From Dialister pneumosintes (GTDB lineage: Bacteria; Bacillota; Negativicutes; Veillonellales; Dialisteraceae): a DNA stretch of 64,000 nucleotides. Of the stretch, positions 1 through 64,000 are shown in pieces. The stretch lies in assembly GCF_001717505.1 (NCBI RefSeq), contig NZ_CP017037.1, positions 1,197,001-1,261,000 on the forward strand, read 5' to 3'. Every line of letters begins with the position of its first letter. The stretch's first letter is position 1. The notes below the pieces were generated by a model. That model made no database searches, had not been told where the DNA came from, and saw nothing but the letters and a program-made list of their open reading frames with translations. The translations under genes were made by a program, and so were the position numbers.

Positions 1-750
1 GAACGCAGCTAATTGCGGAACAGTCGTTTTATTGATAAGATTTAAGGTTTTTTCTTTTGTATGTTCCGGCAGTGATTCATAGTAGGATTCCAATTCTTTT
101 CCCGTACCGATAATAACAGGCATCATAGACGCTTTAGTAATAAGCTCTATTAAGGGGATGAGCATATCTCGCTTTAAATCCTTTTCCTTATTCTTTGTAA
201 TCGGATTGAGTGCAACAATCGGTTTATGAATATCTTTTAATAATATAGAGTCCACATAAGCAAAAGCTTCTTCCGGCACATGGTATTTCATTGGAAGACT
301 TTCGGTGGGGACTTGTGTATAGAGTTCTGCTAAGTAAGTATTTTGATCTTGTATTTGGTACCATTTTCCATAATTAATAGGAGGATTATCCAGTAAGCGA
401 TGTACATATTTATGTGTGCTGTCTGCATAGATTTTTTTAGCTCCTAATAATTTAGACAGAAAAATGCCTCGTTCATTTCCATAAATGATAAAAGCCGCAT
501 CGAAAGAATATGCATTCTTATGTTCTTTATAGAAATTGTAAAAACCGATAATTCCTTTGTGTTTTTTATGCTTATCATAAATCCATACTTCATCAACACC
601 ATCCATATAACGTGCTACATCCGCATAGGTTTTGTCAGAAATGAATACAAGATGAGAGTGTGGATATACTCGTTTTAATTGGCGACATAATGGATTAGTA
701 AGAATCATATCTCCAAAGAAAGAGGTATTATAGACAAGAAAAGTTTTCAT
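1..750 (-). CDS. Glycosyltransferase family 9 (heptosyltransferase-like), partial
   Basis: The reading frame begins with ATG at 750 on the minus strand and is still open at the window edge (250 codons seen). It starts MKTFLVYNTSFFGDMILTNP, the N-terminal Rossmann start typical of GT9 heptosyltransferases (xGDxxLxxP), and later has ALNPITKNKEKDLKRDM, resembling the nucleotide-sugar binding start of the second domain. GT9 enzymes add heptose or related sugars to the lipopolysaccharide core in the cytoplasm; the exact sugar is not readable. It is divergent from a polysaccharide deacetylase and a GT4 gene, which supports a surface-glycan role. The C-terminal part lies outside the window. Confidence 0.8.
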   Translation of the reverse strand, partial: MKTFLVYNTSFFGDMILTNPLCRQLKRVYPHSHLVFISDKTYADVARYMDGVDEVWIYDKHKKHKGIIGFYNFYKEHKNAYSFDAAFIIYGNERGIFLSKLLGAKKIYADSTHKYVHRLLDNPPINYGKWYQIQDQNTYLAELYTQVPTESLPMKYHVPEEAFAYVDSILLKDIHKPIVALNPITKNKEKDLKRDMLIPLIELITKASMMPVIIGTGKELESYYESLPEHTKEKTLNLINKTTVPQLAAF

Positions 751-845
751 CGGTACCTACTTATAAATACAAAAGTGGAATATGCTATAATGTATCAAAT
801 TCTTAGTATAGTATAATCCATGAGTCAACTAAGGAGAATACAAAA

Positions 846-1649
846 ATGAAAATACTGTTTATCTTACTTTTAGCATATATATATTATCATTTTCGCAAAC
901 GTGTGCCAATTTTGATGTATCATCGCATTGCTACGGTAAAAGGAGACAGAAACTCTCTTCCCGTAGAAAAATTTGAAGAGCAAATGCAGTATTTAGAAGA
1001 AAAAGGTTTTCATAGTATTACCATGGAACAATTGGAAAGTCATATCCTGCATGGATCGCCTTTACCGGATAAACCGATTGTACTTACCTTTGATGACGGA
1101 TATAAAGATAATGTAGAAACGGCACTTCCCATACTCAAGAAATATCATCAGATTGGCAATGTTTTTTCTATTGCTAATTGGCGAGGAAAAGAAAATAAAT
1201 GGGAAAACTTCGGAAAAGAGCTTACGGTAACGATGAATGATGAAGAATTGCTCCAATGGCAACGGGAAGGGAACTATATCGGTTCACATACGATGGATCA
1301 TCCCTTTCTTTCGGAATGCGAACCTTTGCGGTTACGTGATGAGTTGACACAAAGTAAAGAAGTTTTCGATGCGTTAACAGAAAAAGATGTTTCCTGTATT
1401 TGTTATCCGTACGGAGATTTCAATGAAGAAGTGATAGAAGAAGCTAAGAAATGTGGATATCGATTGGGGCTAGGTATATTTTATGGAGTTCCTCTTTGGA
1501 AACAAAATCCGTTAGCATTGCCTCGTATTCCTATTCCGGCAAGACAACCGATGTGGGAATTTAAGCTCAAAGTAAGTTCGATTCATCTTCTTTTTGTTTG
1601 GCTGAGACAGATGGAACGAACGGTTAAGAAAAAGGTAAGAAAATTATAA
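846..1649 (+). CDS. Polysaccharide deacetylase family protein, membrane anchored
   Basis: A 267-residue protein. The first 15 or so residues form a hydrophobic anchor (ILFILLLAYIYY), followed by a NodB-type deacetylase fold: VLTFDDGY carries the paired aspartates that bind metal and act in catalysis, and GSHTMDHPFLS carries the HxxxH metal ligands. CYPYGDFNEEV matches the next family motif. Such enzymes remove acetyl groups from N-acetylated sugars of cell-wall or capsule polymers. An AAGGAG site precedes the ATG. It lies 27 bp ahead of a GT4 glycosyltransferase, probably one transcript, so the substrate is more likely a surface glycan or LPS than free chitin. Confidence 0.85.
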   Translation: MKILFILLLAYIYYHFRKRVPILMYHRIATVKGDRNSLPVEKFEEQMQYLEEKGFHSITMEQLESHILHGSPLPDKPIVLTFDDGYKDNVETALPILKKYHQIGNVFSIANWRGKENKWENFGKELTVTMNDEELLQWQREGNYIGSHTMDHPFLSECEPLRLRDELTQSKEVFDALTEKDVSCICYPYGDFNEEVIEEAKKCGYRLGLGIFYGVPLWKQNPLALPRIPIPARQPMWEFKLKVSSIHLLFVWLRQMERTVKKKVRKL

Positions 1650-1676
1650 AATAAGCAAGCAAGTAAGGAATAGCGT

Positions 1677-2753
1677 ATGAAACGAATTTTATTTGTAGTA
1701 CCTCGCATGAATATAGGTGGTGCAGAAACCTATGTTTTTACAGTGATAAAAGAATTACATCAAAGAGGATATGAAGTGTTTTTAGCTTCCGGTGGCGGAC
1801 AGTTGGCAGATAAACTTTCCGATATGGGTATACCGACTTTTTTTCTTCCTATTCGTCTTTCCCGTTCTTTGTCTGCTTGGCTTTTAGCACGCATTGTAAA
1901 GAAGCATCATATAGATTTAATACATGCCAATTCCGGAGCTGCCGGCATTGTGGCTGCTAAGGTAAAGAGGCAGTTGGGGATACCGGTTGTGTATACGGCA
2001 CATGGTATTTTTGGAAATCCGGAGAGAGAATATGTTATCGATGAGTTGGATACCTTAATTTGTGTCAGTGAATATGTCAAGAGAGATGCGATACAAAGAG
2101 GTTTTCATGAAAGCCATCTTCTGGTTCGTTATAGCGGTATTGATACAGATACGTTTAAACCGGATAGTGCTGTACGTGAAAAATTGAGAAAACAATATGG
2201 AATAGATAAGGATACTTTAGTGCTTGCTGTTGTATCTCGTATCAAAAATTTACAACACAAGGGACATCAATATTTACTGGACGTACTTTCACAATATGCG
2301 AGTAAAGAGTCTTGGAAGTTAGTGGTGATTGGTAAAGGGCATGGTTTACCAGTTCTAAAAAGACAAGTTCGACAATTAGGGCTTTCAGGAAAAGTAATTT
2401 GTCTGGGACATCGAACCGATGTGGCATATTGTTTACAAATGGCGGATGTTCTCGTATTACCGTCACGTTTTGAAACTTTCGGTCTAGTCTTGGCGGAAGG
2501 AATGGCTATGGGGAAACCTGCCATAGCTTTTGATGTAGGCGGTACATCGGAAGTTATTAAAGATGGAGAAACTGGATTTCTTGTAGAAAAAAATAATACA
2601 CAAGAATTATATGAGAAAATAAAACAATTGGATGAAGATAGAGTTTTATTATCTACTTTTTCAACACAAGGTATGCATTGGGTAAGAGAACGTTTTACGA
2701 CGAAGAAAATGGTAGATGAGTTAGAAGTGATTTATAAGAAATTATTTTATTAA
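1677..2753 (+). CDS. Glycosyltransferase family 4
   Basis: 358 residues with a GT-B fold. The N-terminus VVPRMNIGGAETYVFTVIKE has the glycine-rich GGAE acceptor loop of GT4 enzymes, and FETFGLVLAEGMAMGKPAIA near residue 265-290 is the nucleotide-sugar binding EX7E motif. These transfer a sugar from a nucleotide donor to a growing lipid- or LPS-linked glycan on the cytoplasmic side. It is cotranscribed with the deacetylase just upstream (27 bp gap). Donor and acceptor cannot be named from sequence. Confidence 0.85.
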   Translation: MKRILFVVPRMNIGGAETYVFTVIKELHQRGYEVFLASGGGQLADKLSDMGIPTFFLPIRLSRSLSAWLLARIVKKHHIDLIHANSGAAGIVAAKVKRQLGIPVVYTAHGIFGNPEREYVIDELDTLICVSEYVKRDAIQRGFHESHLLVRYSGIDTDTFKPDSAVREKLRKQYGIDKDTLVLAVVSRIKNLQHKGHQYLLDVLSQYASKESWKLVVIGKGHGLPVLKRQVRQLGLSGKVICLGHRTDVAYCLQMADVLVLPSRFETFGLVLAEGMAMGKPAIAFDVGGTSEVIKDGETGFLVEKNNTQELYEKIKQLDEDRVLLSTFSTQGMHWVRERFTTKKMVDELEVIYKKLFY

Positions 2754-2836
2754 TACAAAATAATAAGAATATAAGTATCAGATAGTAAAGATGTTGTGAT
2801 GATAAAAGAAGTTATGATAGAATAATACTGTCTTAT

Positions 2837-2913
2837 GCGTCTATAGCTCAGATGGATAGAGCAGCGGTTTCCTAAACCGTGTGTCGGGAGTTCGAATCCC
2901 CCTAGGCGCACCA
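2837..2913 (+). tRNA. tRNA-Arg (anticodon CCT)
   Basis: A full cloverleaf with encoded CCA. The acceptor stem pairs GCGTCTA with TAGGCGC, the anticodon arm is GCGGT/ACCGT around loop TTCCTAA (anticodon CCT), and the T-loop is the normal TTCGAAT. It reads the rare AGG codon. It is followed directly by an intrinsic terminator and then by the GATC restriction-modification operon. Confidence 0.95.
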
Positions 2914-2920
2914 AAAATAA

Positions 2921-2944
2921 AGGCATCTCTTTTTAGGGATGCCT
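2921..2944 (+). terminator. Terminator of tRNA-Arg(CCT)
   Basis: A 10-bp stem AGGCATCTCT/AGGGATGCCT with a TTTT loop, followed by a T-rich run, 7 bp after the tRNA CCA. Confidence 0.85.
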
Positions 2945-3376
2945 TTTTATTTTTTTAGGGATATTTCTAAATACGAATTAAAACTTTAACTAATTAAAAT
3001 GCTATCTATGTATAAAGACATATTCGATAAACACTTACTTTTTTAAAATAGTACATCGAAGTTCTTGAAAGTGGCATAGAGACTGAATGTACCGAAAAAT
3101 GCATAGTACTAGAACTAAATTGATTGCATTATTTTTAAAGATAAAATATGGTATAATAAATAGAATGTTTGTTCTGTATATTAAAATAAAGTAGATAGCA
3201 TTGTTTATCTGATACATAAGAAACAATTAACGGAAAATGTAAAAATATATAGAAAAGATGAAGAATATTCGTTATTATAAGTTTAAAGTAAAAATTAGGT
3301 ATTTAACCATATAGCTACTATATGAAGCAAAATTTACAAATTCTTTGCATACTATTAAGAAAATAGAGGAAATAGA
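2945..3376. other. AT-rich intergenic region before the restriction-modification operon
   Basis: 432 bp without a convincing gene. The one regulatory signal seen is an extended -10 element, TGGTATAAT, with TATAAT at 3152-3157, about 220 bp before the first methylase. An inverted pair GTACAT...ATGTAC spans about 3051-3091. No controller-protein gene and no duplicate of the tRNA 3-prime end were found here. Confidence 0.4.
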
Positions 3377-4216
3377 ATGACTCATGTAGGTTTCATGCCA
3401 TTTATAAAATGGGCGGGAGGAAAAACACAGCTTTTAGATGTAATCAGAGAAAGATTACCTGCTAGCTTTGATTCATACTATGAGCCTTTTATCGGAGGAG
3501 GGGCTGTATTTTTAAAAACTTGTCCCCAAAGAGCTTATATTAATGATATTAACCCACAACTTATTAATGTATATAAGCAAATTAAAAATGAAGTAGAAAG
3601 TTTAATTACGTATATAAACTTTTTAGATAATAGAGAGTGTAATTTAGAATTTTATTTAGAACAACGAGATTTATATAATAAAAAAATTATAAATGAAATA
3701 TATGATGTAGAATCAGCAGGATTGCTTATTTGGCTTAATAAACATTGTTTTAATGGATTATATCGAGTTAATAAAAAAGGACTATTTAATGTTCCTTATA
3801 ATAAAAAAATAATAGGTTCTTCTATAGTTCCTGATAATGTAAGAGCTATATCTGAGTATTTAAATAAAAATAAGGTCATAATTTCATGCTCTGACTTTGA
3901 AGAATTTTGCGATATTATATCGACTAATAATGCATTTGTATACTTAGACTCACCCTATGTTCCTATGAGTGAGACCGCAAGTTTTACTGACTATAGTAAA
4001 TCAGGTTTTTTATATGAAGATCATAAGAGATTGGCAGACCTTTTTAAAAGATTAGATCAAAAAGGGGTAAGACTTATGCTTAGTAACAATGATGTAAAAT
4101 TAGTACGTGAGTTATATGAGGAGTATATTATTGAATCAATAGATGTGAAACGTAATATTAACAGTAGAGGGGATAAACGATGGGGAAAAGAAGTGATTAT
4201 AAGAAACTATGAATAG
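3377..4216 (+). CDS. dpnM: DNA adenine N6-methyltransferase, DpnII type (GATC), first methylase
   Basis: 279 residues, the Dam/DpnM alpha-class layout: FIKWAGGKTQLL (SAM-binding FxGxG-like motif, residues about 9-20), YYEPFIGGGAVF, then the catalytic motif near residue 196 reading YLDSPYVP. Dam relatives normally have DPPY, so the serine at the second position is unusual though the catalytic D and PY are kept. The C-terminus (VKRNINSRGDKRWGKEVII) matches the family end. It methylates double-stranded GATC to protect the host. It overlaps the next methylase by 8 bp, in the same order as the pneumococcal DpnII operon. The codon use is clearly more AT-rich than in neighbouring genes, which suggests transfer. 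Confidence 0.9.
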   Translation: MTHVGFMPFIKWAGGKTQLLDVIRERLPASFDSYYEPFIGGGAVFLKTCPQRAYINDINPQLINVYKQIKNEVESLITYINFLDNRECNLEFYLEQRDLYNKKIINEIYDVESAGLLIWLNKHCFNGLYRVNKKGLFNVPYNKKIIGSSIVPDNVRAISEYLNKNKVIISCSDFEEFCDIISTNNAFVYLDSPYVPMSETASFTDYSKSGFLYEDHKRLADLFKRLDQKGVRLMLSNNDVKLVRELYEEYIIESIDVKRNINSRGDKRWGKEVIIRNYE

Positions 4217-4991
4217 AATAGATAGAGTACTTGGTAGCATACCTGTTTATTATAAAAATGACAGAACTTGCTTATTGCATGGAGATACTTTTTCTTTGTT
4301 AAAAAGATTGCCTAAAGAATCTATAGATCTTATTTTCGCAGATCCACCTTATTTTTTAAGTAATAATGGAATTACTTGTCAAGCGGGACGAATGGTATCT
4401 GTGAATAAGGGAAAATGGGATAAAGGATTAAATACGGAGGAAAAACATGCATTTAATAGGCATTGGATAAAGGAATGCCATCGCATTTTAAGATCGAATG
4501 GAACTATATGGATAAGTGGTACTTATCATAATATTTATAGTGTAGGATTGGCACTGGAGCAGGAAGGCTTTAAAATTCTTAATAATATAATTTGGGAAAA
4601 GACAAATCCACCACCTAATTTAGCATGTCGTTGTTTTACACATAGTACGGAAACTATTTTATGGGCAAAAAAAGCAGGACAAGGAATTCATCATTTATTT
4701 AATTATCAGGAAATGAAAATAGCTAATGGTGGAAAGCAAATGAAAGATGTCTGGAGAGGCGCTTTAACTAAGAAATCAGAGAAGCTGGAAGGTAGGCATC
4801 CCACACAGAAACCGTTATATTTATTAGAAAGAATTATTGAAGCCAGTAGTCTTCCTGGCTATTTAATATTAGATCCATTTTGTGGAAGTTCTACTACGGG
4901 TGTAGCAGCTAAAGCATTGAATAGATGGTATATTGGAATAGATAATTCTATTGAATATTTAGAGCTGTCTAAACGTAGGCTTTCAAAATAA
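4209..4991 (+). CDS. dpnA: Second DpnII-type adenine methyltransferase (DpnA-like)
   Basis: 260 residues with beta-class motif order: the catalytic IFADPPYFLS comes early (about residues 42-51), and the SAM-binding motif LILDPFCGSSTTGVAA comes late (about 217-232). In the DpnII system this second enzyme can also methylate single-stranded GATC, protecting incoming DNA during transformation; that property is family knowledge and is not visible here. It overlaps the upstream methylase by 8 bp and is followed 15 bp later by the nuclease. The presence of type IV pilus motor genes elsewhere in the window makes a competence link plausible. Confidence 0.9.
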   Translation: MNRIDRVLGSIPVYYKNDRTCLLHGDTFSLLKRLPKESIDLIFADPPYFLSNNGITCQAGRMVSVNKGKWDKGLNTEEKHAFNRHWIKECHRILRSNGTIWISGTYHNIYSVGLALEQEGFKILNNIIWEKTNPPPNLACRCFTHSTETILWAKKAGQGIHHLFNYQEMKIANGGKQMKDVWRGALTKKSEKLEGRHPTQKPLYLLERIIEASSLPGYLILDPFCGSSTTGVAAKALNRWYIGIDNSIEYLELSKRRLSK

Positions 4992-5006
4992 GGAGAATCT
5001 GAACTT

Positions 5007-5849
5007 ATGAGAGATTTTGAAGAGTGGCTTTCTAAGATGCGACCAAGCATTAATACATATCAGTACTATGTTGATTTTTATAAGGTATATACAAATGTAG
5101 AATCTATTAAAATAGAATTAAATTTATTAAACTCATTAATACACTCTAAAAATATAAAACAGGATTTTATAACACTTACAAAAAAGTATCCTGAAATTTT
5201 AAAATGTATTCCTATATTATTGGCGGTTCGTCAAAAAGAAATTTACGTACAAGATGAAGAAGGTGCTTATTTAATTAATTTTGACAAGCTTAACTATAGT
5301 ATAGAAGAATATGTACTTTTTATGGAAAAGACCGGATTATTTGATTTAATAGAAAATCATATTATTAATAATCTGGTGGATTACGTGTTAGGTGTAGAAA
5401 CCGGACTGGATAGTAATGGAAGAAAAAATCGCGGTGGACATCAAATGGAAAATTTGGTGGAACGATATATTAAGAAGACCGGTTTTGAATATTATAAAGA
5501 AATGTATTTAACAGAGATTGAGAAGAAATGGAATGTGGATTTATCAACTATATCAGCAGAAGGCATTACTACAAAACGTTTTGATTTTGTGATTAAATCA
5601 CCACATAAGCTATATTTGATAGAAACCAATTTCTATGCGAGCGGTGGCTCTAAGCTTAATGAAACAGCAAGAAGTTATAAAATGATTACAACAGAAGTGG
5701 AGAGTATTCCGTTTGTAGAGTTTTTATGGGTTACAGATGGTGGTGGATGGAAGTCCGCTCGTCGTAATTTAAAAGAAACTTTTGAAGTCATGCAACATTT
5801 GTATAACATTAATGATTTAGAGAACAATGTATTGCAAAAGCTAGAATAA
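5007..5849 (+). CDS. dpnB: Type II restriction endonuclease, DpnII/MboI family (GATC)
   Basis: 280 residues, about the usual length for this family. The conserved C-terminal block RFDFVIKS...LYLIETNFY followed by GGSKLNE gives a PD-(D/E)XK-like core with D, then E, and an asparagine where lysine is usual. The preceding GVETGLDSNGRKNRGGHQ is also a DpnII-family block. It should cut unmethylated GATC. The start has AAGGAGAATCTGAACTT ahead of ATG. It is third in the operon and ends at a strong bidirectional terminator. Confidence 0.9.
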   Translation: MRDFEEWLSKMRPSINTYQYYVDFYKVYTNVESIKIELNLLNSLIHSKNIKQDFITLTKKYPEILKCIPILLAVRQKEIYVQDEEGAYLINFDKLNYSIEEYVLFMEKTGLFDLIENHIINNLVDYVLGVETGLDSNGRKNRGGHQMENLVERYIKKTGFEYYKEMYLTEIEKKWNVDLSTISAEGITTKRFDFVIKSPHKLYLIETNFYASGGSKLNETARSYKMITTEVESIPFVEFLWVTDGGGWKSARRNLKETFEVMQHLYNINDLENNVLQKLE

Positions 5850-5852
5850 TAG

Positions 5853-5883
5853 AAAAGACCTGCATCGTTGATGCAGGTCTTTT
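5853..5883. terminator. Bidirectional terminator after the restriction operon
   Basis: A 14-bp perfect stem (AAAAGACCTGCATC and its complement) with a 3-nt loop and runs of A before and T after. It serves the restriction operon on the plus strand and the methyltransferase on the minus strand. Confidence 0.9.
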
Positions 5884-5885
5884 TC

Positions 5886-6695
5886 TTATGCTTTAAATTG
5901 GATATATACGATTTTATCGTTGCAGTTATTATTCCACCATGGAATGAGAGAGAGTAGTCCTAATATTCCCCAATAAGAACGGTAGCCTTCATATAAGGTT
6001 TGTTCTTTTATATAACGAATGGAAGGGTGTAATTTGGTAATTTCTTTTCCTTTGGTAATCGCCCAATGGAAAGGAGTTTTTTCTTTAGAAATGGCATCAT
6101 GAAATTGTTGATTTTTGATGATGAAGGGGGTGGATGTTTCCATGAGCATAAAAGAATTGGGGAAATGTGTAACGATAAGTTCACACAGGTCGTGTAATTC
6201 TTTTTCTTTAAAGTACATGGAAGCACCTTCCATAATAAAAAGTACCGGTCTATTTTTATGGGAGGTTATTTGTTCTATCCAGATAGGGTCAAACATAGAA
6301 AGCCCGATGTTTTGCATATTTTCCGGTTCTTTGGGAAGTAATTGCTTACGTAGTGCTATAACTTCCGGTAAATCGATATTGACCCAATAGATGTGTTCAT
6401 TGTTGACTCTATAAAATCGAGTATCGAGTCCGGCTGCCAGATTGATGATAAGTGCATCAGGATGTTTTTTTATAAATGCGAGTGTTTCGTTATCTAGGAT
6501 GTTAGAACGAACGGCTACTCCAATTTGTGAACCTTTTGCTTTTTTAAATTTACTAAAATCATAATCAATTTGTTGAATCATTTCTATCGCATGCGGATCA
6601 TTCAATAATCGATTTTTATTTTTTTGTGTTTCATGGGCTCTTGCCCAGAGCGGAATGAGTAAGGTTTCCGCTACACCTTCTAATTGTACTTTCAT
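5886..6695 (-). CDS. Class I SAM-dependent methyltransferase, LCM/TcmP family
   Basis: 269 residues. The N-terminus (GVAETLLIPLWARAHET) and the SAM-binding block IINLAAGLDTRFYRVNN, followed by the acidic NIDLPEVIALRKQL, are characteristic of leucine-carboxyl-methyltransferase-like proteins such as TcmP. LFIMEGASMYF is the post-motif segment. Bacterial members methylate carboxyl or hydroxyl groups of small molecules; the substrate is unknown here. It stands alone, convergent with the restriction operon. An AGGAGG site lies just ahead of the ATG at 6695. Confidence 0.8.
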   Translation of the reverse strand: MKVQLEGVAETLLIPLWARAHETQKNKNRLLNDPHAIEMIQQIDYDFSKFKKAKGSQIGVAVRSNILDNETLAFIKKHPDALIINLAAGLDTRFYRVNNEHIYWVNIDLPEVIALRKQLLPKEPENMQNIGLSMFDPIWIEQITSHKNRPVLFIMEGASMYFKEKELHDLCELIVTHFPNSFMLMETSTPFIIKNQQFHDAISKEKTPFHWAITKGKEITKLHPSIRYIKEQTLYEGYRSYWGILGLLSLIPWWNNNCNDKIVYIQFKA

Positions 6696-6820
6696 ATGAA
6701 CCTCCTCTATGATAGATGTACTATGACATCGTTATATATAGGGTAAAACCCTCTTTAGTATAGCATGATATGAAAGTGGAAATGATTATGTAAGAGTTAT
6801 AATGAAACCGGACTGTAATA

Positions 6821-6853
6821 CTAAAAGCCAGGTATTTGATACCTGGCTTTTAG
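6821..6853. terminator. Hairpin downstream of lrgB
   Basis: A 15-bp perfect stem, CTAAAAGCCAGGTAT with its complement and a 3-nt loop, located 30 bp past the lrgB stop. The T-run is short (TTTTAG), so termination may be weaker than at other hairpins here. Confidence 0.7.
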
Positions 6854-6884
6854 TGGATAATCTGTGTTATCTATGCATTTTTAT

Positions 6885-7577
6885 TTATAGGAGTAATGCA
6901 AAAAGAGAAGCTCCGACGACTGTTAAAACACCGGATGCTACGAGGGAAAGAGAACTCATCGCCCCTTCGATAGATCCCATTTCCATAGCTTTGGTAGTAC
7001 CCATTGCATGGGCAGCACTTCCGCAAGCGATACCTTTAGCGACCGGATCTTTAATACCGAATAATTTACAGATAGGTTCTGCTAAGATATTACCTAAAAT
7101 ACCGGTAGCAATGATGGCAGCCACTGTAATGGATACATAGCCGCCCAACTCTTGTGATACACCCATACCGATAGCGGTAGTGATAGATTTAGGTAATAAC
7201 GTAACGTAGGATGCATGGTCAAAATGAAATAGACGGCAAAGTCCATAGACGGTAAGAAGTCCGGCAAGCATACCGGCAGTAATTCCACCGATAATGGCAG
7301 AAAGGTTACGTGTTAATAATTTTATCTGCTCATAAAGCGGCACGGCAAGACAGATAGTAGCCGGAGTTAATAAATAGCTGATGTATCTAGCACCGTCATA
7401 ATAGGTGTGATAATCGATACCGCATACTTTTAAAAAGATAATGATAAATACAATGGATAATAATAAGGGATTGGCTAATGAAAATTTAGATTTATCACGA
7501 ATGATAATGCCACATTGATAAGCAGCTAAAGAGAGGAATACTCCTAAAAATACGGAGGATGTTAAAAATGTAGACAT
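6885..7577 (-). CDS. lrgB: LrgB family membrane protein
   Basis: 230 residues with about six hydrophobic segments. The family signature is clear: LLPKSITTAIGMGVSQELGG and GIKDPVAKGIACGSAAHAMG, the conserved LrgB/CidB/YohK blocks. With LrgA it forms a membrane system linked to control of murein hydrolases, overflow metabolism and cell death in Firmicutes, and to glycolate/pyruvate transport in other lineages. It follows lrgA with a 9-bp gap and is the last gene of a three-gene leftward operon. Confidence 0.9.
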   Translation of the reverse strand: MSTFLTSSVFLGVFLSLAAYQCGIIIRDKSKFSLANPLLLSIVFIIIFLKVCGIDYHTYYDGARYISYLLTPATICLAVPLYEQIKLLTRNLSAIIGGITAGMLAGLLTVYGLCRLFHFDHASYVTLLPKSITTAIGMGVSQELGGYVSITVAAIIATGILGNILAEPICKLFGIKDPVAKGIACGSAAHAMGTTKAMEMGSIEGAMSSLSLVASGVLTVVGASLFALLL

Positions 7578-7586
7578 GAGAACCTC

Positions 7587-7946
7587 CTATTTAGATTTAT
7601 TCTGGTAACGAATGATACATTGTGTGGTAAGACCGGATACGACCATTACAACTACAAGTCCTATTATAATAATGAGTAAATAGGGAAATAACTTAGGCTG
7701 AATTAAAGACCATGAGTCCATCAGGCCGACTGCTGCCGGAATGAATAAAATAGGCATGATTTCAATGAGAAAATAAATAGTCTCACGAATTTGTATGACA
7801 TGTAGTAAGTGACTCCGTAAACAAATAAATAAAAGTATGATACCGTAAATACTGGCAGGTACCGGAAGAGGAAGTATGGAATGCAATACTTCTCCGATAA
7901 AAGATAAGGTAATAATAATTCCAAATTGTTTTAAAATAGGTAACAT
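7587..7946 (-). CDS. lrgA: LrgA family holin-like protein
   Basis: 119 residues, four predicted membrane spans. The segment EVLHSILPLPVPASIYGIIL is the CidA/LrgA hallmark, and FIPAAVGLMDSW is the second conserved block. Holin-like partner of LrgB. Its ATG overlaps the stop codon of the upstream kinase-like gene by one base (TAATG), so the two are translationally coupled. Confidence 0.9.
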   Translation of the reverse strand: MLPILKQFGIIITLSFIGEVLHSILPLPVPASIYGIILLFICLRSHLLHVIQIRETIYFLIEIMPILFIPAAVGLMDSWSLIQPKLFPYLLIIIIGLVVVMVVSGLTTQCIIRYQNKSK

Positions 7947-8551
7947 TACACATCCTCCGAAGGGGTTGGTTTGGTATAGATAGGAACAGCGGCTTGTTGA
8001 ATATATGCTTCAATAAAGTCGGCTGTTTTTTCACATCCTAAACGATAGGTATTGATGGTGAGATCATAATAATTGGACATACCCCATACTTCAGAGGTAT
8101 AAAATTTATGATAGAGTGCACGGTATTCGTCCATTTTGGGAATACGTTTTGTGGCTTCCGTCTTAGTAATTTTCCATTTTTTAGACATAGATTCAACACG
8201 CTTAGAAAATTCACCATGTAAGAAAATACTGATACAGTCGCCTCTATCACGGAATACATAATTGCCACAGCGGCCGATTAATATGCAGTCGGTATCTTTT
8301 AACAAGTCATATAGTATTTTAAGCGGAGCTTGTTTTACTTGGGTAGAATGGCTATTAATACTTAAAGCATAGATTAGACTGTTCATCGGATCTTCTGTAA
8401 AAAAGGTCGGCATTTCATCATAAAGTCCTTTTTCTTTTGCCATATCCAGCAGTGTTTCCCAACTATAAAAAGGAATATTGAATTTCTTGGAAAGTAATTT
8501 TCCTACGACTTCGCCACCTGCACCGCATTCACGTGCAATTGTAATAATCAT
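7946..8551 (-). CDS. Cytidylate kinase-like family protein
   Basis: 201 residues. It begins MIITIARECGAGGEVVGKLL, the P-loop-like glycine-rich start of the cytidylate-kinase-like family (PF13189), and has CILIGRCGNYVFRD and IFLHGEFSKRVESM with the family's arginines. Despite the name, most members are not demonstrated CMP kinases. Here it heads an operon with lrgA (1-bp overlap) and lrgB, so a regulatory or nucleotide-sensing role for LrgAB is possible, as inference only. An AAGGAGAATATT site precedes the ATG. Confidence 0.75.
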   Translation of the reverse strand: MIITIARECGAGGEVVGKLLSKKFNIPFYSWETLLDMAKEKGLYDEMPTFFTEDPMNSLIYALSINSHSTQVKQAPLKILYDLLKDTDCILIGRCGNYVFRDRGDCISIFLHGEFSKRVESMSKKWKITKTEATKRIPKMDEYRALYHKFYTSEVWGMSNYYDLTINTYRLGCEKTADFIEAYIQQAAVPIYTKPTPSEDV

Positions 8552-8645
8552 AATATTCTCCTTGCGTACGATAAGATTTATAGCAGTACTATTGTAGATC
8601 TCTTCTTTCTAATCTTCAATAGGTTTTCAAAATTTATAATTATTT

Positions 8646-9422
8646 TTATTCAGCATTTAAATTTTGAATCATAGAAGACCATTCTTTATAGGATGGTGTA
8701 CCGAAAAGTTTTTCCATTGCTTCATAGGTTACAAGCCAAGTGCGTTCTGCTTTTCGACAGTCGTTGCTATCCATGCGTGCTGTACGATGTCCGGAACCGG
8801 AAGCGGCAGAACGTACTTCATTTGCAGCTTTTTTCCATAGGTGAGAAGCTTCTAATGTAGTAAACACACGTAATAGCGGATTGATATAGGGGGATTCTAT
8901 TTCTTTATTTTCATAGTGAAATAATGCAGCTTCTTTAGTAACCAACCAATCTTGTCCGGATACTTTTTTCTCATGGGAAGAAAAAGACGTTTGTATATCA
9001 TGTATTACACTTTTTATAGAAATTTGATAGTGCATAGCTATTTCTTTAGCCGTCATGACTTCTTGCAACGGATTAGGAAAATGTAGAGGTGTATAAGTAT
9101 CGAGTAAGTTGTTAGGTGTAGTAAGTAAAACACCTGTCGGCATAATTGTCAATTGGGTGTTTACCGGAAGATGACGATGTGCTATATAAGAGTTCCATGC
9201 TAAGAGTGTGCGAGATTTGGAATCTTCACTATAAATTTTTTGTGTGATAGGAGTTTGTACCGTATAAAAATTTCCGGTCGGTTCAAAAGGTGGAATGGAT
9301 GTGAAATAGAGTGCATGCTCTTTGGCAATCACGGTCAAGTCGGGTAGTGTTCCTCGCAATATTGATTCGTAAGCTTTTCCGGCAGAGGTAAGCGTGCATT
9401 CTGAAATAAAGAGTTTTCGCAT
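8646..9422 (-). CDS. Protein with two helix-turn-helix-like repeats
   Basis: 258 residues, no signal peptide or membrane span. Two similar C-terminal units are visible. The first, about residues 122-170, begins TAKEIAMHYQISIKSVIHDI and ends GQDWLVTKEAALFHY; the second, about 188-240, begins EASHLWKKAANEVRSAA and ends DCRKAERTWLVTYEAMEKLF. Both match the small gut-Firmicute helix-turn-helix proteins whose domain ends in a (K/R)TWLVTxEAM block. The N-terminal 110 residues match nothing I recognise. It is probably a DNA-binding protein; targets are unknown. It stands between DUF805 and the LrgAB operon on the same strand. Confidence 0.55.
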   Translation of the reverse strand: MRKLFISECTLTSAGKAYESILRGTLPDLTVIAKEHALYFTSIPPFEPTGNFYTVQTPITQKIYSEDSKSRTLLAWNSYIAHRHLPVNTQLTIMPTGVLLTTPNNLLDTYTPLHFPNPLQEVMTAKEIAMHYQISIKSVIHDIQTSFSSHEKKVSGQDWLVTKEAALFHYENKEIESPYINPLLRVFTTLEASHLWKKAANEVRSAASGSGHRTARMDSNDCRKAERTWLVTYEAMEKLFGTPSYKEWSSMIQNLNAE

Positions 9423-9441
9423 GATAATTTATTCCTTACTG

Positions 9442-9891
9442 TTATTTTGGTTCTCCATATTTATTAGGTCCTTTATCGCCTCTTCCGAAGAGTAAATATA
9501 GAGAACAACCGGTATTAAATAAAGAAACAGCATGTATGATAGCTTTATTGGCATGGAAGAAAGAATCCAATGCCGGGCTTAGGAAACTGAGTCCATAGAT
9601 AAGACAAAGGATGGGAGCTGCCTGATAACCCATATCATGCAAGCGACGTGTCGCTAAAGAAAGATTTGAGAGTGCAATGATGATACAAATCAAAATGGTA
9701 GGTATTAAGATGAGTATTTCAGATATGGGTGAAGGTGACCTTGATAATAATTCATCAACATAGTAAAGTGCAATAAGTAAGAGTGCCCATTGCAAGGAGT
9801 AAAAGAAGAAATATTTTCTGTTTATACGACCTTTAAAAGAAAAATAGTTTTGAATAATCGGATCGTTTTCCCATTTTTTAAAAAAATGCAA
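9442..9891 (-). CDS. DUF805 family membrane protein
   Basis: 149 residues with four hydrophobic segments. FSFKGRINRKYFFFY near the N-terminus and LSLATRRLHDMGYQA in the middle are the two signature blocks of DUF805 (YhaH family). Function is not established for the family. It is 19 bp upstream of the double-HTH gene, so they are probably cotranscribed. Confidence 0.85.
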   Translation of the reverse strand: MHFFKKWENDPIIQNYFSFKGRINRKYFFFYSLQWALLLIALYYVDELLSRSPSPISEILILIPTILICIIIALSNLSLATRRLHDMGYQAAPILCLIYGLSFLSPALDSFFHANKAIIHAVSLFNTGCSLYLLFGRGDKGPNKYGEPK

Positions 9892-10008
9892 AGTGAAAGC
9901 TCCTTTATGAATTTAAACGTACATGAATAAGTAGTATGGATATTAGTTTTTATTATACCTAAAAATAAATAAAAGAAGAATTAGTTTATATGATTTTTTA
10001 GAAATTGT

Positions 10009-10032
10009 CTCTTTAAATAAAGAGTATACTCT
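10009..10032. promoter_or_regulatory. Overlapping palindromes upstream of a promoter
   Basis: Two overlapping inverted repeats: CTCTTTAAATAAAGAG (10009-10024) and AGAGTATACTCT (10021-10032). A third AAAGAGTA lies inside the promoter spacer at about 10053. They sit just ahead of the TTGACT element, so they look like an operator for an unknown regulator. Confidence 0.4.
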
Positions 10033-10043
10033 ATAAATAATTA

Positions 10044-10073
10044 TTGACTATATAAAGAGTAATTTTATATAAT
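10044..10073 (+). promoter_or_regulatory. Strong sigma-70-type promoter
   Basis: TTGACT at 10044-10049, 18-bp spacer, TATAAT at 10068-10073. It drives the short terminated RNA at 10080-10128 and, by read-through, could serve purB. Confidence 0.65.
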
Positions 10074-10079
10074 CATAAG

Positions 10080-10128
10080 GGATACTTATTTAAAGTACCG
10101 ATAAAGCCCCCTTCGTTGGGGGCTTTTC
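10080..10128 (+). ncRNA. Putative short structured RNA ending in a terminator, upstream of purB
   Basis: Immediately after the promoter comes a hairpin (GG, bulged A, TACTT pairing with AAGTA, CC; about 10080-10099), then an intrinsic terminator with stem AAAGCCCCC/GGGGGCTTT (10103-10126) and TTTT. The transcript would be about 50 nt. It could be a free small RNA or an attenuator that decides read-through into purB 280 bp downstream. It does not match a purine-riboswitch core. Confidence 0.4.
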
Positions 10129-10194
10129 ATATGTGCTGAAAGGTGTTTCATAGCGTAATAAAACAGTGACTTTATAGTATATTACAAAGACTAT

Positions 10195-10409
10195 GAAAGG
10201 ATATTTGTTCTTAGTAACAAATCACATCTGGCACAAAATGACTTCATACGGTATCGTATAAAGTAGAAGTACTATTATGTAGCTCGTTTAAAACTGAAAA
10301 AATTCAAAAATTATGTTTGAAAGCAGTAAACGAGATGTCTGGCACAAGCTTTGGCTGCTGAGGTTGGCAGCGGTATCTGTGCGCGAGAGAGTAACCGAGG
10401 GAGGATTAT
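10195..10409 (+). promoter_or_regulatory. Structured leader of purB-purA
   Basis: The 210 bp before purB hold several hairpins. TACG/CGTA lies at 10247-10258. A three-tier stem is formed by CTCGTTT (10283-10289) with AAACGAG (10328-10334), ACTG with CAGT, and TTCAAA with TTTGAA. A nested structure GCACA (10342-10346) with TGTGC (10378-10382) encloses GCTGC/GCAGC. The motif TCTGGCACAA occurs twice, at 10227 and 10338. CGGT at 10371 can alternatively pair with ACCG at 10394, next to the GGGAGG ribosome site. I do not recognise it as a known riboswitch class. Confidence 0.45.
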
Positions 10410-11702
10410 ATGATTCCGAGATACACAAGACAGGAAATGGATGCTATTTGGAATGAACGTCATGAGTGGCAAACCATGCTTGATGTGGAAATTGCTGCTT
10501 GTGAAGCCAATGCCGAATTAGGTCGTATTCCTAAAGAAGCTGTAGAAGTCATTAAAGCAAAAGCAGATTTTGATGTAGACCGTATACATGAAATTGATGC
10601 AGAAATTAACCATGATATTATTGCTTTCCTTACGGCGGTAGGAGAAAAAGTAGGGGATGAAGCGAAGTATATTCATATGGGACTTACATCTACGGATGTG
10701 AGAGATACCGGTTTTTGTCTTCAAATTTCCAGAGCTTCCGATTTGCTTTTAGACGGTTTACAGAAGTTGGCGGAAGTACTTAAACGAAGAGCTGTGGAAT
10801 TTAAATATACGCCCACTATCGGACGTACGCATGGTGTACATGCCGAACCGACTACTTTCGGTTTAAAATTGCTCCTTTGGTATTCTGAAACTCTTAGAAA
10901 TATTGAAAGAATGAAAAAGGCTAAGGAAGAAATTGCAGTAGGTAAGTTGTCCGGTGCGGTAGGTACTTATGCGGATATTGATCCTTATGTAGAAGAATAT
11001 GTATGTAAAAAATTAGGACTTAAACCGGAATTAATTTCTACACAGGTGGTACAGCGTGATCGCCATGCGATGTATTTGTCTACTTTAGGAGTTATTGCAG
11101 CAACCTTAGCACAGATTGCATTGGAAATTCGTCATTTGCAGAGAACGGAAGTAAGAGAAGCTGAAGAATATTTCAGCCCGAAACAAAAGGGATCTTCCGC
11201 TATGCCTCATAAACGTAATCCGGTACGTAGTGAACGTATATGCGGTATGGCTCGCTTGGTTCAGGGGTATACCGTACCTGGATTCCAAAATGTACCGCTC
11301 TGGCATGAACGTGATATTTCACATTCTTCTGTAGAGCGTGTCATTTTCCCGGATGCAACTACAGCATTGGATTATATTCTTCATGAAACTATTAATCTTA
11401 TTGATAAATTATTAGTATATCCGGATAAGATGATGGAAGATTTAAACTTAACCGGCGGATTGATTTTCAGTCCACGTGTACTCTTGGAATTGGTATCTAA
11501 GGGCGTATATCGTGATGTTGCTTATCGCTGGGTACAGCGCAATGCGATGAAGAGATGGCTTCAAGGAGAAGATTTCTATGAAAATCTTTGTAAAGATGAA
11601 GACATTCGTCAGTATATGACTCCGGAAGAAATCAAAGCTTGTTTTGATCCGAAGTCCATGTTGACACATGTAGATAGCATTTTTGCTCGCTTTGGATTGT
11701 AA
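10410..11702 (+). CDS. purB: Adenylosuccinate lyase
   Basis: 430 residues, the short bacterial form. The fumarase/aspartase superfamily signature GSSAMPHKRNP is near residue 254-264; HMGLTSTDVRDTG and TIGRTHGVHAEPT hold the other active-site blocks. It cleaves adenylosuccinate to AMP and fumarate, and SAICAR to AICAR plus fumarate, in purine synthesis in the cytoplasm. GGGAGGATTAT precedes the ATG. It is 55 bp ahead of purA and shares its long structured leader. Confidence 0.97.
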   Translation: MIPRYTRQEMDAIWNERHEWQTMLDVEIAACEANAELGRIPKEAVEVIKAKADFDVDRIHEIDAEINHDIIAFLTAVGEKVGDEAKYIHMGLTSTDVRDTGFCLQISRASDLLLDGLQKLAEVLKRRAVEFKYTPTIGRTHGVHAEPTTFGLKLLLWYSETLRNIERMKKAKEEIAVGKLSGAVGTYADIDPYVEEYVCKKLGLKPELISTQVVQRDRHAMYLSTLGVIAATLAQIALEIRHLQRTEVREAEEYFSPKQKGSSAMPHKRNPVRSERICGMARLVQGYTVPGFQNVPLWHERDISHSSVERVIFPDATTALDYILHETINLIDKLLVYPDKMMEDLNLTGGLIFSPRVLLELVSKGVYRDVAYRWVQRNAMKRWLQGEDFYENLCKDEDIRQYMTPEEIKACFDPKSMLTHVDSIFARFGL

Positions 11703-11757
11703 TTTACATATAACCGATGGTAATAACTCATAAGAGTTAAAGGAGGACGAAAGATAT

Positions 11758-13041
11758 ATGGCAACAGCTATGGTCATAGGTGCTCAGTGGGGCGATGAAG
11801 GTAAGGGAAAAATCGTTGATTATCTCGCAGCAAAAGCGGATGTCGTGGTGCGTTCCCAAGGGGGAAATAATGCGGGACATACAGTAGTCACCGGTGGTCA
11901 AGCATATCCTTTGCGTTTAATGCCGAGCGGTATTATGTATAATGATACTATTTGCATTGTAGGTACCGGTGTCGTTATTGACCCGAAATCTCTCATTGAA
12001 GAAATGCATACATTGGAATCCAAAGGCGTTAATGCAAAGAATTTACAGATTTCTACTCGAGCACATATTGTATTCCCTTATCATATCCGACTGGATGAAG
12101 CGGAAGAAGCTTGCAAGGGAAACCGTAAAATAGGTACAACTAAGAACGGTATCGGACCTTGCTATGCAGATAAGATTAACCGCATCGGTATTCGCATTTG
12201 CGATTTGATGGATAAGGAAGTTTTTGCAGAAAAGCTGAAATACAATATTGAATCCAAGAATATGATTTTAAAGAAACTTTATAATATGGACGGATTCGAT
12301 TATGAACAGATGTTAGCAGATTATTTAGGCTATGCAGAAGTACTTCGTCCTTATGTATGCGATACCAATTACACGGTACAGAAATATATTGATGAAGGTA
12401 AGAATGTATTGTTTGAAGGGGCACAGGCTTCCATGCTTGATTTAGACAATGGTACCTATCCTTATGTAACAAGCTCTCATCCGGTAGCCGGTGGTGCTTG
12501 CGTGGGTGCCGGTATCGGACCGCATATGATGCATAATATTTTCGGTGTTGTAAAAGCTTATTCCACTCGTGTAGGCGAAGGTCCGTTCCCGACTGAACAA
12601 TGCAATGAAATCGGTGATAAGATTCGTGATATTGCTCATGAATACGGCACGGTTACCGGACGTCCTCGTCGTGTGGGTTGGTTAGATGCACGTGCTGTAC
12701 GTTATGCAGCCGGTTTAAACAGTTTTGATCGTTTGGCGATCACTCGTTTGGATGTGTTGGATACCATGGAAGAAATTAAAGTTTGTGTAGGATACGAAAA
12801 AGATGGTAAGACCATTGAAGAATATCCGGCAGATCTTAAGTTGTTGGAGCAGGTGACACCTGTTTATAGAACCTTTAAGGGGTGGATGCAGGACATCTCA
12901 AGCATTCGAAACTATGAAGAACTTCCTGAAAATGCCAAAATATATTTAGAAGCGATGGCTAAGCTCATTGGTGTACCGATTGGAATCGTTTCCGTAGGTC
13001 CCTCCAGAGAACAGACCATTGTTTTGACAGAAGTATTTTAA
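11758..13041 (+). CDS. purA: Adenylosuccinate synthetase
   Basis: 427 residues, normal length. The N-terminal GAQWGDEGKGKIVDYLA is the GTP-binding signature with the catalytic aspartate, and NNAGHTVV holds the catalytic histidine. It joins IMP and aspartate using GTP, the step just before purB, so the pair commits IMP to AMP. AAAGGAGG lies ahead of the ATG. A strong terminator follows. Confidence 0.98.
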   Translation: MATAMVIGAQWGDEGKGKIVDYLAAKADVVVRSQGGNNAGHTVVTGGQAYPLRLMPSGIMYNDTICIVGTGVVIDPKSLIEEMHTLESKGVNAKNLQISTRAHIVFPYHIRLDEAEEACKGNRKIGTTKNGIGPCYADKINRIGIRICDLMDKEVFAEKLKYNIESKNMILKKLYNMDGFDYEQMLADYLGYAEVLRPYVCDTNYTVQKYIDEGKNVLFEGAQASMLDLDNGTYPYVTSSHPVAGGACVGAGIGPHMMHNIFGVVKAYSTRVGEGPFPTEQCNEIGDKIRDIAHEYGTVTGRPRRVGWLDARAVRYAAGLNSFDRLAITRLDVLDTMEEIKVCVGYEKDGKTIEEYPADLKLLEQVTPVYRTFKGWMQDISSIRNYEELPENAKIYLEAMAKLIGVPIGIVSVGPSREQTIVLTEVF

Positions 13042-13052
13042 TTATCGTTTAC

Positions 13053-13080
13053 AAAATAGAGCCGTTTATGGCTCTATTTT
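13053..13080 (+). terminator. Terminator of purB-purA
   Basis: An 11-bp stem AAAATAGAGCC/GGCTCTATTTT with a 6-nt loop and T-run. Confidence 0.9.
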
Positions 13081-13437
13081 TGTATATGCTGTTAAATATA
13101 TAACAAAAAAGATATACATGTAAAAGCATAAAAATAGGAGTTAGTTCTTATTTCATATAACAAAATAAAGAAGATTTACATAAGATAGAAAATGCAAAGT
13201 TATAGTATTCATGGTATAGTTTACAGTCATTAGGTTATGCACTATAATAAGAGTGTATTTATTTTTTTGAATAAGAAAGAATAGCAAGAATATTTCTGTG
13301 AGTTTATATGTCGGGATATGTCTTCATAATAAGGCAACTGGGATACACAATTGCATGACGACTATAGAACTATAAAAACAGAATTTTTCAATTCTAACTA
13401 CTCTTTAGCGTTTGAAAGGATGGTGTACCCTTATCAC
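13081..13437. other. Intergenic region before nhaD
   Basis: About 350 bp of AT-rich sequence. No gene, tRNA or clear promoter pair was recognised. The frame of the next gene is open from an upstream ATG at 13351, but that stretch lacks a ribosome site and reads like leader sequence. Confidence 0.4.
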
Positions 13438-14874
13438 ATGACAAAAATGTATAAAATTTTGTGTTCCATATTGGCATGCATGACATTGAGTGTATTACCT
13501 GTAAGTGCATCTGAAGCACTGCATCATGCAGTTAGTCAAACATTACCGATTTGGAGCGTCGTTCCTTTTGTCGGTATGTTGTTATCGATTGCGATTGCAC
13601 CTTTGATTAATCCTCATTGGTGGGAAAAGCATATGCTGCATGCAGCACTTTTATGGTCGGCACTATTTTTAATTCCTTTTGGTATTGCTTATGGATTTAA
13701 TGTAGTATCCTTTTATTTCTTAGAATCTGTGCTTCTTGATTATGTTCCGTTCTTGGTTTTACTGTTCTCTTTATTCGTAGCAGCCGGTGGGATTGTAATC
13801 AAAGGAACTTTGGCAGGTACTCCGAAAATTAATACTCTGATTTTATTTATCGGAACGGCTTTAGCAAGTTGGATTGGTACGACCGGTGCAGCTATGCTTA
13901 TGATTCGTCCTTTAATTCGTGCGAATTCTTGGAGAAAAAATAAAGTGCATCTCATGGTATTCTTTATTTTCTTGGTAGCGAATATTGGAGGATCTTTAAC
14001 TCCACTTGGCGATCCGCCTTTGTTCATGGGATTTCAAAGAGGGGTACCGTTCACTTGGACATTCCATTTACTTCCTATCTTACTTGTAAACTTAGCTATT
14101 TTATTCGTTGCATTCTTTGGTATTGATACCTATTTCTATAAGAAAGAATTGGCAGCGGGACGTAATCCTGAAACCGGAGAAGAGAAAGAACCTATTCGCA
14201 TAGAAGGTGCACATAACTTTATTTACATTGCTATGATTATCATTGGCGTTATTTCCAACGGTATGCTTCCTAAAGTGTGCTCTTTCTTTGCAGACGGTGC
14301 AGGTATTCCTGTATTTGAAGGGGTTGTATTCCCCTATGCAATTACCGTAGAAATAGTTGTTCTTTTAGCAGCGGCATTCCTTTCAATGAAGACGACTAAG
14401 AAAGAAACTCGTGCAGCAAATAATTTTACTTTTGCACCTATGGAAGAAGTTGCAAAACTGTTTATCGGTATTTTCATTACCATGATTCCTGCTTTAATTT
14501 TGCTTAAAGTACATGGTTCTGAACTAGGCTTGTCTAAGCCGTGGGAAATGTTCTGGGGAACCGGTATTTTATCTTCGTTCTTGGATAATACTCCTACCTA
14601 TATGGTATTCTTGCAAACGGCAGGTGCTTTGGGAGAAACGACAGGCATTCATACAACGGTCGGTATCGTGTCACAGATTATGCTTGAAGCGATTTCTGCA
14701 GGTGCTGTATTTATGGGAGCGAATACCTATATTGGAAATGCACCGAACTTTATGGTTAAATCCATTGCAGAACAGGAAGGAATTAAAATGCCAAGTTTCT
14801 TTGGTTATATGATGTGGTCAGTAGCTATTTTAATTCCGGTATTTATTATCGACACGTTCCTTTTCTTCTTATAA
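13438..14874 (+). CDS. nhaD: Na+/H+ antiporter, NhaD/ArsB superfamily
   Basis: 478 residues from the ATG at 13438, chosen because it gives MTKMYKILCSILACMTLSVL, a typical signal-like first segment, and has AAAGGATGG upstream; the frame is open from 13351. About twelve membrane segments follow. NIGGSLTPLGDPPLF and SSFLDNTPTYM carry the conserved proline/aspartate re-entrant motifs of the ion transporter superfamily. NhaD members exchange Na+ or Li+ for H+ at alkaline pH. The ion is inferred from family resemblance. It is a single gene with its own terminator. Confidence 0.8.
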   Translation: MTKMYKILCSILACMTLSVLPVSASEALHHAVSQTLPIWSVVPFVGMLLSIAIAPLINPHWWEKHMLHAALLWSALFLIPFGIAYGFNVVSFYFLESVLLDYVPFLVLLFSLFVAAGGIVIKGTLAGTPKINTLILFIGTALASWIGTTGAAMLMIRPLIRANSWRKNKVHLMVFFIFLVANIGGSLTPLGDPPLFMGFQRGVPFTWTFHLLPILLVNLAILFVAFFGIDTYFYKKELAAGRNPETGEEKEPIRIEGAHNFIYIAMIIIGVISNGMLPKVCSFFADGAGIPVFEGVVFPYAITVEIVVLLAAAFLSMKTTKKETRAANNFTFAPMEEVAKLFIGIFITMIPALILLKVHGSELGLSKPWEMFWGTGILSSFLDNTPTYMVFLQTAGALGETTGIHTTVGIVSQIMLEAISAGAVFMGANTYIGNAPNFMVKSIAEQEGIKMPSFFGYMMWSVAILIPVFIIDTFLFFL

Positions 14875-14880
14875 AATATA

Positions 14881-14911
14881 AAATTCTCACATTTTTAAAA
14901 TGTGAGAATTT
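14881..14911 (+). terminator. Terminator of nhaD
   Basis: A 15-bp perfect stem (AAATTCTCACATTTT and its complement) closed by a single base as written, so a few top pairs stay open; followed by TTT. Confidence 0.85.
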
Positions 14912-15012
14912 TTTGTTAGCCGTTATATATAATTAAGGATTAGGGACTATTGCTATCATAAAGTATACTGAAGATAGATATTTATATATACAATAGATGG
15001 GAGTATTTTGTT

Positions 15013-15426
15013 GTGGAGTTTATAGTTTTAGGAGTTATCCCACTTGTTTTTATTGTATCTTATTATGTATGGAAAAGGTACTCCGAACAAGCTATTCAAG
15101 GATTTATTTTGTTTTTTATAGAAGATGGTAATTTTTTTTTAAATACAAAAAGACCGCTTCGCTTTCCGTTGAATACAATTGACTATGTATGTTTGCGAGC
15201 ACATTATCTATCCAAAGGTACGGACTATATGAGTATACAAGTCATGAGAAAAGATGGAAACTATTCCGCTCGTTACATTTTTGATAGTTCCATTTATACG
15301 AAGAAAAAAGAAACATTAAGTAACAGAGCGTCTATTGATGAAACACTTTCCTCTCTCGCATGGGAACTTAAGACCCAATCCGTTCCTTATAAAGTCATTA
15401 AAGAAGGAACGTATCGATTTCAATGA
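15013..15426 (+). CDS. Hypothetical membrane-anchored protein
   Basis: 137 residues from a GTG start, with GGGAG 9-10 bp upstream. One N-terminal membrane span (IVLGVIPLVFIVSYYVW) is followed by a soluble domain of alternating charged and aromatic residues. No motif I recognise. It is 36 bp ahead of another small membrane protein, probably the same transcript. Confidence 0.6.
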   Translation: MEFIVLGVIPLVFIVSYYVWKRYSEQAIQGFILFFIEDGNFFLNTKRPLRFPLNTIDYVCLRAHYLSKGTDYMSIQVMRKDGNYSARYIFDSSIYTKKKETLSNRASIDETLSSLAWELKTQSVPYKVIKEGTYRFQ

Positions 15427-15462
15427 AAGCGTTATTTGGAGGAGATAATCGGGTAAGAAAGG

Positions 15463-15864
15463 ATGTATATGTTTTGTGGAGAAGTATTTATACCGATAAT
15501 ATCTATCGTGTTATTTTTGGTCTTTCTTTGTACAGATAAAGAATCTAAATTTAGAAAAATTTTATATAGCAGCAATGTAATTTTATGGGGAATTACTCTT
15601 TTTACAGGTCTTATTATCGAACAACTGCCTGTTGGGTATGGAGCAGTATATCCAAATTTAGCTTTTTTACCTCTACTCTGGTTTGGTGCATTTTCCGTAG
15701 GAGTTTGTACTTTTTTATATGGGGTACCCATTTTTCTGCTGGCTAAAAGAAAATATCTATGGGCAAAAATAGGGCTCGTGCTCCTTGCATTGGGTGTGTT
15801 TGCTGTGATTGCATGGGGACTTTTTATGCTTTTCGGTGCGCTCTATGTATTAAGAGGTTTTTAA
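15463..15864 (+). CDS. Hypothetical four-span membrane protein
   Basis: 133 residues with four hydrophobic stretches (ISIVLFLVFLC, VILWGITLFTGLIIE, FLPLLWFGAFSVGVC, IGLVLLALGVFAVIAWGLFM). No conserved motif recognised. GGATGTAT lies close to the start; an earlier in-frame start is not evident. It ends at a strong terminator shared with the gene upstream. Confidence 0.55.
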   Translation: MYMFCGEVFIPIISIVLFLVFLCTDKESKFRKILYSSNVILWGITLFTGLIIEQLPVGYGAVYPNLAFLPLLWFGAFSVGVCTFLYGVPIFLLAKRKYLWAKIGLVLLALGVFAVIAWGLFMLFGALYVLRGF

Positions 15865-15872
15865 TTGCTTAT

Positions 15873-15903
15873 AAAAAGACAGTTTTATAGAAACTGTCTT
15901 TTT
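15873..15903 (+). terminator. Terminator of the small membrane protein pair
   Basis: A 13-bp stem AAAAAGACAGTTT/AAACTGTCTTTTT with a 5-nt loop. Confidence 0.9.
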
Positions 15904-15977
15904 TATTTTGTAGGGATAGATTGAAACTTAAAAACTGGAAATTATATAATGAATCTGCATGATGATAGGAGGGATTT

Positions 15978-16976
15978 ATGAAAATTTCTATGTTTTTACA
16001 AACTGATTTTTTAGTGGCCATGACCGTTACGTTAGCTTGTTCTTTAATGGGTAAAGCATTGGCTACCTATCCGGGATTTTCTTTGATTGGACATTTAGTA
16101 TTGGCATTACTTCTCGGGATGAGTATACAATTTTTTAAGAAGATAACGACTATGGCACGTGGTGGAACCGGATTTATTGCAAATAAATTTTTAAGACTGG
16201 GAATTATCCTATTAGGTTTTAAATTAAATTTAGCTATTCTTTTATCCAGTGGGATACAAAGTCTTGGATTTGCTGCGGTTATCGTAACAGGAATGCTTTG
16301 TCTTACCTATCTGGTGTGCCGTTTATTTAACGTGGAACATACTTTAGCTATGCTTACGGCTTGTGGTTGCAGTATTTGCGGTGCCGCCGCTGTTATGGGG
16401 GTATCAGCTCCACTGAAGGCAAAGTCTAATGATTCCGTGTTAGCAGTAGCTATTGTAGCTATTTTGGGTACCATATTTACCTTAATAGAAATAGGATTGC
16501 AACCGGTACTCGGATTCTCTGATTTGCAGTTTGGTATCATGGCAGGTTTAAGTTTACATGAAATTGCACATGCGGTAGCTGCCGGTGGAGTTGCGGGAAC
16601 TGTCGGTATGGATAATGCAATTATTGCTAAACTGTCACGAGTACTTTTATTAGCACCAATCGCTTTATTCATCGGATTTATGGAATACCGGAGAAATAAA
16701 GATTCTACGCAAGAAATGTCTATTCCCATTCCTTATTTTATGGGTGGTTTTATCTTAGCCAGTGCAGTAGGTTCTTATATGAATATTCTATCTGTATGGA
16801 TTCAAGATTTAGTTTCTATTGCATACACTTTATTAGGGATGGCGATGGCAGCGTTGGGAATGAATGTTAATTTTGACGTTATTGTACAGCGAGGTGCCAA
16901 ACCTTTTACGGCTGCTTTTATTTGCTCTGTTATATTATTGGGAGCTTCTTGTGGTATAGTAAAATTTTTATTATGA
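15978..16976 (+). CDS. YeiH/UPF0324 family putative anion exporter
   Basis: 332 residues, about ten membrane segments. Family blocks are visible: LRLGIILLGFKLNL, CGCSICGAAAVMGVSAPLKA, and GLSLHEIAHAVAAGGVAG. UPF0324 (YeiH) proteins are assigned to the putative sulfate exporter group, but substrates are largely unproven. GGAGGGATTT lies in front of the ATG. It appears to be a single gene. Confidence 0.85.
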   Translation: MKISMFLQTDFLVAMTVTLACSLMGKALATYPGFSLIGHLVLALLLGMSIQFFKKITTMARGGTGFIANKFLRLGIILLGFKLNLAILLSSGIQSLGFAAVIVTGMLCLTYLVCRLFNVEHTLAMLTACGCSICGAAAVMGVSAPLKAKSNDSVLAVAIVAILGTIFTLIEIGLQPVLGFSDLQFGIMAGLSLHEIAHAVAAGGVAGTVGMDNAIIAKLSRVLLLAPIALFIGFMEYRRNKDSTQEMSIPIPYFMGGFILASAVGSYMNILSVWIQDLVSIAYTLLGMAMAALGMNVNFDVIVQRGAKPFTAAFICSVILLGASCGIVKFLL

Positions 16977-17133
16977 CCATAATGTATTAAAGTACAAAAT
17001 ATTGCATAGTTATAGAAAGAGTTAATAAACAGAAATAGAAATATTGAAATTAAAAAGTTTGATACTTATTTGTAATATTGATACAATGTATAAGTATTAT
17101 GAATTATGTATTATTTTTCATTAAGAGGAGCTT

Positions 17134-19485
17134 ATGAACAAAATTTATAAGGTTATATGGAGTACGGTAAGAAATGGATATGTAGTAGTGTCTGAATTGA
17201 CAAAGAGACGTCATAACAAATCTTCTTCCGCATACGGAAGCAAGGCGGCGCATGCTATACTTTCCACTTTAGTAGCATTGGGATTACTTTCTCCTGTATT
17301 TGTTTCTGCTACAGATATAGCAACGGCAGATAATGTAGCACAAGTCGGTCGCTTCACTATAGGTGGGACCAATCATCAGAATTTCTATGCTGTAAATAGT
17401 ACAAAGAATGGAGCAGGTACGAATTTTAATAATGACGGTGCTAAAGGTGTAGATAGCATGGTTATAGGTATTTCTTCTTCTGTTACAGGAGACAAGAATG
17501 GTGTTAATAATAGTATTGTAGTAGGTCATTATAATGAAGTAGAAGGAACACATAATGCTGTATTTGGTACAGATTATGCTAATTATGATCATAAACAGAC
17601 ACATATATTCGGTGAACACAATACCGTACTTGGTATAGGTAATTTAGTCGGATATACAGCAGAAAAGGATTCTTCGGATCCTACGAAATGGATTTATACC
17701 AAGAAGAATGCAGGGCAAGATCAAAACGTGGTAGTAGGGCTTAATAATACCGCTAATTGGGGCAGTGTAGTGGTAGGTACCAGCTCAGAAGCAGATAGCC
17801 TCGGAAACTCTTTTGGGCATGGTAATAAGATTTATGGTATGAATGATGGTGGAGGACAGCATGGTACCGCTTTAGGAAGTAATTTGATTGTCAGCGGAGA
17901 AAATGCTTTAGCAGCCGGGTATGAGTCGGAAGCTAAGAGTGATTTTTCCATTGCTTTAGGATCTAAGAGTATAGCATCTGCTACGAATGATATCGCAATA
18001 GGTACAAATTCACATGCTTTTGGGAAATGGTCTATTGCTATGGGGGTTGACAGTACAGCAGAAAAACAAACTGCAGTAGCTATGGGATATGGTGCACATG
18101 CTAAAGTTGATAAGGGTATAGCTTTAGGATCCTATAGTGTAGCAAGTACGGAAAGTAATGAGATAGGATATGATCCTTTGACCGGAAAACGTGCTACTCC
18201 TGACAATATGATATGGAAATCTTCGTTAGGAGCAGTTTCTATTGGGGATATTGCTAATGAATATACTCGTCAGATTACCGGAGTGGCTGCCGGTAAATCA
18301 GATACGGACGCAGTTAACGTGGCACAGCTTAAAGCGTTGGAAGAAAAAATGACGGATGTAGCTTCTACGGCAGGTAAACCTTCTTCTGTAACCACCGGTG
18401 CCAATCTTTCTGTAGACTCCAGTAAGACAAATACAAAAGGTGGTACGGAATATAAAGTAAGTCTTAATAAGGATGTAGATTTAAGTGCAGACGGCAGTTT
18501 AACGGTAGGGGATACTCAGGTTAATAAAAACGGTATGACTATTGCAGGTGGTCCTACTATCACAAAAACTAATGTGGATATGGGCAATCAGCAGGTGCAT
18601 GGTGTAGCGGATGCAACACATGATACCGATGCAGTAAACCTTAGACAGCTTAATGCGAAGATAGGTAATGCTATAACCCAAACAGCAATTATCGGCGGAG
18701 AAATTAAAGAAGATGGAACTCTTGCTCTTAAGAAGGGGGATGGAAGCGAACTTGCTTTTACCGGTAAATTAAAAGATGTTTCAGTGAAAGCGGGTACTTA
18801 TGAAATTGAAAATGGTGATGTGACTATTGGATTGCAAGATAATTACTCCAAGAAAGCAGCAGGAAATCTGGTTATCAAAGATGTAGCGAAAGCTTCTGCT
18901 TTAAATCAGGAAGTTATAGATAGAAAAGCGGCAGATAAAGTAATTACTGATACTATCGGTGCTGAAAATTCTACAAAACTTAAAGAATCTTTCCTCGGAA
19001 CTACTTATATTAAAGATAGTTCTACTTTGGTGGATGCTAATATTGCATTAGATAAAGCAATCAAGCAACAGGGACAAGCTATTGATCATATCAATACACA
19101 GGTTATAAAAGTAAATGATAAGGTGAATAAAGTCGGTGCAGGTGCGGCAGCTTTAGCAGCACTTCATCCCTTAGATTTTGATCCGGATAACAAGTGGGAT
19201 ATTGCGGCAGGTTATGGTAACTATAGAGGTGCTAATGCAGCAGCACTTGGTGCTTATTATCGTCCCAATGAAGATATGATGTGGAGTATAGGTGCATCTA
19301 TTGGTGGTGGAGAAAATATGGTGAATGCAGGATTATCTATGAAAGTAGGATCAGGCACACCGAATAGAGCAGCTAAAGTAAACATGGCGAAAGAAATCAA
19401 AGAACTTCGTCAGCAGGTTGCTAAGCAAGATGCACAGATTGAAGAATTAAAAGCATTAGTTGCACAAATAATGGATAAAAAGTAA
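17134..19485 (+). CDS. Trimeric autotransporter adhesin (YadA-like) with C-terminal coiled-coil extension
   Basis: 783 residues. The N-terminus MNKIYKVIWSTVRNGYVVVS is the extended signal peptide (ESPR) of large autotransporters, with a hydrophobic core to about residue 55. Residues about 70-330 form a YadA head of repeats such as ALAAGYESEAKSDFSIALGS. Two neck/stalk connectors follow: KSDTDAVNVAQLKALEEKM and HDTDAVNLRQLNAKI. The membrane anchor begins near KVNKVGAGAAALAALHPLDF and ends GLSMKVGSG. Beyond it lie about 40 residues of heptad coiled coil (AKEIKELRQQVAKQDAQIEE and following), which is atypical because most YadA anchors end at the barrel. It should form trimeric surface fibres for host or interspecies adhesion. 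Confidence 0.92.
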   Translation: MNKIYKVIWSTVRNGYVVVSELTKRRHNKSSSAYGSKAAHAILSTLVALGLLSPVFVSATDIATADNVAQVGRFTIGGTNHQNFYAVNSTKNGAGTNFNNDGAKGVDSMVIGISSSVTGDKNGVNNSIVVGHYNEVEGTHNAVFGTDYANYDHKQTHIFGEHNTVLGIGNLVGYTAEKDSSDPTKWIYTKKNAGQDQNVVVGLNNTANWGSVVVGTSSEADSLGNSFGHGNKIYGMNDGGGQHGTALGSNLIVSGENALAAGYESEAKSDFSIALGSKSIASATNDIAIGTNSHAFGKWSIAMGVDSTAEKQTAVAMGYGAHAKVDKGIALGSYSVASTESNEIGYDPLTGKRATPDNMIWKSSLGAVSIGDIANEYTRQITGVAAGKSDTDAVNVAQLKALEEKMTDVASTAGKPSSVTTGANLSVDSSKTNTKGGTEYKVSLNKDVDLSADGSLTVGDTQVNKNGMTIAGGPTITKTNVDMGNQQVHGVADATHDTDAVNLRQLNAKIGNAITQTAIIGGEIKEDGTLALKKGDGSELAFTGKLKDVSVKAGTYEIENGDVTIGLQDNYSKKAAGNLVIKDVAKASALNQEVIDRKAADKVITDTIGAENSTKLKESFLGTTYIKDSSTLVDANIALDKAIKQQGQAIDHINTQVIKVNDKVNKVGAGAAALAALHPLDFDPDNKWDIAAGYGNYRGANAAALGAYYRPNEDMMWSIGASIGGGENMVNAGLSMKVGSGTPNRAAKVNMAKEIKELRQQVAKQDAQIEELKALVAQIMDKK

Positions 19486-19509
19486 TTTTTAGTCGTGATA
19501 GAATAAGAA

Positions 19510-19544
19510 AAAAGCTCTCAAAATCTATAATTTGGGAGCTTTTT
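19510..19544 (+). terminator. Terminator of the trimeric adhesin gene
   Basis: Stem AAAAGCTCTCAAA with TTTGGGAGCTTTT (one T-G pair), followed by a short T-run. Confidence 0.85.
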
Positions 19545-19609
19545 CTTGTAGTATGAATAAGCAATAGTTATCCTTTATTTTGCTAAGTAAATAAAAGGAT
19601 ATAGTTGTA

Positions 19610-19638
19610 TTGACATTATACATAATTTATTGTATTGT
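19610..19638 (+). promoter_or_regulatory. dps promoter with embedded palindrome
   Basis: TTGACA at 19610-19615, 17-bp spacer, TATTGT at 19633-19638. Inside the spacer, ATTATACATAAT (19615-19626) is a perfect 5-2-5 palindrome, where a repressor such as a PerR-like protein could block RNA polymerase. The regulator identity is inference. Confidence 0.55.
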
Positions 19639-19701
19639 GAATCTATAAACTATATTTATTTTTTTAGATATAATAGTAAAAATTAAAAGGAGAATATAAT
19701 C

Positions 19702-20142
19702 ATGAAAAAGGAATTAGTAGTACAAGTAAATAATTATCTTGCAAATATTGGTGTTTCTTACATTAAGTTACATAATCTTCATTGGAATGTAGTTGGTATG
19801 CAGTTTAAAGCCGTTCATGAATATTTAGAAAGTATTTATGATGAATTTGCTGATATATTGGATGAAGTAGCTGAAATCTTGAAAATGAATGATGAAATGC
19901 CGTTGGCAAGCATGAAAGACTATGTAAAAGTAGCGACTATTCAGGAATTGGATAATGTAGATATCGATGTGAAAAGTGCAATGCAGATTGTTATTGATGA
20001 TATGAAAGCGTTAAAAGTACAGGCATTGGCTATTCGTGCACAGGCTGATGAAGAAGATCAGTTTGATGTAGCAAACCATATGGAAGATGATGTAGAAAAA
20101 TATAATAAGATTATTTGGTTTGTACAATCGATGTTGAAGTGA
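19702..20142 (+). CDS. dps: Dps/ferritin-like DNA-protection protein
   Basis: 146 residues, typical for Firmicute Dps. LHNLHWNVVGMQFKAVHEYL and YDEFADILDEVAEIL hold the inter-subunit ferroxidase ligands (H, H, D, E). It forms a 12-subunit shell that oxidises Fe2+ with peroxide and stores iron, limiting Fenton damage in this anaerobe or microaerophile. AAAGGAG precedes the ATG. It is monocistronic, with its own strong promoter and terminator. Confidence 0.92.
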   Translation: MKKELVVQVNNYLANIGVSYIKLHNLHWNVVGMQFKAVHEYLESIYDEFADILDEVAEILKMNDEMPLASMKDYVKVATIQELDNVDIDVKSAMQIVIDDMKALKVQALAIRAQADEEDQFDVANHMEDDVEKYNKIIWFVQSMLK

Positions 20143-20160
20143 TAACGAATATAGTAAAAA

Positions 20161-20184
20161 CAACACCTAAATTTTTAGGTGTTG
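20161..20184 (+). terminator. Terminator of dps
   Basis: An 11-bp stem CAACACCTAAA/TTTAGGTGTTG followed by TTTTTT. Confidence 0.9.
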
Positions 20185-20372
20185 TTTTTTATTGCTATGC
20201 AAGAAGAGCTTCAAGGATAGGTGTATATTTCAAATAATTATACAGTTTACTGAGAATGCATGAATTTACAAAATGTATATGTTAAGCAACTATTCCATTT
20301 TTATAAATTTACGGTATTTTGTTTTTTATGATATATTGGTTATAAATATGCAGGGGTATAATAGGGGGATTT

Positions 20373-21416
20373 ATGTTATCTGAGGGGATGCCGGCTGTAG
20401 AAATAGCTGATGTATTGATTTCATCCGCATATGCTCGTCGGGTGAGTGATATTCATGTTGAGCCGATGATGAAAAACGGAAGAATTCGTTTTCGTCATTA
20501 TGGAATATTAAAGGAAGTGGCGATACTTTCTACTTCTAAGATGGTAGCTTTGGTTAATCGATTTAAAGTTATGGGTCATATGGATTTAGGGGAAAATCGT
20601 TTACCGCAAGATGGAAGTTGTCATTGGAAAGTGGATGAAAAGGAATTGGATTTACGATTTTCTGTGATGCCTTCTCTTTATGGAGAACATGTAGTTATTC
20701 GTCTTTTGCCACGTCATCTTCCGTTTATTGAAGAGAATGAACTGGGAATGCTTCCTGTGCAAAAAAGTTTATTTTTGAAGGCTCTTTCTGAAAAAAGAGG
20801 ATTGATTTTAACGACAGGGGCAACCGGTTCCGGGAAAACCTCCACTCTTTACACGGCTTTAAAGATATTGTGTACAGAAGCAGTACATGCTGTTTCTATT
20901 GAAAATCCGATAGAGTATCGTGTTCATGGAATGACACAGGTCGAGGTCAATGAAAAAGCGGGGCTTACGTTTTCCGAAGGGTTAAAAGCATTAGTAAGAC
21001 AAGATCCGGACATTGTGATGATAGGAGAAATTCGAGATGGAGAAACAGCACGAATTGCAGTGCATGCGGCTTTAACCGGTCATTTGGTGCTTTCTTCGTT
21101 ACATACGACTTCTGTTATGCAAGCACCTCTTCGGTTATTGGATATGGGAATATCATCTTCTCTTTTGGCAGATGCTTTATCTCTTGTGATATCTCAACAG
21201 TTGGTATCTGTACATGATATAGATATAAAGAGCAAAAAAGAATATGTAAAACGAACCGGTATTTTTGAAATGATGGCTATCGGAGAAAAGGAAAAACAAG
21301 TAATTAGAGAGAAAAATATTCATGAACTACCTCGTCTTATGAAAGAACAAGGACAGCCGTCTCTTTTGGAGGTATGGGAGCAAAAAATAAAGAAGGGAAT
21401 TCTTATAAAGTCGTAA
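20373..21416 (+). CDS. pilB: Type IV pilus/type II secretion assembly ATPase (PilB/GspE), short form
   Basis: 347 residues. SDIHVEPMMKNGRIRFRH is the start of the conserved ATPase module; Walker A is TTGATGSGKTSTLYTA, the Asp box reads SIENPIEYRVHG, and Walker B is QDPDIVMIGEIRDGETA. Full-length PilB has an extra N-terminal domain and a tetracysteine zinc motif; both are missing here, and the region after residue 275 has no cysteines. It should power pilin polymerisation at the inner membrane. It starts a tight operon with pilT (9 bp gap) and pilC. Confidence 0.85.
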   Translation: MLSEGMPAVEIADVLISSAYARRVSDIHVEPMMKNGRIRFRHYGILKEVAILSTSKMVALVNRFKVMGHMDLGENRLPQDGSCHWKVDEKELDLRFSVMPSLYGEHVVIRLLPRHLPFIEENELGMLPVQKSLFLKALSEKRGLILTTGATGSGKTSTLYTALKILCTEAVHAVSIENPIEYRVHGMTQVEVNEKAGLTFSEGLKALVRQDPDIVMIGEIRDGETARIAVHAALTGHLVLSSLHTTSVMQAPLRLLDMGISSSLLADALSLVISQQLVSVHDIDIKSKKEYVKRTGIFEMMAIGEKEKQVIREKNIHELPRLMKEQGQPSLLEVWEQKIKKGILIKS

Positions 21417-21425
21417 GGAGGTTCT

Positions 21426-22430
21426 ATGTTTTCTTTAGTGCATATTATAAAGAAATATCCGAAAGCTACTGATATTCATTTGACAAGAGGAGAGGTGGTA
21501 CGAGTACGTGTTAATGGAAGATTAACTCCTTTAAATATTGTGGCTGATGCATCTATTTTTGACTATTTGATACGTACTTATTTTCAAGGGGAAAAATTAA
21601 AAGAATTTAGAGAAAGAGGAGCTGCAGATACTTCTTTTTCTGAGGGGGGATATCGATTCCGTTTTCACCTTTATAGTGTGAGAGGCGTAGGAACCGCCTC
21701 TATTCGTGTACTTCCTTCTTTGAAACAATTACCACCGGATAGTGATGAGGAGTGGATAAAGGAAGTGGCTTCGTTAGCTTCCGGTTTAGTATTAATAACA
21801 GGACCTACCGGTTCAGGGAAAACGACTTTATTGGCTAGAATTATTGATGCTGTTAATAAATTGAAATCAGTACACCTTATTATGCTTGAGGATCCGGTAG
21901 AGTATGAATTCATATCGGGAAAAGCGTTGATTCATCAGAGAGAAAAAGAAAGAGATTTTTTAAAATTTTCTGATGGTATTCGTGCAGCACTTAGAGAAGA
22001 TCCGGATATTATAGTCGTGGGAGAAATGCGAGATAGTGAAACTATGCGAGCTGCTTTATTGGCAGCAGAAACGGGGCATTTGGTATTAGCGACCATGCAT
22101 AGCTCACGTGCGGTAGAGGCGATTTCTCGAGTGGTGCATGCGTTTCCGGCGGATGAACAAGATGAAATTCGTATGGTTTTATCTTCTGTACTTCGTTCGA
22201 TATCTGCACAATTATTTTATAAAAGAGAGGGAGAATCTATTTTACTCCGTGAAATTTTAATGATGACTCCGGCTATTGCTCGTTTAATTCGAGACGGTCG
22301 AGACGAGCAGATTCGTTCTTATATGGGACTAAGCCAAGGTAGTATGCGTACTATTGAAAGTAGGGCACGTGCGATTTCCAGAACTTGGGAAGAAAAAGAG
22401 AAACGAAAACTGGCTATTTTCTTAAAATAG
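21426..22430 (+). CDS. pilT: Type IV pilus retraction ATPase PilT
   Basis: 334 residues. ITGPTGSGKTTLLARIIDAV is Walker A, LEDPVEYEF is the Asp box, REDPDIIVVGEMRDSETMRA is Walker B, and HLVLATMHSSRAVEAISRVV is the His box. PilT hexamers depolymerise pili, driving retraction for twitching or DNA uptake. GGAGG lies just before the start. It is between pilB and pilC, 19 bp from the latter. Confidence 0.88.
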   Translation: MFSLVHIIKKYPKATDIHLTRGEVVRVRVNGRLTPLNIVADASIFDYLIRTYFQGEKLKEFRERGAADTSFSEGGYRFRFHLYSVRGVGTASIRVLPSLKQLPPDSDEEWIKEVASLASGLVLITGPTGSGKTTLLARIIDAVNKLKSVHLIMLEDPVEYEFISGKALIHQREKERDFLKFSDGIRAALREDPDIIVVGEMRDSETMRAALLAAETGHLVLATMHSSRAVEAISRVVHAFPADEQDEIRMVLSSVLRSISAQLFYKREGESILLREILMMTPAIARLIRDGRDEQIRSYMGLSQGSMRTIESRARAISRTWEEKEKRKLAIFLK

Positions 22431-22449
22431 GGATAGTAGGGAATTAGGG

Positions 22450-23616
22450 ATGTATATTTATAACTATAAAGCTTATAGGGGAAAGGCAATCATACAAGGC
22501 GAGATACTCGGTGAAACAAAAGAAGAAATTGTAACTTATTTAAGAGAACATGCATTAACCCCAATTTATATTACAAAGAAAAAAAGGTATCGAAAACAAA
22601 AGGGAACGAATAAAGAGTTGGCTTTATTTTTTAAAGAATGGTCAGCTTTGCTTATGGCAGGTATTCCCGTAGACTCCTCTTTACCACTTTTATATGCGTA
22701 TAGAAAAAGAACATCTCATTTAGTGTTGCAACAATTAGAAAGAGATGTTACCGGTGGAAAATCTATATCGGAAGCTATGCGTAAAAGTCAATGGTTTCCG
22801 TCTTTTGCGTCCGCTTTAGTACATATAGGAGAAGAAAGCGGTACATTAGCAGAACAAATGCATATCTTAGCTACATGGTTTTTACAGCAAGCATCTTATA
22901 GGAAGAAATTGTTATCTTCATTGGTATATCCTTGTTTTGTTTTATGTTTATCTTTATTATTTTTCTTTATTGCTATGTTCTGGATTTTACCGGCTTTTTC
23001 CAGTTTATTTACTTCTTTATCTATTCCTATTCCGTTGCTGACACATATTATGTTGCAGATGGGAGTGTTTTTTAAAACTTATATCGGTTGGATAGGAGGA
23101 TTTTTTTTATTATTGATTCTTTTCTTTTATGGATATGCAAAAACTACAAAGGGAAAAGAGCAAAAAGCAAGGTTTCTTTTTCGGTGTTTCTGGTTTCGTA
23201 ATTTGTATACCTTACGATGGACACAAGCCCTTTCTTATTTGTTACGAGCCGGTTATATCTTGTCAGAAGCTTTACGTCAGGCGGCTTATGTAACGGATAA
23301 TGAAGAAGCGGAACGTCAAGTATTAGATATGGCGATGCAAGTGGAGCGTGGAGAACCTTTTGGTGAAGTGGTACAAAAATCAGATTTTAATCGAGGTTTT
23401 ATAGTGCAATTGATAACTATCGGTATGGGAAGCGGCAAGCTACCTACATCCTTAGAACAAATTGCCACTTTATTAGCGAAAGAAAGTCAAGGACAAATAG
23501 AAAAATTAACGGCGTGGTTAGCACCTGTTTGTATTTTGTTATCCGGACTTCTTACGGCTTGCTTGGTTACTTCTATTATATTTCCGCTCTTTGCCGGTAT
23601 AACTCATATTTTTTAA
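22450..23616 (+). CDS. pilC: Type IV pilus inner-membrane platform protein PilC/GspF
   Basis: 388 residues. There are two repeated GspF domains, each followed by membrane spans (YPCFVLCLSLLFFFIAMFWI; then WLAPVCILLSGLLTACLVTS). FFKEWSALLMAGIPVDSSL and RWTQALSYLLRAGYILSEAL are the two domain starts. It links the ATPases to pilin assembly. No pilin, prepilin peptidase or secretin gene follows here, so the rest of the machine must lie elsewhere. Confidence 0.88.
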   Translation: MYIYNYKAYRGKAIIQGEILGETKEEIVTYLREHALTPIYITKKKRYRKQKGTNKELALFFKEWSALLMAGIPVDSSLPLLYAYRKRTSHLVLQQLERDVTGGKSISEAMRKSQWFPSFASALVHIGEESGTLAEQMHILATWFLQQASYRKKLLSSLVYPCFVLCLSLLFFFIAMFWILPAFSSLFTSLSIPIPLLTHIMLQMGVFFKTYIGWIGGFFLLLILFFYGYAKTTKGKEQKARFLFRCFWFRNLYTLRWTQALSYLLRAGYILSEALRQAAYVTDNEEAERQVLDMAMQVERGEPFGEVVQKSDFNRGFIVQLITIGMGSGKLPTSLEQIATLLAKESQGQIEKLTAWLAPVCILLSGLLTACLVTSIIFPLFAGITHIF

Positions 23617-23735
23617 GAAAAAAGAAGTTATATGCAACGAAAATAGAAGAAGAAGTTCTATTCCTTGACAGATTCATGTGTTCCGTCATATATTAAAAAA
23701 TGATGATTATAAAAGTAATAAAGGGGGGTGCCGGC

Positions 23736-24692
23736 ATGCTGAATGTATACAAGCATGATGCTAACCACAAATTGATAGAAGTGGACTTGAATACGGCTGA
23801 AAAAGGATCTTGGATAAATTGTTATACTCCTACAGAAGAGGAGCTTATACAAATTCATCAATTGACCGGCATACCTGTTCATTCCCTACAAACCGTATTG
23901 GATAGAGAAGAACGTTCTCACGTAGAATTGGAAGATGATTATATTTTTGTCGTAGTGAATACACCGGTATGTGTGGAAATGGATTCTTATGATGCGTTAC
24001 CGCTCGGAATATTCCTTACGAATAAATATTTTGTTACTGTCTGCCTTGATAAGAATGCGGTTATCAGCAAGTTTTTGAATAGTACCGGTTATTCATTTTC
24101 TACCTATAAAAAGACACGTTTTCTGTTCCAAATTTTATCATCGGCATCTTCTTCTTTCTTGTATTATTTGCAAAGAATTTATAAACAGACCGGTGTCATT
24201 GGAGCTAGAGTTCGTCAGTCGATGGAAAATAAAGAAATTTTCCATATGCTGGAATTACAAAAGTCATTAACATACTTTAACTTCGCTTTACATGCCAATG
24301 AAAGTGTGATGGAACGATTAATGCGATTACGCACCAGTTCATTAGCGTCGGTATCTCTTCTTAAGGTATATGAAGAAGATGAAGATTTATTGGAAGATGT
24401 CATTATTGAAAATAAGCAGGCATTAGAAATGGTGGGCGTGTATTCAAACATTCTTATCTCGATGATGGACTCTTATTCTTCGATTATTTCCAATAGTTTG
24501 GCACAGATTATGAAATTTTTGACTTCGGTAACGATTTTACTTGCCGTACCGACAGTTCTATATAGTTTATTCGGTGTTAATGTGCCTATGCCGATGGAGC
24601 ATTCTCCATGGGGATTTACGATATTGGTAATCAGTGGTATTATCTTAACCGCTGTAGTTACTTTTGTGCTTTGGAAAAAAGATATGTTATGA
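23736..24692 (+). CDS. corA: CorA-family divalent cation transporter
   Basis: 318 residues from ATG at 23736, chosen because AAAGGGGGG lies directly in front; an earlier in-frame start at 23700 has no ribosome site. The acidic soluble N-domain is followed by a helical funnel and two C-terminal membrane spans. The pore signature is YSLFGVNVPMP, with GVN where CorA has the almost invariant GMN. Mg2+ is the likely substrate, but GMN variants in this superfamily can prefer Zn2+ or act as efflux proteins. Single gene with its own terminator. Confidence 0.85.
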   Translation: MLNVYKHDANHKLIEVDLNTAEKGSWINCYTPTEEELIQIHQLTGIPVHSLQTVLDREERSHVELEDDYIFVVVNTPVCVEMDSYDALPLGIFLTNKYFVTVCLDKNAVISKFLNSTGYSFSTYKKTRFLFQILSSASSSFLYYLQRIYKQTGVIGARVRQSMENKEIFHMLELQKSLTYFNFALHANESVMERLMRLRTSSLASVSLLKVYEEDEDLLEDVIIENKQALEMVGVYSNILISMMDSYSSIISNSLAQIMKFLTSVTILLAVPTVLYSLFGVNVPMPMEHSPWGFTILVISGIILTAVVTFVLWKKDML

Positions 24693-24712
24693 AACCTGCC
24701 TTGTGCAGGTTT
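24692..24712 (+). terminator. Terminator of corA
   Basis: Stem AAACCTGC/GCAGGTTT with a 5-nt loop, followed by TTTTT, overlapping the corA stop. Confidence 0.85.
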
Positions 24713-24927
24713 TTCTTATAAGTAAGAATATTATTCGATAAAATCGTTCTTTTTCGGATATGAGATGAGGAATTTTTATTGATAAAAATCTGTTTTTTTG
24801 CTAAAATGTTTTTGTATTTATAAAATACAAAAACTTATAGAGCGTAGTAGGAAAGTTGTTCAATAAACCTATATAAATCGCTCTTTTTTAGATTTATGCC
24901 TATGTTGGCTATGAAGTGAGGTTGCAA

Positions 24928-26364
24928 ATGTTTTTACATCAAATATTTCAAAAGGCTGATCCTCAGCGTATGGCTTTCGTAGGAAAGCAGAATATGACTT
25001 ATGGACAGCTCACCGCGCTCGTGCGTATGTATCGAAATGATTTTTATCGTCGTGGAATCAGACGTGGTGACAGAGTAGCGTTATACTCTTCTAACAGTGC
25101 TGAATTTATTATTGTTTATATAGCAGTAGTAAGCTTGGGAGCTGTTATTATTCCTGTTAATAACTCCCTTGTAGATAGAGAAGTGGAATTTATTCTTAAA
25201 GATGCAGGTGCTAAGCTTCTCGTGACTGATAAATCAATGGAAGTTACGGTGGAACAAGTTTCTATTGAAGAAATGAAAGTAGAAGCGGAAAAGGGTAAAG
25301 CGGAAGAGGCACCGGCATTTCCTTCCGATTTAACAGAAGATGACGTATGTACTTTCGTGTACACTTCCGGTACCACCGGTAATCCGAAAGGGGCCATGCT
25401 TTCTCATAAGAATTTAATTCGTAATGCAGAACAAACGAATGCAGTTCTTAAACATACACCGGAAGATATGGCCTTGTGCGTATTGCCGATGTTCCATTGC
25501 TATGGCTGGACCGTTTCCGTATTAGTACCGTTATTAGTGGGATGCACTATCGTAGTTATGAGTTCTAAGAATCCGACTGAAATTGTAAATACGATTGCAA
25601 AACATCAAGTAACTATTGCTGCTATGGTACCTCCGATGTATCATTTATTGGCACGTTTCGGTAAAGAAGATTTAATGAGAAGTGTTCGTGTATTTGTATC
25701 TGGAGGAGCTTCTCTTCCACAAACGGTAGCAGAAACTTTTAATGAAAAATATGGACATTTTGTTATTATCGGATATGGATTAACAGAAGCCTCTCCGGTT
25801 GTAAGTATGCTTCCGCAAGATAGACCTAAGAGTCTTTCTGCAGGACCTGCACTTCCGGGAATTGAAGTTAAAGTAGTTAATGGAGAGGGTTTGGATTGTA
25901 AGACAGGCGAAGTCGGTGAATTGTTAGTTCGCGGTGACAATGTTATGAAAGGATATTGGCATCAGGAAGAAGAAACTAAGAAGGTACTGTTATCTGATGG
26001 TTGGCTTCGTACCGGAGATTTGGCTTATTTGGATAAAGATGAATTTGTATACATTGTTGACCGAATCAAAGATTTGATTATTGTAAACGGTGAAAATATT
26101 TATCCGGGGGAAGTCGAATCTTGTATTTATGAATTTCCGGGGGTTTCTGAATGTGCTGTAGTAGGACATCAGGATGATCTTCGTGGGGAAGCGGTTTGGG
26201 CTTACATTGTTATGAAACTGGATGAAGAATTGGATGAAAATGCAATTCGTCGCTTTATGAAAGAACGTATTGCCGCTTACAAGGTACCACGACATTTTGT
26301 GGTTATTGATGAAATGCCGAAGAATTCTACCGGTAAAATTTTAAAGAGAGCTTTACGTCAATAA
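24928..26364 (+). CDS. Long-chain acyl-CoA synthetase (AMP-forming)
   Basis: 478 residues from ATG at 24928 (AGTGAGG 7 bp before; an upstream in-frame GTG at 24916 overlaps that site). Adenylate-forming motifs are in order: A3 TSGTTGNPKGAMLSHKN, A5 GYGLTEASP, A7 GWLRTGDLAY, A8 VDRIKDLIIVNGENIYPGEV, and A10 MPKNSTGKILKR with the catalytic lysine. It activates fatty acids to acyl-CoA through acyl-AMP in the cytoplasm. Chain length is not readable. Single gene. Confidence 0.9.
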   Translation: MFLHQIFQKADPQRMAFVGKQNMTYGQLTALVRMYRNDFYRRGIRRGDRVALYSSNSAEFIIVYIAVVSLGAVIIPVNNSLVDREVEFILKDAGAKLLVTDKSMEVTVEQVSIEEMKVEAEKGKAEEAPAFPSDLTEDDVCTFVYTSGTTGNPKGAMLSHKNLIRNAEQTNAVLKHTPEDMALCVLPMFHCYGWTVSVLVPLLVGCTIVVMSSKNPTEIVNTIAKHQVTIAAMVPPMYHLLARFGKEDLMRSVRVFVSGGASLPQTVAETFNEKYGHFVIIGYGLTEASPVVSMLPQDRPKSLSAGPALPGIEVKVVNGEGLDCKTGEVGELLVRGDNVMKGYWHQEEETKKVLLSDGWLRTGDLAYLDKDEFVYIVDRIKDLIIVNGENIYPGEVESCIYEFPGVSECAVVGHQDDLRGEAVWAYIVMKLDEELDENAIRRFMKERIAAYKVPRHFVVIDEMPKNSTGKILKRALRQ

Positions 26365-26373
26365 GGATATAAG

Positions 26374-26403
26374 AAAAAGACAGAGAATATTCTCTGTCTT
26401 TTT
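26374..26403. terminator. Bidirectional terminator between convergent genes
   Basis: A 14-bp stem AAAAAGACAGAGAA/TTCTCTGTCTTTTT with a 2-nt centre. It serves the acyl-CoA synthetase on the plus strand and the gene at 26403-27029 on the minus strand. Confidence 0.9.
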
Positions 26404-27029
26404 TAATGCACATTCGGCTTTTTTACTTCTTCTCCTTGTGGTACTTTATGTATCTCGTTAAATGTAAGCATCCAAATCATTTGCATAGTTTGAAGAAGCA
26501 TGTCTTTTTTTGCTAAATAGTCATTCGTTTCTCTTTCTGTATCCAATAATTCTTTTTCAAGAAATTGGACTAACTCTATATAGAGTGCGATACGAACATC
26601 CATTAAATTTTCGACAATAGCAATAGCTTCATCATCTGTATCATCTAAGGCATGTGGTTTGGCTACTTGTGGTAATTTCCAGACCATATCCGGATTGAGT
26701 TCATAAAGTTCGGCAATCCATGCATGAATGAGTGTCAGCATATCATCCATAGGAATATTAAATAGATTTACACCGATGGCGGCTATATTAGAGAAGGATT
26801 GTAAAGAAAAGAACTTATCCAATCCGGGTAAATGATTCGTAATAAAGGTATCTTCCAAATAAGTACGAAGTACTTCAAAATATAAATTTACTTGTTCATC
26901 GATTCTTGTTTTTTTATTGGCTTGGGACGTTTTATACTTTACAAATTCAGCATATTCACGTGCATTTATTTTTACTATACCTTCGTCTTTGTTATCGAGT
27001 GGAATAGCTGTTTTTTTCGTTTTAACCAT
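26403..27029 (-). CDS. Hypothetical cytoplasmic protein
   Basis: 208 residues, mostly helical and acidic, with a lysine-rich N-terminus (MVKTKKTAIPLDNKDEG). No membrane span and no motif I recognise; repeated hydrophobic helices such as LYIELVQFLEKELLD suggest a helical bundle. AGGAGG lies before the ATG, so translation is credible. It stands alone between two terminators. Confidence 0.6.
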   Translation of the reverse strand: MVKTKKTAIPLDNKDEGIVKINAREYAEFVKYKTSQANKKTRIDEQVNLYFEVLRTYLEDTFITNHLPGLDKFFSLQSFSNIAAIGVNLFNIPMDDMLTLIHAWIAELYELNPDMVWKLPQVAKPHALDDTDDEAIAIVENLMDVRIALYIELVQFLEKELLDTERETNDYLAKKDMLLQTMQMIWMLTFNEIHKVPQGEEVKKPNVH

Positions 27030-27093
27030 AGTTCCTCCTGTTACGTTCTTACATTATATAGGAAGAAGTAAGTACTGTCGATTTCTAGAATAT

Positions 27094-27119
27094 AAAAAGG
27101 CACTATATAGTGCCTTTTT
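27094..27119. terminator. Terminator of the small secreted protein gene
   Basis: A 12-bp stem AAAAAGGCACTA/TAGTGCCTTTTT, 9 bp beyond the stop at 27128 on the minus strand; symmetrical, so usable both ways. Confidence 0.85.
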
Positions 27120-27127
27120 TCGATGCA

Positions 27128-27412
27128 TTAATACGGAATCACTTGTGCTCCTTCTACTACATCATGCATGGTTTCAATTGCCTCTTTTTTTGCATCAAGA
27201 ATTTTCTGAATATCTCTATCGCAATTATCAATATAATCTTGCCCTTTTTCAAGATATTCTTCAATATCATCATTAGTAGGACTTAATACAAGTGGAGCAG
27301 AAAATTTAGGATAATGACATCTCATATTGGTACCACGGAATGAGAATCCTAATGCATAAGAGGTAGCACATAAACTAAGTACTAATAAAGACAATCCGAT
27401 TTTTTTCTTCAT
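27128..27412 (-). CDS. Small secreted protein of unknown function
   Basis: 94 residues with a good Sec signal peptide (MKKKIGLSLLVLSLCATSYA) and a mature part of about 74 residues that is acidic and helical (DDIEEYLEKGQDYIDNCDRD), with two cysteines that could form a disulfide. AAAAAAGGAGACTGTT precedes the ATG. Probably periplasmic; no family recognised. Confidence 0.6.
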   Translation of the reverse strand: MKKKIGLSLLVLSLCATSYALGFSFRGTNMRCHYPKFSAPLVLSPTNDDIEEYLEKGQDYIDNCDRDIQKILDAKKEAIETMHDVVEGAQVIPY

Positions 27413-27419
27413 AACAGTC

Positions 27420-27590
27420 TCCTTTTTTTACAATATATAGTTTTCATCTGAAAATATTGTTCCCTAGATATATGTTATTTATATCGACAGGAATGGGAGT
27501 AATAACTTTATTTGTCTAACCATCTTCATGGTTAAAGTAAATCATAAATAATATTTTTGTTTAAGTCAAGTATGGATTGTTGAAAAATAA
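27420..27590. other. Intergenic stretch without a recognised gene
   Basis: AT-rich and carries only the upstream region of the small secreted protein. An inverted pair AACCATC...ATGGTT lies around 27517-27533. Nothing else recognised. Confidence 0.3.
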
Positions 27591-27595
27591 AAAAC

Positions 27596-27627
27596 CGAGG
27601 AGGGCATCTCGAAAAATGTCTTCCTCG
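27596..27627 (-). terminator. Strong minus-strand terminator downstream of rarA, or the 3-prime end of a short RNA
   Basis: A 12-bp stem, CGAGGAGGGCAT pairing with ATGTCTTCCTCG with two G-T pairs, and an 8-nt loop. On the minus strand it is followed by GTTTTTTATTTTT. It lies 170 bp past the rarA stop. A TATAAT (minus, about 27657) lies between, so it may end a separate transcript of about 65 nt. Confidence 0.65.
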
Positions 27628-27796
27628 TAAAACGGTACTTCGTTTTTCCTTGTAATTATAATATATCACAGATATAGCAAGATAAGATTGTTTATTTTAC
27701 TGTTTTATAAAAAGATTTTTGTACAGCGATTGTTGCTGCTAAAAAACATAATAAGAAATAAGACTCATATTTACATATACTTTTCATATAATCTCT

Positions 27797-29116
27797 TCAC
27801 GACTGATGTTTTCTTTTCCACTCTTTGATAAATTGTAAGCGGTCTTTGAACTGTTTTTCCAACCCTTGTTCTGTTGGATGATAATAAGTTTTGTCTTTGA
27901 GTGAATCAGGAAGACATTGCATATTCGTAAGTTTATCTTTGGTATTATGTGCGTATTGATATCCCTTTCCATACTCTAATTCTTTCATAAGTTTGGTTGG
28001 GGCATTACGTATGACAAGAGGAACCGGTTCTGCCAAGTGTTTGACAGCATCCTCTTTGGCAGACAGATAGGCAGTTTCCATTGCATTGGATTTCGGGGCA
28101 AGTGACATATAGATAACCGCTTCCGTAAGATGGACATTACATTCAGGGACTCCGATGAGTCGGCAAGCTTCAAAAGCCGCAATGGAAAGTGATAAAGCTT
28201 GTGGGTCGGCAAGTCCGACATCTTCCGCTGCAAAACGAGTGACTCTTCTTGCAATATAAATGGGATCTTCACCGGCTTCTAACATACGTGCTAACCAATA
28301 AACGGCGGCATCCGGATCAGAATTTCTCATGGATTTATGCAAAGCGGAAATAAGATTGTAATGCTCCTCTCCGTTTTTATCATAAAGAAGAGATTTTTTA
28401 GAGGTGCATTGTTCTAATATTTCTTGAGTAACAATCGTTGTTTGCGGCGTTTCTTTTCCGTTAAGTACTGCCATTTCCAAAGTGGATAAGGCGGTGCGTG
28501 CATCTCCATTAGCAAAGCATGCAATCGACTCTAATACACCCTCTTCAAGTTCAATTTTTTGTCCGCCAAAGCCTTTGGGGTGTGATAAGGCACGTTGTAA
28601 GAGTTGGATAATATCTTCTATTGTTAATGCTTTTAATACAAATACTTTGCAACGTGAAAGCAACGCGTTATTGATTTCAAAAGAAGGGTTTTCGGTCGTA
28701 GCACCGATTAAAATGATACTGCCTTTTTCTACAAATGGTAAAAAAGCATCTTGTTGTGCTTTATTAAAACGATGAATTTCATCTACAAATACAATCGTAC
28801 GTTGTCCGTATTGCTGGTTAGTTTCTGCCTGTTTCATCACGTCTCGAATGTCTTTGATGCCACTGGTTACAGCAGAAAATTCAATAAAAAGTGATTTGGT
28901 GTGGTTAGCGATAATTTGTGCTAATGTAGTTTTTCCGACTCCTGGAGGTCCCCAAAAAATCATGGAAGAAATAACATCATTTTCTATGAGGCGACGTAAT
29001 ACACGTTGTGCACCTAACAGATGCGTTTGTCCTATATAGTCGTCTAACGTTTCCGGTCTGAGTCTGGCTGCTAACGGTTGTGGTATTGTAGAACTGAAAA
29101 GGGATGGTTCGCCCAT
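27797..29116 (-). CDS. rarA: Replication-associated recombination protein A (RarA/MgsA)
   Basis: 439 residues from the ATG at 29116, preceded by GGGAGG; the frame extends further upstream without a ribosome site. It begins with PLAARLRPETLDDYIGQTHL, then Walker A WGPPGVGKTTLAQIIA, Walker B IVFVDEIHRFNKAQQDAFLP and sensor 1 LIGATTENPSFEI, followed by the C-terminal clamp-loader-like domain. RarA acts as a tetrameric AAA+ ATPase at stalled replication forks. It diverges from the uracil permease gene. Confidence 0.95.
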   Translation of the reverse strand: MGEPSLFSSTIPQPLAARLRPETLDDYIGQTHLLGAQRVLRRLIENDVISSMIFWGPPGVGKTTLAQIIANHTKSLFIEFSAVTSGIKDIRDVMKQAETNQQYGQRTIVFVDEIHRFNKAQQDAFLPFVEKGSIILIGATTENPSFEINNALLSRCKVFVLKALTIEDIIQLLQRALSHPKGFGGQKIELEEGVLESIACFANGDARTALSTLEMAVLNGKETPQTTIVTQEILEQCTSKKSLLYDKNGEEHYNLISALHKSMRNSDPDAAVYWLARMLEAGEDPIYIARRVTRFAAEDVGLADPQALSLSIAAFEACRLIGVPECNVHLTEAVIYMSLAPKSNAMETAYLSAKEDAVKHLAEPVPLVIRNAPTKLMKELEYGKGYQYAHNTKDKLTNMQCLPDSLKDKTYYHPTEQGLEKQFKDRLQFIKEWKRKHQS

Positions 29117-29205
29117 AATTACCTCCCGAATAATTAGAATTTCTATTTTATTTCTATTATAAGACATATAGAACTTGATAAAAAGATAAATTAAATATAA
29201 AATGC

Positions 29206-29234
29206 TTGCATTTTATGTAAAATACGTGCATAAT
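29206..29234 (+). promoter_or_regulatory. Uracil permease promoter with palindrome in the spacer
   Basis: TTGCAT at 29206-29211, 17-bp spacer, CATAAT at 29229-29234. The spacer holds ATTTTA-TG-TAAAAT (29210-29223), arms of 6 bp, and the whole region is also framed by CTTGCA (29205) and TGCAAG (29236). An operator is likely; the regulator is unknown. Confidence 0.5.
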
Positions 29235-29270
29235 GTGCAAGAGAAAATTTATATTAGATTGTATTCCGAC

Positions 29271-29300
29271 AAAAATCATGCACTTCGTGATTTTTTTTTT
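29271..29300 (+). terminator. Leader terminator (attenuator) before the uracil permease
   Basis: Stem AAAAATCATG/CGTGATTTTT (10 bp with one T-G pair) and a long T-run, 40 bp ahead of the start codon and after the promoter. An intrinsic terminator inside a leader implies transcription attenuation; PyrR or translation-coupled control are candidates. Confidence 0.7.
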
Positions 29301-29338
29301 GGAAATTTTTAAGAAGCAGGTTGTATCAAGGAGGAATT

Positions 29339-30607
29339 ATGGGACAAAGACAAATTATTGATGTACATGAACGACCATCATTAGGGAAGACAATACCTCT
29401 TAGTTTCCAACATTTATTTGCGATGTTCGGTTCTACGGTATTAGTACCCTTTTTATTAAATGTAGATCCGGCAACTTGTCTTTTTATGAATGGGATTGGA
29501 ACACTTTTATACTTAGCTATTTGTCAATGGAAGTTACCTGCTTATTTAGGTTCGAGTTTCGCTTTTATTTCTCCTGTATTAGCTGTGACTGCTACGGCAG
29601 GCATGTCCTATGCGCATGCACAAGGAGGCTTTATTGCTTTTGGTTTCTCTTTCATTATTTTAGCGTTTTTAGTTAAGAAAATCGGTACAGATTGGGTCGA
29701 CATCTTGTTTCCACCGGCAGCGATGGGATGCATTGTAGCAATTATCGGTTTGGAATTAGCTCCTTTAGCTATGAATATGTCAGGGTTTATGGGAGAAATG
29801 CAGGGGATGAGTAATACCACTGCTATTATTATTTCCATGTTTACTTTGACTGTGACTATTTTAGCAACCGTACTTGGACGTGGATTTATCAGTATTATTC
29901 CTATTTTGATCGGAGTTATCTCCGGATATATTCTGTCTTTGTTCTTGGGGGTTGTAGATTTATCACATGTACAGACGGCAGCTTGGTTTTCTTTCCCGAC
30001 TTTTTATAAACCGGAATTTAATCTCAGTGCTGTTTTAATGATTATGCCGGCGGTATTTGTTGTATTTGCCGAGCATCTTGGGCATTTATTTGTAACCAGT
30101 GATATTGTTGGTAAAGATTTAATTAAAGAACCGGGATTGCATCGTTCTTTGTTGGCAGACGGGATATCCAATGTTATTTCCGGTTTGGTAGGCTCTACAC
30201 CGAACACTACCTACGGTGAGAATATGGGTGTTATGGCGATTACCGGTGTATATAGTACTTATGTTATCGGTGGTGCGGCGGTATTGGCTATCGTATTCTC
30301 TTTTATCGGTAAAGTAGCAGCTATCATTCATGCTATTCCGACTCCGGTTATGGGCGGGGTATGCATTTTACTCTTTGGTTTTATTGCCGCATCCGGTATT
30401 CGTATGCTTATTGAAAAACATGTGGATTATACAAAGTCAAAAAACCTTATTTTAACAGCTACCACCATGATTTCCGGCTTATCCGGTGCCACTATTGTTT
30501 TAGGGCCTATTCAGCTCAAAGGCATGGGACTTGCTACCGTAGTAGCCATGTTGTTATCTCTCATATTCCTTTGTTTTGAAAAATTACATTTGGATAACGA
30601 AAAATAA
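29339..30607 (+). CDS. uraA: Uracil/xanthine permease (NCS2 family), UraA-like
   Basis: 422 residues from ATG at 29339 with CAAGGAGG ahead; a TTG further upstream is in frame but is not needed. About fourteen membrane spans. QHLFAMFGSTVLVPFLLNVD is the N-terminal NCS2 block, LGSSFAFISPVLAV the substrate half-helix, and FAEHLGHLFVTSDIVGKDL with GSTPNTTYGENMGVMAITGV hold the glutamates and NTTYGEN motif typical of uracil carriers. It imports uracil with protons. The attenuator in its leader fits pyrimidine control. Confidence 0.9.
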   Translation: MGQRQIIDVHERPSLGKTIPLSFQHLFAMFGSTVLVPFLLNVDPATCLFMNGIGTLLYLAICQWKLPAYLGSSFAFISPVLAVTATAGMSYAHAQGGFIAFGFSFIILAFLVKKIGTDWVDILFPPAAMGCIVAIIGLELAPLAMNMSGFMGEMQGMSNTTAIIISMFTLTVTILATVLGRGFISIIPILIGVISGYILSLFLGVVDLSHVQTAAWFSFPTFYKPEFNLSAVLMIMPAVFVVFAEHLGHLFVTSDIVGKDLIKEPGLHRSLLADGISNVISGLVGSTPNTTYGENMGVMAITGVYSTYVIGGAAVLAIVFSFIGKVAAIIHAIPTPVMGGVCILLFGFIAASGIRMLIEKHVDYTKSKNLILTATTMISGLSGATIVLGPIQLKGMGLATVVAMLLSLIFLCFEKLHLDNEK

Positions 30608-30616
30608 AAATGTAGT

Positions 30617-30647
30617 AAAAATCCTCTCTGAAAAAGAGAGGATTTTT
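30617..30647 (+). terminator. Terminator of the uracil permease gene
   Basis: A 13-bp stem AAAAATCCTCTCT/AGAGAGGATTTTT with a 5-nt loop. Confidence 0.9.
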
Positions 30648-30687
30648 ATATGGAAATACATAGTATAATGAATAAAAGGAGGTGCTT

Positions 30688-31398
30688 ATGTCGAAAACAA
30701 AAATTATAGTTCCTCTCTTAGGAAAAAATGAAAATGAATGGGAACAGGAATTAAAAGAACTGCAAGATACTTCTTTTGACGGGCTTGAATGGCGAGCTGA
30801 TTATAGCGAATCTCCTTATAGTATTACAGCAGGGAAAAAAGCTATTTCTTTTTTTAAAACACAAACAGATAAACCGATTTTAGTTACACTCCGAACACAA
30901 AAAGAAGGGGGGCAGGTTGTATTTGAGAAAGAAAAATACAGCTCTTTTTTTAAACATATGTTGGAACAATCTGTCTCATCTATTGATATAGAGTGGGCAT
31001 TGCCTTTAGAAATAACACATTCTTTATTACAGCAAGCAAAAGAAAAAAATTGTAAGGTTATTCTTAGTTTTCATGATATGGAACATACTCCTTCTACAGA
31101 AAAGTTGGTTGCCATTTGGAAAGATATGTATGTAAGAGGTGCTTCCGTCGGGAAAATTGCTTGCATGGCACGCTCAAAAGAAGATGTTCATCAAATGCTA
31201 TATGCACTTCTTAGGACAAAAAAAGAAATTCCTCATTTTCCTGTGGTAGGAATTTCTATGGGAGAAATAGGTAAGGTTACAAGACTGATAGGCAGTTTGT
31301 TTGATACACCTTTTACTTTTGTATCAGGCAAGAACGCATCGGCTTTCGGGCAACTGACTGTAAAAGAAATGGAAAAATATAATTCTTTATTTTATTAA
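30688..31398 (+). CDS. aroD: 3-Dehydroquinate dehydratase, type I
   Basis: 236 residues from ATG at 30688 (AAAGGAGG 7 bp before). FDGLEWRADY holds the substrate-binding E and R, ILVTLRTQKEGGQ the second arginine, VILSFHDMEHTPS the catalytic histidine, and VGKIACMARS the Schiff-base lysine; FPVVGISMGEIGKVTR completes the signature. It dehydrates 3-dehydroquinate in the shikimate route. It is separated from other aro genes. Confidence 0.95.
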   Translation: MSKTKIIVPLLGKNENEWEQELKELQDTSFDGLEWRADYSESPYSITAGKKAISFFKTQTDKPILVTLRTQKEGGQVVFEKEKYSSFFKHMLEQSVSSIDIEWALPLEITHSLLQQAKEKNCKVILSFHDMEHTPSTEKLVAIWKDMYVRGASVGKIACMARSKEDVHQMLYALLRTKKEIPHFPVVGISMGEIGKVTRLIGSLFDTPFTFVSGKNASAFGQLTVKEMEKYNSLFY

Positions 31399-31517
31399 TT
31401 AATCATATATAAAAAACAAGAAATACACTTTATTACTAGGTGATAGTGGGGTATAATGATAAAGATAAAAAGCAGTGGTAGGCTGCTTGTCTGTATTACA
31501 ATTCCTACGGAGGCAAT

Positions 31518-31967
31518 ATGTTTACATTTGACGACATCTCATTAAAAAAGATTTTAGTACCTGTAGATGGTTCTAATCAGTCAAAGGAAGCACTGCGTCG
31601 TGCAGCTCATTTGGCACAACAATTTGATGCTACTCTAACACTCATTTCTGTTGTAGAACTGGGAAAAGTAATGTCCGGGGTACAGCAAGTACATACGGGG
31701 GGATATATTCCGGAACATTTAACAGCAGGTGCAGAAGAGATGTTGAGAAAAATGGCGGAGTTAATTCCACCTCACATTAGTGTGGAGACCGCCGCTTTTT
31801 TAGGAGATCCGGCAGAAGTTGTTATCGAAGAAAGTTTAGAAGAGGGCTATGATTTGGTGGTTATTGGAAGTCGTGGACTTGGAAAAATTAAAGGAATTAT
31901 CATAGGAAGCGTAAGCCAACAAGTAGCACAAGAGTGCCGTTGTCCTGTTCTTGTTATTCATGGATGA
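31518..31967 (+). CDS. Universal stress protein (UspA family)
   Basis: 149 residues, one Usp domain. ILVPVDGSNQSKEALRRA is the N-terminal strand and loop, and VVIGSRGLGKIKGIIIGSVS contains the ATP-binding Gx2Gx9G(S/T) pattern, so it is an ATP-binding type. Role in stress survival is general for the family. GGAGG lies before the ATG. Own terminator. Confidence 0.9.
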   Translation: MFTFDDISLKKILVPVDGSNQSKEALRRAAHLAQQFDATLTLISVVELGKVMSGVQQVHTGGYIPEHLTAGAEEMLRKMAELIPPHISVETAAFLGDPAEVVIEESLEEGYDLVVIGSRGLGKIKGIIIGSVSQQVAQECRCPVLVIHG

Positions 31968-31976
31968 TAGTGAGTT

Positions 31977-32018
31977 AAAACAGATTCTAATTCATAGAAA
32001 AGGGTTAGAATCTGTTTT
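31977..32018 (+). terminator. Terminator of the universal stress gene
   Basis: A 14-bp perfect stem AAAACAGATTCTAA/TTAGAATCTGTTTT with a 14-nt loop. Confidence 0.85.
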
Positions 32019-32164
32019 AATTTTATCTACCAAACACTTCTACTCGGTACATAAGAATATTACGCTTGTGTGATATAATAAAAGAGATACTTACACAAGA
32101 GCCAAAGTGAATTTTGTCTTTTGTTTTCATAATAAATAGACGACTCGATAGAGAGGATTAACGC

Positions 32165-32932
32165 ATGGGAAAGATTATTGGAGTCATTAATCAAAAAGGT
32201 GGCGTAGGAAAGACTACAACGGCAGTCAATTTGGCGGCGTTTTTGGCAAAAGCGGGAAGAAAAGTACTTTTGATAGATACGGATTCGCAAGGGAATGCTA
32301 CCAGTGGTTTATCCATGGAACGTCATCGCTTTGTGGTGGATATATATGATGTGATGATGGGTGAGACAGCTGTTACAGAAGCTATCTATCCCACAAGCAG
32401 TAAACGATTATTTCTTCTCCCTGCTTCTATGAATTTGGCAGGAGCGGAAATAGAAATGGTAGCCATGGAAGAACGAGAATATATTTTAAAGAATATATTT
32501 GATAAAATACAGTCTGACTTTGATTATCTCATTATTGATTGTCCACCGGCTTTAGGGTTGATGACACTAAATGTATTGTCAGCAGCGGATTCTATTATCA
32601 TTCCGATACAGGCGGAATTTTATGCGTTAGAAGGATTATCTCAGTTAGTAAAAACGATTCGCAGTGTGACCAAGAATTTGAATCCGGATTTGGATATACT
32701 TGGTATTTTACTTACGATGTTTGATGGAAGAACCAATTTATCTTTGCAGGTACAGCAAGAAGTAAAAGATTATTTTGGAGATATTGTATTTAAGACAGTT
32801 ATTCCACGTAGTGTAAAGTTATCAGAAGCACCGGGATTTGGACAACCGATTACAACTTATGCACCTAAGTCTAAAGGTGGAACTGCTTATAAAAAATTAT
32901 GCCGGGAGGTGTTGAAACGTGTCGAAAAATAA
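32165..32932 (+). CDS. parA: Chromosome partitioning ATPase ParA/Soj
   Basis: 255 residues. INQKGGVGKTTTAVNLAAFL is the deviant Walker A with both lysines, LLIDTDSQGNATSGL is Walker A-prime, and YLIIDCPPALGLMTLN is Walker B. It forms ATP-dependent dimers on nucleoid DNA and moves ParB-parS complexes. It overlaps parB by 14 bp. The dnaA, gidB and rpmH genes that often accompany parAB near the origin are not in the window, and no clear parS 16-mer was spotted. Confidence 0.95.
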   Translation: MGKIIGVINQKGGVGKTTTAVNLAAFLAKAGRKVLLIDTDSQGNATSGLSMERHRFVVDIYDVMMGETAVTEAIYPTSSKRLFLLPASMNLAGAEIEMVAMEEREYILKNIFDKIQSDFDYLIIDCPPALGLMTLNVLSAADSIIIPIQAEFYALEGLSQLVKTIRSVTKNLNPDLDILGILLTMFDGRTNLSLQVQQEVKDYFGDIVFKTVIPRSVKLSEAPGFGQPITTYAPKSKGGTAYKKLCREVLKRVEK

Positions 32933-33770
32933 AAGATTGGGGCGAGGTTTAGAGGCGCTTTTGGGAGAAACCTCCGGATTAAGCGGTACAGAAGAATTAA
33001 AAATTACAGATATTGTTCCCAATGCGTATCAGCCACGGCGTGAATTTGATCCGGAACTATTGCAGGAATTAGCTGATTCTATTCGTATACACGGAGTAGT
33101 GCAACCGATTATTGTACGCAGAAAAAATCGTAAATATGAATTGATTGCCGGTGAAAGACGTTTACGTGCCGCCTCCTTAGCGGGACTTACTGTGATTCCG
33201 GCTATTGTTCGAGAATATACAGATAAGCAATCAGCAGAAATTGCTTTAATCGAAAATTTACAGCGTGAAAACTTAACTTCTATAGAAGAAGGGCAAGCCT
33301 ATGACCGCTTAATGAAAGAATATGGATATACACAGGAACAGATGGCTCAAACTATTGGTAAAAGTCGTTCCTATATAGCTAATACCGTACGGTTATTGGC
33401 ACTTCCGGAAGAAGTACAGGAACTCATTTTGGTACATAAAGTGACAGGAGGACAGGTTAGACCTCTTTTATCACTTACCAGTGTAGCGGAACAAATTCAG
33501 CTTGCCAGAAAAATTGAAAAAGAATGTTTATCTGCTCGTCAAGTAGAAGAAATTATTCGTCAAAGAAAAGAAGAGAAAAAGAATATTCGAACAAAAGATG
33601 AAGGACACAGTTGGATTCGTGAATTGGAAGAAAAGTTACATACTTCTTTAGGTACACCGGTAACTATTTCTTTTGGTAAAGGAAAGAATGCCACTCGTGG
33701 GAAGATTTCCGTTTCTTTTAAGAATAATGAAGAATTTGAACGATTAATGAAAAAATTAGCAAAAGACTAA
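32919..33770 (+). CDS. parB: Chromosome partitioning protein ParB/Spo0J
   Basis: 283 residues. ITDIVPNAYQPRREFDPELL starts the CTPase domain, ELIAGERRLRAASLAG is the GERRxRA arginine patch, ALIENLQRENLTSIEEGQAY follows, and the HTH includes MAQTIGKSRSYIANTVRLLA for parS recognition. The C-terminus carries the dimerisation domain. Cotranscribed with parA. Confidence 0.95.
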   Translation: MSKNKRLGRGLEALLGETSGLSGTEELKITDIVPNAYQPRREFDPELLQELADSIRIHGVVQPIIVRRKNRKYELIAGERRLRAASLAGLTVIPAIVREYTDKQSAEIALIENLQRENLTSIEEGQAYDRLMKEYGYTQEQMAQTIGKSRSYIANTVRLLALPEEVQELILVHKVTGGQVRPLLSLTSVAEQIQLARKIEKECLSARQVEEIIRQRKEEKKNIRTKDEGHSWIRELEEKLHTSLGTPVTISFGKGKNATRGKISVSFKNNEEFERLMKKLAKD

Positions 33771-33814
33771 TTAATGAAAGGATATCCGACGGATTCGGAG
33801 TAGAGGTATATCAT

Positions 33815-34678
33815 ATGTTTGAAGTGAATTATAATTTATTATTGATGAGTGGTGCCACTATATTTGGTATATTATTAGTCATATTGCTGGTTCAATTTTT
33901 TCTTTTACGTGCCAAGGTTAACCGTTTAAGTAAAAAATATCATTACTTTATGGGGGGGCATGACGGTGTTTCCGTTGAAAGACAGTTATCGGCAGAAGTT
34001 AAGCAATTGCGTAATTTAGTCAGTACTTCGGAGGGGATGTTACATCAACAGGAACTCTTAGCAAATATGCAATTGGAATCTTTTCAACGCATGGGATTGG
34101 TGAATTATGATGCTTTTGATATGACTGGAGATAAATTAAGCTTTTCTTTAACTCTTTTGAACGGTCGTAATGACGGGTTCGTGTTTTCCTGTTTGACCGG
34201 TAGCGGTGCATCACGTATTTATGCAAAGAAAATCGTGGCAGGTGATTATAAAGGGGTATTGTCCTCTGAAGAAGCGGAAAGTATCAATATGGCACTTAAT
34301 ACACAAATGCCTAATGTAGTAGTAGAAGCACAAGAACAAGTAGCACGTTTATTACAGGCACGCAAAGAAATGGAAGAGTCTGTAACCGTTAAGTCTCCTA
34401 AAAAGCGTAGAATTGTAAAAAAAATAAAAGAAGAGCCTAAGAAAAATTCTTCACAAGGAATGCATCGTGAAAGTAAGATTTCATCTTCCGGTTATTCGAA
34501 AAAAGAAATACGAACAAGAAACGAAGCGCTAGTATCCAGTCGTGTCGGACAAACGATTAATGAACCTCTTGGCAATGCGACAGAAGCAGATTTATCTATC
34601 TTTTCTAGCCGTAATAGTGGAAGATCCACTCGTCGTGGACAATTTAAGGTAAATCATCATGAGGAAAGAAATAAATAA
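33815..34678 (+). CDS. DUF4446 family membrane protein with basic C-terminal extension
   Basis: 287 residues: one N-terminal membrane helix (GATIFGILLVILLVQFFLL), then a cytoplasmic domain (about residues 50-170) matching DUF4446, with GLVNYDAFDMTGDKLSFSLT and YAKKIVAGDYKG as the family blocks. The last 110 residues are low-complexity, rich in K, R and S (SPKKRRIVKKIKEEPKKN), longer than usual. DUF4446 genes often lie by parB. It overlaps the peptidase gene by 20 bp, so the two may act together in the envelope. Confidence 0.8.
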   Translation: MFEVNYNLLLMSGATIFGILLVILLVQFFLLRAKVNRLSKKYHYFMGGHDGVSVERQLSAEVKQLRNLVSTSEGMLHQQELLANMQLESFQRMGLVNYDAFDMTGDKLSFSLTLLNGRNDGFVFSCLTGSGASRIYAKKIVAGDYKGVLSSEEAESINMALNTQMPNVVVEAQEQVARLLQARKEMEESVTVKSPKKRRIVKKIKEEPKKNSSQGMHRESKISSSGYSKKEIRTRNEALVSSRVGQTINEPLGNATEADLSIFSSRNSGRSTRRGQFKVNHHEERNK

Positions 34679-35579
34679 CGAAACAGGAGAATGGAAGATT
34701 TCCTTTTCAAAAAAAGAATTAAAAAAAATAAAATATATAGGTATAGGAATAGGTGTCTTTTTATTTTTATTGCTTAGTGCGGCAGTGTATTCTATTTATA
34801 TGATGACATCCCTTCGTGCAGAAAATCAGCTGTATCGTAATCAGATGAAACTGGCACAAGAACGCATGGAATCATTAATAAAGAAGTCGGAAACCGTAGA
34901 AAAACTGTCTTCAGAAGTACAAAGTTTAGTACATGGCAATACCAATCAATCGGAAAACGGTATCCCTGTTTCCAATAAGGGGCAGGGGGGTGCTACTACA
35001 GTGCCTGATAAAGCAGAAAATATAAGTAGTACAACCATCACTCCCGTATCAAATCCCGGTCAATTGTTAATGGAGATGGTAGAGCTTGATACCAAATTGG
35101 ATAAACAAATAAAAGCAATTGTTCGGCTTCGCTCGGTAATTATATCCCAATTTACGGGTGACACTACTATTTTTTCTTCGGGGTCATCCCTTCCTTCTAT
35201 TTGGCCGGTTCAAGGCGAAATATCCAGCGGATTCGGGTTTAGACAAAGTCCTGGAGGCATAGGAACTATCTATCATGAAGGCTTGGATATTGCTGCTAGT
35301 TACGGAGATCAGGTAAAAGCAACAGCCAATGGCAAAGTAACGCAGGCAGGTTGGGCAAGCGGATATGGCTATCTCGTAGAAATTGACCATGGCAATGGGA
35401 TTAAAACACGTTATGGGCATAATTCTGCACTGTTTGTTTCCGTAGGAGATAAGGTTGTACAAGGACAAACTATCAGTTTGATTGGTAGTACAGGGAACAG
35501 TACGGGACCGCATTGTCATTATGAAGTACGAATTAATGGAGATGCAGTAAATCCGACTCTATTTTTACCTAATCGATAA
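34659..35579 (+). CDS. M23 family (LytM) metallopeptidase, membrane anchored
   Basis: 306 residues. A membrane helix at about 24-47 is followed by a coiled stretch and an S/T/N-rich linker, then a LytM domain from about residue 185: SGFGFRQSP, YHEGLDIAA (Zn ligands H and D), and GPHCHYEVRINGDAVNP (HxH motif). All zinc ligands are present, so it should be active against peptidoglycan cross-links in the periplasm. Overlaps the DUF4446 gene. Confidence 0.9.
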   Translation: MRKEINNETGEWKISFSKKELKKIKYIGIGIGVFLFLLLSAAVYSIYMMTSLRAENQLYRNQMKLAQERMESLIKKSETVEKLSSEVQSLVHGNTNQSENGIPVSNKGQGGATTVPDKAENISSTTITPVSNPGQLLMEMVELDTKLDKQIKAIVRLRSVIISQFTGDTTIFSSGSSLPSIWPVQGEISSGFGFRQSPGGIGTIYHEGLDIAASYGDQVKATANGKVTQAGWASGYGYLVEIDHGNGIKTRYGHNSALFVSVGDKVVQGQTISLIGSTGNSTGPHCHYEVRINGDAVNPTLFLPNR

Positions 35580-35592
35580 GGATGCATGCGTA

Positions 35593-35618
35593 TTCAGGAA
35601 GAACCGTTTCTTCCTGAA
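35593..35618 (+). terminator. Hairpin after the M23 peptidase gene
   Basis: An 11-bp stem TTCAGGAAGAA/TTCTTCCTGAA with a short loop, 14 bp beyond the stop; the following tail TTTATTTTG is only moderately T-rich. Confidence 0.7.
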
Positions 35619-35666
35619 TTTATTTTGTATAAGTAATATATCTATAACACAATGTGTGGAGTGCGT

Positions 35667-37007
35667 ATGAATAAGAAAATAAAAATAGCCGAGAAATTAT
35701 TTCTTGCTTGTGATTTCGATGAAGCTTTTTTGCGTTGCAAAGAATTAGCCGAAGAGGGAAATGCGCGAGCTATGTATTTGCTAGGGATATTGTATGGATT
35801 TGGGTATGGACATGTAGAAAGAAATCGAGATGCATGTTTACATTGGCTTGAGCGGAGTACCGCAGAGGGCGAGTATCTGGCTTGGGTGGCAATGGCATCC
35901 ATTATTCCACCGGAAACAACCGGTGTTTCTACCGTTTTTAATGGATTGGCAGAAATGTTAATTCCTCTTGCACAAGCCGGAGATATATTTGCTCAATATG
36001 AAGTAGGAATGCTATATATCAATGGATGGGGGATTGAACCGGATATTGAAAAAGGGGCGGAGTGGATAAAGAAGTCAGCAGATACCGGTTATTTTATAGC
36101 TATGGATGACTTAGCTACTTTATATAAAGAACGTGCTTTAGGAAGTGGACGAGAAAAGGATGCTTGGAGATATTATCTCAAGGCGGCAGGATTAGGTTAC
36201 CGAGATGCAGAATATCATTTAGGTGAATGTTATTATGAAGGCTGCGGTATAGAAAGGGATTTAGAGAAGGCGGTTATCTGCTATAAAAAAGCACTATCTA
36301 ACGGTTCTATGCAAGCGGCAGATGCATTAGGTACCATGTGTATTCTAGGTGAAGGGAACGTAGGAGATAAGCATAAAGCTTTTTCTTACTTTAAGAAAGC
36401 ATTACAAGGTGGATACATACGTTCCTTAGGAAAATTAGGCGATTGTTATTACTATGGTCGTGGCATAGCACAAGATTTCGTCAAAGCACGTACTTGTTAT
36501 GAAGAGGCTTGGGAGCATGGTGATTACTTTGTAGCTGTACGCATCGGTACCATTTATTTAGTAGGATTGGGTGTTGCTAAAGACGAAAAGACCGCTTTGG
36601 CTTGGTTTACTAAGTCGGCAGAAGCCGGAGATCCGGATGGTGTATATTTTCTTGCAGAATGTTATTGGTTCGGCATAGGCACTTTAGAAAATAAGGAAAA
36701 AGCGATTACTATGTATGTCAATTCAGCAGAAGTAGGTCAAGTATCCGCTATGACACGACTTGGAGAAATGGCACAAGCTTCTAAGCGATATGAAGAAGCT
36801 ATTCATTGGTTTGAGTCGGCAGCATCTTTAGGATATCCACCGGCAGAAAATCTTTTGGCAATTTGCTATTATAAGGGAAATGGTGTTCCTAAAAATGAAA
36901 AAATCGCACGTGAATGGTTGGATAGAGCGGAAGTACAAGGCGATAAAGAAGCTACACGTTTAAAGCAACAATTATGGGGGATTACCTCAAAAAGTAATAT
37001 ACAATAA
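35667..37007 (+). CDS. Sel1-like repeat protein (paralogue 1)
   Basis: 446 residues from ATG at 35667 (TGGAGTG ahead; the earlier in-frame ATG at 35652 lacks a site). It consists of about ten Sel1/TPR-like repeats, for example YHLGECYYEGCGIERDLEKA and KLGDCYYYGRGIAQDFVKAR. No signal peptide is visible, so it is probably cytoplasmic. Sel1 repeats mediate protein-protein contacts. It begins a run of three paralogues, the third cut off from the others by a prophage remnant. Confidence 0.85.
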   Translation: MNKKIKIAEKLFLACDFDEAFLRCKELAEEGNARAMYLLGILYGFGYGHVERNRDACLHWLERSTAEGEYLAWVAMASIIPPETTGVSTVFNGLAEMLIPLAQAGDIFAQYEVGMLYINGWGIEPDIEKGAEWIKKSADTGYFIAMDDLATLYKERALGSGREKDAWRYYLKAAGLGYRDAEYHLGECYYEGCGIERDLEKAVICYKKALSNGSMQAADALGTMCILGEGNVGDKHKAFSYFKKALQGGYIRSLGKLGDCYYYGRGIAQDFVKARTCYEEAWEHGDYFVAVRIGTIYLVGLGVAKDEKTALAWFTKSAEAGDPDGVYFLAECYWFGIGTLENKEKAITMYVNSAEVGQVSAMTRLGEMAQASKRYEEAIHWFESAASLGYPPAENLLAICYYKGNGVPKNEKIAREWLDRAEVQGDKEATRLKQQLWGITSKSNIQ

Positions 37008-37027
37008 AAATTTTCAGGGGGAGTAGT

Positions 37028-38200
37028 ATGAGTCAAACATTGTCTGAAAAAAGATTTATTCAACACGAATTTAAAAATGCAATGGCAGGTCTGCGTCGTA
37101 TGGCAAAAAATGAAAATACACGAGGAATGTATTGCTTAGGCGAACTATTAATACAGGATTCTTTATTCACAGAAAAGAAAGAAGACCGTATCGAAGGAGT
37201 TCGTCTGTTGGCAGAAGGACTTCTGATAGGAGATCCTCTTTGTTTTGTTGCTTATATGCGATATGATATCGGACTTCGAGGGGTAGACCTTACTTCTGCT
37301 AAACGTGCTAAAGTGATTGCTAAAGCACAAGAAATGATGCGTGATGAACAAGTAGAATCTTCTCTACGTATTATGGCAGAAGAACACGATATTCTTGCTA
37401 TGATGGAACTTGGTATGGCATATGCTTTCGGTATTATGGTAAAAGCTGATAGAAAGCAAGCCGTTTTATGGTTGGAACGGGCTGCTGATGCAGGGTACTG
37501 GGGAGCGATGCTTCAGGTGGCAGGTATTCTTATGCGTGAACAAAAAGACGATGTAAGAAAAAAAGCGTTTTCTTACGTAGAAAAAGCAGCAGCTATGGGT
37601 GATGGACTCGCTGAAGTACGCTTGGGTGATTGTTGGCATTATGGGTTGGGCTGTGAACGTTCTTTTGAAAATGCAAGACGTTATTATGATATTGCTTGTC
37701 GCCGAGGCAGTTTATTAGCCGTATTCAGTATGGCGAGACTATATGATGATCGTGTATTTCCGCAGCGAAGTGAAATGCAAGCAGCTATTTGGACAGAAAA
37801 AGCAGCACAGATGGGAAATGTAGATGCTATGTGTGCTATGGGCGATCGCAATTTTTACGGTATCGGTGTTATGAAGGATTTAAAGAAAGCGGAATATTGG
37901 TATAAACAGGCTGTAAAAACTAAGAATGGGCGAGGGTACTTTGCTATAGGACGTTTTAAGATTTATATATCTAAGATGAGCGAAGGTATTAAATACATGG
38001 AAAAAGCGGCTATTGCAGGATGGCCGGAAGGATACTATGTATTAGGACTCATGAAAATGCAAGGCATCGGTATGAAACAAGATAGAAGAAGAGGTCGAGT
38101 ATTATTAGAACAGGCAGCTGCTGCCGGTGTATCTGCCGCTAGAGAGGTCATTAGAAATAAAGGAAAAGTAAACTTTTTACAAGCATTACAAAGCATATAA
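37028..38200 (+). CDS. Sel1-like repeat protein (paralogue 2)
   Basis: 390 residues, Sel1 repeats throughout, such as VRLGDCWHYGLGCERSFENA and MCAMGDRNFYGIGVMKDLKK. The N-terminal 60 residues are more divergent and basic. GGGGGAGTAGT precedes the ATG, 20 bp after paralogue 1. No signal peptide. Ends at a terminator just before the prophage remnant. Confidence 0.85.
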   Translation: MSQTLSEKRFIQHEFKNAMAGLRRMAKNENTRGMYCLGELLIQDSLFTEKKEDRIEGVRLLAEGLLIGDPLCFVAYMRYDIGLRGVDLTSAKRAKVIAKAQEMMRDEQVESSLRIMAEEHDILAMMELGMAYAFGIMVKADRKQAVLWLERAADAGYWGAMLQVAGILMREQKDDVRKKAFSYVEKAAAMGDGLAEVRLGDCWHYGLGCERSFENARRYYDIACRRGSLLAVFSMARLYDDRVFPQRSEMQAAIWTEKAAQMGNVDAMCAMGDRNFYGIGVMKDLKKAEYWYKQAVKTKNGRGYFAIGRFKIYISKMSEGIKYMEKAAIAGWPEGYYVLGLMKMQGIGMKQDRRRGRVLLEQAAAAGVSAAREVIRNKGKVNFLQALQSI

Positions 38201-38204
38201 ACCC

Positions 38205-38235
38205 AAAACAGTCATCTGTTGTAGATGGCTGTTTT
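38205..38235 (+). terminator. Terminator of the Sel1 gene pair
   Basis: A 13-bp stem AAAACAGTCATCT/AGATGGCTGTTTT (one T-G pair), 5-nt loop. Confidence 0.85.
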
Positions 38236-38406
38236 TATATGGTTGCTAAAAAATTATGTAAATTATTAAAATTGCAATGTAAAGATGTGCAAATCATAGT
38301 AAAGTATACTTAATTATTGTTAATTAAAAAATCAAATAAAGATATATAAAGGATGTATCAGAAAGGAGTTGTCTTTTTTATGTTATAATAATAAGAATCA
38401 AAGATT

Positions 38407-38442
38407 AAACACCTAGACTTTATCGATAAAATCTAGGTGTTT
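38407..38442. terminator. Hairpin next to the left prophage boundary
   Basis: Stem AAACACCTAGA...TCTAGGTGTTT with inner TTTAT/ATAAA and one mismatch, then TTTTTC on the plus strand. It lies 17 bp past the integrase stop and can end transcripts from either side. Confidence 0.7.
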
Positions 38443-38458
38443 TTCTATTAAGACATGT

Positions 38459-39571
38459 TTAAGTTTGTATAGAATTATTTTGCGTGGCTACCACGTGGCT
38501 ACCACGAGGAGCCATTTGCATATCAATCCCATATGGAAGAGAATCAACTGCAGCTATTAGTTGTGGGATAGTTTTATGTGTGTAAATGTCTTTTGTTACG
38601 TTATCAGTACTGGAATGCCCTACAATTTGTTTTTGTATCTTTTCCGATATCCCGTAATTATCGCATAACGTTATGAAAGTGTGTCTAGCATCATGTGGTA
38701 TATAAGCTCGATTAAAATATTTTTCGAAACTTTCCCTGGCATAAAACATTCCTTTTAACTTGTAAATACCTCTTGAGAGGTTAGGCACAATTAAAAATTT
38801 GGATTTTTTAAATAATGCTATGTTATAAAAATATTTCACAAAAGGAAGAATGCATTTGGCGATAGGTATAATTCTGTTTTTCCCTGCAGAAGTCTTTGAA
38901 CCACCTATCATAATCCGTTTAGTGAGATCTACATTTTTTACCTCCATTTTAGATAATTCATTTGACCGCATGCCTGTATAAGTATAAATAAGTATAATTT
39001 TAACGATATCTTGATGGGTGTCTCTCCAAAGCTGCTGCATTACTTCTGTAGTAAAAGGTTTATGAAGTGTTGACTTTTTTAATTGCTGAACTTTAACAAA
39101 TTTTGAATAATTTTTTATAGCTAAATCGTTAGCTAAGGCATAGTCATAAATCATGTGATAAGTCGTTAGCATTGCACGCTGAACGGCAGCGGAATCGGTA
39201 GAGTCGATAAGAGCTTGCAGGTGAATAGTTTTTGTTTCTTGCGGGGTAAGAGACTGAATTTTAGAAGAATGATTTTTCCATGCGTTTAGCGTGGCAAGAC
39301 TGATAGGTTTATTCAGCCTTTCTCGTTCAGCAAGTACACGTTCCCATATTTGTTTCCAGGTTATCTTTTTAATGACTCTGTCAGTAGGTGAGGCGTTGTA
39401 TAAATCAAGCGCAGATTGCGCTTCTTTATGAGTTCTAAAACTTCCGATGATTTTTTTCTTACGAATACCCTTATCATTCATCCCTAGATTGATGACTGCT
39501 ACCCACGGTTTACGTCTACGAGTGTTATCGCTGCGTTTATATATAGATCCAGTTCCGTTTGCTCTGCGCAT
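38459..39571 (-). CDS. Tyrosine-type phage integrase
   Basis: 370 residues. An N-terminal AP2-like arm domain (KRSDNTRRRKPWVAVINLG), a SAM-like core-binding domain (residues about 75-165), and the catalytic domain with R in YTYTGMRSNELSKM, HxxR in PHDARHTFITLCDN, H in IVGHSSTDN and the nucleophile Y in KDIYTHKT. All catalytic residues are present. AAGGAGG lies 10 bp ahead of the ATG. It is at the left edge of the remnant, transcribed outward, and its last six codons lie across the attL core. Confidence 0.92.
   Translation of the reverse strand: MRRANGTGSIYKRSDNTRRRKPWVAVINLGMNDKGIRKKKIIGSFRTHKEAQSALDLYNASPTDRVIKKITWKQIWERVLAERERLNKPISLATLNAWKNHSSKIQSLTPQETKTIHLQALIDSTDSAAVQRAMLTTYHMIYDYALANDLAIKNYSKFVKVQQLKKSTLHKPFTTEVMQQLWRDTHQDIVKIILIYTYTGMRSNELSKMEVKNVDLTKRIMIGGSKTSAGKNRIIPIAKCILPFVKYFYNIALFKKSKFLIVPNLSRGIYKLKGMFYARESFEKYFNRAYIPHDARHTFITLCDNYGISEKIQKQIVGHSSTDNVTKDIYTHKTIPQLIAAVDSLPYGIDMQMAPRGSHVVATQNNSIQT
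38479..38493. repeat. Left attachment-site core (attL)
   Basis: TTTGCGTGGCTACCA, identical to 43212-43226, lying inside the last codons of the integrase gene. The 11-bp part CGTGGCTACCA is repeated again in tandem at 38494-38504. Confidence 0.75.
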
Positions 39572-39575
39572 AAAA

Positions 39576-39604
39576 AATCGACCTCCTTAAAAAATAGGTC
39601 GATT
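39576..39604. repeat. Inverted repeat around the integrase ribosome site
   Basis: AATCGACCT (39576-39584) and AGGTCGATT (39596-39604), perfect 9-bp arms. In the integrase mRNA this hairpin would hold the AAGGAGG site partly in the stem. The left arm sequence recurs at 39624 at the start of the divergent short RNA. Confidence 0.6.
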
Positions 39605-39608
39605 GTGA

Positions 39609-39614
39609 TATAAT
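39609..39614 (+). promoter_or_regulatory. -10 box of divergent short RNA 1
   Basis: TATAAT in the context ATTGTGATATAATAAAA. No good -35 is visible at 17 bp. The same context recurs at 39692-39705. Confidence 0.5.
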
Positions 39615-39619
39615 AAAAC

Positions 39620-39690
39620 TATAAATCGACCTCGTGGTTGGGGTTTTGATTTTCCCGTTACTCTGTTGGCGCAGGGTAGCGGGTTTTTTT
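39620..39690 (+). ncRNA. Putative short RNA 1, antisense to the integrase ribosome site
   Basis: A transcript from the TATAAT at 39609 would begin near 39620, contain AAATCGACCTC (39623-39633), and end at a 12-bp terminator stem, CCCGTTACTCTG pairing with CAGGGTAGCGGG (39654-39683), followed by TTTTTTT. The AAATCGACCTC segment is the exact complement of GAGGTCGATTT, which overlaps the integrase ribosome site. No open frame of note. Confidence 0.45.
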
Positions 39691-39697
39691 ATTGTGC

Positions 39698-39703
39698 TAT
39701 AAT
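39698..39703 (+). promoter_or_regulatory. -10 box of divergent short RNA 2
   Basis: TATAAT in the context ATTGTGCTATAATATGA, closely matching the promoter of short RNA 1. Confidence 0.5.
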
Positions 39704-39709
39704 ATGAGT

Positions 39710-39785
39710 AGTGAATCGTCTACAGCGTGTAATGGCGTTGGACACTGAGCCGCTACTTAAATAGTAGTGGCTCTTTTATTTTGTG
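39710..39785 (+). ncRNA. Putative short RNA 2
   Basis: Starts after TATAAT at 39698 and ends at a terminator with a 10-bp stem AGCCGCTACT/AGTAGTGGCT (39748-39772, one G-T pair) and CTTTTATTTT. About 70 nt. Its body differs from short RNA 1, so the similarity is in promoter and layout only. Confidence 0.4.
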
Positions 39786-39843
39786 GTAATATCTATCTCC
39801 AACATTTTGCTAAAAATAGTGGTGCTAGTTATTGATTATTTTT

Positions 39844-40464
39844 TTAAAGTATTTGTCCTGAAGAGTTGTCAGATACAAAACTACGAGATAGTTGTAAAAT
39901 AAAATCGTTAGAATTGGCAATATCTTTAGGGACATCGAAATATATTTTGCCTGTTTTTTAAATTCCGGGATTAATTAAGTCTAAGAAGATGTTTTCATTG
40001 ATATTTATTGTTAGGGTAACAGGGGAATAAGTTGCATCTCCCAGTTTTAACCTAAAAGCACTATTATCTAATCTCATTGCTTCTTTAGCTATATTCTTGT
40101 ATTGAATAGTTAAAACAACAAAAGAACCATCAGCTTTTGTAAATAAATATCCACTTGAATCTGATACTCTATCGGTCACTTGTTTATCCAATACTGCAAT
40201 TTCAAAATTTTTAGCATTGTACAATTCTCCCATAGTATAAATCTTCTTAGCTTGTTGCGTTGTATCTGCTTTTGCACTTGTAGTTTGCGGCGCACTTTCT
40301 TTAGGCGCGATTACCCCTGCAGCGAAAAAGAGTAATAACGCCATTCCGAATACTTTTAATCTAGTAGGCTTCTTTAAAAACGGAGCCGCTTTAGTTGGTT
40401 TTATTAAACCAAAAATAAGCCATACAATTGATGCAATCGCTAAAATTCCAGATAATACTTCCAT
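39844..40464 (-). pseudogene. DUF4352-like membrane protein broken by a nonsense codon
   Basis: From ATG at 40464 (GGAGAATTAAT ahead) the frame encodes two N-terminal hydrophobic segments, a linker and a DUF4352-like domain ending NIFLDLINPGI, then TAA at 39958-39960. The same frame goes on without interruption for 37 codons, KTGKIYFDVPKDIANSNDF and onward to SSGQIL and a stop at 39844. FDVP after a KTGK turn is the normal C-terminal strand of these domains, so the TAA looks like a GAA or AAA mutated to stop. The shortened 169-residue product may still be made. It belongs to the left arm of the remnant. Confidence 0.7.
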
Positions 40465-40496
40465 ATTAATTCTCCTTACTCTAAATAAAATAATAT

Positions 40497-40757
40497 TTAA
40501 ACACAATAAAACTGAAATTTAGATAAATTTACATTTTGTTTATTATGAGAATGTGCTAACTTCTCAATTAAGTTAGCATTATAATGTGTATAAAAATCAT
40601 CTCTTTCTATATGTAATAATTCGTGTAATATAGCAATTCTTTGCAATTCAATAGAAATAGTATTATTAATGATGATAGTGTAACTACCATCTTGATTATC
40701 ATGCGTTAATGCTTTAATTTTATGCGGTAATAATTGATAGGTTAATACAATACTCAT
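40497..40757 (-). CDS. Short ImmA/IrrE-like metallopeptidase
   Basis: 86 residues. IAILHELLHIERDDFYTHYN contains the HExxH zinc site and the downstream D typical of ImmA/IrrE proteins, which cleave phage repressors. It is much shorter than usual (about 130-180), with only the catalytic helix region. It overlaps the repressor remnant by 3 bp (ATGA), the normal repressor-protease order in phage immunity regions. Confidence 0.65.
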   Translation of the reverse strand: MSIVLTYQLLPHKIKALTHDNQDGSYTIIINNTISIELQRIAILHELLHIERDDFYTHYNANLIEKLAHSHNKQNVNLSKFQFYCV

Positions 40758-41077
40758 TTATTTTCTTTTGCCTTTAAACCATTAATTAAATTTAAAACAA
40801 TATCTATATCTTCTTTTGATAAGTCTCTTGATGCATCAAATAATATACGTCCTTCCGGATTGGTTCGTAGTTGTTCTGCTATTTCAGCAACTTCTTTGTC
40901 ATGATAATAACCATTGTTAATAGAGGTTTTATCTTCTATTAAATCTGATTTTTCTATATTAAAGTAATTAGCCAGTATTTCAATTTTATCTATACGTGGA
41001 TATGATTTTGCTCTAACCCACTCTGAAAAAGTTGTTTCTTTAAAATTTAAAATTTTACAAACATCTTTTTGAGTAAC
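40754..41077 (-). pseudogene. Phage repressor (XRE/CI-type) lacking its N-terminus
   Basis: An open minus-strand frame of 107 codons with no start. It begins VTQKDVCKILNFKETTFSEW, which is helix 2 and recognition helix 3 of an XRE HTH, continues VRAKSYPRIDKIEILANYFN, and has a C-terminal part SRDLSKEDIDIVLNLINGLK seen in many Firmicute phage repressors. TAA lies directly before the valine (41078-41080). The first helix and start codon, about 15-20 codons, are missing and replaced by phage late-gene sequence on the other strand, so this is a deletion junction. Confidence 0.75.
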
Positions 41078-41081
41078 TTAT

Positions 41082-41450
41082 TTGTTTATCATTTTTACCG
41101 CACTCTGCATCTGCGGCGGAGTTTATCTCTTCCACGTATCCAGCACAATCCATCAGCATGACGGTGCATCAGTACAACATGTTGAAGAGTATAACAACAG
41201 AGCTACAGATGCAGTGCAGCATGCTACAGATAAGATTGCAACAGCTCAAGCAAAACTCAGCCGAACAAACGGAAAGCTTGAACGTGCTGTCGGACGAGCT
41301 CAAGACCTGCAAAGAGGAGCTGCATCAAACACAGGAATTATTGACGAGTGCCAATCAAGACTTAACCGCTGCCAAGAACTACTTAGCGACGCAGAAAGCA
41401 TTTATAAAGACGTTGAGAGAGGAGATAGATTCGCTGGAGAAAACGAATAG
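41082..41450 (+). CDS. Spanin-like phage protein (N-terminal membrane span plus coiled coil)
   Basis: 122 codons from TTG at 41082; the frame is open only to 41073, so the true start may have been lost at the junction with the repressor remnant. One membrane span (FIIFTALCICGGVYLF) is followed by helical sequence, ending with TGIIDECQSRLNRCQELLSD, like small lysis-cassette proteins of Firmicute phages. It overlaps the next frame by 293 bp. An inner-membrane spanin subunit is the best guess. Confidence 0.5.
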   Translation: MFIIFTALCICGGVYLFHVSSTIHQHDGASVQHVEEYNNRATDAVQHATDKIATAQAKLSRTNGKLERAVGRAQDLQRGAASNTGIIDECQSRLNRCQELLSDAESIYKDVERGDRFAGENE

Positions 41451-41523
41451 AAGACTAAAAAAACAGCGCCGGATATATGCTGTTTTAGCAGCAGGACTTG
41501 GTGTTGTTGCATTTGTTAAATAA
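41158..41523 (+). CDS. Overlapping coiled-coil protein with C-terminal membrane span
   Basis: 121 residues in the +1 frame relative to the gene at 41082. Residues 1-100 are almost continuous heptad coiled coil (QTESLNVLSDELKTCKEELH, LLTSANQDLTAAKNYL), then a basic stretch and a membrane span (RRIYAVLAAGLGVVAFVK). The span is encoded beyond the end of the overlapping gene, which argues that the frame is real. No good ribosome site precedes the ATG. It could be a lysis protein paired with its overlapping neighbour. Confidence 0.5.
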   Translation: MTVHQYNMLKSITTELQMQCSMLQIRLQQLKQNSAEQTESLNVLSDELKTCKEELHQTQELLTSANQDLTAAKNYLATQKAFIKTLREEIDSLEKTNRRLKKQRRIYAVLAAGLGVVAFVK

Positions 41524-41565
41524 AAGAACTATACTAGATTTATCAGTCCATTTGACTGCGAATTG

Positions 41566-41706
41566 TCAAGTCAAGTGCAACGTCTTTGAATAATAGACCT
41601 CGTAGGGAGTTCTGTATCCTAGGCATTTGCGTGGACGTCGATTTAATTTATCAAACATCTCCTGAATGTATGCATCCGGTATGTCGGTGATGTCTTGTCC
41701 GAAGCG
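41566..41706 (-). pseudogene. IS30-family transposase, C-terminal fragment
   Basis: The last about 46 codons of an IS30-type transposase: FGQDITDIPDAYIQEMFDKL then NRRPRKCLGYRTPYEVYYSK, ending LHLT and stop. NxRPRKCLGYxTPxE is the hallmark C-terminal block of IS30 transposases, close to the catalytic glutamate. The rest of the transposase and the other IS end are absent. The sequence just beyond (about 41548-41580) looks like the IS terminal repeat region. Confidence 0.75.
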
Positions 41707-41842
41707 CGCGAGGAGCTTCCCGACGGCATCGACGCAGGAAGTCATGGAGGAGGCGAAGTGCGCCGTTCTCGTTGTCAAATAGTCAAGGCAGAGCAGGCTA
41801 TGCACCTTGGCGAAGGGATTCCGGTAGAAGGAGGGTTATATC

Positions 41843-42127
41843 ATGTTGAAGAACATTAAGAAAGAGGCTCGGAAAAGCAAGATGAAAATCATTGGTGCGA
41901 TTGCCTCCTGCCTGTCCATTTGTATGTATGTCTCTTATATTCCGCAAATCATTGGAAATCTGTCCGGTCATCAGGGAGACTGGATTCAGCCGTCTGTCGC
42001 GTTCATCAACTGCACGATGTGGGTTGGATATGGGTTTTTCAAAGAGCAGCGCGACTGGCCAATCGTTTTGGCCAATCTCCCGGGCATCATCTTTGGTCTG
42101 ACGGCTGCGATTACTGCCCGTCTCTAA
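41843..42127 (+). CDS. SemiSWEET family transporter
   Basis: 94 residues, three membrane spans, one PQ-loop unit: YVSYIPQIIGNLSGHQG, AFINCTMWVGYGFFKEQRDW and NLPGIIFGLTAAITA. SemiSWEETs dimerise and carry sugars down their gradient. GAAGGAGGG lies 8 bp ahead of the ATG. The gene and its upstream 120 bp are visibly richer in G and C than everything around, and it lies beside an IS30 fragment, so it was probably acquired separately. Confidence 0.85.
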   Translation: MLKNIKKEARKSKMKIIGAIASCLSICMYVSYIPQIIGNLSGHQGDWIQPSVAFINCTMWVGYGFFKEQRDWPIVLANLPGIIFGLTAAITARL

Positions 42128-42177
42128 ATGCGCAAACCCAGCAACCAATACAGATGATGTGAATTTCCATAAATAAC

Positions 42178-42528
42178 TTGCTTAAGAGCAACAATATTAA
42201 TTACACTGTCCTTAAATCAAGAGATATGATAGAGTTTAAGCGAGAAAATCCAGGAAAGATTGACCCCTTTGGTGAATTTAAGAGAGAAATACCAATGGTA
42301 GTAGATGTTGATAATAAACAACTGGTTGAGTATATACAAGAGGTTAGAAACTATATCGTAGCTATGAATGTGACACTTGACACACTAGGCTAATATCAAA
42401 CGGAACAAGATTTTAATGAAAGAGAAAATACACTATCCCATGTGGTAGGGAATCTCTTTGGTAAGGTACATTCATTTAAGAGGACAACTAAAAAGTTAAT
42501 ACCGGCTCCTGCAGGTTTGCTTCTCTAG
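42178..42528 (+). pseudogene. Interrupted small gene of unknown function
   Basis: A 116-codon frame broken by TAA at 42391-42393. Before it: INYTVLKSRDMIEFKRENPG through MNVTLDTLG; after it, in the same frame: YQTEQDFNERENTLSHVVGN through LIPAPAGLLL and TAG. The only available start is TTG with no ribosome site, so the 5-prime end is probably also missing. AT-rich, unlike the SemiSWEET gene beside it. It ends just ahead of the first of two identical terminators. No family recognised; probably a phage gene relic. Confidence 0.5.
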
Positions 42529-42533
42529 TCACC

Positions 42534-42567
42534 AAAAGACCTACTGTTTAAACACGGTAGGTCTTTT
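42534..42567 (+). terminator. Terminator, copy 1 of a 34-bp repeat
   Basis: Stem AAAAGACCTAC...GTAGGTCTTTT with loop TGTTTAAACACG; identical over 34 bp to 43129-43162. Here the stem extends to CC/GG on both sides. Confidence 0.85.
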
Positions 42568-42588
42568 GGCGTTTTATATGCTTTAACC

Positions 42589-42625
42589 TTGACATTTATA
42601 TATATTTGTATTACACTTGTAATAC
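42589..42625 (+). promoter_or_regulatory. Toxin-antitoxin promoter and operator
   Basis: TTGACA at 42589-42594, 17-bp spacer, TACACT at 42612-42617. The palindrome GTATTAC-ACTT-GTAATAC (42608-42625) covers the -10 box, as expected for repression by the antitoxin-toxin complex. Confidence 0.7.
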
Positions 42626-42639
42626 GAGGAGGTTAGACT

Positions 42640-42861
42640 ATGAACATATCCATTAGAGTAAATGACAAAGAAGAAAGATTATTCAAAGCGTATGCTAAAA
42701 GTAATCACATGACTTTATCTGAAATGTTAAGAAAATATACATTAGAACGCATTGAAGACGAGATTGATATGAAAGCTTGTGAAGATTATCTATTACGTGA
42801 AGAATTGGGTGAAACCGAGTTTACTCCTGCAAGTGAAGTTTTTGAAAAGTTGGGGGTATAA
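42640..42861 (+). CDS. RelB/DUF6290-type antitoxin
   Basis: 73 residues. The N-terminus MNISIRVNDKEERLFKAYAK followed by HMTLSEMLRKYTLERI is a ribbon-helix-helix DNA-binding domain; the acidic C-terminal tail wraps the toxin. CGAGGAGG lies ahead of the ATG. Its last base is the first base of the toxin ATG. It should bind the palindrome in its own promoter. Confidence 0.88.
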   Translation: MNISIRVNDKEERLFKAYAKSNHMTLSEMLRKYTLERIEDEIDMKACEDYLLREELGETEFTPASEVFEKLGV

Positions 42862-43127
42862 TGTATTCTGTTGTTTTTGAAAAGCAAGCAATAAAGCAAC
42901 TCTCTAAAATATCTAAAATCGGTCAATTACAAATAAAAAAGCTGATAACGAAAATAGAAAATGCTGAAAATCCTAGATATATAGGGAAAGCTCTAACACA
43001 TAATTTAAAAGGTTTTTGGAGATATAGAGCAGGAGATTATAGAGTTATTTGCGAAATAAAAGATGATAAGTGTATCGTCGTAGTAATTAATATAGGAAAC
43101 CGTAGAGAGATATATGATAGAGTATAA
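42861..43127 (+). CDS. RelE/ParE-type toxin
   Basis: 88 residues. YSVVFEKQAIKQLSKI starts the fold; LKGFWRYRAGDYRVICEI is the characteristic GxWRYRxGDYRxxC block, and VINIGNRREIYDRV ends the chain with the basic and tyrosine residues used for ribosome-bound mRNA cleavage in RelE. Complete, probably functional. Overlaps the antitoxin by one base. Confidence 0.88.
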   Translation: MYSVVFEKQAIKQLSKISKIGQLQIKKLITKIENAENPRYIGKALTHNLKGFWRYRAGDYRVICEIKDDKCIVVVINIGNRREIYDRV

Positions 43128-43128
43128 A

Positions 43129-43162
43129 AAAAGACCTACTGTTTAAACACGGTAGGTCTTTT
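43129..43162 (+). terminator. Terminator, copy 2 of a 34-bp repeat
   Basis: Identical over 34 bp to 42534-42567; directly follows the toxin stop and is followed by further T residues. Confidence 0.85.
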
Positions 43163-43211
43163 TTATTTGCAAAAATATAGAATTTACATAATAAGATACG
43201 ATTAAAAAATG

Positions 43212-43226
43212 TTTGCGTGGCTACCA
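43212..43226. repeat. Right attachment-site core (attR)
   Basis: TTTGCGTGGCTACCA, identical to attL at 38479-38493; one copy only, without the tandem 11-mer seen at attL. Marks the right end of the integrated element, 150 bp before the third Sel1 gene. Confidence 0.75.
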
Positions 43227-43375
43227 ATTTAAAAATTGTTTGATGTTAAATTTCTAGTGTTTATCGAATGTTAGACGAGATTTGTATTATACATATTAAT
43301 ATTTTATAATAATAACAATTCATACAGGATAGGAACGCGTGATTTACTATCCTAAAAATGGCAGGAGGCTTATAC

Positions 43376-44557
43376 ATGATGAGTAAAGAATTAGCACAGG
43401 CGGAATTGTTGTTTAAACAGTTTAAACATAAAGAAGCTTATCCGATTTTCCAACAACTGGCAGATGCAGGGGATGCAAGAGCTATGTATTTCATGGGCAT
43501 TTATTCCAGATTGTATTTAGGGGTAGGACATTACAATCCGAAGAAGTCCATGGAGTGGTTTCAGAAAGGTATGGAAAAGGGAGATGTGTTATGTGCTATT
43601 TCTCTTGGATACTTGCAAGAAGAGAAAAAACGTGATGATTTCATGAAAGAATGGCTTCCTAAAGCGGAAGAGTTAGCGGCGGCAGGCGATGTGTTTGCTA
43701 TGGATGATATTGCAGATTGCTACTTTTACGGATTAGGAACTTCCGTTGATGAAAAACGTGGTTTAGAGAGTATTGATAAGGCGGCAGATGCCGGATATTG
43801 GTTAGCTGCTTATGATCAAGCTACACAGTATGATGATAATGGACATAGAGATACCGACTATGCAAAAGCTTGTGCTGCTTATAAAGAAGTTTCTAAATTA
43901 GGGTATTCTGAAGCGGATTATCGTTTAGGTTTTCATTACTTCCAAGGTATTGGTGTAGAACGTGATGTGAAAGAGGCGGTTCGTCTTTGGGAAAAAGCTT
44001 GGAATTTAGGAAATGCTGCAGCTGCTAATGCATTAGGTTTTGTATATTCTTTTGATGAAAAATTAAAAGATGATAAGAAAGCTTTTGAATGTTTTGATAA
44101 AGCAGCTAAAGCAGGGCTTCCTTTGGCTGCAGGGAATGTGGGAAACTGCTATTTCTATGGACGTGGTGTAAAGAAGAGTTTATCAGAAGCTAAAAAATGG
44201 TATGAAGTAGGTGCTAAAGCAGGCTTACATTCTTCTATGTTGCAATTGGGTGTTATTTTAAAAACAGAAGGTAAGAATAAAGAAGCCTTTGAAGTATTTT
44301 GTACAGCCGCTATTCAAGGATATCCGGCAGCTATGGGATGGGTGGCTGCTTGTTATGAACATGGAATTGGTGTAGAAAAGAGTCAGGAAAAAGTACTTTT
44401 CTGGCTTAAGCGTGCCGCTGCATTAGGCGACCAAAATGCTATTGCTAATTTACAAAGATTATATCCACAAAATACATTAGTAAAGACGAATGAAGAACTT
44501 TCGGATGAATTACCGGAAGAATTTATGGATATGGCAAATAATTCTACTGTTAATTAG
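43376..44557 (+). CDS. Sel1-like repeat protein (paralogue 3)
   Basis: 393 residues from ATG at 43376 (AGGAGG ahead; the frame is open from 43358). Sel1 repeats such as YRLGFHYFQGIGVERDVKEA and GNVGNCYFYGRGVKKSLSEA. Its start (AELLFKQFKHKEAYPIFQQL then ADAGDARAMYFMGIYSRLYL) is close to that of paralogue 1, so these two are nearer relatives than paralogue 2. No signal peptide. Confidence 0.85.
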   Translation: MMSKELAQAELLFKQFKHKEAYPIFQQLADAGDARAMYFMGIYSRLYLGVGHYNPKKSMEWFQKGMEKGDVLCAISLGYLQEEKKRDDFMKEWLPKAEELAAAGDVFAMDDIADCYFYGLGTSVDEKRGLESIDKAADAGYWLAAYDQATQYDDNGHRDTDYAKACAAYKEVSKLGYSEADYRLGFHYFQGIGVERDVKEAVRLWEKAWNLGNAAAANALGFVYSFDEKLKDDKKAFECFDKAAKAGLPLAAGNVGNCYFYGRGVKKSLSEAKKWYEVGAKAGLHSSMLQLGVILKTEGKNKEAFEVFCTAAIQGYPAAMGWVAACYEHGIGVEKSQEKVLFWLKRAAALGDQNAIANLQRLYPQNTLVKTNEELSDELPEEFMDMANNSTVN

Positions 44558-44566
44558 TAGAAGTAT

Positions 44567-44603
44567 AAAAGCTTTGGAAAAAGTATAATTTTCCAAAGCT
44601 TTT
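44567..44603 (+). terminator. Terminator of Sel1 paralogue 3
   Basis: A 15-bp perfect stem AAAAGCTTTGGAAAA/TTTTCCAAAGCTTTT with a 7-nt loop. Confidence 0.9.
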
Positions 44604-44655
44604 TATTATGAAAAAAGGTAACAGACATTATTTTGTGGGGGAATTATATAAAGTT

Positions 44656-44696
44656 AATCACAGAGTTATCAACATGTTGTGGATAACTCTGTGATT
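44656..44696. repeat. Inverted repeat carrying two DnaA-box-like 9-mers
   Basis: Perfect 15-bp arms AATCACAGAGTTATC (44656-44670) and GATAACTCTGTGATT (44682-44696) around an 11-nt centre. The junctions make TTATCAACA (44666-44674) and TGTGGATAA (44678-44686, the complement of the consensus DnaA box TTATCCACA) in inverted orientation. No T-run follows, so it is not a typical terminator. Confidence 0.6.
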
Positions 44697-44811
44697 TATA
44701 TAGTTTATCTACTATAAATAGATAAAAAATGACATAATTTTAGAAGGTGCATGTTATTGGCAGCAAAATAAAAAAAGTAAAACAGCTAATTATTTAACTC
44801 CAAAAGATAAC

Positions 44812-44832
44812 TTGCGAACAATTCTCAATTGT
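44812..44832. promoter_or_regulatory. Heme-operon operator, copy 1
   Basis: TTGCGAACAATTCTCAA followed by TTGT; differs from copy 2 by one base. It overlaps a possible -35 (TTGCGA, 44812-44817) with TATTAT 17 bp downstream (44835-44840). Confidence 0.6.
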
Positions 44833-44843
44833 GATATTATAAT

Positions 44844-44864
44844 TTGCGAACAATTCGCAATTGT
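44844..44864. promoter_or_regulatory. Heme-operon operator, copy 2
   Basis: TTGCGAACAATTCGCAA followed by TTGT, made of two interleaved 7-3-7 palindromes: TTGCGAA-CAA-TTCGCAA, and AACAATT-CGC-AATTGTT shifted by 6 bp. It starts exactly 32 bp after copy 1, which is three helix turns, and lies just after the -10. Interleaved palindromes are the layout of Fur-family sites, though the sequence differs from the usual Fur box. Confidence 0.6.
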
Positions 44865-44892
44865 TATTAAAAAGTGTTTTATAATGACACAA

Positions 44893-44934
44893 ACAATCAC
44901 TGAGAAAATAAATTTTTATTTTCTCAGTGATTGT
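44893..44934 (+). promoter_or_regulatory. Long leader hairpin of the heme operon
   Basis: 18-bp perfect arms: ACAATCACTGAGAAAATA (44893-44910) and its complement (44917-44934), with a 6-nt centre that is itself A/T pairing. No T-run after it, so not a simple terminator; it may be an RNA stability or processing element. Confidence 0.55.
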
Positions 44935-44963
44935 ATTCGGGAATTGTTTCATGGGAGGTATTT

Positions 44964-45098
44964 GTGAATATGATAATAGATGTACTGTCTTTATTTATAA
45001 AATCATATATTTTACACTTATTAGCAGCATTGGTTGCGGTAGCTATATTTCTTATATATACGTCGTTGGTTGTAACGGATTTGAAAGGGTGGGAGTAA
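44964..45098 (+). CDS. 44-residue membrane peptide at the head of the heme operon
   Basis: A GTG-initiated frame (or ATG at 44970) with GGGAGG 5 bp ahead: MNMIIDVLSLFIKSYILHLL, then AALVAVAIFLIYTSLVVTDL, ending KGWE. One long hydrophobic span with a short charged tail. Its TAA is followed immediately by the GTG of exbB, so the two are tightly coupled. No family recognised. A regulatory or assembly partner of ExbB/ExbD is a reasonable inference. Confidence 0.6.
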   Translation: MNMIIDVLSLFIKSYILHLLAALVAVAIFLIYTSLVVTDLKGWE

Positions 45099-45740
45099 GT
45101 GTTTAATTCTCTATCGATGTTAGTGCATTGGTTCGTCAGCGGTGGACTGGTTATGTATCCTCTTTTATTGTTGTCACTGATTTCTGTGGCTATTGCTGTA
45201 GAGAGATTTCATTATTTTAATATACGATGCAAAGGTTTTAGAAAAATGCTTATCGGTGTTGAACATGCCGTGCGTTGTAATCACTGGGAAGCGATAACAG
45301 AATGTTGTGAATGTTCCTCTTGTTTTGGTCGAGTTATTGAGGAAGGTCTTAACTCCGGACGAACCGAATTGGAAATACGTAATATTTTAAATGAGCGTAT
45401 GTCTATTGAGATGGCAGGTTTTAAAAAGTATTTAGATTATTTAAGTGCTATTGTTACTATTGCACCTTTATTAGGACTTCTGGGGACAGTCACCGGCATG
45501 ATTAGTACTTTTGGTGTATTAGGTGCCGGTGGAGGAGTTTCTTCTGTGACCGGCGGTGTGGGAGAAGCTTTGATTGCAACAGCTACCGGATTATGTGTGG
45601 CTTTAACTGCCTTTGTTTTTTATACATATTTTTCACATCGTATCGATTCGATTGTAAATGCTATGGAAAAGGTATGTATACTTATTGTTTATGAAAGAAA
45701 AAAGTGGTGGAGTGAATCATGTTCTCAACCTGCAGAATGA
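45099..45740 (+). CDS. exbB: ExbB/TolQ/MotA-type proton channel protein
   Basis: 213 residues from GTG at 45099. Three membrane spans; VTIAPLLGLLGTVTGMISTF is the MotA/TolQ/ExbB signature in span 2, and GGVGEALIATATGLCVALTA is span 3. With ExbD it turns the proton gradient into motion of TonB. The start follows directly on the stop of the small membrane peptide. exbD overlaps its end by 22 bp. Confidence 0.92.
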   Translation: MFNSLSMLVHWFVSGGLVMYPLLLLSLISVAIAVERFHYFNIRCKGFRKMLIGVEHAVRCNHWEAITECCECSSCFGRVIEEGLNSGRTELEIRNILNERMSIEMAGFKKYLDYLSAIVTIAPLLGLLGTVTGMISTFGVLGAGGGVSSVTGGVGEALIATATGLCVALTAFVFYTYFSHRIDSIVNAMEKVCILIVYERKKWWSESCSQPAE

Positions 45741-46111
45741 AACAAAAGCCTATGTTTATGATTATTCCGATGATTGACATTATTTTCTTTTTGCTTGTTT
45801 TCTTTATGATGAGCGGTGCCGGTGGAGAGCTGAAGAGTTTACCGGTTCAGTTGCCGACAGCTCGTCATGCATCGGATGCATATGTACCGCCTGTACATAT
45901 AGTTTTGCAAAAGGAGGGATCTCTTTTTATAGAAGAGAAGCAAGTATCTATGGAAGAGGCGGCACAATATATGCAGCATATTACAAAAGAAAATGGTAAT
46001 GTAAGTGCTTTATTGGAAGCAGATAAAGAGAGTTCACATGGGCAAGTTATTGAGGTAATGGATATGTTAAAAGGTGCAGGTGTTAAGCGATTAGCTGTTG
46101 CTGCACAGTAG
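45719..46111 (+). CDS. exbD: ExbD/TolR-type protein
   Basis: 130 residues. IIPMIDIIFFLLVFFMMSGA holds the single membrane span with the essential aspartate, followed by a periplasmic domain (SLPVQLPTARH..., VSALLEADKESSHGQVIEVM). GGAGTGAATC precedes the ATG inside the exbB end, so the overlap is real. Partner of ExbB and TonB. Confidence 0.92.
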   Translation: MFSTCRMKQKPMFMIIPMIDIIFFLLVFFMMSGAGGELKSLPVQLPTARHASDAYVPPVHIVLQKEGSLFIEEKQVSMEEAAQYMQHITKENGNVSALLEADKESSHGQVIEVMDMLKGAGVKRLAVAAQ

Positions 46112-46113
46112 AG

Positions 46114-46788
46114 GTGATAAAAATTTATTCATGGAAAAAAGCTTTTTTCACTTCCTTACTTATTCATCTAGGAACGGTTCTTTTAATTTTTATCGGTATT
46201 ACTTTACAACATGGTGATCAGGAAATCTATGTGATTGATTTAAGCGAATCTATAACTACAAATAAGGAGGGGGCTACGGAATCTTTGGGTGTCGGTATTG
46301 GAAATGGAGATGGAACTACTAACAGTCAAGGGAGACATAGCGGAAACGCTTCGCAAGGTATTAAAACATATGTAGGAGAAGGGATGGCAGTTAAAGGCAG
46401 TCCGCAATCACATGGACATAGTTTATCCGGTGAAGAAGGAATGGAAGAACATAGTTTTGGAGATGATTCGGGAGGTTCTTCTTCCGGTGGTGATGCAGGG
46501 GGAGGTAAACCGGGAATTCCTTTTGATAGGGAAGGGTTTAGAGTTGCTATTACGGCACATAAAAAATATCCGTTGTCTGCCATAAAAAGAGGTATCACCG
46601 GTACGGTATATATAGAAACGACTTTGGATGCAAATGGAAATTGTTTAGGTGTTTCCGTTATAGAATCATCCGGTTCAGAAGTACTGGATAATGCAGGCGT
46701 AAAAGCGGCGGAGGAGACTTGTCCATATCCTAATGCTTCCGGACATACCGTATCCATAACTACACCGGTTATTTTTAGACTTGAATAG
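46114..46788 (+). CDS. tonB: TonB energy-transducing protein with a Gly/Ser-rich linker
   Basis: 224 residues. N-terminal anchor (AFFTSLLIHLGTVLLIFIGI) including the S and H typical of TonB; residues about 50-135 are a Gly/Ser/Glu-rich linker (GDDSGGSSSGGDAGGGKPGI) instead of the common proline-rich one; the C-terminal domain has YPLSAIKRGITGTVYIETTL and NCLGVSVIESSGSEVLDNAG. The start is uncertain: GTG at 46114 is used here, but GAGGTGAT is better placed for the ATT at 46123. It transmits energy to the receptor encoded at the end of the operon. Confidence 0.88.
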   Translation: MIKIYSWKKAFFTSLLIHLGTVLLIFIGITLQHGDQEIYVIDLSESITTNKEGATESLGVGIGNGDGTTNSQGRHSGNASQGIKTYVGEGMAVKGSPQSHGHSLSGEEGMEEHSFGDDSGGSSSGGDAGGGKPGIPFDREGFRVAITAHKKYPLSAIKRGITGTVYIETTLDANGNCLGVSVIESSGSEVLDNAGVKAAEETCPYPNASGHTVSITTPVIFRLE

Positions 46789-46825
46789 TAAGGGAATTAA
46801 TTGAGTTGGCAGGGAGCGAGTAGTA

Positions 46826-48256
46826 GTGACTATAAAGAAATTATATGAATCTATGTCGGAAGCAGAGCGAGAAATACAGTTTGGAAGAGAAACAGGAAAT
46901 CCTTTAACATCTGCATTTTCGAGTAAGCGTGTCGTTCATGCAAAGCTTGCAACTACACCTATAGCACCGGAAACGGTACAACATACATGGGAAGAGATTA
47001 TGGAATCTGCTCCTCGCAAAGGACAATGGCAAGCCGCTTATGTGCATATTCCGTTTTGTAAAACTAAGTGTACTTATTGTCAGTTTTTTAAAAATGGAAC
47101 AAATCAGGAGGAAGAAGATACTTACGTAGATCATCTTATAAAAGAAATAGAAAGGGATGCGGCAAAGCCCCGTTTAAGAGACGGACTGATTCATGCCGTA
47201 TTCATTGGTGGTGGTACGCCAACTTCTCTTTCTTCTTACAATGCGAAACGACTTTTATCCACTTTACATAACGCATTACCGCTTGCTAATGACTGTGAAT
47301 TTACCTTAGAGGGGCGTGTACATGATGTAACATCGGATAAAATGGATGTATGGCTTTCGTATGGTGTGAATCGTATTTCTTTAGGCGTACAATCTTTTCA
47401 AACGCATATACGACAACAGGTGGGGCGTATAGATACGAGAGAAGTGGTATTGGAACGACTTCGTAAATTAAAAGAAACCGGACAATGTGCAGTTATTATT
47501 GATTTAATGTATGGATTTCCTGATCAAACTATGAAGATATGGGAAAACGATTTAAAAGATTTGGTGGATAGCGGTATTGACGGTGCCGATTTGTACCAAT
47601 TAGATGTTTTTGAAGAGAGTGATTTGCAACGCATGATTACGTTAGGGAAAGTATCTCGTGCTGCTACTACACAAGAACAGGCATGTATGTTTGATTTCGG
47701 AAGCGACTATTTAGAAAAACGCGGATATAAAAAGGTGAATGTTCGTCACTGGAGGAGGACGAATCGAGAGCGAAGCTTATACAATGTAATGGGAAAGATG
47801 GGAGTACCTATATTTCCTTTTGGAAGTAGTGCCGGTGGGCATATAGACAGCTATTCCTTTATGTTAAGACGTACCCTTCAACCTTATGAAACCTTTGTAT
47901 CACGTGGAGAAAAGCCGATTATGTTTTGTGCAAAACGTTCTCCTTTGCAATGGATTGCCGATGCGGTAACAACAGAAATAGAACAAGGATATATTTTGTT
48001 AGAAACATTGGTAGAAAAAGATTCCCGGTTGGCAGATTTAGAATGGTTATTCCAATTATGGGAAAAACGGGGACTCCTTTTTTTTAACGGGGTGGCTTAT
48101 GAATTAACTCGGGCAGGTGCATTTTGGCAAGTGAATTTATTACAAACAATTATTGAATGTATCAGCTATTTATTAGCAGGGAAAAAAGAATTACGAGTAG
48201 ATTCTGTGTCACAACAAGATAAAGTATCACATCCTTCTATGCATAAAGGGAGGTAA
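46826..48256 (+). CDS. hutW: Anaerobic heme-degrading radical SAM enzyme (HutW/ChuW)
   Basis: 476 residues. YVHIPFCKTKCTYCQFFKNG carries the CX3CX2C cluster (C78, C82, C85) in the HemN-like arrangement; IGGGTPTSL, LEGRVHDVTSDKM and NRISLGVQSFQTHIRQQVGR follow the HemN/HutW core. ChuW-type enzymes open the heme ring without oxygen and free its iron. The setting between tonB and heme ABC genes, and the lack of other heme-biosynthesis genes, favour HutW over coproporphyrinogen oxidase. It has a C-terminal 30-residue polar tail. Confidence 0.85.
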   Translation: MTIKKLYESMSEAEREIQFGRETGNPLTSAFSSKRVVHAKLATTPIAPETVQHTWEEIMESAPRKGQWQAAYVHIPFCKTKCTYCQFFKNGTNQEEEDTYVDHLIKEIERDAAKPRLRDGLIHAVFIGGGTPTSLSSYNAKRLLSTLHNALPLANDCEFTLEGRVHDVTSDKMDVWLSYGVNRISLGVQSFQTHIRQQVGRIDTREVVLERLRKLKETGQCAVIIDLMYGFPDQTMKIWENDLKDLVDSGIDGADLYQLDVFEESDLQRMITLGKVSRAATTQEQACMFDFGSDYLEKRGYKKVNVRHWRRTNRERSLYNVMGKMGVPIFPFGSSAGGHIDSYSFMLRRTLQPYETFVSRGEKPIMFCAKRSPLQWIADAVTTEIEQGYILLETLVEKDSRLADLEWLFQLWEKRGLLFFNGVAYELTRAGAFWQVNLLQTIIECISYLLAGKKELRVDSVSQQDKVSHPSMHKGR

Positions 48257-48260
48257 TTTT

Positions 48261-49226
48261 GTGAATATAAGAAAACCTATTATTTATATCGGTATGATAC
48301 TTCTTTTATTTGTGGTCTTAGATATGGGATTTCATTGGAAGTCTTCTTCTGGAGATGTGATGATGGAAACTATAAAAGTACAGGACAGTACAGGAGAATT
48401 TGTTACTATTCCTAAACATCCGAAGCGAGTTGTTTTTCTAAATACTGCTAATTTAGAAATGTACTGTGCAGTGGGGGGACGAGAAGCGGTGGTTGGTATA
48501 CCGACTACGTCTATTATGAGTGAGGAATTAAGGCAACAAGTACAGGGGGTGGAAGAAGTAGGTATTGTACATGAACCTAATATTGAAAAAATTATTTCAC
48601 TCCAACCGGATTTAGTTATAGGGATTAATGTACCTATGCATAATCGTGTAAAAGAAGTATTAAAAGAAAATCATATTCCTTTTTATATTAATGGATTACA
48701 AAGTATAGAAGACACGGATAGAACGGTAGAACTTTATGGACGATTGACAGGGGATGAAAACGAGGCGGATGCGTTAAGGAAGAAAATAAAAGAGGAATGC
48801 GATAAAGCGTTGCATCATAGCAGAAATAAAACAGCTCCTCGTGCGTTAATTTTATTTGCATCGCCAAACAGTCAAAATATGGCAACCGGTGAAAGTTTTG
48901 CCGGTGATATTATGAAACGTCTTGGTGGAATAAATATTGCAGATGTAGATTCTACGATTCACGGACCTTATGTACCTATCAGTATGGAATATATTATCAG
49001 AAAAAATCCGGAAGCTATTTTTATTGTTAATAAAGGCCCGTACAAAGGACATTTTGATAAGGTCGTATCGGATATGGAAAAAGATGAGTTATGGGGACAA
49101 GTGGCAGCGGTAAAGAATAAGCAAGTTTATAATTTACCGGATACGTTATTTTCTTCAAATCCCGGCAGTCAAGTGGGAGAAGCAATGGAATTTATGGCAA
49201 ATCTTCTATATGGGGAGGAGTCATGA
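48261..49226 (+). CDS. Heme/iron ABC transporter substrate-binding protein
   Basis: 321 residues from GTG (GGGAGG ahead). PF01497-type fold: VTIPKHPKRVVFLNTANLEM, IEKIISLQPDLVIGINVPMH and IRKNPEAIFIVNKGPYKGHF. The N-terminus has a hydrophobic segment (IIYIGMILLLFVVLDMGFHW) but no lipobox cysteine, so it is either periplasmic and cleaved or held by an uncleaved anchor, unlike most Firmicute binding proteins. It hands heme or a heme-derived ligand to the permease. Confidence 0.85.
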   Translation: MNIRKPIIYIGMILLLFVVLDMGFHWKSSSGDVMMETIKVQDSTGEFVTIPKHPKRVVFLNTANLEMYCAVGGREAVVGIPTTSIMSEELRQQVQGVEEVGIVHEPNIEKIISLQPDLVIGINVPMHNRVKEVLKENHIPFYINGLQSIEDTDRTVELYGRLTGDENEADALRKKIKEECDKALHHSRNKTAPRALILFASPNSQNMATGESFAGDIMKRLGGINIADVDSTIHGPYVPISMEYIIRKNPEAIFIVNKGPYKGHFDKVVSDMEKDELWGQVAAVKNKQVYNLPDTLFSSNPGSQVGEAMEFMANLLYGEES

Positions 49227-50218
49227 TGCATGTAGAGTTATCAAGGCAAACTATACGAAAACTCACTTTTTTTGGAGGACTATTAGGATTATTGGGCAGT
49301 TTGTTTTTATCTCTTTTGGTAGGAACGGTATCTCCCGTGGAATTATGGCAATTTTTAACGTCTTCTCCGTTAGCCAATACAGGGGAATTTATTTATCGAT
49401 TGCGTGTTCCTCGTGCGTTGAATGCTGCTTTAACAGGTATGAATTTAGCTTTATCCGGTTGCATTTTGCAGGGGCTGGTTAGAAACCCTTTAGCAGATCC
49501 GGGGATTATCGGTATTTCCGCCGGTGCAGGAATGGCAGCTATGTTGTTGATGTTTCTGGCACCGAATTTAGTGTTTTGGGTACCTATAGTTGCATTTATA
49601 GGTGCTATGGGGGCAGCGGTACTCGTATTTGCACTAGCTTGGAATCGAGGAGTTCAACCTTTATTTTTGGTTTTATCAGGTGTTGCCGTTTCTGTATTTT
49701 TTGGTGGAGGGATGACTGCTTTATCCGTATTTTTTTCCGATCAAGTACAAGGAACCATTGGCTGGATGGCAGGCGGATTTAATGGGTGTGGTTGGAGCCA
49801 TGTACGTATGATTCTCCCTTACAGTTTGTTAGGTGTTGTAGGTGCTATGGGTTTAGCAGGAAGACTTAATGCATTACAATTGGGAGATGAAGTAGCTTGT
49901 ATGTTGGGCGTTCCTGTCAAGCAAACACGTACATTACTTGTGATGGTGGCAGCTTTATTAGCTGCATCCGCGGTAAGCGTGGCAGGTCTTTTGGGGTTTG
50001 TCGGCTTAATTGTTCCGCATGTGACTCGTTTGTTGGTAGGTTCGGATTTTAAAGTACTCATACCTTGCTCTGCTGTTTTAGGTGCTGGATTTGTTGTCAT
50101 TACGGATATGGCAGCTCGTACTTTATTTAATCCGGTCGAAGTTCCGGTTGGCATTTTTATGAGTTTTATCGGAGCACCCTTCTTTTTATATTTGCTAAAA
50201 AGGAAGATGAAACAATGA
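49223..50218 (+). CDS. Heme/iron ABC transporter permease (FecCD/BtuC family)
   Basis: 331 residues, about ten spans. LRVPRALNAALTGMNLALSG and GLVRNPLADPGIIGISAGAG are the family signature; VAGLLGFVGLIVPHVTRLLV holds the ATPase-coupling loop. It overlaps the binding-protein gene by 4 bp and the ATPase gene by 4 bp, so one operon. Confidence 0.92.
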   Translation: MMHVELSRQTIRKLTFFGGLLGLLGSLFLSLLVGTVSPVELWQFLTSSPLANTGEFIYRLRVPRALNAALTGMNLALSGCILQGLVRNPLADPGIIGISAGAGMAAMLLMFLAPNLVFWVPIVAFIGAMGAAVLVFALAWNRGVQPLFLVLSGVAVSVFFGGGMTALSVFFSDQVQGTIGWMAGGFNGCGWSHVRMILPYSLLGVVGAMGLAGRLNALQLGDEVACMLGVPVKQTRTLLVMVAALLAASAVSVAGLLGFVGLIVPHVTRLLVGSDFKVLIPCSAVLGAGFVVITDMAARTLFNPVEVPVGIFMSFIGAPFFLYLLKRKMKQ

Positions 50219-51003
50219 GTATATTGGAAACGAAACAAATCAGTATCGGCTATGGAACAAAAAAAGTGTTAGAACACATCTCTCTTCGATTTGATATACC
50301 TGAAATTGTATCGATTATCGGACCTAACGGTTCCGGTAAATCTACCTTGGTTAAAGCATTAGCAGGGATACTTCCGGTTCTTGAAGGAGAAGTACTTTTT
50401 CAAAATAAAGAAATTCACTCTATAAGTGAACGGATAAAGTCGCAGCAGATTTCTTATTTACCGCAAATAGTAGAAGCACCTCCTGATATGTTAGTTAAAG
50501 AGTTAGTTATGTATGGGCGGATGCCTTACCAATCTCTCTTTTCGGAAGCGGATGATAAGGATAGAGAATTGGTTGCATGGGCATTGCAAGAAACGGCGTT
50601 GCAGCAATTAAAAAATCGCAGAATAGGTTCTTTATCCGGAGGAGAAAAACAACGTGCTTGGATTGCAATGGCTTTGGCAAAACAGCCAAAAGTACTTATT
50701 TTAGATGAACCGACAACTTATTTGGATATAAAACATCAAATGAGTTTAATGGAATTGGTTACTTCTCTTTATCAAAAAATGAATATTTTGATACTTATGG
50801 TCATGCACGATTTGAATTATGCAGCGAGATATGGTCATCGTTTAATAGCACTTAAAAATGGTCAAATTATGGCAGACAGTACTTGTGAAGAGGTCTTTTG
50901 TCCGGAAGTATTAGAACCTTTATATGGGATTCAGGTTAAAATCCTTAAAGAAAATATTGGGCAGAAAGATCATTTATTATGTGTTCCTTGTAATATAAAA
51001 TAG
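50215..51003 (+). CDS. Heme/iron ABC transporter ATP-binding protein
   Basis: 262 residues. Walker A IIGPNGSGKSTLVKALAG, signature GSLSGGEKQRAWIAMAL, Walker B VLILDEPTTYLDIKHQ, H-loop LMVMHDLNYAARYGHR. FepC/HmuV type. Drives uptake with the permease just upstream. Confidence 0.93.
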   Translation: MSILETKQISIGYGTKKVLEHISLRFDIPEIVSIIGPNGSGKSTLVKALAGILPVLEGEVLFQNKEIHSISERIKSQQISYLPQIVEAPPDMLVKELVMYGRMPYQSLFSEADDKDRELVAWALQETALQQLKNRRIGSLSGGEKQRAWIAMALAKQPKVLILDEPTTYLDIKHQMSLMELVTSLYQKMNILILMVMHDLNYAARYGHRLIALKNGQIMADSTCEEVFCPEVLEPLYGIQVKILKENIGQKDHLLCVPCNIK

Positions 51004-51036
51004 GGATTTAGTTATTTAGTAAAAATGGAGTTAGTT

Positions 51037-53085
51037 ATGAACAATAAAATGTTAAAAATGGGAATCGTTTCTTGCATCGTTATGTCTTCTTTGGGAGTAG
51101 CTATGCCGATTACTTGTGCTGCAGAACCTGCAGAAAAATTATCTACATCAGAAGTGGTGGTAACTGCTAATCGAACACAAGAAGAAATAAAAGCAATTCC
51201 ACAAGCTACAGAAGTGATTACAGCACAAGATATACAAGATCTCGGGGCAACTACCGTGCAAGATGCTCTCGCATTGGCACATGATGTAACTGTTCGTTCC
51301 AGTATAGTAGGTAGTAATGTGCAGATTCGAGGAATGAGCCAAAACCATATTTTAATTTTAGTTGACGGGAAAAGAATGGCAGGCGAAGATACTGCTAAAT
51401 TGACTAATTCCTATGCATTAGAGAGATTAAATGTAAATGATATTGAAAGAATAGAAATCGTTCGAGGTTCTTCCAGTGCTTTATATGGCTCAGATGCAAT
51501 AGGCGGAATCATTAATATTATTACTAAAGTGCCCAGTGAATCTTCTACTACCATAGGTATGGTAACAGGGACTAAGAATACCGCCACTTATGTTTATGCA
51601 GACTTAGGTAAGAATGGAAGATGGTCTTCTTCCGTATCCGCTCGTTGGGATAAAGTACGAGAACGAAAAGAATATCAATATTCCGAACAAATGGGAAGAG
51701 GTGGAAAGATTACTGTTATTGATGGAATTAACTCCAATATGTATGGTATGCATCGCACCTATCATACAGCTGCTAAGTATGATTTTGAAAATGCCAATAA
51801 AAACACATTGCGTTTTGACGTAGATTATTTAAAAGATGATTTGAAAAGTGCGTATGCAGATGCTTATTCTAAGAGTCCGGCAGGTAAGACCGTAACTGCA
51901 AAAAATAAATACTCTACTTTTGATAATGAACGTATTGGATTTTCTGTAGAATATGCAGGACAAACGGATAGAAATGATTATAGCTTCAGAACCTATTATG
52001 ATCAGTTGAAGAAAAATACAAACACATATAATGCACGTCCAGATTTCCGTGGACCGCCGGCTATAGTAAATATGTTGAATAAAACGTATCCTAAGATGAC
52101 GAGTGATTTCAGTAAATATACAACTTGGGTAGCAGAAGCAAAAGATACTATGTATGTAAATGATGCTCATACATTAACTTTTGGCGGAGAATATCGTTTT
52201 ACAGAATATGAAGGAACTCGTCTTAAAAAGACTGCCGGTTCTACCGTTGGGAAACATAACTTTAATTCCTATGCCGGTTATGCAGAAGATTTGTGGCAAG
52301 TTAATGATGATTTATTAATAACACCTTCTCTTCGATTTGAACATAATAGTCATTTCGGAAATAAAACAACACCGAAATTAGGACTTACTTATCATATTAA
52401 TGACAAATTGCGTTTTAAATCTAACTATGGAAGAGGATATAAAGCACCGACTGTCAGTGAAATGTATTTAGATATGACACATCCTATGGGTTCTGCCGTA
52501 GTTATGAATATTGTAGGAAATCCGAACTTGAAACCGGAAGAAAGTACCAATTTTGATGTAGGCTTTGAATATGATGATGGTAAAACTTTTGGTAAAATTT
52601 CCTATTTTAAAAATAAAGTGAATAATCTGATTGCTACTAAACGTATAGAATCGACAAAGACTACATATGTAAATATTGATAAAACGCAAGTAAACGGTGT
52701 AGAAACCGAAATAGGTCATCATCTATCCAATCGGTTAAGTGTCAAGATTCATGACAGTTGGTTGGATGCAACGGATGCTATATCCGGTGAACGTTTAACC
52801 GGAAGAGCGAAGAACGCCATTTCTTTCCAGCTTGTTTATGATGATCATAAGAATGATGGATTCTCTGCTGTGCTTTGGGATACTTTCATTAGTGATTTTT
52901 ATGATACGGATAGAAATGGAAAAGATAGAAACTTTACTTATAACACATTAAATTTCTCTTTTAATAAGAAATTTAAAAATGGAATGAGTGTATTTGGCGG
53001 CATAGATAATATTTTGAATAAGAAAGATAGCGATATATACTTGGATGGGCGTGTATGGCGTGTAGGTGTAGAACGTAAATTCTAA
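51037..53085 (+). CDS. TonB-dependent outer-membrane receptor (probable heme receptor)
   Basis: 682 residues from ATG at 51037 (ATGGAGTTAGTT ahead; an in-frame ATG at 51025 overlaps that site). Signal peptide to about residue 32 (MNNKMLKMGIVSCIVMSSLG), then a TonB box region SEVVVTANRT, plug domain (GATTVQDALALAHDVTVRS; RIEIVRGSSSALYGSDAIGG), and a 22-strand-type barrel ending VERKF with terminal phenylalanine. YKAPTVSEMYL and GNPNLKPEESTNFDVGFEY match receptor extracellular blocks, NPNL being common in heme receptors. Last gene of the operon. Confidence 0.9.
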   Translation: MNNKMLKMGIVSCIVMSSLGVAMPITCAAEPAEKLSTSEVVVTANRTQEEIKAIPQATEVITAQDIQDLGATTVQDALALAHDVTVRSSIVGSNVQIRGMSQNHILILVDGKRMAGEDTAKLTNSYALERLNVNDIERIEIVRGSSSALYGSDAIGGIINIITKVPSESSTTIGMVTGTKNTATYVYADLGKNGRWSSSVSARWDKVRERKEYQYSEQMGRGGKITVIDGINSNMYGMHRTYHTAAKYDFENANKNTLRFDVDYLKDDLKSAYADAYSKSPAGKTVTAKNKYSTFDNERIGFSVEYAGQTDRNDYSFRTYYDQLKKNTNTYNARPDFRGPPAIVNMLNKTYPKMTSDFSKYTTWVAEAKDTMYVNDAHTLTFGGEYRFTEYEGTRLKKTAGSTVGKHNFNSYAGYAEDLWQVNDDLLITPSLRFEHNSHFGNKTTPKLGLTYHINDKLRFKSNYGRGYKAPTVSEMYLDMTHPMGSAVVMNIVGNPNLKPEESTNFDVGFEYDDGKTFGKISYFKNKVNNLIATKRIESTKTTYVNIDKTQVNGVETEIGHHLSNRLSVKIHDSWLDATDAISGERLTGRAKNAISFQLVYDDHKNDGFSAVLWDTFISDFYDTDRNGKDRNFTYNTLNFSFNKKFKNGMSVFGGIDNILNKKDSDIYLDGRVWRVGVERKF

Positions 53086-53088
53086 TAT

Positions 53089-53120
53089 AAAAAAGGACTT
53101 CTTTAAAGAAGTCCTTTTTT
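53089..53120. terminator. Bidirectional terminator between the heme operon and gpx
   Basis: A perfect 32-bp palindrome with arms AAAAAAGGACTTCTTT and the complement; serves both convergent transcripts. Confidence 0.9.
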
Positions 53121-53125
53121 ATATG

Positions 53126-53692
53126 TTATTGTGTGAGTAGTTCTTTGATGCATGTTTCAACTTCATTCATATCCTGTGTCGGTTCAAAGCGAGCGACTAC
53201 ATTTCCTTGGCGATCTACTATGAATTTAGTGAAGTTCCATTTGATATCATTTGAGTTTTTATAATCCGGATTTTTAATGGCAAGCATGGCTTTTACTGCA
53301 AAACTTTTAAATTTATCACTTACTTTTTTATTGGTACCGAAACCTTTAAAACCTTGTTGTGATTTTAAGTAATCAAATAGGGGCAATGCATTGGCTCCGT
53401 TTACATCTACTTTTTTAAAACGATCATAGTTTACACCAAATCGAACTTTACATATTTGTTCAATCTCTTGATCGTCTTCCGGTGCTTGGTTACCGAACTG
53501 ATTACAAGGGAATTCAAGAACAGACAGCCCTTGCTTGTGATATTTATCAAATAAGCGTTGAATGTCATCATACTGCGGAGTAAAACCGCAATGTGTAGCA
53601 CTGTTAAATATCAACATAACTTGACCTTTATAGTGTGACATGGATACTTCTTGCCCCGAAAGGTTCTCTGCTTTATATTCGTAAATACTCAT
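53126..53692 (-). CDS. Glutathione peroxidase family protein (cysteine type)
   Basis: 188 residues. FNSATHCGFTPQYDDIQRLF has the peroxidatic cysteine (C35) in place of selenocysteine; LEFPCNQFGNQAPE gives the catalytic glutamine and KWNFTKFIVDRQG the tryptophan and asparagine. Bacterial Cys-GPx enzymes are usually thioredoxin-dependent. It is 20 bp downstream of a Fur-family regulator on the same strand, which fits peroxide or metal control. Confidence 0.93.
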   Translation of the reverse strand: MSIYEYKAENLSGQEVSMSHYKGQVMLIFNSATHCGFTPQYDDIQRLFDKYHKQGLSVLEFPCNQFGNQAPEDDQEIEQICKVRFGVNYDRFKKVDVNGANALPLFDYLKSQQGFKGFGTNKKVSDKFKSFAVKAMLAIKNPDYKNSNDIKWNFTKFIVDRQGNVVARFEPTQDMNEVETCIKELLTQ

Positions 53693-53712
53693 GATTACAA
53701 CTCCTTGGGTAG

Positions 53713-54105
53713 TTATTTACAAGTTTTACAACGACCATAAATGGTAGTCTGTGCTTCATCAATAGAAAATGCATCCGTATTTAAAACATCTTCTGTTAGT
53801 TTTTCAGAGATTTTTTGTGAAATATGATAGGTTTTACCACAGTTTAAACAAGTCATATGCAATCGATGTTCGCATGTTTCTGCAGGGCTATATCGATATA
53901 GAGCCTCTTTATTATCATTCGAAATGACTTGTAAAATAAGTCCGGCTTTTGTCAAAATGGATAAATTACGGTATACAGCACTAATGCTGATTTTCGTTTT
54001 TCCATTTTTATTCAGTTTTGTATATAACTCACGTGCTGTTATTGAGATATCGGGATGTGTACTAAAAAATTCAAATAACAACTTACGCTGTGCGGTCATA
54101 TACAT
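53713..54105 (-). CDS. Fur-family transcriptional regulator
   Basis: 130 residues. Winged helix (TAQRKLLFEFFSTHPDISIT; ISISAVYRNLSILTKAGLIL), regulatory metal site around AETCEHRLHMTCLNCGKTYH, and structural-zinc cysteines CLNC and the C-terminal CKTC. PerR, Zur and Fur cannot be told apart safely; cotranscription with a peroxidase favours a peroxide or zinc sensor. AAGGAAGG precedes the ATG. It could also be the protein that binds the Fur-like sites in this window. Confidence 0.85.
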   Translation of the reverse strand: MYMTAQRKLLFEFFSTHPDISITARELYTKLNKNGKTKISISAVYRNLSILTKAGLILQVISNDNKEALYRYSPAETCEHRLHMTCLNCGKTYHISQKISEKLTEDVLNTDAFSIDEAQTTIYGRCKTCK

Positions 54106-54130
54106 AAGAATCGCCTTCCTTTATAACTTG

Positions 54131-54170
54131 GTAACTATTGTTACAAGATGGAATTTAATAATAAGTTCCA
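54131..54170. promoter_or_regulatory. Candidate operator upstream of the Fur-family gene
   Basis: Two inverted repeats: GTAAC-TATT-GTTAC (54131-54144) and TGGAA...TTCCA with a 12-nt AT-rich centre (54149-54170). Located 25-65 bp ahead of the start, suitable for autoregulation. Confidence 0.4.
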
Positions 54171-54236
54171 TTTATGTAGTTATTACTTAAAAGAATATTT
54201 ATTTTATCATATCATACTATAGATGGATTTGCTTTT

Positions 54237-55134
54237 TCATATGTTAACAGTAGGAATATATGAGGTATAACCGGATAACAATATATCTACATTCTCCGTA
54301 TCGTACTCTATTTGTTCAGACCATAATCGAACATTATCCGGAAATGTTTGCATGAAGGCTGACTTTAAGATGATAAAATCTACACTTTCTCTGGCGTATT
54401 GTAGGACAGCAGCTATACCGTATGGTTCTACCTTATCTAATACACGATAAGCAATATATTGAAAAAATTTTGAATAATCATAGGAATGTGCATCCAGATA
54501 CGTTTGCACACAAGATTCACTAACTGTTATTTTTGTTTGTAAGAAAGCTATATTTTCTATCCACTCTTGGTTAATCGGATTGGTTTTAGCATATCTTTGT
54601 AATAGTCTTTCATAATAAGAAGTTTTTATTTGGGCGGAAAATACAAGCTCTTTTGAGGATACACCATATCCTAATGCATGCAGTAAGGTGGACAAGGATG
54701 CCGTTTCTTTAGAATAATCTGTAACAAAAAAGAGAGGTTTTTTATCTGCTAACAGCATTTCTACCGTTTTTTCACAACTGAGTCCTAATCCTGCCAGTTC
54801 AAAGTTTTGTGTATAGATAAAAAAACGAGGATGCATAGCACATACATCACATAATAGAGAGTCGTCTGCTTTAGTAATAATTTCACAGAGTCCCTTTTCT
54901 GATAAAAAGGGGCATCGGCTATTTTGTGTAATAAAGCAATAACTATTATCTTTATATGTCATCGATTGGCGAATTTTATTACCTAGAGATGTTTTCAGAG
55001 AAAGGTAACGAGTGGCAGTTTGTTTATCAATTTCGATATCTCAATCTTGTGCACAACAAGAATGGATACAATGATTTGCTTTACAGGAAAATTGATTATA
55101 AAAAGAAGGGTACAGGGTAATCGTGCTAATACAT
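54237..55134 (-). pseudogene. FliB-like lysine N-methylase, interrupted
   Basis: The intact downstream part (ATG at 54962, 241 codons) has CFITQNSRCPFLSEKGLCEI and LLCDVCAMHPRFFIY, the second cysteine cluster of FliB-type proteins. The same frame continues upstream through TGA at 55041-55043 to YPSFYNQFSCKANHCIHSCC-AQD, the first cysteine cluster (CxxxxC...CC), which in relatives is followed by a tryptophan; TGA stands where TGG is expected. Further upstream the frame has no start, but ATG at 55132-55134 with AAAGGA would connect if one T were removed. So two lesions. FliB relatives methylate flagellin lysines; no flagellar gene is seen here. Confidence 0.7.
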
Positions 55135-55235
55135 CCTTTCAGTACTTTATTTTATGATAGATAATCATATCGGTAAGTAGCAAGATAGTCAATATTTCTT
55201 GTTAAAATACAAAAAATCTACTTGCTTTAGTAAGG

Positions 55236-55261
55236 TATAATGTAAATAGATAATTATTATC
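55236..55261 (+). promoter_or_regulatory. Fur box at the autotransporter promoter
   Basis: TATAAT at 55236-55241 followed by the palindrome GATAAT-T-ATTATC (55249-55261), the classical Fur half-site pair, with further TAATGATAAG at about 55273-55282. Placed at the likely transcription start, so iron repression is expected. No good -35 is seen. Confidence 0.65.
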
Positions 55262-55397
55262 AATAATAATTAGTAATGATAAGTTTTTGTATAAATATAA
55301 TAAGGGGAAAGAAGGTATAGAACGGAGCCATATATTTTTTCTAATTTTATTTTAGAAATACATCTTTATAATTTTCAGCAAGAAGGAGAAAGGTGCG

Positions 55398-58300
55398 ATG
55401 AAGAAAAACATTAAATTAACTTTACTTGCATTGGGATGTAGCTCGGTTTTTGCTTTGGGCACATTACCTGTACATGCAGAATATGATCCGAATACAAATA
55501 CGGAAACATTAACTAATAATATGGTTAGTGAAACTCGTGGAAATACGGCGATAGGTGACTACAAATCCTATGAGCATCCGGATCGTGATTTAGTTATTAA
55601 TTGGACACACGATAATAATCGTGGCGACGGTTCTGCTATTCGTGATGCCATAGTTAAGGTTAAAAACTTAACTATTAATACGGATTTTGTTGGAAATCAG
55701 TGGGATGACAAGGCAGTTATCAGTGATAAAAAAACACATATTACAGCAACCGGTGATATTAATATTACTTCACATGATGATGCTATTTATACGGAAGCGG
55801 ACGGAACGACTACTATTGATGGATTTAAGAATTTAAATATTAAGGCTACCGGTCAAGCCTATGGTATTGTTGATAACGGAAAAGGTATTACTATCAAAGG
55901 TGGAGAAGGGAGTACTGTTAAGGTAAGAAATATGTCGGGAAGACCGGCTGTCGGCAATGCAGGTTTTTTTGGTGCAGGAAAGCAGATTTCCATTTCTTCA
56001 GATACTATTGATATAGCCTCCGAAGGGGATGGGGGTGTAGCGGTAGGTGCGTCTATGTATTCTGCTAATGATCCGGATAAGAGATTTGATGTTTCTTTAG
56101 AAGGTAAGCTTATTAAATTGGCTGGAGAACATAGTATCCAAACATTCGGAAATGCACATGTAGCTATTAATCAAAATACAGTAGGTACGGTACAATTAGA
56201 TGGCGGCGTAGATGTGAGTGCAGGAAGCGTTAAAGCCAATATGGCAGGAAAAGGTTCTTACTTAAAAGCTGCCGGAACTTCTGATACGGAAATTACGGCG
56301 TTGAATGTAGGTGTCGGTGGATTGGCAGAGTTTAATATATCCAGTGACGATTCCTATATTCTCGGAGATTTGAGTGTAACTGGTGCTTCACAAGATAAGA
56401 AGAGGAAATCTCAACTCACTGTCAATGCTAGTGGTAAAAATTTTAAGATGAGTCGTGTTAAAGGCTTTGAAAACAGTTTAAGATATACGGGTACCAGTTT
56501 AGTAGAAGTAGATTATAAAGCGAATGCAGATTTAAACCTTACCGGTGAAAATGCAGAAATTGAAGGGACTTTAAATGCACATTTAGGCGGCACTATTCAA
56601 CTTAATATGTCGGGCAAGAATGGACGCTTGATAGGAGATTTAGAAACTAAATTACCAACTTTTACTACTACGCGTTTACCTGATGATAATGCAAAAATTA
56701 CTGCTAATTTCTCCGGTGAAAATGCAATCATGAAAGGTAATATTTTAACGAATCTTGGAGGTTCTACCGTAGAAGCTAATTTCTCCGGAAAAAATGCAAC
56801 TTTACAGGGAAATGCTTCTGCAAAAGGGACCAATGTATGGTCTAAAACAGGAAACCAAGTTACCTATTATATAGGGAAAAATAATCATGTAAATCTTAAT
56901 TTTACAGGTGAAAATTCTTCTCAAACAGGTGATTTGATTGCTGAAGGAGAAAATACATTAGAGGCTAATTATCTTGGTAAAGGATCCTCTTTAACCGGTA
57001 ATGTTGACAACAAAGGTATTATGAATCTTAAGTTTGCTAAGGGTACTTTCATGCAAGGTGATATGAAGAATAGTACTAAAACACTTATGGATAATTCTAC
57101 TTTTGATGGTAAACTGACAGTTGATTTTGACGGTGCTGCATGGAAAGGTGATTTAGATGTTGTTTCCGGTACCGCAACTATCGGGTTAAAGAATGAAAGT
57201 TTGTGGACCGGTTTTGCTAAAGGTACAGGCGATGTCAACATAGATGCTACTTCTCGTTGGAATGTAACCAAAGACAGTATGTTGGGAACATTGGCTTTAG
57301 ATGCCGGCGGTGTAGTTTCTTTAGCCGGTACAGCAAAAACTCTCACTATGAATAAGCTGGCAGGTAATGGTGGAGGCACTTTTGTCATGGACCTTCATTA
57401 TAACGGGAACGATGTAGATGCTTATCGTAATGGTGCAACGAATAGTGATTTCTTGATTGCTAAAGAAGGTAACGGAAATACTTATAAAGTGGATTTAACA
57501 GCAGACAGCAGTGTTGACGGTATGGTAGTTGGAAGTAAATTATACTTTGCTACGACCGGAGCGAACAGCTCTATTTTCAAAGTTAATGATGCAGTACAGC
57601 TCAAATCTTATAAGAGTATCTATGATAAATCTTTAGTTGTTAAGAAAGAAACCGATTCTACCGGTTCTGCTTATGATGGGCATGATAATTGGTTCTTAAC
57701 GGCAGCCGGTGCACCGGGACCGTCTATCAATCCGAACGGTACTAATCCGGGAACTGCTTATGCTACAGCATTATCTATTTGGCGTGATGAAGATACCTTG
57801 TTAAAACGTTTAGGCGAATTACGTTATAATCCTGAAAAACAGGGAGTATGGGCACGTCTTGTTAATAAGCGTTTGGAAAGAGATGGAGAACATAGCTTTA
57901 GTGGCAACTATAAAGGGTTACAAGTAGGTTGGGATAAAGAAAAAGTCACCACAAATAATGGTAACTGGTACTATGGTGCAGCTATCGATCATATTTGGGG
58001 AGATTCCACTTATAGTGCCGGTATCGGAAATCAAAAAGCTACAGCGGTATCTTTCTATGGAACTAACCTGAGAGATTCCGGACATTATGTAGATATTGTG
58101 GCACGCATCGGAAAGATTTTATCTGAATATGACAGTTCTTACACCGATCATGGAAGTTTCGGAAACTGGGGAACAACAGTAAGTGCAGAATACGGTCGTA
58201 AGCAAATGATGAATGAGGATTGGAGTATCGAAACACAGGGACAATTAACATACAGCTATTTGTGGGGAGATGATTATACCACCCGTAATGGTGCAAAAGT

Positions 58301-58628
58301 ACATCAAGATAATGCAGATAGTTTAGTAGGTCGTCTTGGTTTCGTAGTAAGTCGTGAATATGATTCTCCTGCCAATAAACCGCATCGTGTTTACTTCAAA
58401 GCTTCTTTAATGCATGATTTCTTGGGCGGGACTACGAGTCAGATTACAGATGGTAGTAAGAGCTTTACCGGTCAAGATAAGAGAAGAGATACTTGGGTAG
58501 TAGTGGGTCTTGGTACGGATATTCGCTTTGCAGATAATAGACAATTCTACTTTGATGTAGAAAGAACTTTTGGTGCAGATATTCAAACGAAGTATCGTTT
58601 CAATACAGGACTTAGAGTTGCTTTTTAA
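55398..58628 (+). CDS. Autotransporter (type Va) outer-membrane protein
   Basis: 1076 residues. Signal peptide (LTLLALGCSSVFALGTLPVHA, cleaved near residue 27), passenger of repetitive beta-helix sequence (about 30-760) with recurring units such as LNLTGENAEIEGTLNAHLGG, ANFSGENAIMKGNILTNLGG and ANFSGKNATLQGNASAKG. A linker GAPGPSINPNGTNPGTAY leads to the barrel domain (about 790-1076) starting LSIWRDEDTLLKRLGELRYN, ending YRFNTGLRVAF with terminal F. No protease motif seen, so adhesin-like. A Fur box lies upstream, suggesting it is made when iron is scarce. Own terminator. Confidence 0.9.
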   Translation: MKKNIKLTLLALGCSSVFALGTLPVHAEYDPNTNTETLTNNMVSETRGNTAIGDYKSYEHPDRDLVINWTHDNNRGDGSAIRDAIVKVKNLTINTDFVGNQWDDKAVISDKKTHITATGDINITSHDDAIYTEADGTTTIDGFKNLNIKATGQAYGIVDNGKGITIKGGEGSTVKVRNMSGRPAVGNAGFFGAGKQISISSDTIDIASEGDGGVAVGASMYSANDPDKRFDVSLEGKLIKLAGEHSIQTFGNAHVAINQNTVGTVQLDGGVDVSAGSVKANMAGKGSYLKAAGTSDTEITALNVGVGGLAEFNISSDDSYILGDLSVTGASQDKKRKSQLTVNASGKNFKMSRVKGFENSLRYTGTSLVEVDYKANADLNLTGENAEIEGTLNAHLGGTIQLNMSGKNGRLIGDLETKLPTFTTTRLPDDNAKITANFSGENAIMKGNILTNLGGSTVEANFSGKNATLQGNASAKGTNVWSKTGNQVTYYIGKNNHVNLNFTGENSSQTGDLIAEGENTLEANYLGKGSSLTGNVDNKGIMNLKFAKGTFMQGDMKNSTKTLMDNSTFDGKLTVDFDGAAWKGDLDVVSGTATIGLKNESLWTGFAKGTGDVNIDATSRWNVTKDSMLGTLALDAGGVVSLAGTAKTLTMNKLAGNGGGTFVMDLHYNGNDVDAYRNGATNSDFLIAKEGNGNTYKVDLTADSSVDGMVVGSKLYFATTGANSSIFKVNDAVQLKSYKSIYDKSLVVKKETDSTGSAYDGHDNWFLTAAGAPGPSINPNGTNPGTAYATALSIWRDEDTLLKRLGELRYNPEKQGVWARLVNKRLERDGEHSFSGNYKGLQVGWDKEKVTTNNGNWYYGAAIDHIWGDSTYSAGIGNQKATAVSFYGTNLRDSGHYVDIVARIGKILSEYDSSYTDHGSFGNWGTTVSAEYGRKQMMNEDWSIETQGQLTYSYLWGDDYTTRNGAKVHQDNADSLVGRLGFVVSREYDSPANKPHRVYFKASLMHDFLGGTTSQITDGSKSFTGQDKRRDTWVVVGLGTDIRFADNRQFYFDVERTFGADIQTKYRFNTGLRVAF

Positions 58629-58642
58629 AAAGTAACTAAAAA

Positions 58643-58677
58643 GAAAAACACAACGAGGATTTTCCTTGTTGTGTTTT
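58643..58677 (+). terminator. Terminator of the autotransporter gene
   Basis: A 16-bp stem AAAAACACAACGAGGA with its complement (one G-T pair) and a 3-nt loop. Confidence 0.88.
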
Positions 58678-58699
58678 TTGCTATATATTTATGAAAATA

Positions 58700-58727
58700 A
58701 AAAAGCATCGAGTATTCGATGCTTTTT
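58700..58727 (-). terminator. Terminator of the tRNA-Trp/tRNA-Arg unit
   Basis: A 12-bp perfect stem AAAAAGCATCGA/TCGATGCTTTTT, 5 bp beyond the tRNA-Arg 3-prime end on the minus strand; A- and T-runs on both sides. Confidence 0.88.
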
Positions 58728-58731
58728 GTCT

Positions 58732-58808
58732 TGGTGACCCAAGAGAGATTCGAACTCCCGACACCTTGATTCGTAGTCAAGTGCTCTATCCAGCTGAGCT
58801 ATTGGGCC
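58732..58808 (-). tRNA. tRNA-Arg (anticodon ACG)
   Basis: Cloverleaf with encoded CCA. Acceptor GGCCCAA/TTGGGTC (one G-U), anticodon arm CTTGA/TCAAG around CTACGAA, anticodon ACG (A34 to become inosine), T-loop TTCGAAT, D-loop with the normal GG. Transcribed after tRNA-Trp. Confidence 0.95.
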
Positions 58809-58811
58809 AAA

Positions 58812-58887
58812 TGGCAGGGGCAGAGGGACTCAAACCCCCAACCTACGGTTTTGGAGACCGTTGCTCTATCAATTGAGCTATACCCCT
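58812..58887 (-). tRNA. tRNA-Trp (anticodon CCA) with A19/U56
   Basis: Acceptor AGGGGTA/TGCCCCT, anticodon arm ACGGT/ACCGT around CTCCAAA, encoded CCA. The D-loop reads AATTGATA (A at position 19 instead of G) and the T-loop TTTGAGT (U at 56 instead of C). The two substitutions together keep the 19-56 tertiary pair as A-U. The only tRNA-Trp seen in the window; 3 bp before tRNA-Arg. Confidence 0.93.
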
Positions 58888-58908
58888 GTGTGCCATAACG
58901 ACTACTAA

Positions 58909-58937
58909 ATAATAGCAATTTCTATGAAAAAAAGCAA
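58909..58937 (-). promoter_or_regulatory. Promoter of the tRNA-Trp/tRNA-Arg unit
   Basis: On the minus strand TTGCTT (58932-58937), 17-bp spacer, TATTAT (58909-58914), ending 21 bp before the tRNA-Trp start. Confidence 0.7.
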
Positions 58938-59058
58938 GTATTTTATTGGAATACAAAAGATTAAAAAAATTAAATTTAAAATATGGTGTATGATACATAT
59001 AGAGGAATCTTATTTTTAATTTATGATTTTATTTGTTTTGAAGAAAGGTTGATGAAAA

Positions 59059-59322
59059 ATGATTATAGTATATAGTATGCATTCTTGTCCGGATTGTCAG
59101 ATACTGGAAGAAGAATTGACAAAATATTCTTCAAAATTTAAAGTGATTGATATAGGTGAGCATGTGCTACATTTAAAAGAATTTTTAAAAATACGAGATA
59201 TGCATCCGGCATTTAAAGAAGTGAGAGAGAACGGTTGGATTGGAATTCCTTGCTTTGTATTAGAAAATGGGACAATAACTTTTAATCCGGAAGAAGTGGG
59301 ATTAGAGGCATCTCAATTATAA
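59059..59322 (+). CDS. Glutaredoxin-like protein
   Basis: 87 residues, thioredoxin-fold start IIVYSMHSCPDCQILEEEL with a CPDC redox motif at about residues 10-13, and WIGIPCFVLENG with the cis-proline and an extra cysteine beside it. Matches short glutaredoxin-related proteins of anaerobic Firmicutes. GAAAGGTTG lies before the ATG. 45 bp ahead of the efflux operon, maybe unrelated. Confidence 0.8.
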   Translation: MIIVYSMHSCPDCQILEEELTKYSSKFKVIDIGEHVLHLKEFLKIRDMHPAFKEVRENGWIGIPCFVLENGTITFNPEEVGLEASQL

Positions 59323-59376
59323 ATAGTACAAATATATAGGTAATGAATTTTTATTTGGTTATGAAAGGTGAATTTT

Positions 59377-60363
59377 ATGAAGTGGATACAAAAACATAAA
59401 CGTCTTGTTGTTATCGTGCTTTTTGTGTCAGTATTGTGTTGTATCGGATGGAGTTTTTACCAACAAAAGAATCATAAAAAAGAATTAGTTTTATATGGTA
59501 ATGTAGATATTCGCCAAGTGTCTTTAGCGTTTAACGGCAGCGGACGTATTCATGAGATGCTTAAAAATGAAGGAGACAAGGTAGCTAAAGGAGATGTATT
59601 GGCTACATTGGATGCACGACCTTTAGAAATTGCTATTGATAAGGCGGAAGCGGCTATTGCAGCACAGGAAGCACAAGTACAAAAGCTATACAACGGAACA
59701 AGAAGTGAAGAAATAGTAGAAGCACAATCACGTGTGGAAGCTCTCATGGCAGAAGAAAATAATGCGCATACTTATTATGGTCGTATGTTGCAATTATTGG
59801 AAAGTGGAGCTGTCAGTCAGCAGGCGGTAGATAATGCAGAGGCGAGATGGAAAGGGGCGGAAGCGAACTTAAATTATGCAAAGGCTACTTTACATAAAGC
59901 GAATAACGGAGCACGTTCGGAAGATATTTTAGCAGCGGAAGCACAACTGAAATCGTTGCAGGCAACTTTGGATTCCTATAAGTATAATTTAAGTCAAACA
60001 ACATTGGTAGCACCGGATGATGGATTGATTCGCTCTCGTTTGTCGGAAGTAGGAGACATGGCATCACCGCAAGCACCCGTGTATATACTAAGCCTTACAT
60101 CACCGAAGTGGATTCGTGCTTATGTTACAGAAGACCGTTTAGGAGAAATTCATGAAGGAATGAAGGCTAAGGTGTATATAGATAGTTTTCCTAACGAATT
60201 CATAGAGGGGCAAATAGGGTATATTTCGCATACGGCAGAATTTACACCTAAAAATGTACAAACAGAAAATTTACGTACAGCACTTGTTTACGAAGTTCGT
60301 ATTTATGTAGATGATATACATAATCGACTTCGTATCGGCATGCCGGCGACGATTAAGTTTTAA
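59377..60363 (+). CDS. HlyD-family membrane fusion protein (efflux adaptor)
   Basis: 328 residues from ATG at 59377 (AAAGGTG ahead; an in-frame GTG at 59368 overlaps that site). N-terminal anchor (LVVIVLFVSVLCCIGWSFY), lipoyl half GRIHEMLKNEGDKVAKGDVL, a long alpha-hairpin coiled coil (about 75-190, with two similar NGTRSEEIVEAQ / NGARSEDILAAE units), and the second lipoyl half LVAPDDGLIRSRLSEVGD. YbhG-like. It should connect the inner-membrane ABC pump to an outer-membrane channel. Confidence 0.9.
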   Translation: MKWIQKHKRLVVIVLFVSVLCCIGWSFYQQKNHKKELVLYGNVDIRQVSLAFNGSGRIHEMLKNEGDKVAKGDVLATLDARPLEIAIDKAEAAIAAQEAQVQKLYNGTRSEEIVEAQSRVEALMAEENNAHTYYGRMLQLLESGAVSQQAVDNAEARWKGAEANLNYAKATLHKANNGARSEDILAAEAQLKSLQATLDSYKYNLSQTTLVAPDDGLIRSRLSEVGDMASPQAPVYILSLTSPKWIRAYVTEDRLGEIHEGMKAKVYIDSFPNEFIEGQIGYISHTAEFTPKNVQTENLRTALVYEVRIYVDDIHNRLRIGMPATIKF

Positions 60364-60386
60364 ATACCATAGAAAGGGCGAAAACA

Positions 60387-62135
60387 ATGAGCTACGTAGT
60401 AGACGCTATGCATGTAACCAAGCAATTTAAGAGTTCTTCTGCGAATGAGCCGGTGATTGCTCTTTCCGATGTAACTTTTAAAGCGGAGTCCGGAAAAATT
60501 ACAGCTCTTATCGGCCCGGACAGTGCGGGGAAAACTACTTTTCTTCGTATGGTTTGCGGATTATTATTTCCTTCTAAGGGACATATTAAAGTACTTGGTA
60601 AAGATGTAGTGACACAAGCACAGGAAATACAGGACTGTTTAGGCTACATGCCACAAAAATTCGGGTTATATGAAGACTTAACTTGCATGGAAAATATGAA
60701 TTTATATGCAGATCTTCATGGAGTTTCTATGGAAAAGCGACAACTTCGTTTTGAAAAACTTTTTCATATGACCGGATTGTTACCGTTTACTAATCGATTA
60801 GCAGGTAAATTATCCGGGGGAATGAAACAAAAATTAGGATTGGCATGTACTTTGGTGCGAACACCGGATTTATTACTTTTGGATGAACCGACGGTCGGAG
60901 TAGATCCGTTATCTCGGCGTGAATTATGGGAAATTATAAAAACACTAGTAAAGGAAGAAGCTATTTCCGTACTCGTATCTACCGCTTATATGGAAGAAGC
61001 GGAACTTTGCGATAAAGTCTGTCTTCTACATGAGGGGGCTTTATTAGCGGAGAGTACGCCGGCTGCTTTTAGAGCACAGTCTGAGGGACTTTCTTTTTGG
61101 ATGCCTTTGCCTAAAAATATTCCTGCTCGTGTAGTACAAGCTGCTTTATTAGATGATACCGAACATATTGAAGATGCCGTTCCTGAAAGGGGCGGTGTCC
61201 GATTTGTACAGAAAAAAGGAATCAAACAAGAACAAATAAAAGCATTATCTTATTATCCCGGGTGTACTCCGCAAGCAGTTTCTTCTCGTTTGGAAGATAG
61301 TTTTATGATGCTTTTTAATGCACTTAAAAAAGAAGAAAACTCTTGTAAAGAGTTTCCTATTGATTATAAGAAAGAGCAGCATATAGCAAATACCGTTGAA
61401 ATTTATGTCGAAAATTTATTACGTACATTTGGAGATTTTGTAGCAGTAGACAGGACCTCTTTTACTGTAAGGAAAGGCGAAATTTTCGGGTTACTTGGAC
61501 CTAACGGTGCCGGTAAATCAACTACCTTTAAAATGCTTTGTGGACTTTTACCTGCATCCGGAGGAACCTTATCTGTTGCAGGTGTTAATTTACGTATAGC
61601 ACGAGCGGCTGCTCGTGCCAATATAGGATATGTGGCACAAAAATTTTCCCTTTACAGTACACTGAGTGTTTTTGAAAATTTATGGTTTTTCGGTGGTGTA
61701 TATGGGATTTCTCCTAAAAAATTAAGAGAACGAATACAAGCGGTACTGCATATGTTTCATTTGGAGGGGAAAGAACAGGACGTGGCAGGACGTTTGCCTC
61801 TTGGATATAAACAGAGACTCTCCATGGCAGCGGGATTACTTCATGAGCCTAAAATATTGTTTTTAGATGAACCGACAAGTGGTATTGACCCTTTGGCACG
61901 GCGTGCTTTTTGGCGTCAAATTTCCGCCTTAGCAGAACAGGGGATTACCATTATTATTACTACACATTTTATGGATGAAGCAGAATATTGCGATAGGATA
62001 ATGATTCAAGACCAAGGAAAAACGATTGTATTAGGGACACCCGATGAAATACGGAAAGAAGCCGGAGAGAATCTTACTATGAATGAAGCTTTTGTGGCAA
62101 TTGTTGAAAAGAATCGCCATAGAAAGGAAATGTAG
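60387..62135 (+). CDS. ABC exporter ATPase with two fused nucleotide-binding domains (YbhF-like)
   Basis: 582 residues. First domain: Walker A IGPDSAGKTTFLRMVCG, signature LSGGMKQKLGLACTLV, Walker B LLLLDEPTVGVDPLSRR. Second domain from about residue 330: Walker A LGPNGAGKSTTFKMLCG, signature-like GRLPLGYKQRLSMAAG (LPLGY for LSGGQ), Walker B ILFLDEPTSGIDPLARR. In the first domain DS stands for the common NG in the P-loop. Typical of YbhF/RbbA-type drug exporters. 24 bp after the adaptor gene. Confidence 0.9.
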   Translation: MSYVVDAMHVTKQFKSSSANEPVIALSDVTFKAESGKITALIGPDSAGKTTFLRMVCGLLFPSKGHIKVLGKDVVTQAQEIQDCLGYMPQKFGLYEDLTCMENMNLYADLHGVSMEKRQLRFEKLFHMTGLLPFTNRLAGKLSGGMKQKLGLACTLVRTPDLLLLDEPTVGVDPLSRRELWEIIKTLVKEEAISVLVSTAYMEEAELCDKVCLLHEGALLAESTPAAFRAQSEGLSFWMPLPKNIPARVVQAALLDDTEHIEDAVPERGGVRFVQKKGIKQEQIKALSYYPGCTPQAVSSRLEDSFMMLFNALKKEENSCKEFPIDYKKEQHIANTVEIYVENLLRTFGDFVAVDRTSFTVRKGEIFGLLGPNGAGKSTTFKMLCGLLPASGGTLSVAGVNLRIARAAARANIGYVAQKFSLYSTLSVFENLWFFGGVYGISPKKLRERIQAVLHMFHLEGKEQDVAGRLPLGYKQRLSMAAGLLHEPKILFLDEPTSGIDPLARRAFWRQISALAEQGITIIITTHFMDEAEYCDRIMIQDQGKTIVLGTPDEIRKEAGENLTMNEAFVAIVEKNRHRKEM

Positions 62136-62136
62136 G

Positions 62137-63258
62137 ATGCAATTTTTTAGTAGACTGTATGCCATGATAAAAAAAGAATATAAACAAATTGTCAGGGATA
62201 AAAGTAGTTTTGTCATTGGTATTGCTATTCCTATGATGTTAATTTTGATAATTGGATATGGGATGTCATTGGATGTAAAAAATGTACCGGTAGCGGTTGT
62301 TATGGAAGATTCTTCTCCTGTCGTAAGAGATATGTTTTCTTTTATGAACGGTTCTGAATATTTTGAGCCTCATTATGTCAATTCTATGCAACAGGGAATA
62401 CAAATGATGAATGATAGAGAAGTCGATGCCATCGTCTGTGCTCCTGTTGATTTTACAAGTACTTTAACTAAAGGAAATAGTCATGTACAGATTATTCTTT
62501 GGGGCGTAGATGCTGCAACAGCTAGAATTTCTAAAAGTTATATAGAAATGGGATTGCTTTCTTGGCAGCAAGCCAATATTTATAAATATCCGTTTTTATT
62601 TGACAGAAAAGGGATTGTTTCTGTGGATGCCAGACAATGGTTTAATGAAGCCAATACAAGTACCTGGTTTTTTATTCCGGGGCTCATTGTTTTAATTATG
62701 ACCTTAGTAGGAGTTTTTTTAACGACAATGGTTATGGCAAGGGAATGGGAAAGAGGTACACTGGAATCTTTGTTTATTACTCCTATCAAACCGATTGAAA
62801 TTTTATTATCCAAGTGGATTCCTTATTTTTCCGTATCCTTAATCGGATTTGCTTTATGTATGTTATCTGCTCGCTATTTATTTGAAGTTCCGATTCGAGG
62901 CTCACTAAGTATGATTATTGTAAGTTCTTTTTTATATTTGATGACAACCTTAGGTCTTGGATTAACCGTTTCTTCTGTTATTAAAGAACAGTTTCTATCT
63001 TGTCAGATTTCACTTCTTTTATCTTTATTACCTACTATTATGTTAAGCGGATTGATTTTTGACTTAAAGAGTACACCTCTCATTGTGGATATAATAGGAC
63101 ATTTGCTACCGGCTACTTATTATATGGAACTATTAAAAACTTTATTTTTGGTAGGCAATAATTGGTCTATGATTATTAAAAATTGCAGTATTTTGATTGT
63201 TTCAGGTGCCATTTTCTTTGGATTATCTTATATAGTGACAAAAAAGAGGTTGGAATAA
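62137..63258 (+). CDS. ABC-2 type exporter permease (YbhS-like)
   Basis: 373 residues from ATG at 62137 directly after the ATPase stop (ATGTAGG; an upstream in-frame ATG at 62083 lies inside the ATPase gene). First span IGIAIPMMLILIIGYGMSL, a periplasmic domain, then five C-terminal spans; REWERGTLESLFITPIKPIE is the conserved ABC-2 coupling block. Pairs with the following gene. Confidence 0.9.
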   Translation: MQFFSRLYAMIKKEYKQIVRDKSSFVIGIAIPMMLILIIGYGMSLDVKNVPVAVVMEDSSPVVRDMFSFMNGSEYFEPHYVNSMQQGIQMMNDREVDAIVCAPVDFTSTLTKGNSHVQIILWGVDAATARISKSYIEMGLLSWQQANIYKYPFLFDRKGIVSVDARQWFNEANTSTWFFIPGLIVLIMTLVGVFLTTMVMAREWERGTLESLFITPIKPIEILLSKWIPYFSVSLIGFALCMLSARYLFEVPIRGSLSMIIVSSFLYLMTTLGLGLTVSSVIKEQFLSCQISLLLSLLPTIMLSGLIFDLKSTPLIVDIIGHLLPATYYMELLKTLFLVGNNWSMIIKNCSILIVSGAIFFGLSYIVTKKRLE

Positions 63259-64000
63259 TGGAGAACCTTTTATTTTATATCAGACGTATTTTGTTTATCA
63301 TCAAAAAAGAATTTTTAGTTACCATAAAAGATCCTAAAAGTCGAATTATATTGGTCTTGCCTGCTATGTTACAAACTTTTCTTTTTGGATATGTGGCTAC
63401 CTTTAATTTAGACAGAGTAGATTATGCTTTACTGGATATGAGTCATAGCTACTATGCAACGGAACTGGTCGGAAGAGTAGAAGGAAGCGGTGTATTTAGA
63501 CGTGTGGTTACTTTAGAGAATTCCGAACAAATCAGTTCTTTTATTGATACAGGCAAAGTCCAGACAGTGATTCTTATTCCGGCAGATTTTGAAAATAAGA
63601 TTGAAAAAGGGGAGTTGTCACCGATAGAAGTTATTACCGATGGGAGAAATACCATGACATCCGGAATTATATCCGGATATGTATACAGTATTGTATCAGC
63701 ATACAATCAAGAGATTCATGCGGGAAAATATGGTATTACTTTAGATTCGATTGTTTGGTATAATCCAAATCTCATTACACGTTGGGGATTCTTAGCTTCT
63801 TTATTACCTCTTATCAGTTTAGTGCAAGTCTTGATGCTTTCCGGGTTGTCTGTTGCCAGAGAAAAAGAACAAGGAACCTTTGAGCAATTAATGGTTACTC
63901 CTCTTACTCCGACAGAAATATTAATAGGAAAAGCGATACCGCCGTTATGCATCGGTTTATTACAGTCTTTCTTGGTATTGTGTATTGCCTCTGTTTGGTT
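63258..64000 (+). CDS. ABC-2 type exporter permease (YbhR-like), partial
   Basis: Starts with ATG at 63258, overlapping the previous stop by one base (TAATG). About 248 codons are in the window: KKEFLVTIKDPKSRIILVLP, the first span, then a periplasmic domain, and the coupling block REKEQGTFEQLMVTPLTPTE near the right edge. The frame is open at 64000. Second half of the heterodimeric permease. Confidence 0.9.
   Translation, partial: MENLLFYIRRILFIIKKEFLVTIKDPKSRIILVLPAMLQTFLFGYVATFNLDRVDYALLDMSHSYYATELVGRVEGSGVFRRVVTLENSEQISSFIDTGKVQTVILIPADFENKIEKGELSPIEVITDGRNTMTSGIISGYVYSIVSAYNQEIHAGKYGITLDSIVWYNPNLITRWGFLASLLPLISLVQVLMLSGLSVAREKEQGTFEQLMVTPLTPTEILIGKAIPPLCIGLLQSFLVLCIASVW

Follow-up and report, generated by a model that had tools for sequence, protein, structure and literature searches.

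Immediately upstream of a phage-type integrase gene in Dialister pneumosintes, and divergent from it, lies a candidate gene for a short terminated RNA, which raises the question of how such an RNA might influence synthesis of the enzyme. The original prediction for this locus proposed that the RNA pairs directly with the Shine-Dalgarno (SD) sequence of the integrase mRNA. Positions given below are those of the window, which is the whole 64,000-nucleotide stretch of DNA that was analysed. The integrase gene (38459-39571, minus strand), which would be the target of the switch, encodes a tyrosine recombinase of 370 amino acids that is recognized by Pfam and PHROG profiles, namely Phage_integrase (PF00589; 1.2e-11, 45.2 bits versus a cut-off of 27.1), Arm-DNA-bind_4, and the integrase family phrog_1 (1e-38).

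A predicted antisense RNA and a leader built from three matching segments

The sequence AAATCGACCTC is present in exact 11-nt copies at 39575-39585 and 39623-39633, precisely as the original prediction had it, and its 9-nt core recurs as an inverted copy at 39596-39604. The TATAAT element proposed to drive the divergent RNA is also located correctly and corresponds to an extended -10 promoter, TGATATAAT (39606-39614, plus strand), with TTAAAA at 39587 serving as a -35-like hexamer. The RNA predicted from this promoter is ~70 nt long (39621-39690, plus strand) and is predicted to form two hairpins (-30.3 kcal/mol, z -5.4, with 0 of 200 shuffles folding as well), which agrees with the short terminated transcript proposed earlier. 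Its 5′ hairpin (39623-39652, plus strand) holds the third copy, AAATCGACCTC at 39623-39633, and is followed by an intrinsic terminator (39654-39690, plus strand) with a TTGGCG loop, a stem of 13 pairs when G-U pairs are counted (39654-39683), and a T7 tract. The 11-nt copy is thus enclosed in the RNA's own 5′ hairpin and is not a free tail, a feature that the original prediction had missed. By its sequence, the unit has the features of a short untranslated counter-transcribed RNA with its own promoter and terminator.

At the gathering score, Rfam searches returned only tRNAs from the window, and neither the regulatory locus in the window nor 16 related loci gave a match above threshold. A second promoter and terminator unit (39698-39779, plus strand) lies directly 3′ of the antisense RNA and carries TGCTATAAT and the stem GAGCCGCTACT/AGTAGTGGCTC; its predicted RNA has a z of -4.8 and it is without an inverted-repeat partner.

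The integrase leader, on the minus strand, includes the same repeats. The SD sequence AAGGAGG (39582-39588, minus strand) occupies the 3′ side of a leader hairpin, where the first repeat copy (39575-39585) is located, and a U6 run (39572-39577, minus strand) between this stem and the AUG renders the stem terminator-like. The second copy is an anti-SD arm, AATCGACCT (39596-39604, minus strand), identified from the hairpin and from its covariation with the SD across related loci; its partner may be either the SD arm or a third segment further upstream. As originally predicted, the leader can hide its SD in a hairpin of 9 bp, AATCGACCT/AGGTCGATT (39596-39604 with 39576-39584; -10.3 kcal/mol, z -3.1). 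The third segment, GAGGTCGATTT (39623-39633, minus strand), would be present on a putative read-through integrase mRNA as a pre-emptor that could pair with the anti-SD arm and thereby free the SD. On such a long mRNA, the pre-emptor/anti-SD and anti-SD/SD pairings are mutually exclusive. In the window copy, the pre-emptor hairpin is predicted at -11.9 kcal/mol versus -10.3 kcal/mol for the SD hairpin. An equilibrium calculation for this copy leaves SD exposure unchanged (0.30 versus 0.30), so that an effect there would have to depend on the order of folding or on the U-run.

The element surrounding the integrase gene

Upstream of the integrase, in the same direction, lies a DUF4352 gene (39958-40506, minus strand; PF11611, 1.6e-8) that would belong to the presumed read-through operon. 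It is accompanied by a gene for a small protein (40497-40757, minus strand; phrog_20936, 1e-19) with weak similarity to ImmA-like metallo-proteases (phrog_87, 2.5e-4), and by a repressor-like HTH frame (40754-41077, minus strand) that was assigned by eye from its translation and is 5′-truncated. This gene order is that of a lysogeny module, and the element itself looks decayed. Because the HTH frame is without an intact 5′ end and start, the operon promoter of the element may be lost.

Candidate att repeats, TTTGCGTGGCTACCA, occur in the 3′ end of the integrase gene (38479-38504) and 4.7 kb away (43212-43226), and an additional tandem CGTGGCTACCA is present beside TTTGCGTGGCTACCA in the integrase 3′ end. 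Identical copies of a 34-bp palindrome, AAAAGACCTACTGTTTAAACACGGTAGGTCTTTT (42534-42567 and 43129-43162), flank a DUF6290/ParE toxin-antitoxin pair and are probably terminators.

The arrangement recurs upstream of unrelated recombinases

Relatives of the integrase were first picked by protein similarity alone, and their upstream regions were then compared. Thirteen other integrases found in this manner share the promoter, RNA, terminator and leader hairpin, always in the order SD arm, loop, anti-SD arm, opposite-strand extended -10, two-hairpin RNA and terminator; we refer to this arrangement as the module. The letters of the arms vary among relatives (GGTCGATT, GGCTGAT, GAGCGTG, GGTGG, GGTCAATCGG), and the copies within a module change in concert. 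At two loci, L011 and L025, the antisense RNA has three hairpins.

A covariance model (R1) whose base pairs were limited to the SD and terminator stems gave 72 matches in 55 of the 381 genomes of the class that were searched. The gene that starts at the 5′ end of this model is outside it. Adjacent ORFs encode recombinases in 57 of 65 cases, 37 of them tyrosine recombinases (Phage_integrase) and 20 serine recombinases (Resolvase), and thus unrelated enzymes have the device in common; the other 8 of the 65 are not recombinases. Matches with no usable ORF at the expected start (the second match of L080, and L093, L096, L104, L110 and L116) were excluded from the statistics.

A phylum search with a refined model (R2) added further genomes outside the class, the hosts identified by a pattern scan include Anaerovibrio lipolyticus, Selenomonas, Veillonella seminalis, Megasphaera massiliensis, Dorea and Lachnospiraceae, and viral contigs also carry the module. 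Among the new ORFs, which served as a hold-out, 27 of 29 encode recombinases (21 Phage_integrase and 6 Resolvase); part of the hold-out was gathered using a model that had been trained on the first set, and one hold-out module (L137) is very similar to a first-set module (L075). Model E-values are rough, and these counts describe sampled genomes rather than a census. Judged from the recurrence of its sequence features, the module does not occur by chance and is conserved across the class and further.

The antisense promoter has the TGn extension in 47 of 55 modules and matches TATAAT at no fewer than five of six positions in 52 of 55, the box being part of the search model, and the antisense unit folds better on the RNA strand than on the opposite strand in all 55. 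Because the -10, SD stem, U-run and terminator are included in the search model, their frequencies are partly ascertained. The pre-emptor pairing, the association with recombinases and the swapped-leader effect described below are largely free of this bias.

The window DNA, when searched directly in 12 genomes of the family, found only the window itself; scans of viral contigs and genome contigs with the window integrase peptide gave no confirmed match, and named phages contained no close copy of the module. A weaker module, with a larger leader-SD distance, precedes the integrase of Ruminococcus phage RG-TP1 (L147, PQ571303.1; 2396-2529). It resides within the annotated 5′ part of gp42 (integrase), and the true start of this gene therefore probably lies further downstream than annotated. 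Four TTAGTCTA-like repeats located before a module-less integrase (L048) suggest a different, DNA-level control, and at two other loci (L010 and L019) the integrase strand carries terminated RNA-like units of a different kind immediately ahead of the SD, which may represent another type of attenuator.

A long transcript probably carries the recombinase

Attenuation of the pT181/pSK41 type, discussed below, would require a target mRNA that begins upstream of the antisense-covered region. The next upstream gene is co-directional with the recombinase in 47 of the 52 cases having a gene call, and in 30 the co-directional gene ends 60 nt or less from the terminator of the RNA. Among the products of these genes are ImmA-type peptidases, HTH and S24 repressors, Abi_2 and Fic. 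Between the arms, a -10 element that reads in the mRNA direction is present in 60% of modules versus 49% of shuffles, which is no clear enrichment. Since the upstream genes are mostly co-directional, the recombinase probably forms part of a long mRNA, and the RNA would then be antisense to that mRNA. These observations support a putative read-through mRNA.

The pre-emptor pairing is the best conserved

We compared each possible pairing between cognate segments with the same pairing between segments of different modules, using 55 nonredundant modules and then a hold-out of 29. The pairing of the pre-emptor with the anti-SD arm, which is absent from the search model, has the strongest cognate preference (-18.1 versus -10.8 kcal/mol, z -15.0; hold-out z -14.4), followed by that of the anti-SD arm with the SD (-14.7 versus -9.5 kcal/mol, z -13.5; hold-out z -10.1). 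RNA/SD pairing, the action originally proposed, is only weakly specific (-12.5 versus -10.1 kcal/mol, z -6.9), and in the hold-out its z of -3.6 does not surpass the mismatch controls (-2.2 and -3.5; 1.1 and 0.3 for the 55 modules). The pre-emptor/anti-SD pairing is the stronger of the two in 50 of 55 modules. Where the models disagree, 25 three-way columns favor pre-emptor/anti-SD and 7 favor RNA/SD, and conservation extends to 235 inverted-repeat columns outside the SD helix. Moreover, several relatives (L105, L106, L112 and L114, as well as L079 and L052) keep the promoter and terminator but have lost the complementarity between RNA and SD, a situation that the original prediction had itself named as refuting it; in L105 and L106, the common stretch CATGATTCG falls outside the SD complement.

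The strand on which the pairing operates was evaluated from mRNA-strand G-U wobbles versus A-C mismatches, which occur at 29:14 in the main set and 12:9 in the hold-out; this excess, weaker in the hold-out, is suggestive only. The preference of the leader folds for the mRNA strand is only slight (33 of 55 modules). Since a perfect repeat can pair on either strand, a mirror-strand energy control of the pre-emptor helix carries no information. As read from these comparisons, the conserved device on the integrase mRNA strand consists of three parts, which are the pre-emptor, the anti-SD arm, and the SD in its stem.

When the antisense-covered region is masked in the fold calculation, SD exposure is lowered in 50% of cognate versus 10% of swapped leaders in the main set, and in 72% versus 3% in the hold-out, where mean exposure falls from 0.36 to 0.14. 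A U-run of at least four within the 12 nt before the AUG is found in 84% of modules, 56% of the hold-out and 12% of module-less recombinases. Thus, the predicted stem at the ribosome-binding site (RBS) resembles an intrinsic terminator, with the caveat that these U-run frequencies are partly ascertained by the model.

Proposed mechanism and alternatives

Our computational reading is that the locus is probably an antisense-RNA attenuator for a site-specific recombinase, similar to those of pT181 and pSK41. A long mRNA from an upstream start, presumably that of a repressor-type (lysogeny) operon, would carry the recombinase, and on this mRNA the pre-emptor, anti-SD arm and SD arm would compete. 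If the antisense RNA is absent, the anti-SD arm would be held by the pre-emptor, leaving the SD free. If the antisense RNA is made, from the extended -10 located between the pre-emptor and the leader, it would be expected to bind the pre-emptor region. The anti-SD arm so released would close the SD in a stem, with the U-run at the AUG, and initiation would be blocked. The SD stem and U-run may also terminate transcription, and we infer that control could be divided between the translational and transcriptional levels. The presumed outcome is that integrase is kept low in the integrated state, the sign being repression. At the level of sequence, the analysis shows the parts themselves, that they are conserved, and that the two pairings exclude each other.

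We also lean, with less assurance, toward a broader proposal. The module would be a widespread and portable attenuator of the antisense type that serves site-specific recombinases in particular and has passed between tyrosine and serine integrases across hosts of the Bacillota type. It would silence integrase after transcription has started, while the lysogeny operon is being read, and would so control excision whatever the type of enzyme. Integrase silencing in lysogens is poorly known beyond classical lambda-like systems. If the proposal is correct, a single RNA device keeps enzymes of two unrelated superfamilies quiet in many bacteria of the gut and mouth, and excision of prophages or other elements in such hosts becomes directly testable by single-base changes. 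The modules would also constitute a naturally occurring family of antisense attenuators in which three short matching segments determine specificity.

The original prediction is partly supported by these findings. The divergent terminated RNA, the SD-hiding leader hairpin and a switch on integrase expression at the RNA level are supported by sequence, and in the window the exact 11-nt complementarity does yield a strong predicted duplex between the RNA and the integrase SD (-18.0 kcal/mol). It is nonetheless unlikely that the RNA acts by pairing its anti-SD copy with the SD of a short integrase mRNA, in competition with the leader hairpin or in aid of it. The weak cognate specificity seen in the main set does not rise above controls in the hold-out, the match is lost in relatives that keep the module, the pairing is usually weaker than that of pre-emptor with anti-SD arm, and the copy in the RNA is buried in a hairpin. 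A residual RNA-SD signal is expected in any case because both arms match the anti-SD arm. Activation by the antisense RNA, which would open an inhibitory leader structure as Asr9 of ISPpu9 does, seems very unlikely. The general layout is similar, with an antisense RNA and a 5′-UTR that hides the RBS (PMC8450116), but in the masking computation SD exposure was lowered in 27 cases and raised in 2; because the RNA covers the pre-emptor and not the SD hairpin, the computed effect is a loss of SD exposure.

The repeats might instead function as DNA. Perfect inverted repeats flank the antisense promoter, and some arm sequences are common to modules of unrelated recombinases (GGTCAATCG, for example, precedes both tyrosine and serine recombinases), as might be expected of an operator that binds a repressor or the recombinase, with RNA pairing as a by-product. 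We regard such an operator as quite unlikely, given that 39 of 46 arms are distinct, that the spacing of the arms varies between 24 and 51 bp without helical phasing, and that the main set has a wobble excess on the mRNA strand. An operator would also leave unexplained both the complementarity of the arm to the SD and the loss of the SD effect in swapped leaders. That the repeats are simply an attachment site or integrase binding sites, with no regulator involved, is scarcely credible. They do adjoin the integrase gene, but integrated elements that have genes on either side still contain an intact module, the candidate att repeats of the element (TTTGCGTGGCTACCA at 38479 and 43212) are elsewhere, and tyrosine and serine recombinases, whose sites differ in kind, have the module in common.

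Relationship to known antisense systems

The closest parallel to the proposed attenuator is RNAI/repC of pT181, which controls copy number of a Staphylococcus plasmid by means of an antisense RNA of 87 nt, together with a pre-emptor and a terminator-like RBS stem-loop (PMC5703833). There, too, a small RNA is complementary to the leader, the pre-emptor pairs with the 5′ arm of the RBS stem, and the RNA makes the RBS stem form (PMC5703833). The predicted U-run after the SD stem recalls stem-loop IV of pT181. In the features that can be judged from sequence, the target excepted, the module agrees with the pT181/pSK41 type: besides the predicted counter-transcribed RNA and the terminator-like RBS stem, it has a stem-loop at the start codon that encloses the RBS and, in the antisense-covered region, a pre-emptor that matches the 5′ arm of this stem-loop. 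The target in pT181 is a plasmid replication initiator, whereas here a tyrosine or serine recombinase would be targeted, encoded last in an apparent lysogeny operon on a putative long mRNA. Since the neighboring genes encode site-specific recombinases and not a plasmid replication initiator, we describe the module as one that works like the pT181/pSK41 type, not as a member of it. RNAI/rep of pSK41 likewise involves an antisense RNA of ~83 nt with two stem-loops and a proposed induced stem that hides the RBS, but its complementarity lies ~100 nt upstream of the initiation region and it serves plasmid replication, in staphylococcal RepA_N plasmids (PMC5703833).

The open-licence literature provided plasmid and insertion sequence parallels but no such antisense system for an integrase, which is weak evidence of absence given that most subscription journals are outside its scope, and the available text of PMC11109978 does not describe the module. 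An antisense attenuator acting on integrases is therefore without a description in the open-licence literature searched, although the kind itself is known from pT181 and pSK41.

More distant parallels exist among other mobile elements. The P22 sar RNA (RF00262) is a phage antisense RNA of similar length. The sar model scored 27.5 and 25.8 bits against the RNAs of two modules (L029 and L023; E 0.25-0.74) versus a gathering score of 43, a sub-threshold match that we treat as a chance similarity of two hairpins. The known target of sar RNA is an antirepressor. In the case of ISPpu9 Asr9, IS200, IS10 and IS30, a mobile-element enzyme is held at a low level through structure in its leader and through an antisense RNA; the targets are transposases, no pre-emptor arrangement is described in the available part of the source, and Asr9 activates (PMC8450116). 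The divergent type I antitoxin OrzO, according to the available text of PMC3919570, is encoded by a short RNA gene that adjoins its target and represses by base pairing, with the difference that this target, ZorO, is a toxin.

Follow-up and report, generated by a model that had tools for sequence, protein, structure and literature searches.

The locus lies in a window of 64,000 nucleotides from Dialister pneumosintes (NZ_CP017037.1, positions 1,197,001 to 1,261,000). Two listed open reading frames, A (41082-41450, starting at TTG) and B (41158-41523, starting at ATG), share 293 bp, with B in the +1 frame relative to A, just as a preliminary description of this DNA had reported. Both frames are open further upstream, up to a deletion junction (Table 1). 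The in-frame codon before the repressor fragment (40757-41077, minus strand) is TAA, and the minus strand also carries a DUF4352 gene beside the integrase and ImmA-like genes. The locus is what remains of a prophage after its middle was lost.

Table 1. Features of the prophage remnant, in window coordinates
Feature	Position	Strand	Basis or remark
Phage integrase of the remnant	38459..39571	-	domain scan
Peptidase_M78/ImmA-like protein	40497..40757	-	18.3 bits, below the Pfam cut-off of 22
Cro/C1-type repressor fragment, N-terminus missing	40757..41077	-	HTH_26 from model position 12; HTH_3 from 11
Deletion junction	41077..41080	.	cuts the 5' ends of A, B and the repressor
Frame A (i-spanin-like), 5'-truncated	41073..41450	+	open from 41073; relatives; match of a relative to phrog_18860
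Frame A: remainder of N-terminal membrane span, then long helix	41073-41132	+	
Frame B (+1 partner), 5'-truncated	41077..41523	+	signal peptide end, coiled coil, short hydrophobic C-terminal peg
B signal peptide remnant (LICLSFLPHSASA)	41077..41115	+	overlaps A span; aligned to relatives
B C-terminal basic cluster (RRLKKQRR) and hydrophobic peg (IYAVLAAGLGVVAFV), K last	41449..41520	+	same architecture in 72 relatives

Because the truncation cut both 5' ends, the listed starts are artefacts, and so is the earlier argument that each membrane span is encoded in unshared DNA. The TTG at 41082 is probably not the original start of A. A start of B at 41158 was rejected: the frame is open upstream of it, the end of a signal peptide (LICLSFLPHSASA/AEF) is encoded there, and B in relatives begins a few bases from the start of A. 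The B profile matched the window copy from model position 12 or, in another search, 5. The A span shares its DNA with the B signal peptide, and only the last ~20 codons of B are unshared. The preliminary description gave A a membrane span and a helix, and B a coiled coil; what it took for a membrane span at the end of B is a short peg (15 residues in this copy), not a full-length span. It had missed the truncation, the B signal peptide and the co-starting arrangement. With its 5' ends deleted, the window pair is probably non-functional.

No attachment tRNA was found near the remnant within 36000-46000 of the window. A frame at 41566-41805 (minus strand) looks by eye like the C-terminus of an IS30-type transposase and has no Pfam match, a small MtN3/SWEET-type (SemiSWEET-like) transporter (41843-42127, plus strand) adjoins the remnant, and a DUF6290 protein followed by a ParE toxin (42640-43127, plus strand) forms a probable toxin-antitoxin pair. 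The same genome (1.27 Mb, one contig) contains a second, intact pair at 313719-314210 (L055). This copy, inspected within 304000-323900, has diverged from that of the window (B is 39% identical), and by eye a GH25-like gene lies upstream of it.

Searches with the window translations found relatives of B in 10 and of A in 9 of 100 kin genomes, largely in the same places and with the same overlap. With a B profile, matches at E <= 1e-3 came from 33 of 61 genomes in the order, weak long coiled-coil ones included, and matches at E <= 1e-6 from 63 of 300 genomes in the class. In the order search 36 places were taken, leaving out long-frame coiled-coil matches and contig-end fragments (G024); the pair was present in 35 of them, and L090 was a YadA-like false match. 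The class search gave 40 further places, of which 37 were kept; L111 had no open A, and L116 and L119 had a stop inside B. Of the 76 loci retrieved across Negativicutes, 72 thus had both frames open, and in every one of these B = A+1. Conservation of one frame only had been named beforehand as the outcome that would speak against the overlap; both frames were found to be conserved. In the 35 loci measured, 90-100% of A lies inside B. Among the carriers are V. parvula SKV38, V. atypica ATCC 17744 and Veillonella sp. 3891, VA142 and VA139.

Six IMG/VR viral contigs hold relatives; scans of IMG/VR with single window proteins found none, and a scan with the divergent alignment A1 found no conserved stretch. 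When 50,697 phage records were searched by tblastn, five intact proteins gave no match and a sixth gave one of 36%, to the unannotated faecal phage MT836582.1. In a control profile search of 398 genomes, scores above 47 bits occurred only in Negativicutes rows, and the matches inspected outside the class were mostly long coiled-coil frames. We looked for the pair in 14 shorter matches from outside the class, leaving aside further short-frame matches, namely G643, G568 and some that contain internal stops. None of the 14 had it, and 3 carried second frames, 92-108 codons long, within short repeats. A surface-level search of the literature on spanins in Veillonella or Negativicutes, on Veillonella lysis and on overlapping starts did not find the pair.

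The start codons of A and B in intact copies are usually 2-10 nt apart. B starts 4 nt after A in 33 of 72 loci (e.g. ATGTATGA; 28 of the 33 are ATG/ATG), 2 nt before A in 10 and 10 nt after it in 10, counts that lean towards close starts because starts were picked by hand in one locus set and by a rule favouring close starts in the other. Those of L081, L121, L122, L133, L137, L138 and L139 are doubtful. A Shine-Dalgarno-like stretch lies upstream of most pairs, usually one for both starts. Since most intact copies co-start, one stretch of DNA encodes both the A membrane span and the B signal peptide. It is unusual for two genes of similar length that overlap almost completely to have nearly coincident starts, usually behind one ribosome-binding region, and to keep this arrangement across a class.

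Next, we examined selection on the two frames. At the window itself, B stayed open in 4.4% of 5000 synonymous permutations of the A codons and A in 0.7% when those of B were permuted, in line with the earlier suggestion that the overlap exceeds chance. The same permutation was applied to 41 representatives sharing <40% identity; there the log10 probabilities that the frame is open sum to -46.9 for B and -87.8 for A. In the overlap of 13 disjoint pairs of relatives, differences at A1/B3, A2/B1 and A3/B2 numbered 422, 268 and 266 over 1631 codons. Single-frame controls gave 59:37:98 for B1, B2 and B3 in the B-only tail of the same pairs (233 codons), and 77:49:267 for positions 1, 2 and 3 in the neighbouring upstream gene of 4 pairs. 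Compared with these controls, the pattern of the overlap indicates that neither frame has a free wobble position. The B proteins of L059 and L060 are 95% identical and so are their endolysins; the endolysin genes differ at 58 third positions in 191 codons, and the overlap at 17 positions of any kind in 151. By these substitution and permutation patterns the double-frame overlap is real, with both frames conserved and under purifying selection.

A has an N-terminal span in 67 of 72 relatives (KD17 > 1.6 in the first 50 residues) and a favourable best 19-mer (below 1 on a flat insertion scale) in 66 of 72. AlphaFold predicted a single helix, residues 2-151. A is thus a putative type II membrane protein with a long helix, and in this predicted orientation it has the features of an i-spanin, i.e. 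type II topology, an N-terminal span and a periplasmic domain. The phrog_18860 model matched A of V. parvula SKV38 with E 2.1e-56; it covers A and not B, and has no assigned function in PHROGs. No known spanin was matched with confidence: on A proteins the best E values of Rz-like spanin phrogs were between 3e-4 and 0.1, and on most B proteins they were weaker. Coiled coils draw chance matches.

A Sec signal h-region was found in 69 of 72 B proteins. AlphaFold predicted a signal helix, a poorly predicted linker and a helix at 48-173 (~126 residues), which would be ~190 A long at 1.5 A per residue. The hydrophobic tail has a median length of 12 residues in the 72 relatives, with basic residues on both sides: K or R is among the last three residues in 68 of 72, and the 12 residues before the tail carry a mean net charge of +3.3 in the 65 B proteins with a tail of nine or more. 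A favourable 19-mer (below 1 on the flat insertion scale) was present in none of the 72 tails. Searches of PHROGs, Pfam and NCBIfam with B gave weak coiled-coil-like matches only, those in NCBIfam all far below cut-offs.

The pair is located in a lysis cassette, as are two-component spanins. We searched its surroundings with nine endolysin queries of five kinds (GH25, Amidase_2, Amidase_3, peptidase M15 or VgrG3-like). In 60 of 72 loci the 3 kb upstream of the pair contain, on the same strand, a relative of a Pfam-identified endolysin, and none of the 72 has one downstream; in the remaining 12, no relative of the nine queries was found within 3 kb upstream. At L075 (6896-7769), two extra ORFs separate the pair from the endolysin-like gene, as though the cassette had taken up a small module. 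A simple lipobox rule, applied to the same strand of 35 cassettes, picked out B of L055, A of L070 and L073, and a 37-codon ORF in L058, and no separate o-spanin-like lipobox gene, which agrees with the earlier remark that no lipoprotein partner was to be seen.

The preliminary description had raised the possibility of a two-component pair, unlike the known ones, with which phages of diderm Firmicutes disrupt the envelope. This suggestion fits, because both frames occur class-wide, an endolysin lies just upstream, no lipobox protein accompanies the pair in the 35 cassettes scanned and no pair was present outside the class among the matches examined, though two of its original supports were wrong and the lysis role is a prediction. 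We consider it probable that the pair is a lipoprotein-free, two-component, spanin-like system by which Negativicutes phages would disrupt the outer membrane. A would be anchored in the inner membrane and reach across the periplasm, and B would be exported and pair with the helix of A. The basic-flanked peg of B would enter a membrane from the periplasmic side, most likely at the inner leaflet of the outer membrane, in the least certain step of the scheme; the outer membrane is favoured because the tail is short and its charge reversed. There the peg would replace the lipid anchor of Rz1. Once the endolysin had removed the peptidoglycan, A/B complexes would cluster and the two membranes would be pulled together or fused. 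The adjacent starts and the usually shared ribosome-binding region could provide matched dosage of the partners.

Three other readings bear on this proposal. That one frame alone is functional, the other being open by chance or codon bias, is extremely improbable: in single copies a +1 frame is fairly easily open (median 0.07 for B given A), but this reading conflicts with the finding that A and B are jointly open across the 41 divergent representatives, with the way substitutions are distributed in the two frames, and with the features that each protein conserves. The permutation and substitution tests likewise reject a de novo ORF arisen by chance. We regard as unlikely a second reading in which both proteins reside in the inner membrane (A as type II, B as type I), forming an inverted i-spanin pair or controlling holin and endolysin, and touch the outer membrane only via protein contacts. 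The terminal K/R of nearly all B tails (68 of 72) would suit it; a hydrophobic stretch of just ~12 residues, the lack of a favourable 19-mer in any of the 72 and the strong positive cluster (mean +3.3) on what would be the periplasmic side argue against it. Were B anchored C-terminally in the inner membrane, its link to the outer membrane would stay unexplained.

The third reading is an ordinary Rz/Rz1-type pair, with B a lipoprotein o-spanin of unusual lipobox and unknown sorting route. A Cys occurs near the signal-peptide end in 39 of 69 B proteins, and according to PMC6139136 a non-canonical lipobox (AWAC) is on record. However, the residue before this Cys is G, A or S in 9 and T, I, L, Y, F, M, W, P or N in 30 of the 39, the other B proteins among the 69 lack a Cys in this column, and Cys is absent from residues 15-45 in 21 of 72. 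A strict lipobox motif was found in 4 of 72, mostly within the hydrophobic core; 'LVSC' of L055 is a possible lipobox. The codon of the conserved Cys overlaps one in the A span that conserves a hydrophobic residue, often L, V or M; this explains the lipobox-like look, as the Cys can be a by-product of dual coding. The hosts argue against it as well. Passages of PMC5007114 state that LolA/LolB homologues occur in no Negativicutes genome examined, and passages of PMC10665443 call outer-membrane lipoproteins and Lol homologues of V. parvula so far unidentified; in the part of PMC5491611 concerned, 17 of 78 V. parvula outer-membrane proteins have predicted lipoprotein signals, and acyl modification was not found, a result called not conclusive there. 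Given the reported lack of Lol and of known outer-membrane lipoproteins, a lipoprotein o-spanin should not work in Negativicutes. We therefore hold a lipoprotein B to be highly unlikely.

The pair resembles lambda Rz/Rz1 in its overlapping frames beside an endolysin, with the partner in the +1 frame, and in that one of the two proteins would have type II topology in the inner membrane and a helix in the periplasm. Unlike Rz1, B has no lipobox, the mark of an outer-membrane lipoprotein o-spanin, and ends in a hydrophobic peg. The A and B starts nearly coincide, whereas in embedded pairs the Rz1-type gene starts at 0.4-0.5 of the i-spanin in ~70%, according to section 8 of PMC6139136. From its sequence features, the pair may thus work like the Rz/Rz1 family while failing one defining test of it, the o-spanin lipobox. 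B also resembles the unimolecular spanin T1 gp11, being exported with a C-terminal hydrophobic segment, but has no N-terminal lipoylation signal, a tail too short for a canonical transmembrane domain, and an overlapping partner.

In PMC6139136, Kongari et al. assigned no spanin to 91 of 677 phages that infect Gram-negative hosts; that source also notes a bias of gene callers against such overlaps, and its Table 10 places many cyanobacterial and several Thermus phages among those without. Passages of PMC10665443 report Lol as absent within Terrabacteria, and the two observations may be linked. More tentatively than the reading itself, we propose a separate lipoprotein-free spanin class of phages of Lol-less diderms, with co-initiating frames and two long rods, one anchored in the inner membrane and the other with a peg into the outer membrane, that would zip the two membranes together in the fashion of a SNARE-type fusion machine. 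The Thermus and cyanobacterial phages reported to lack spanins may have reached the same solution with unrelated proteins.

The pair offers a concrete, widespread candidate for how Negativicutes phages break a lipopolysaccharide outer membrane, and it is present in the genetically tractable V. parvula SKV38. At that locus (L142), where the pair occupies about 507850-508378 of NZ_LR778174.1, a tail-fibre gene, an integrase, phrog_23091 and phrog_27828 proteins and an endolysin lie upstream of the pair; by position and hydrophobicity, the two phrog proteins are possible holins.
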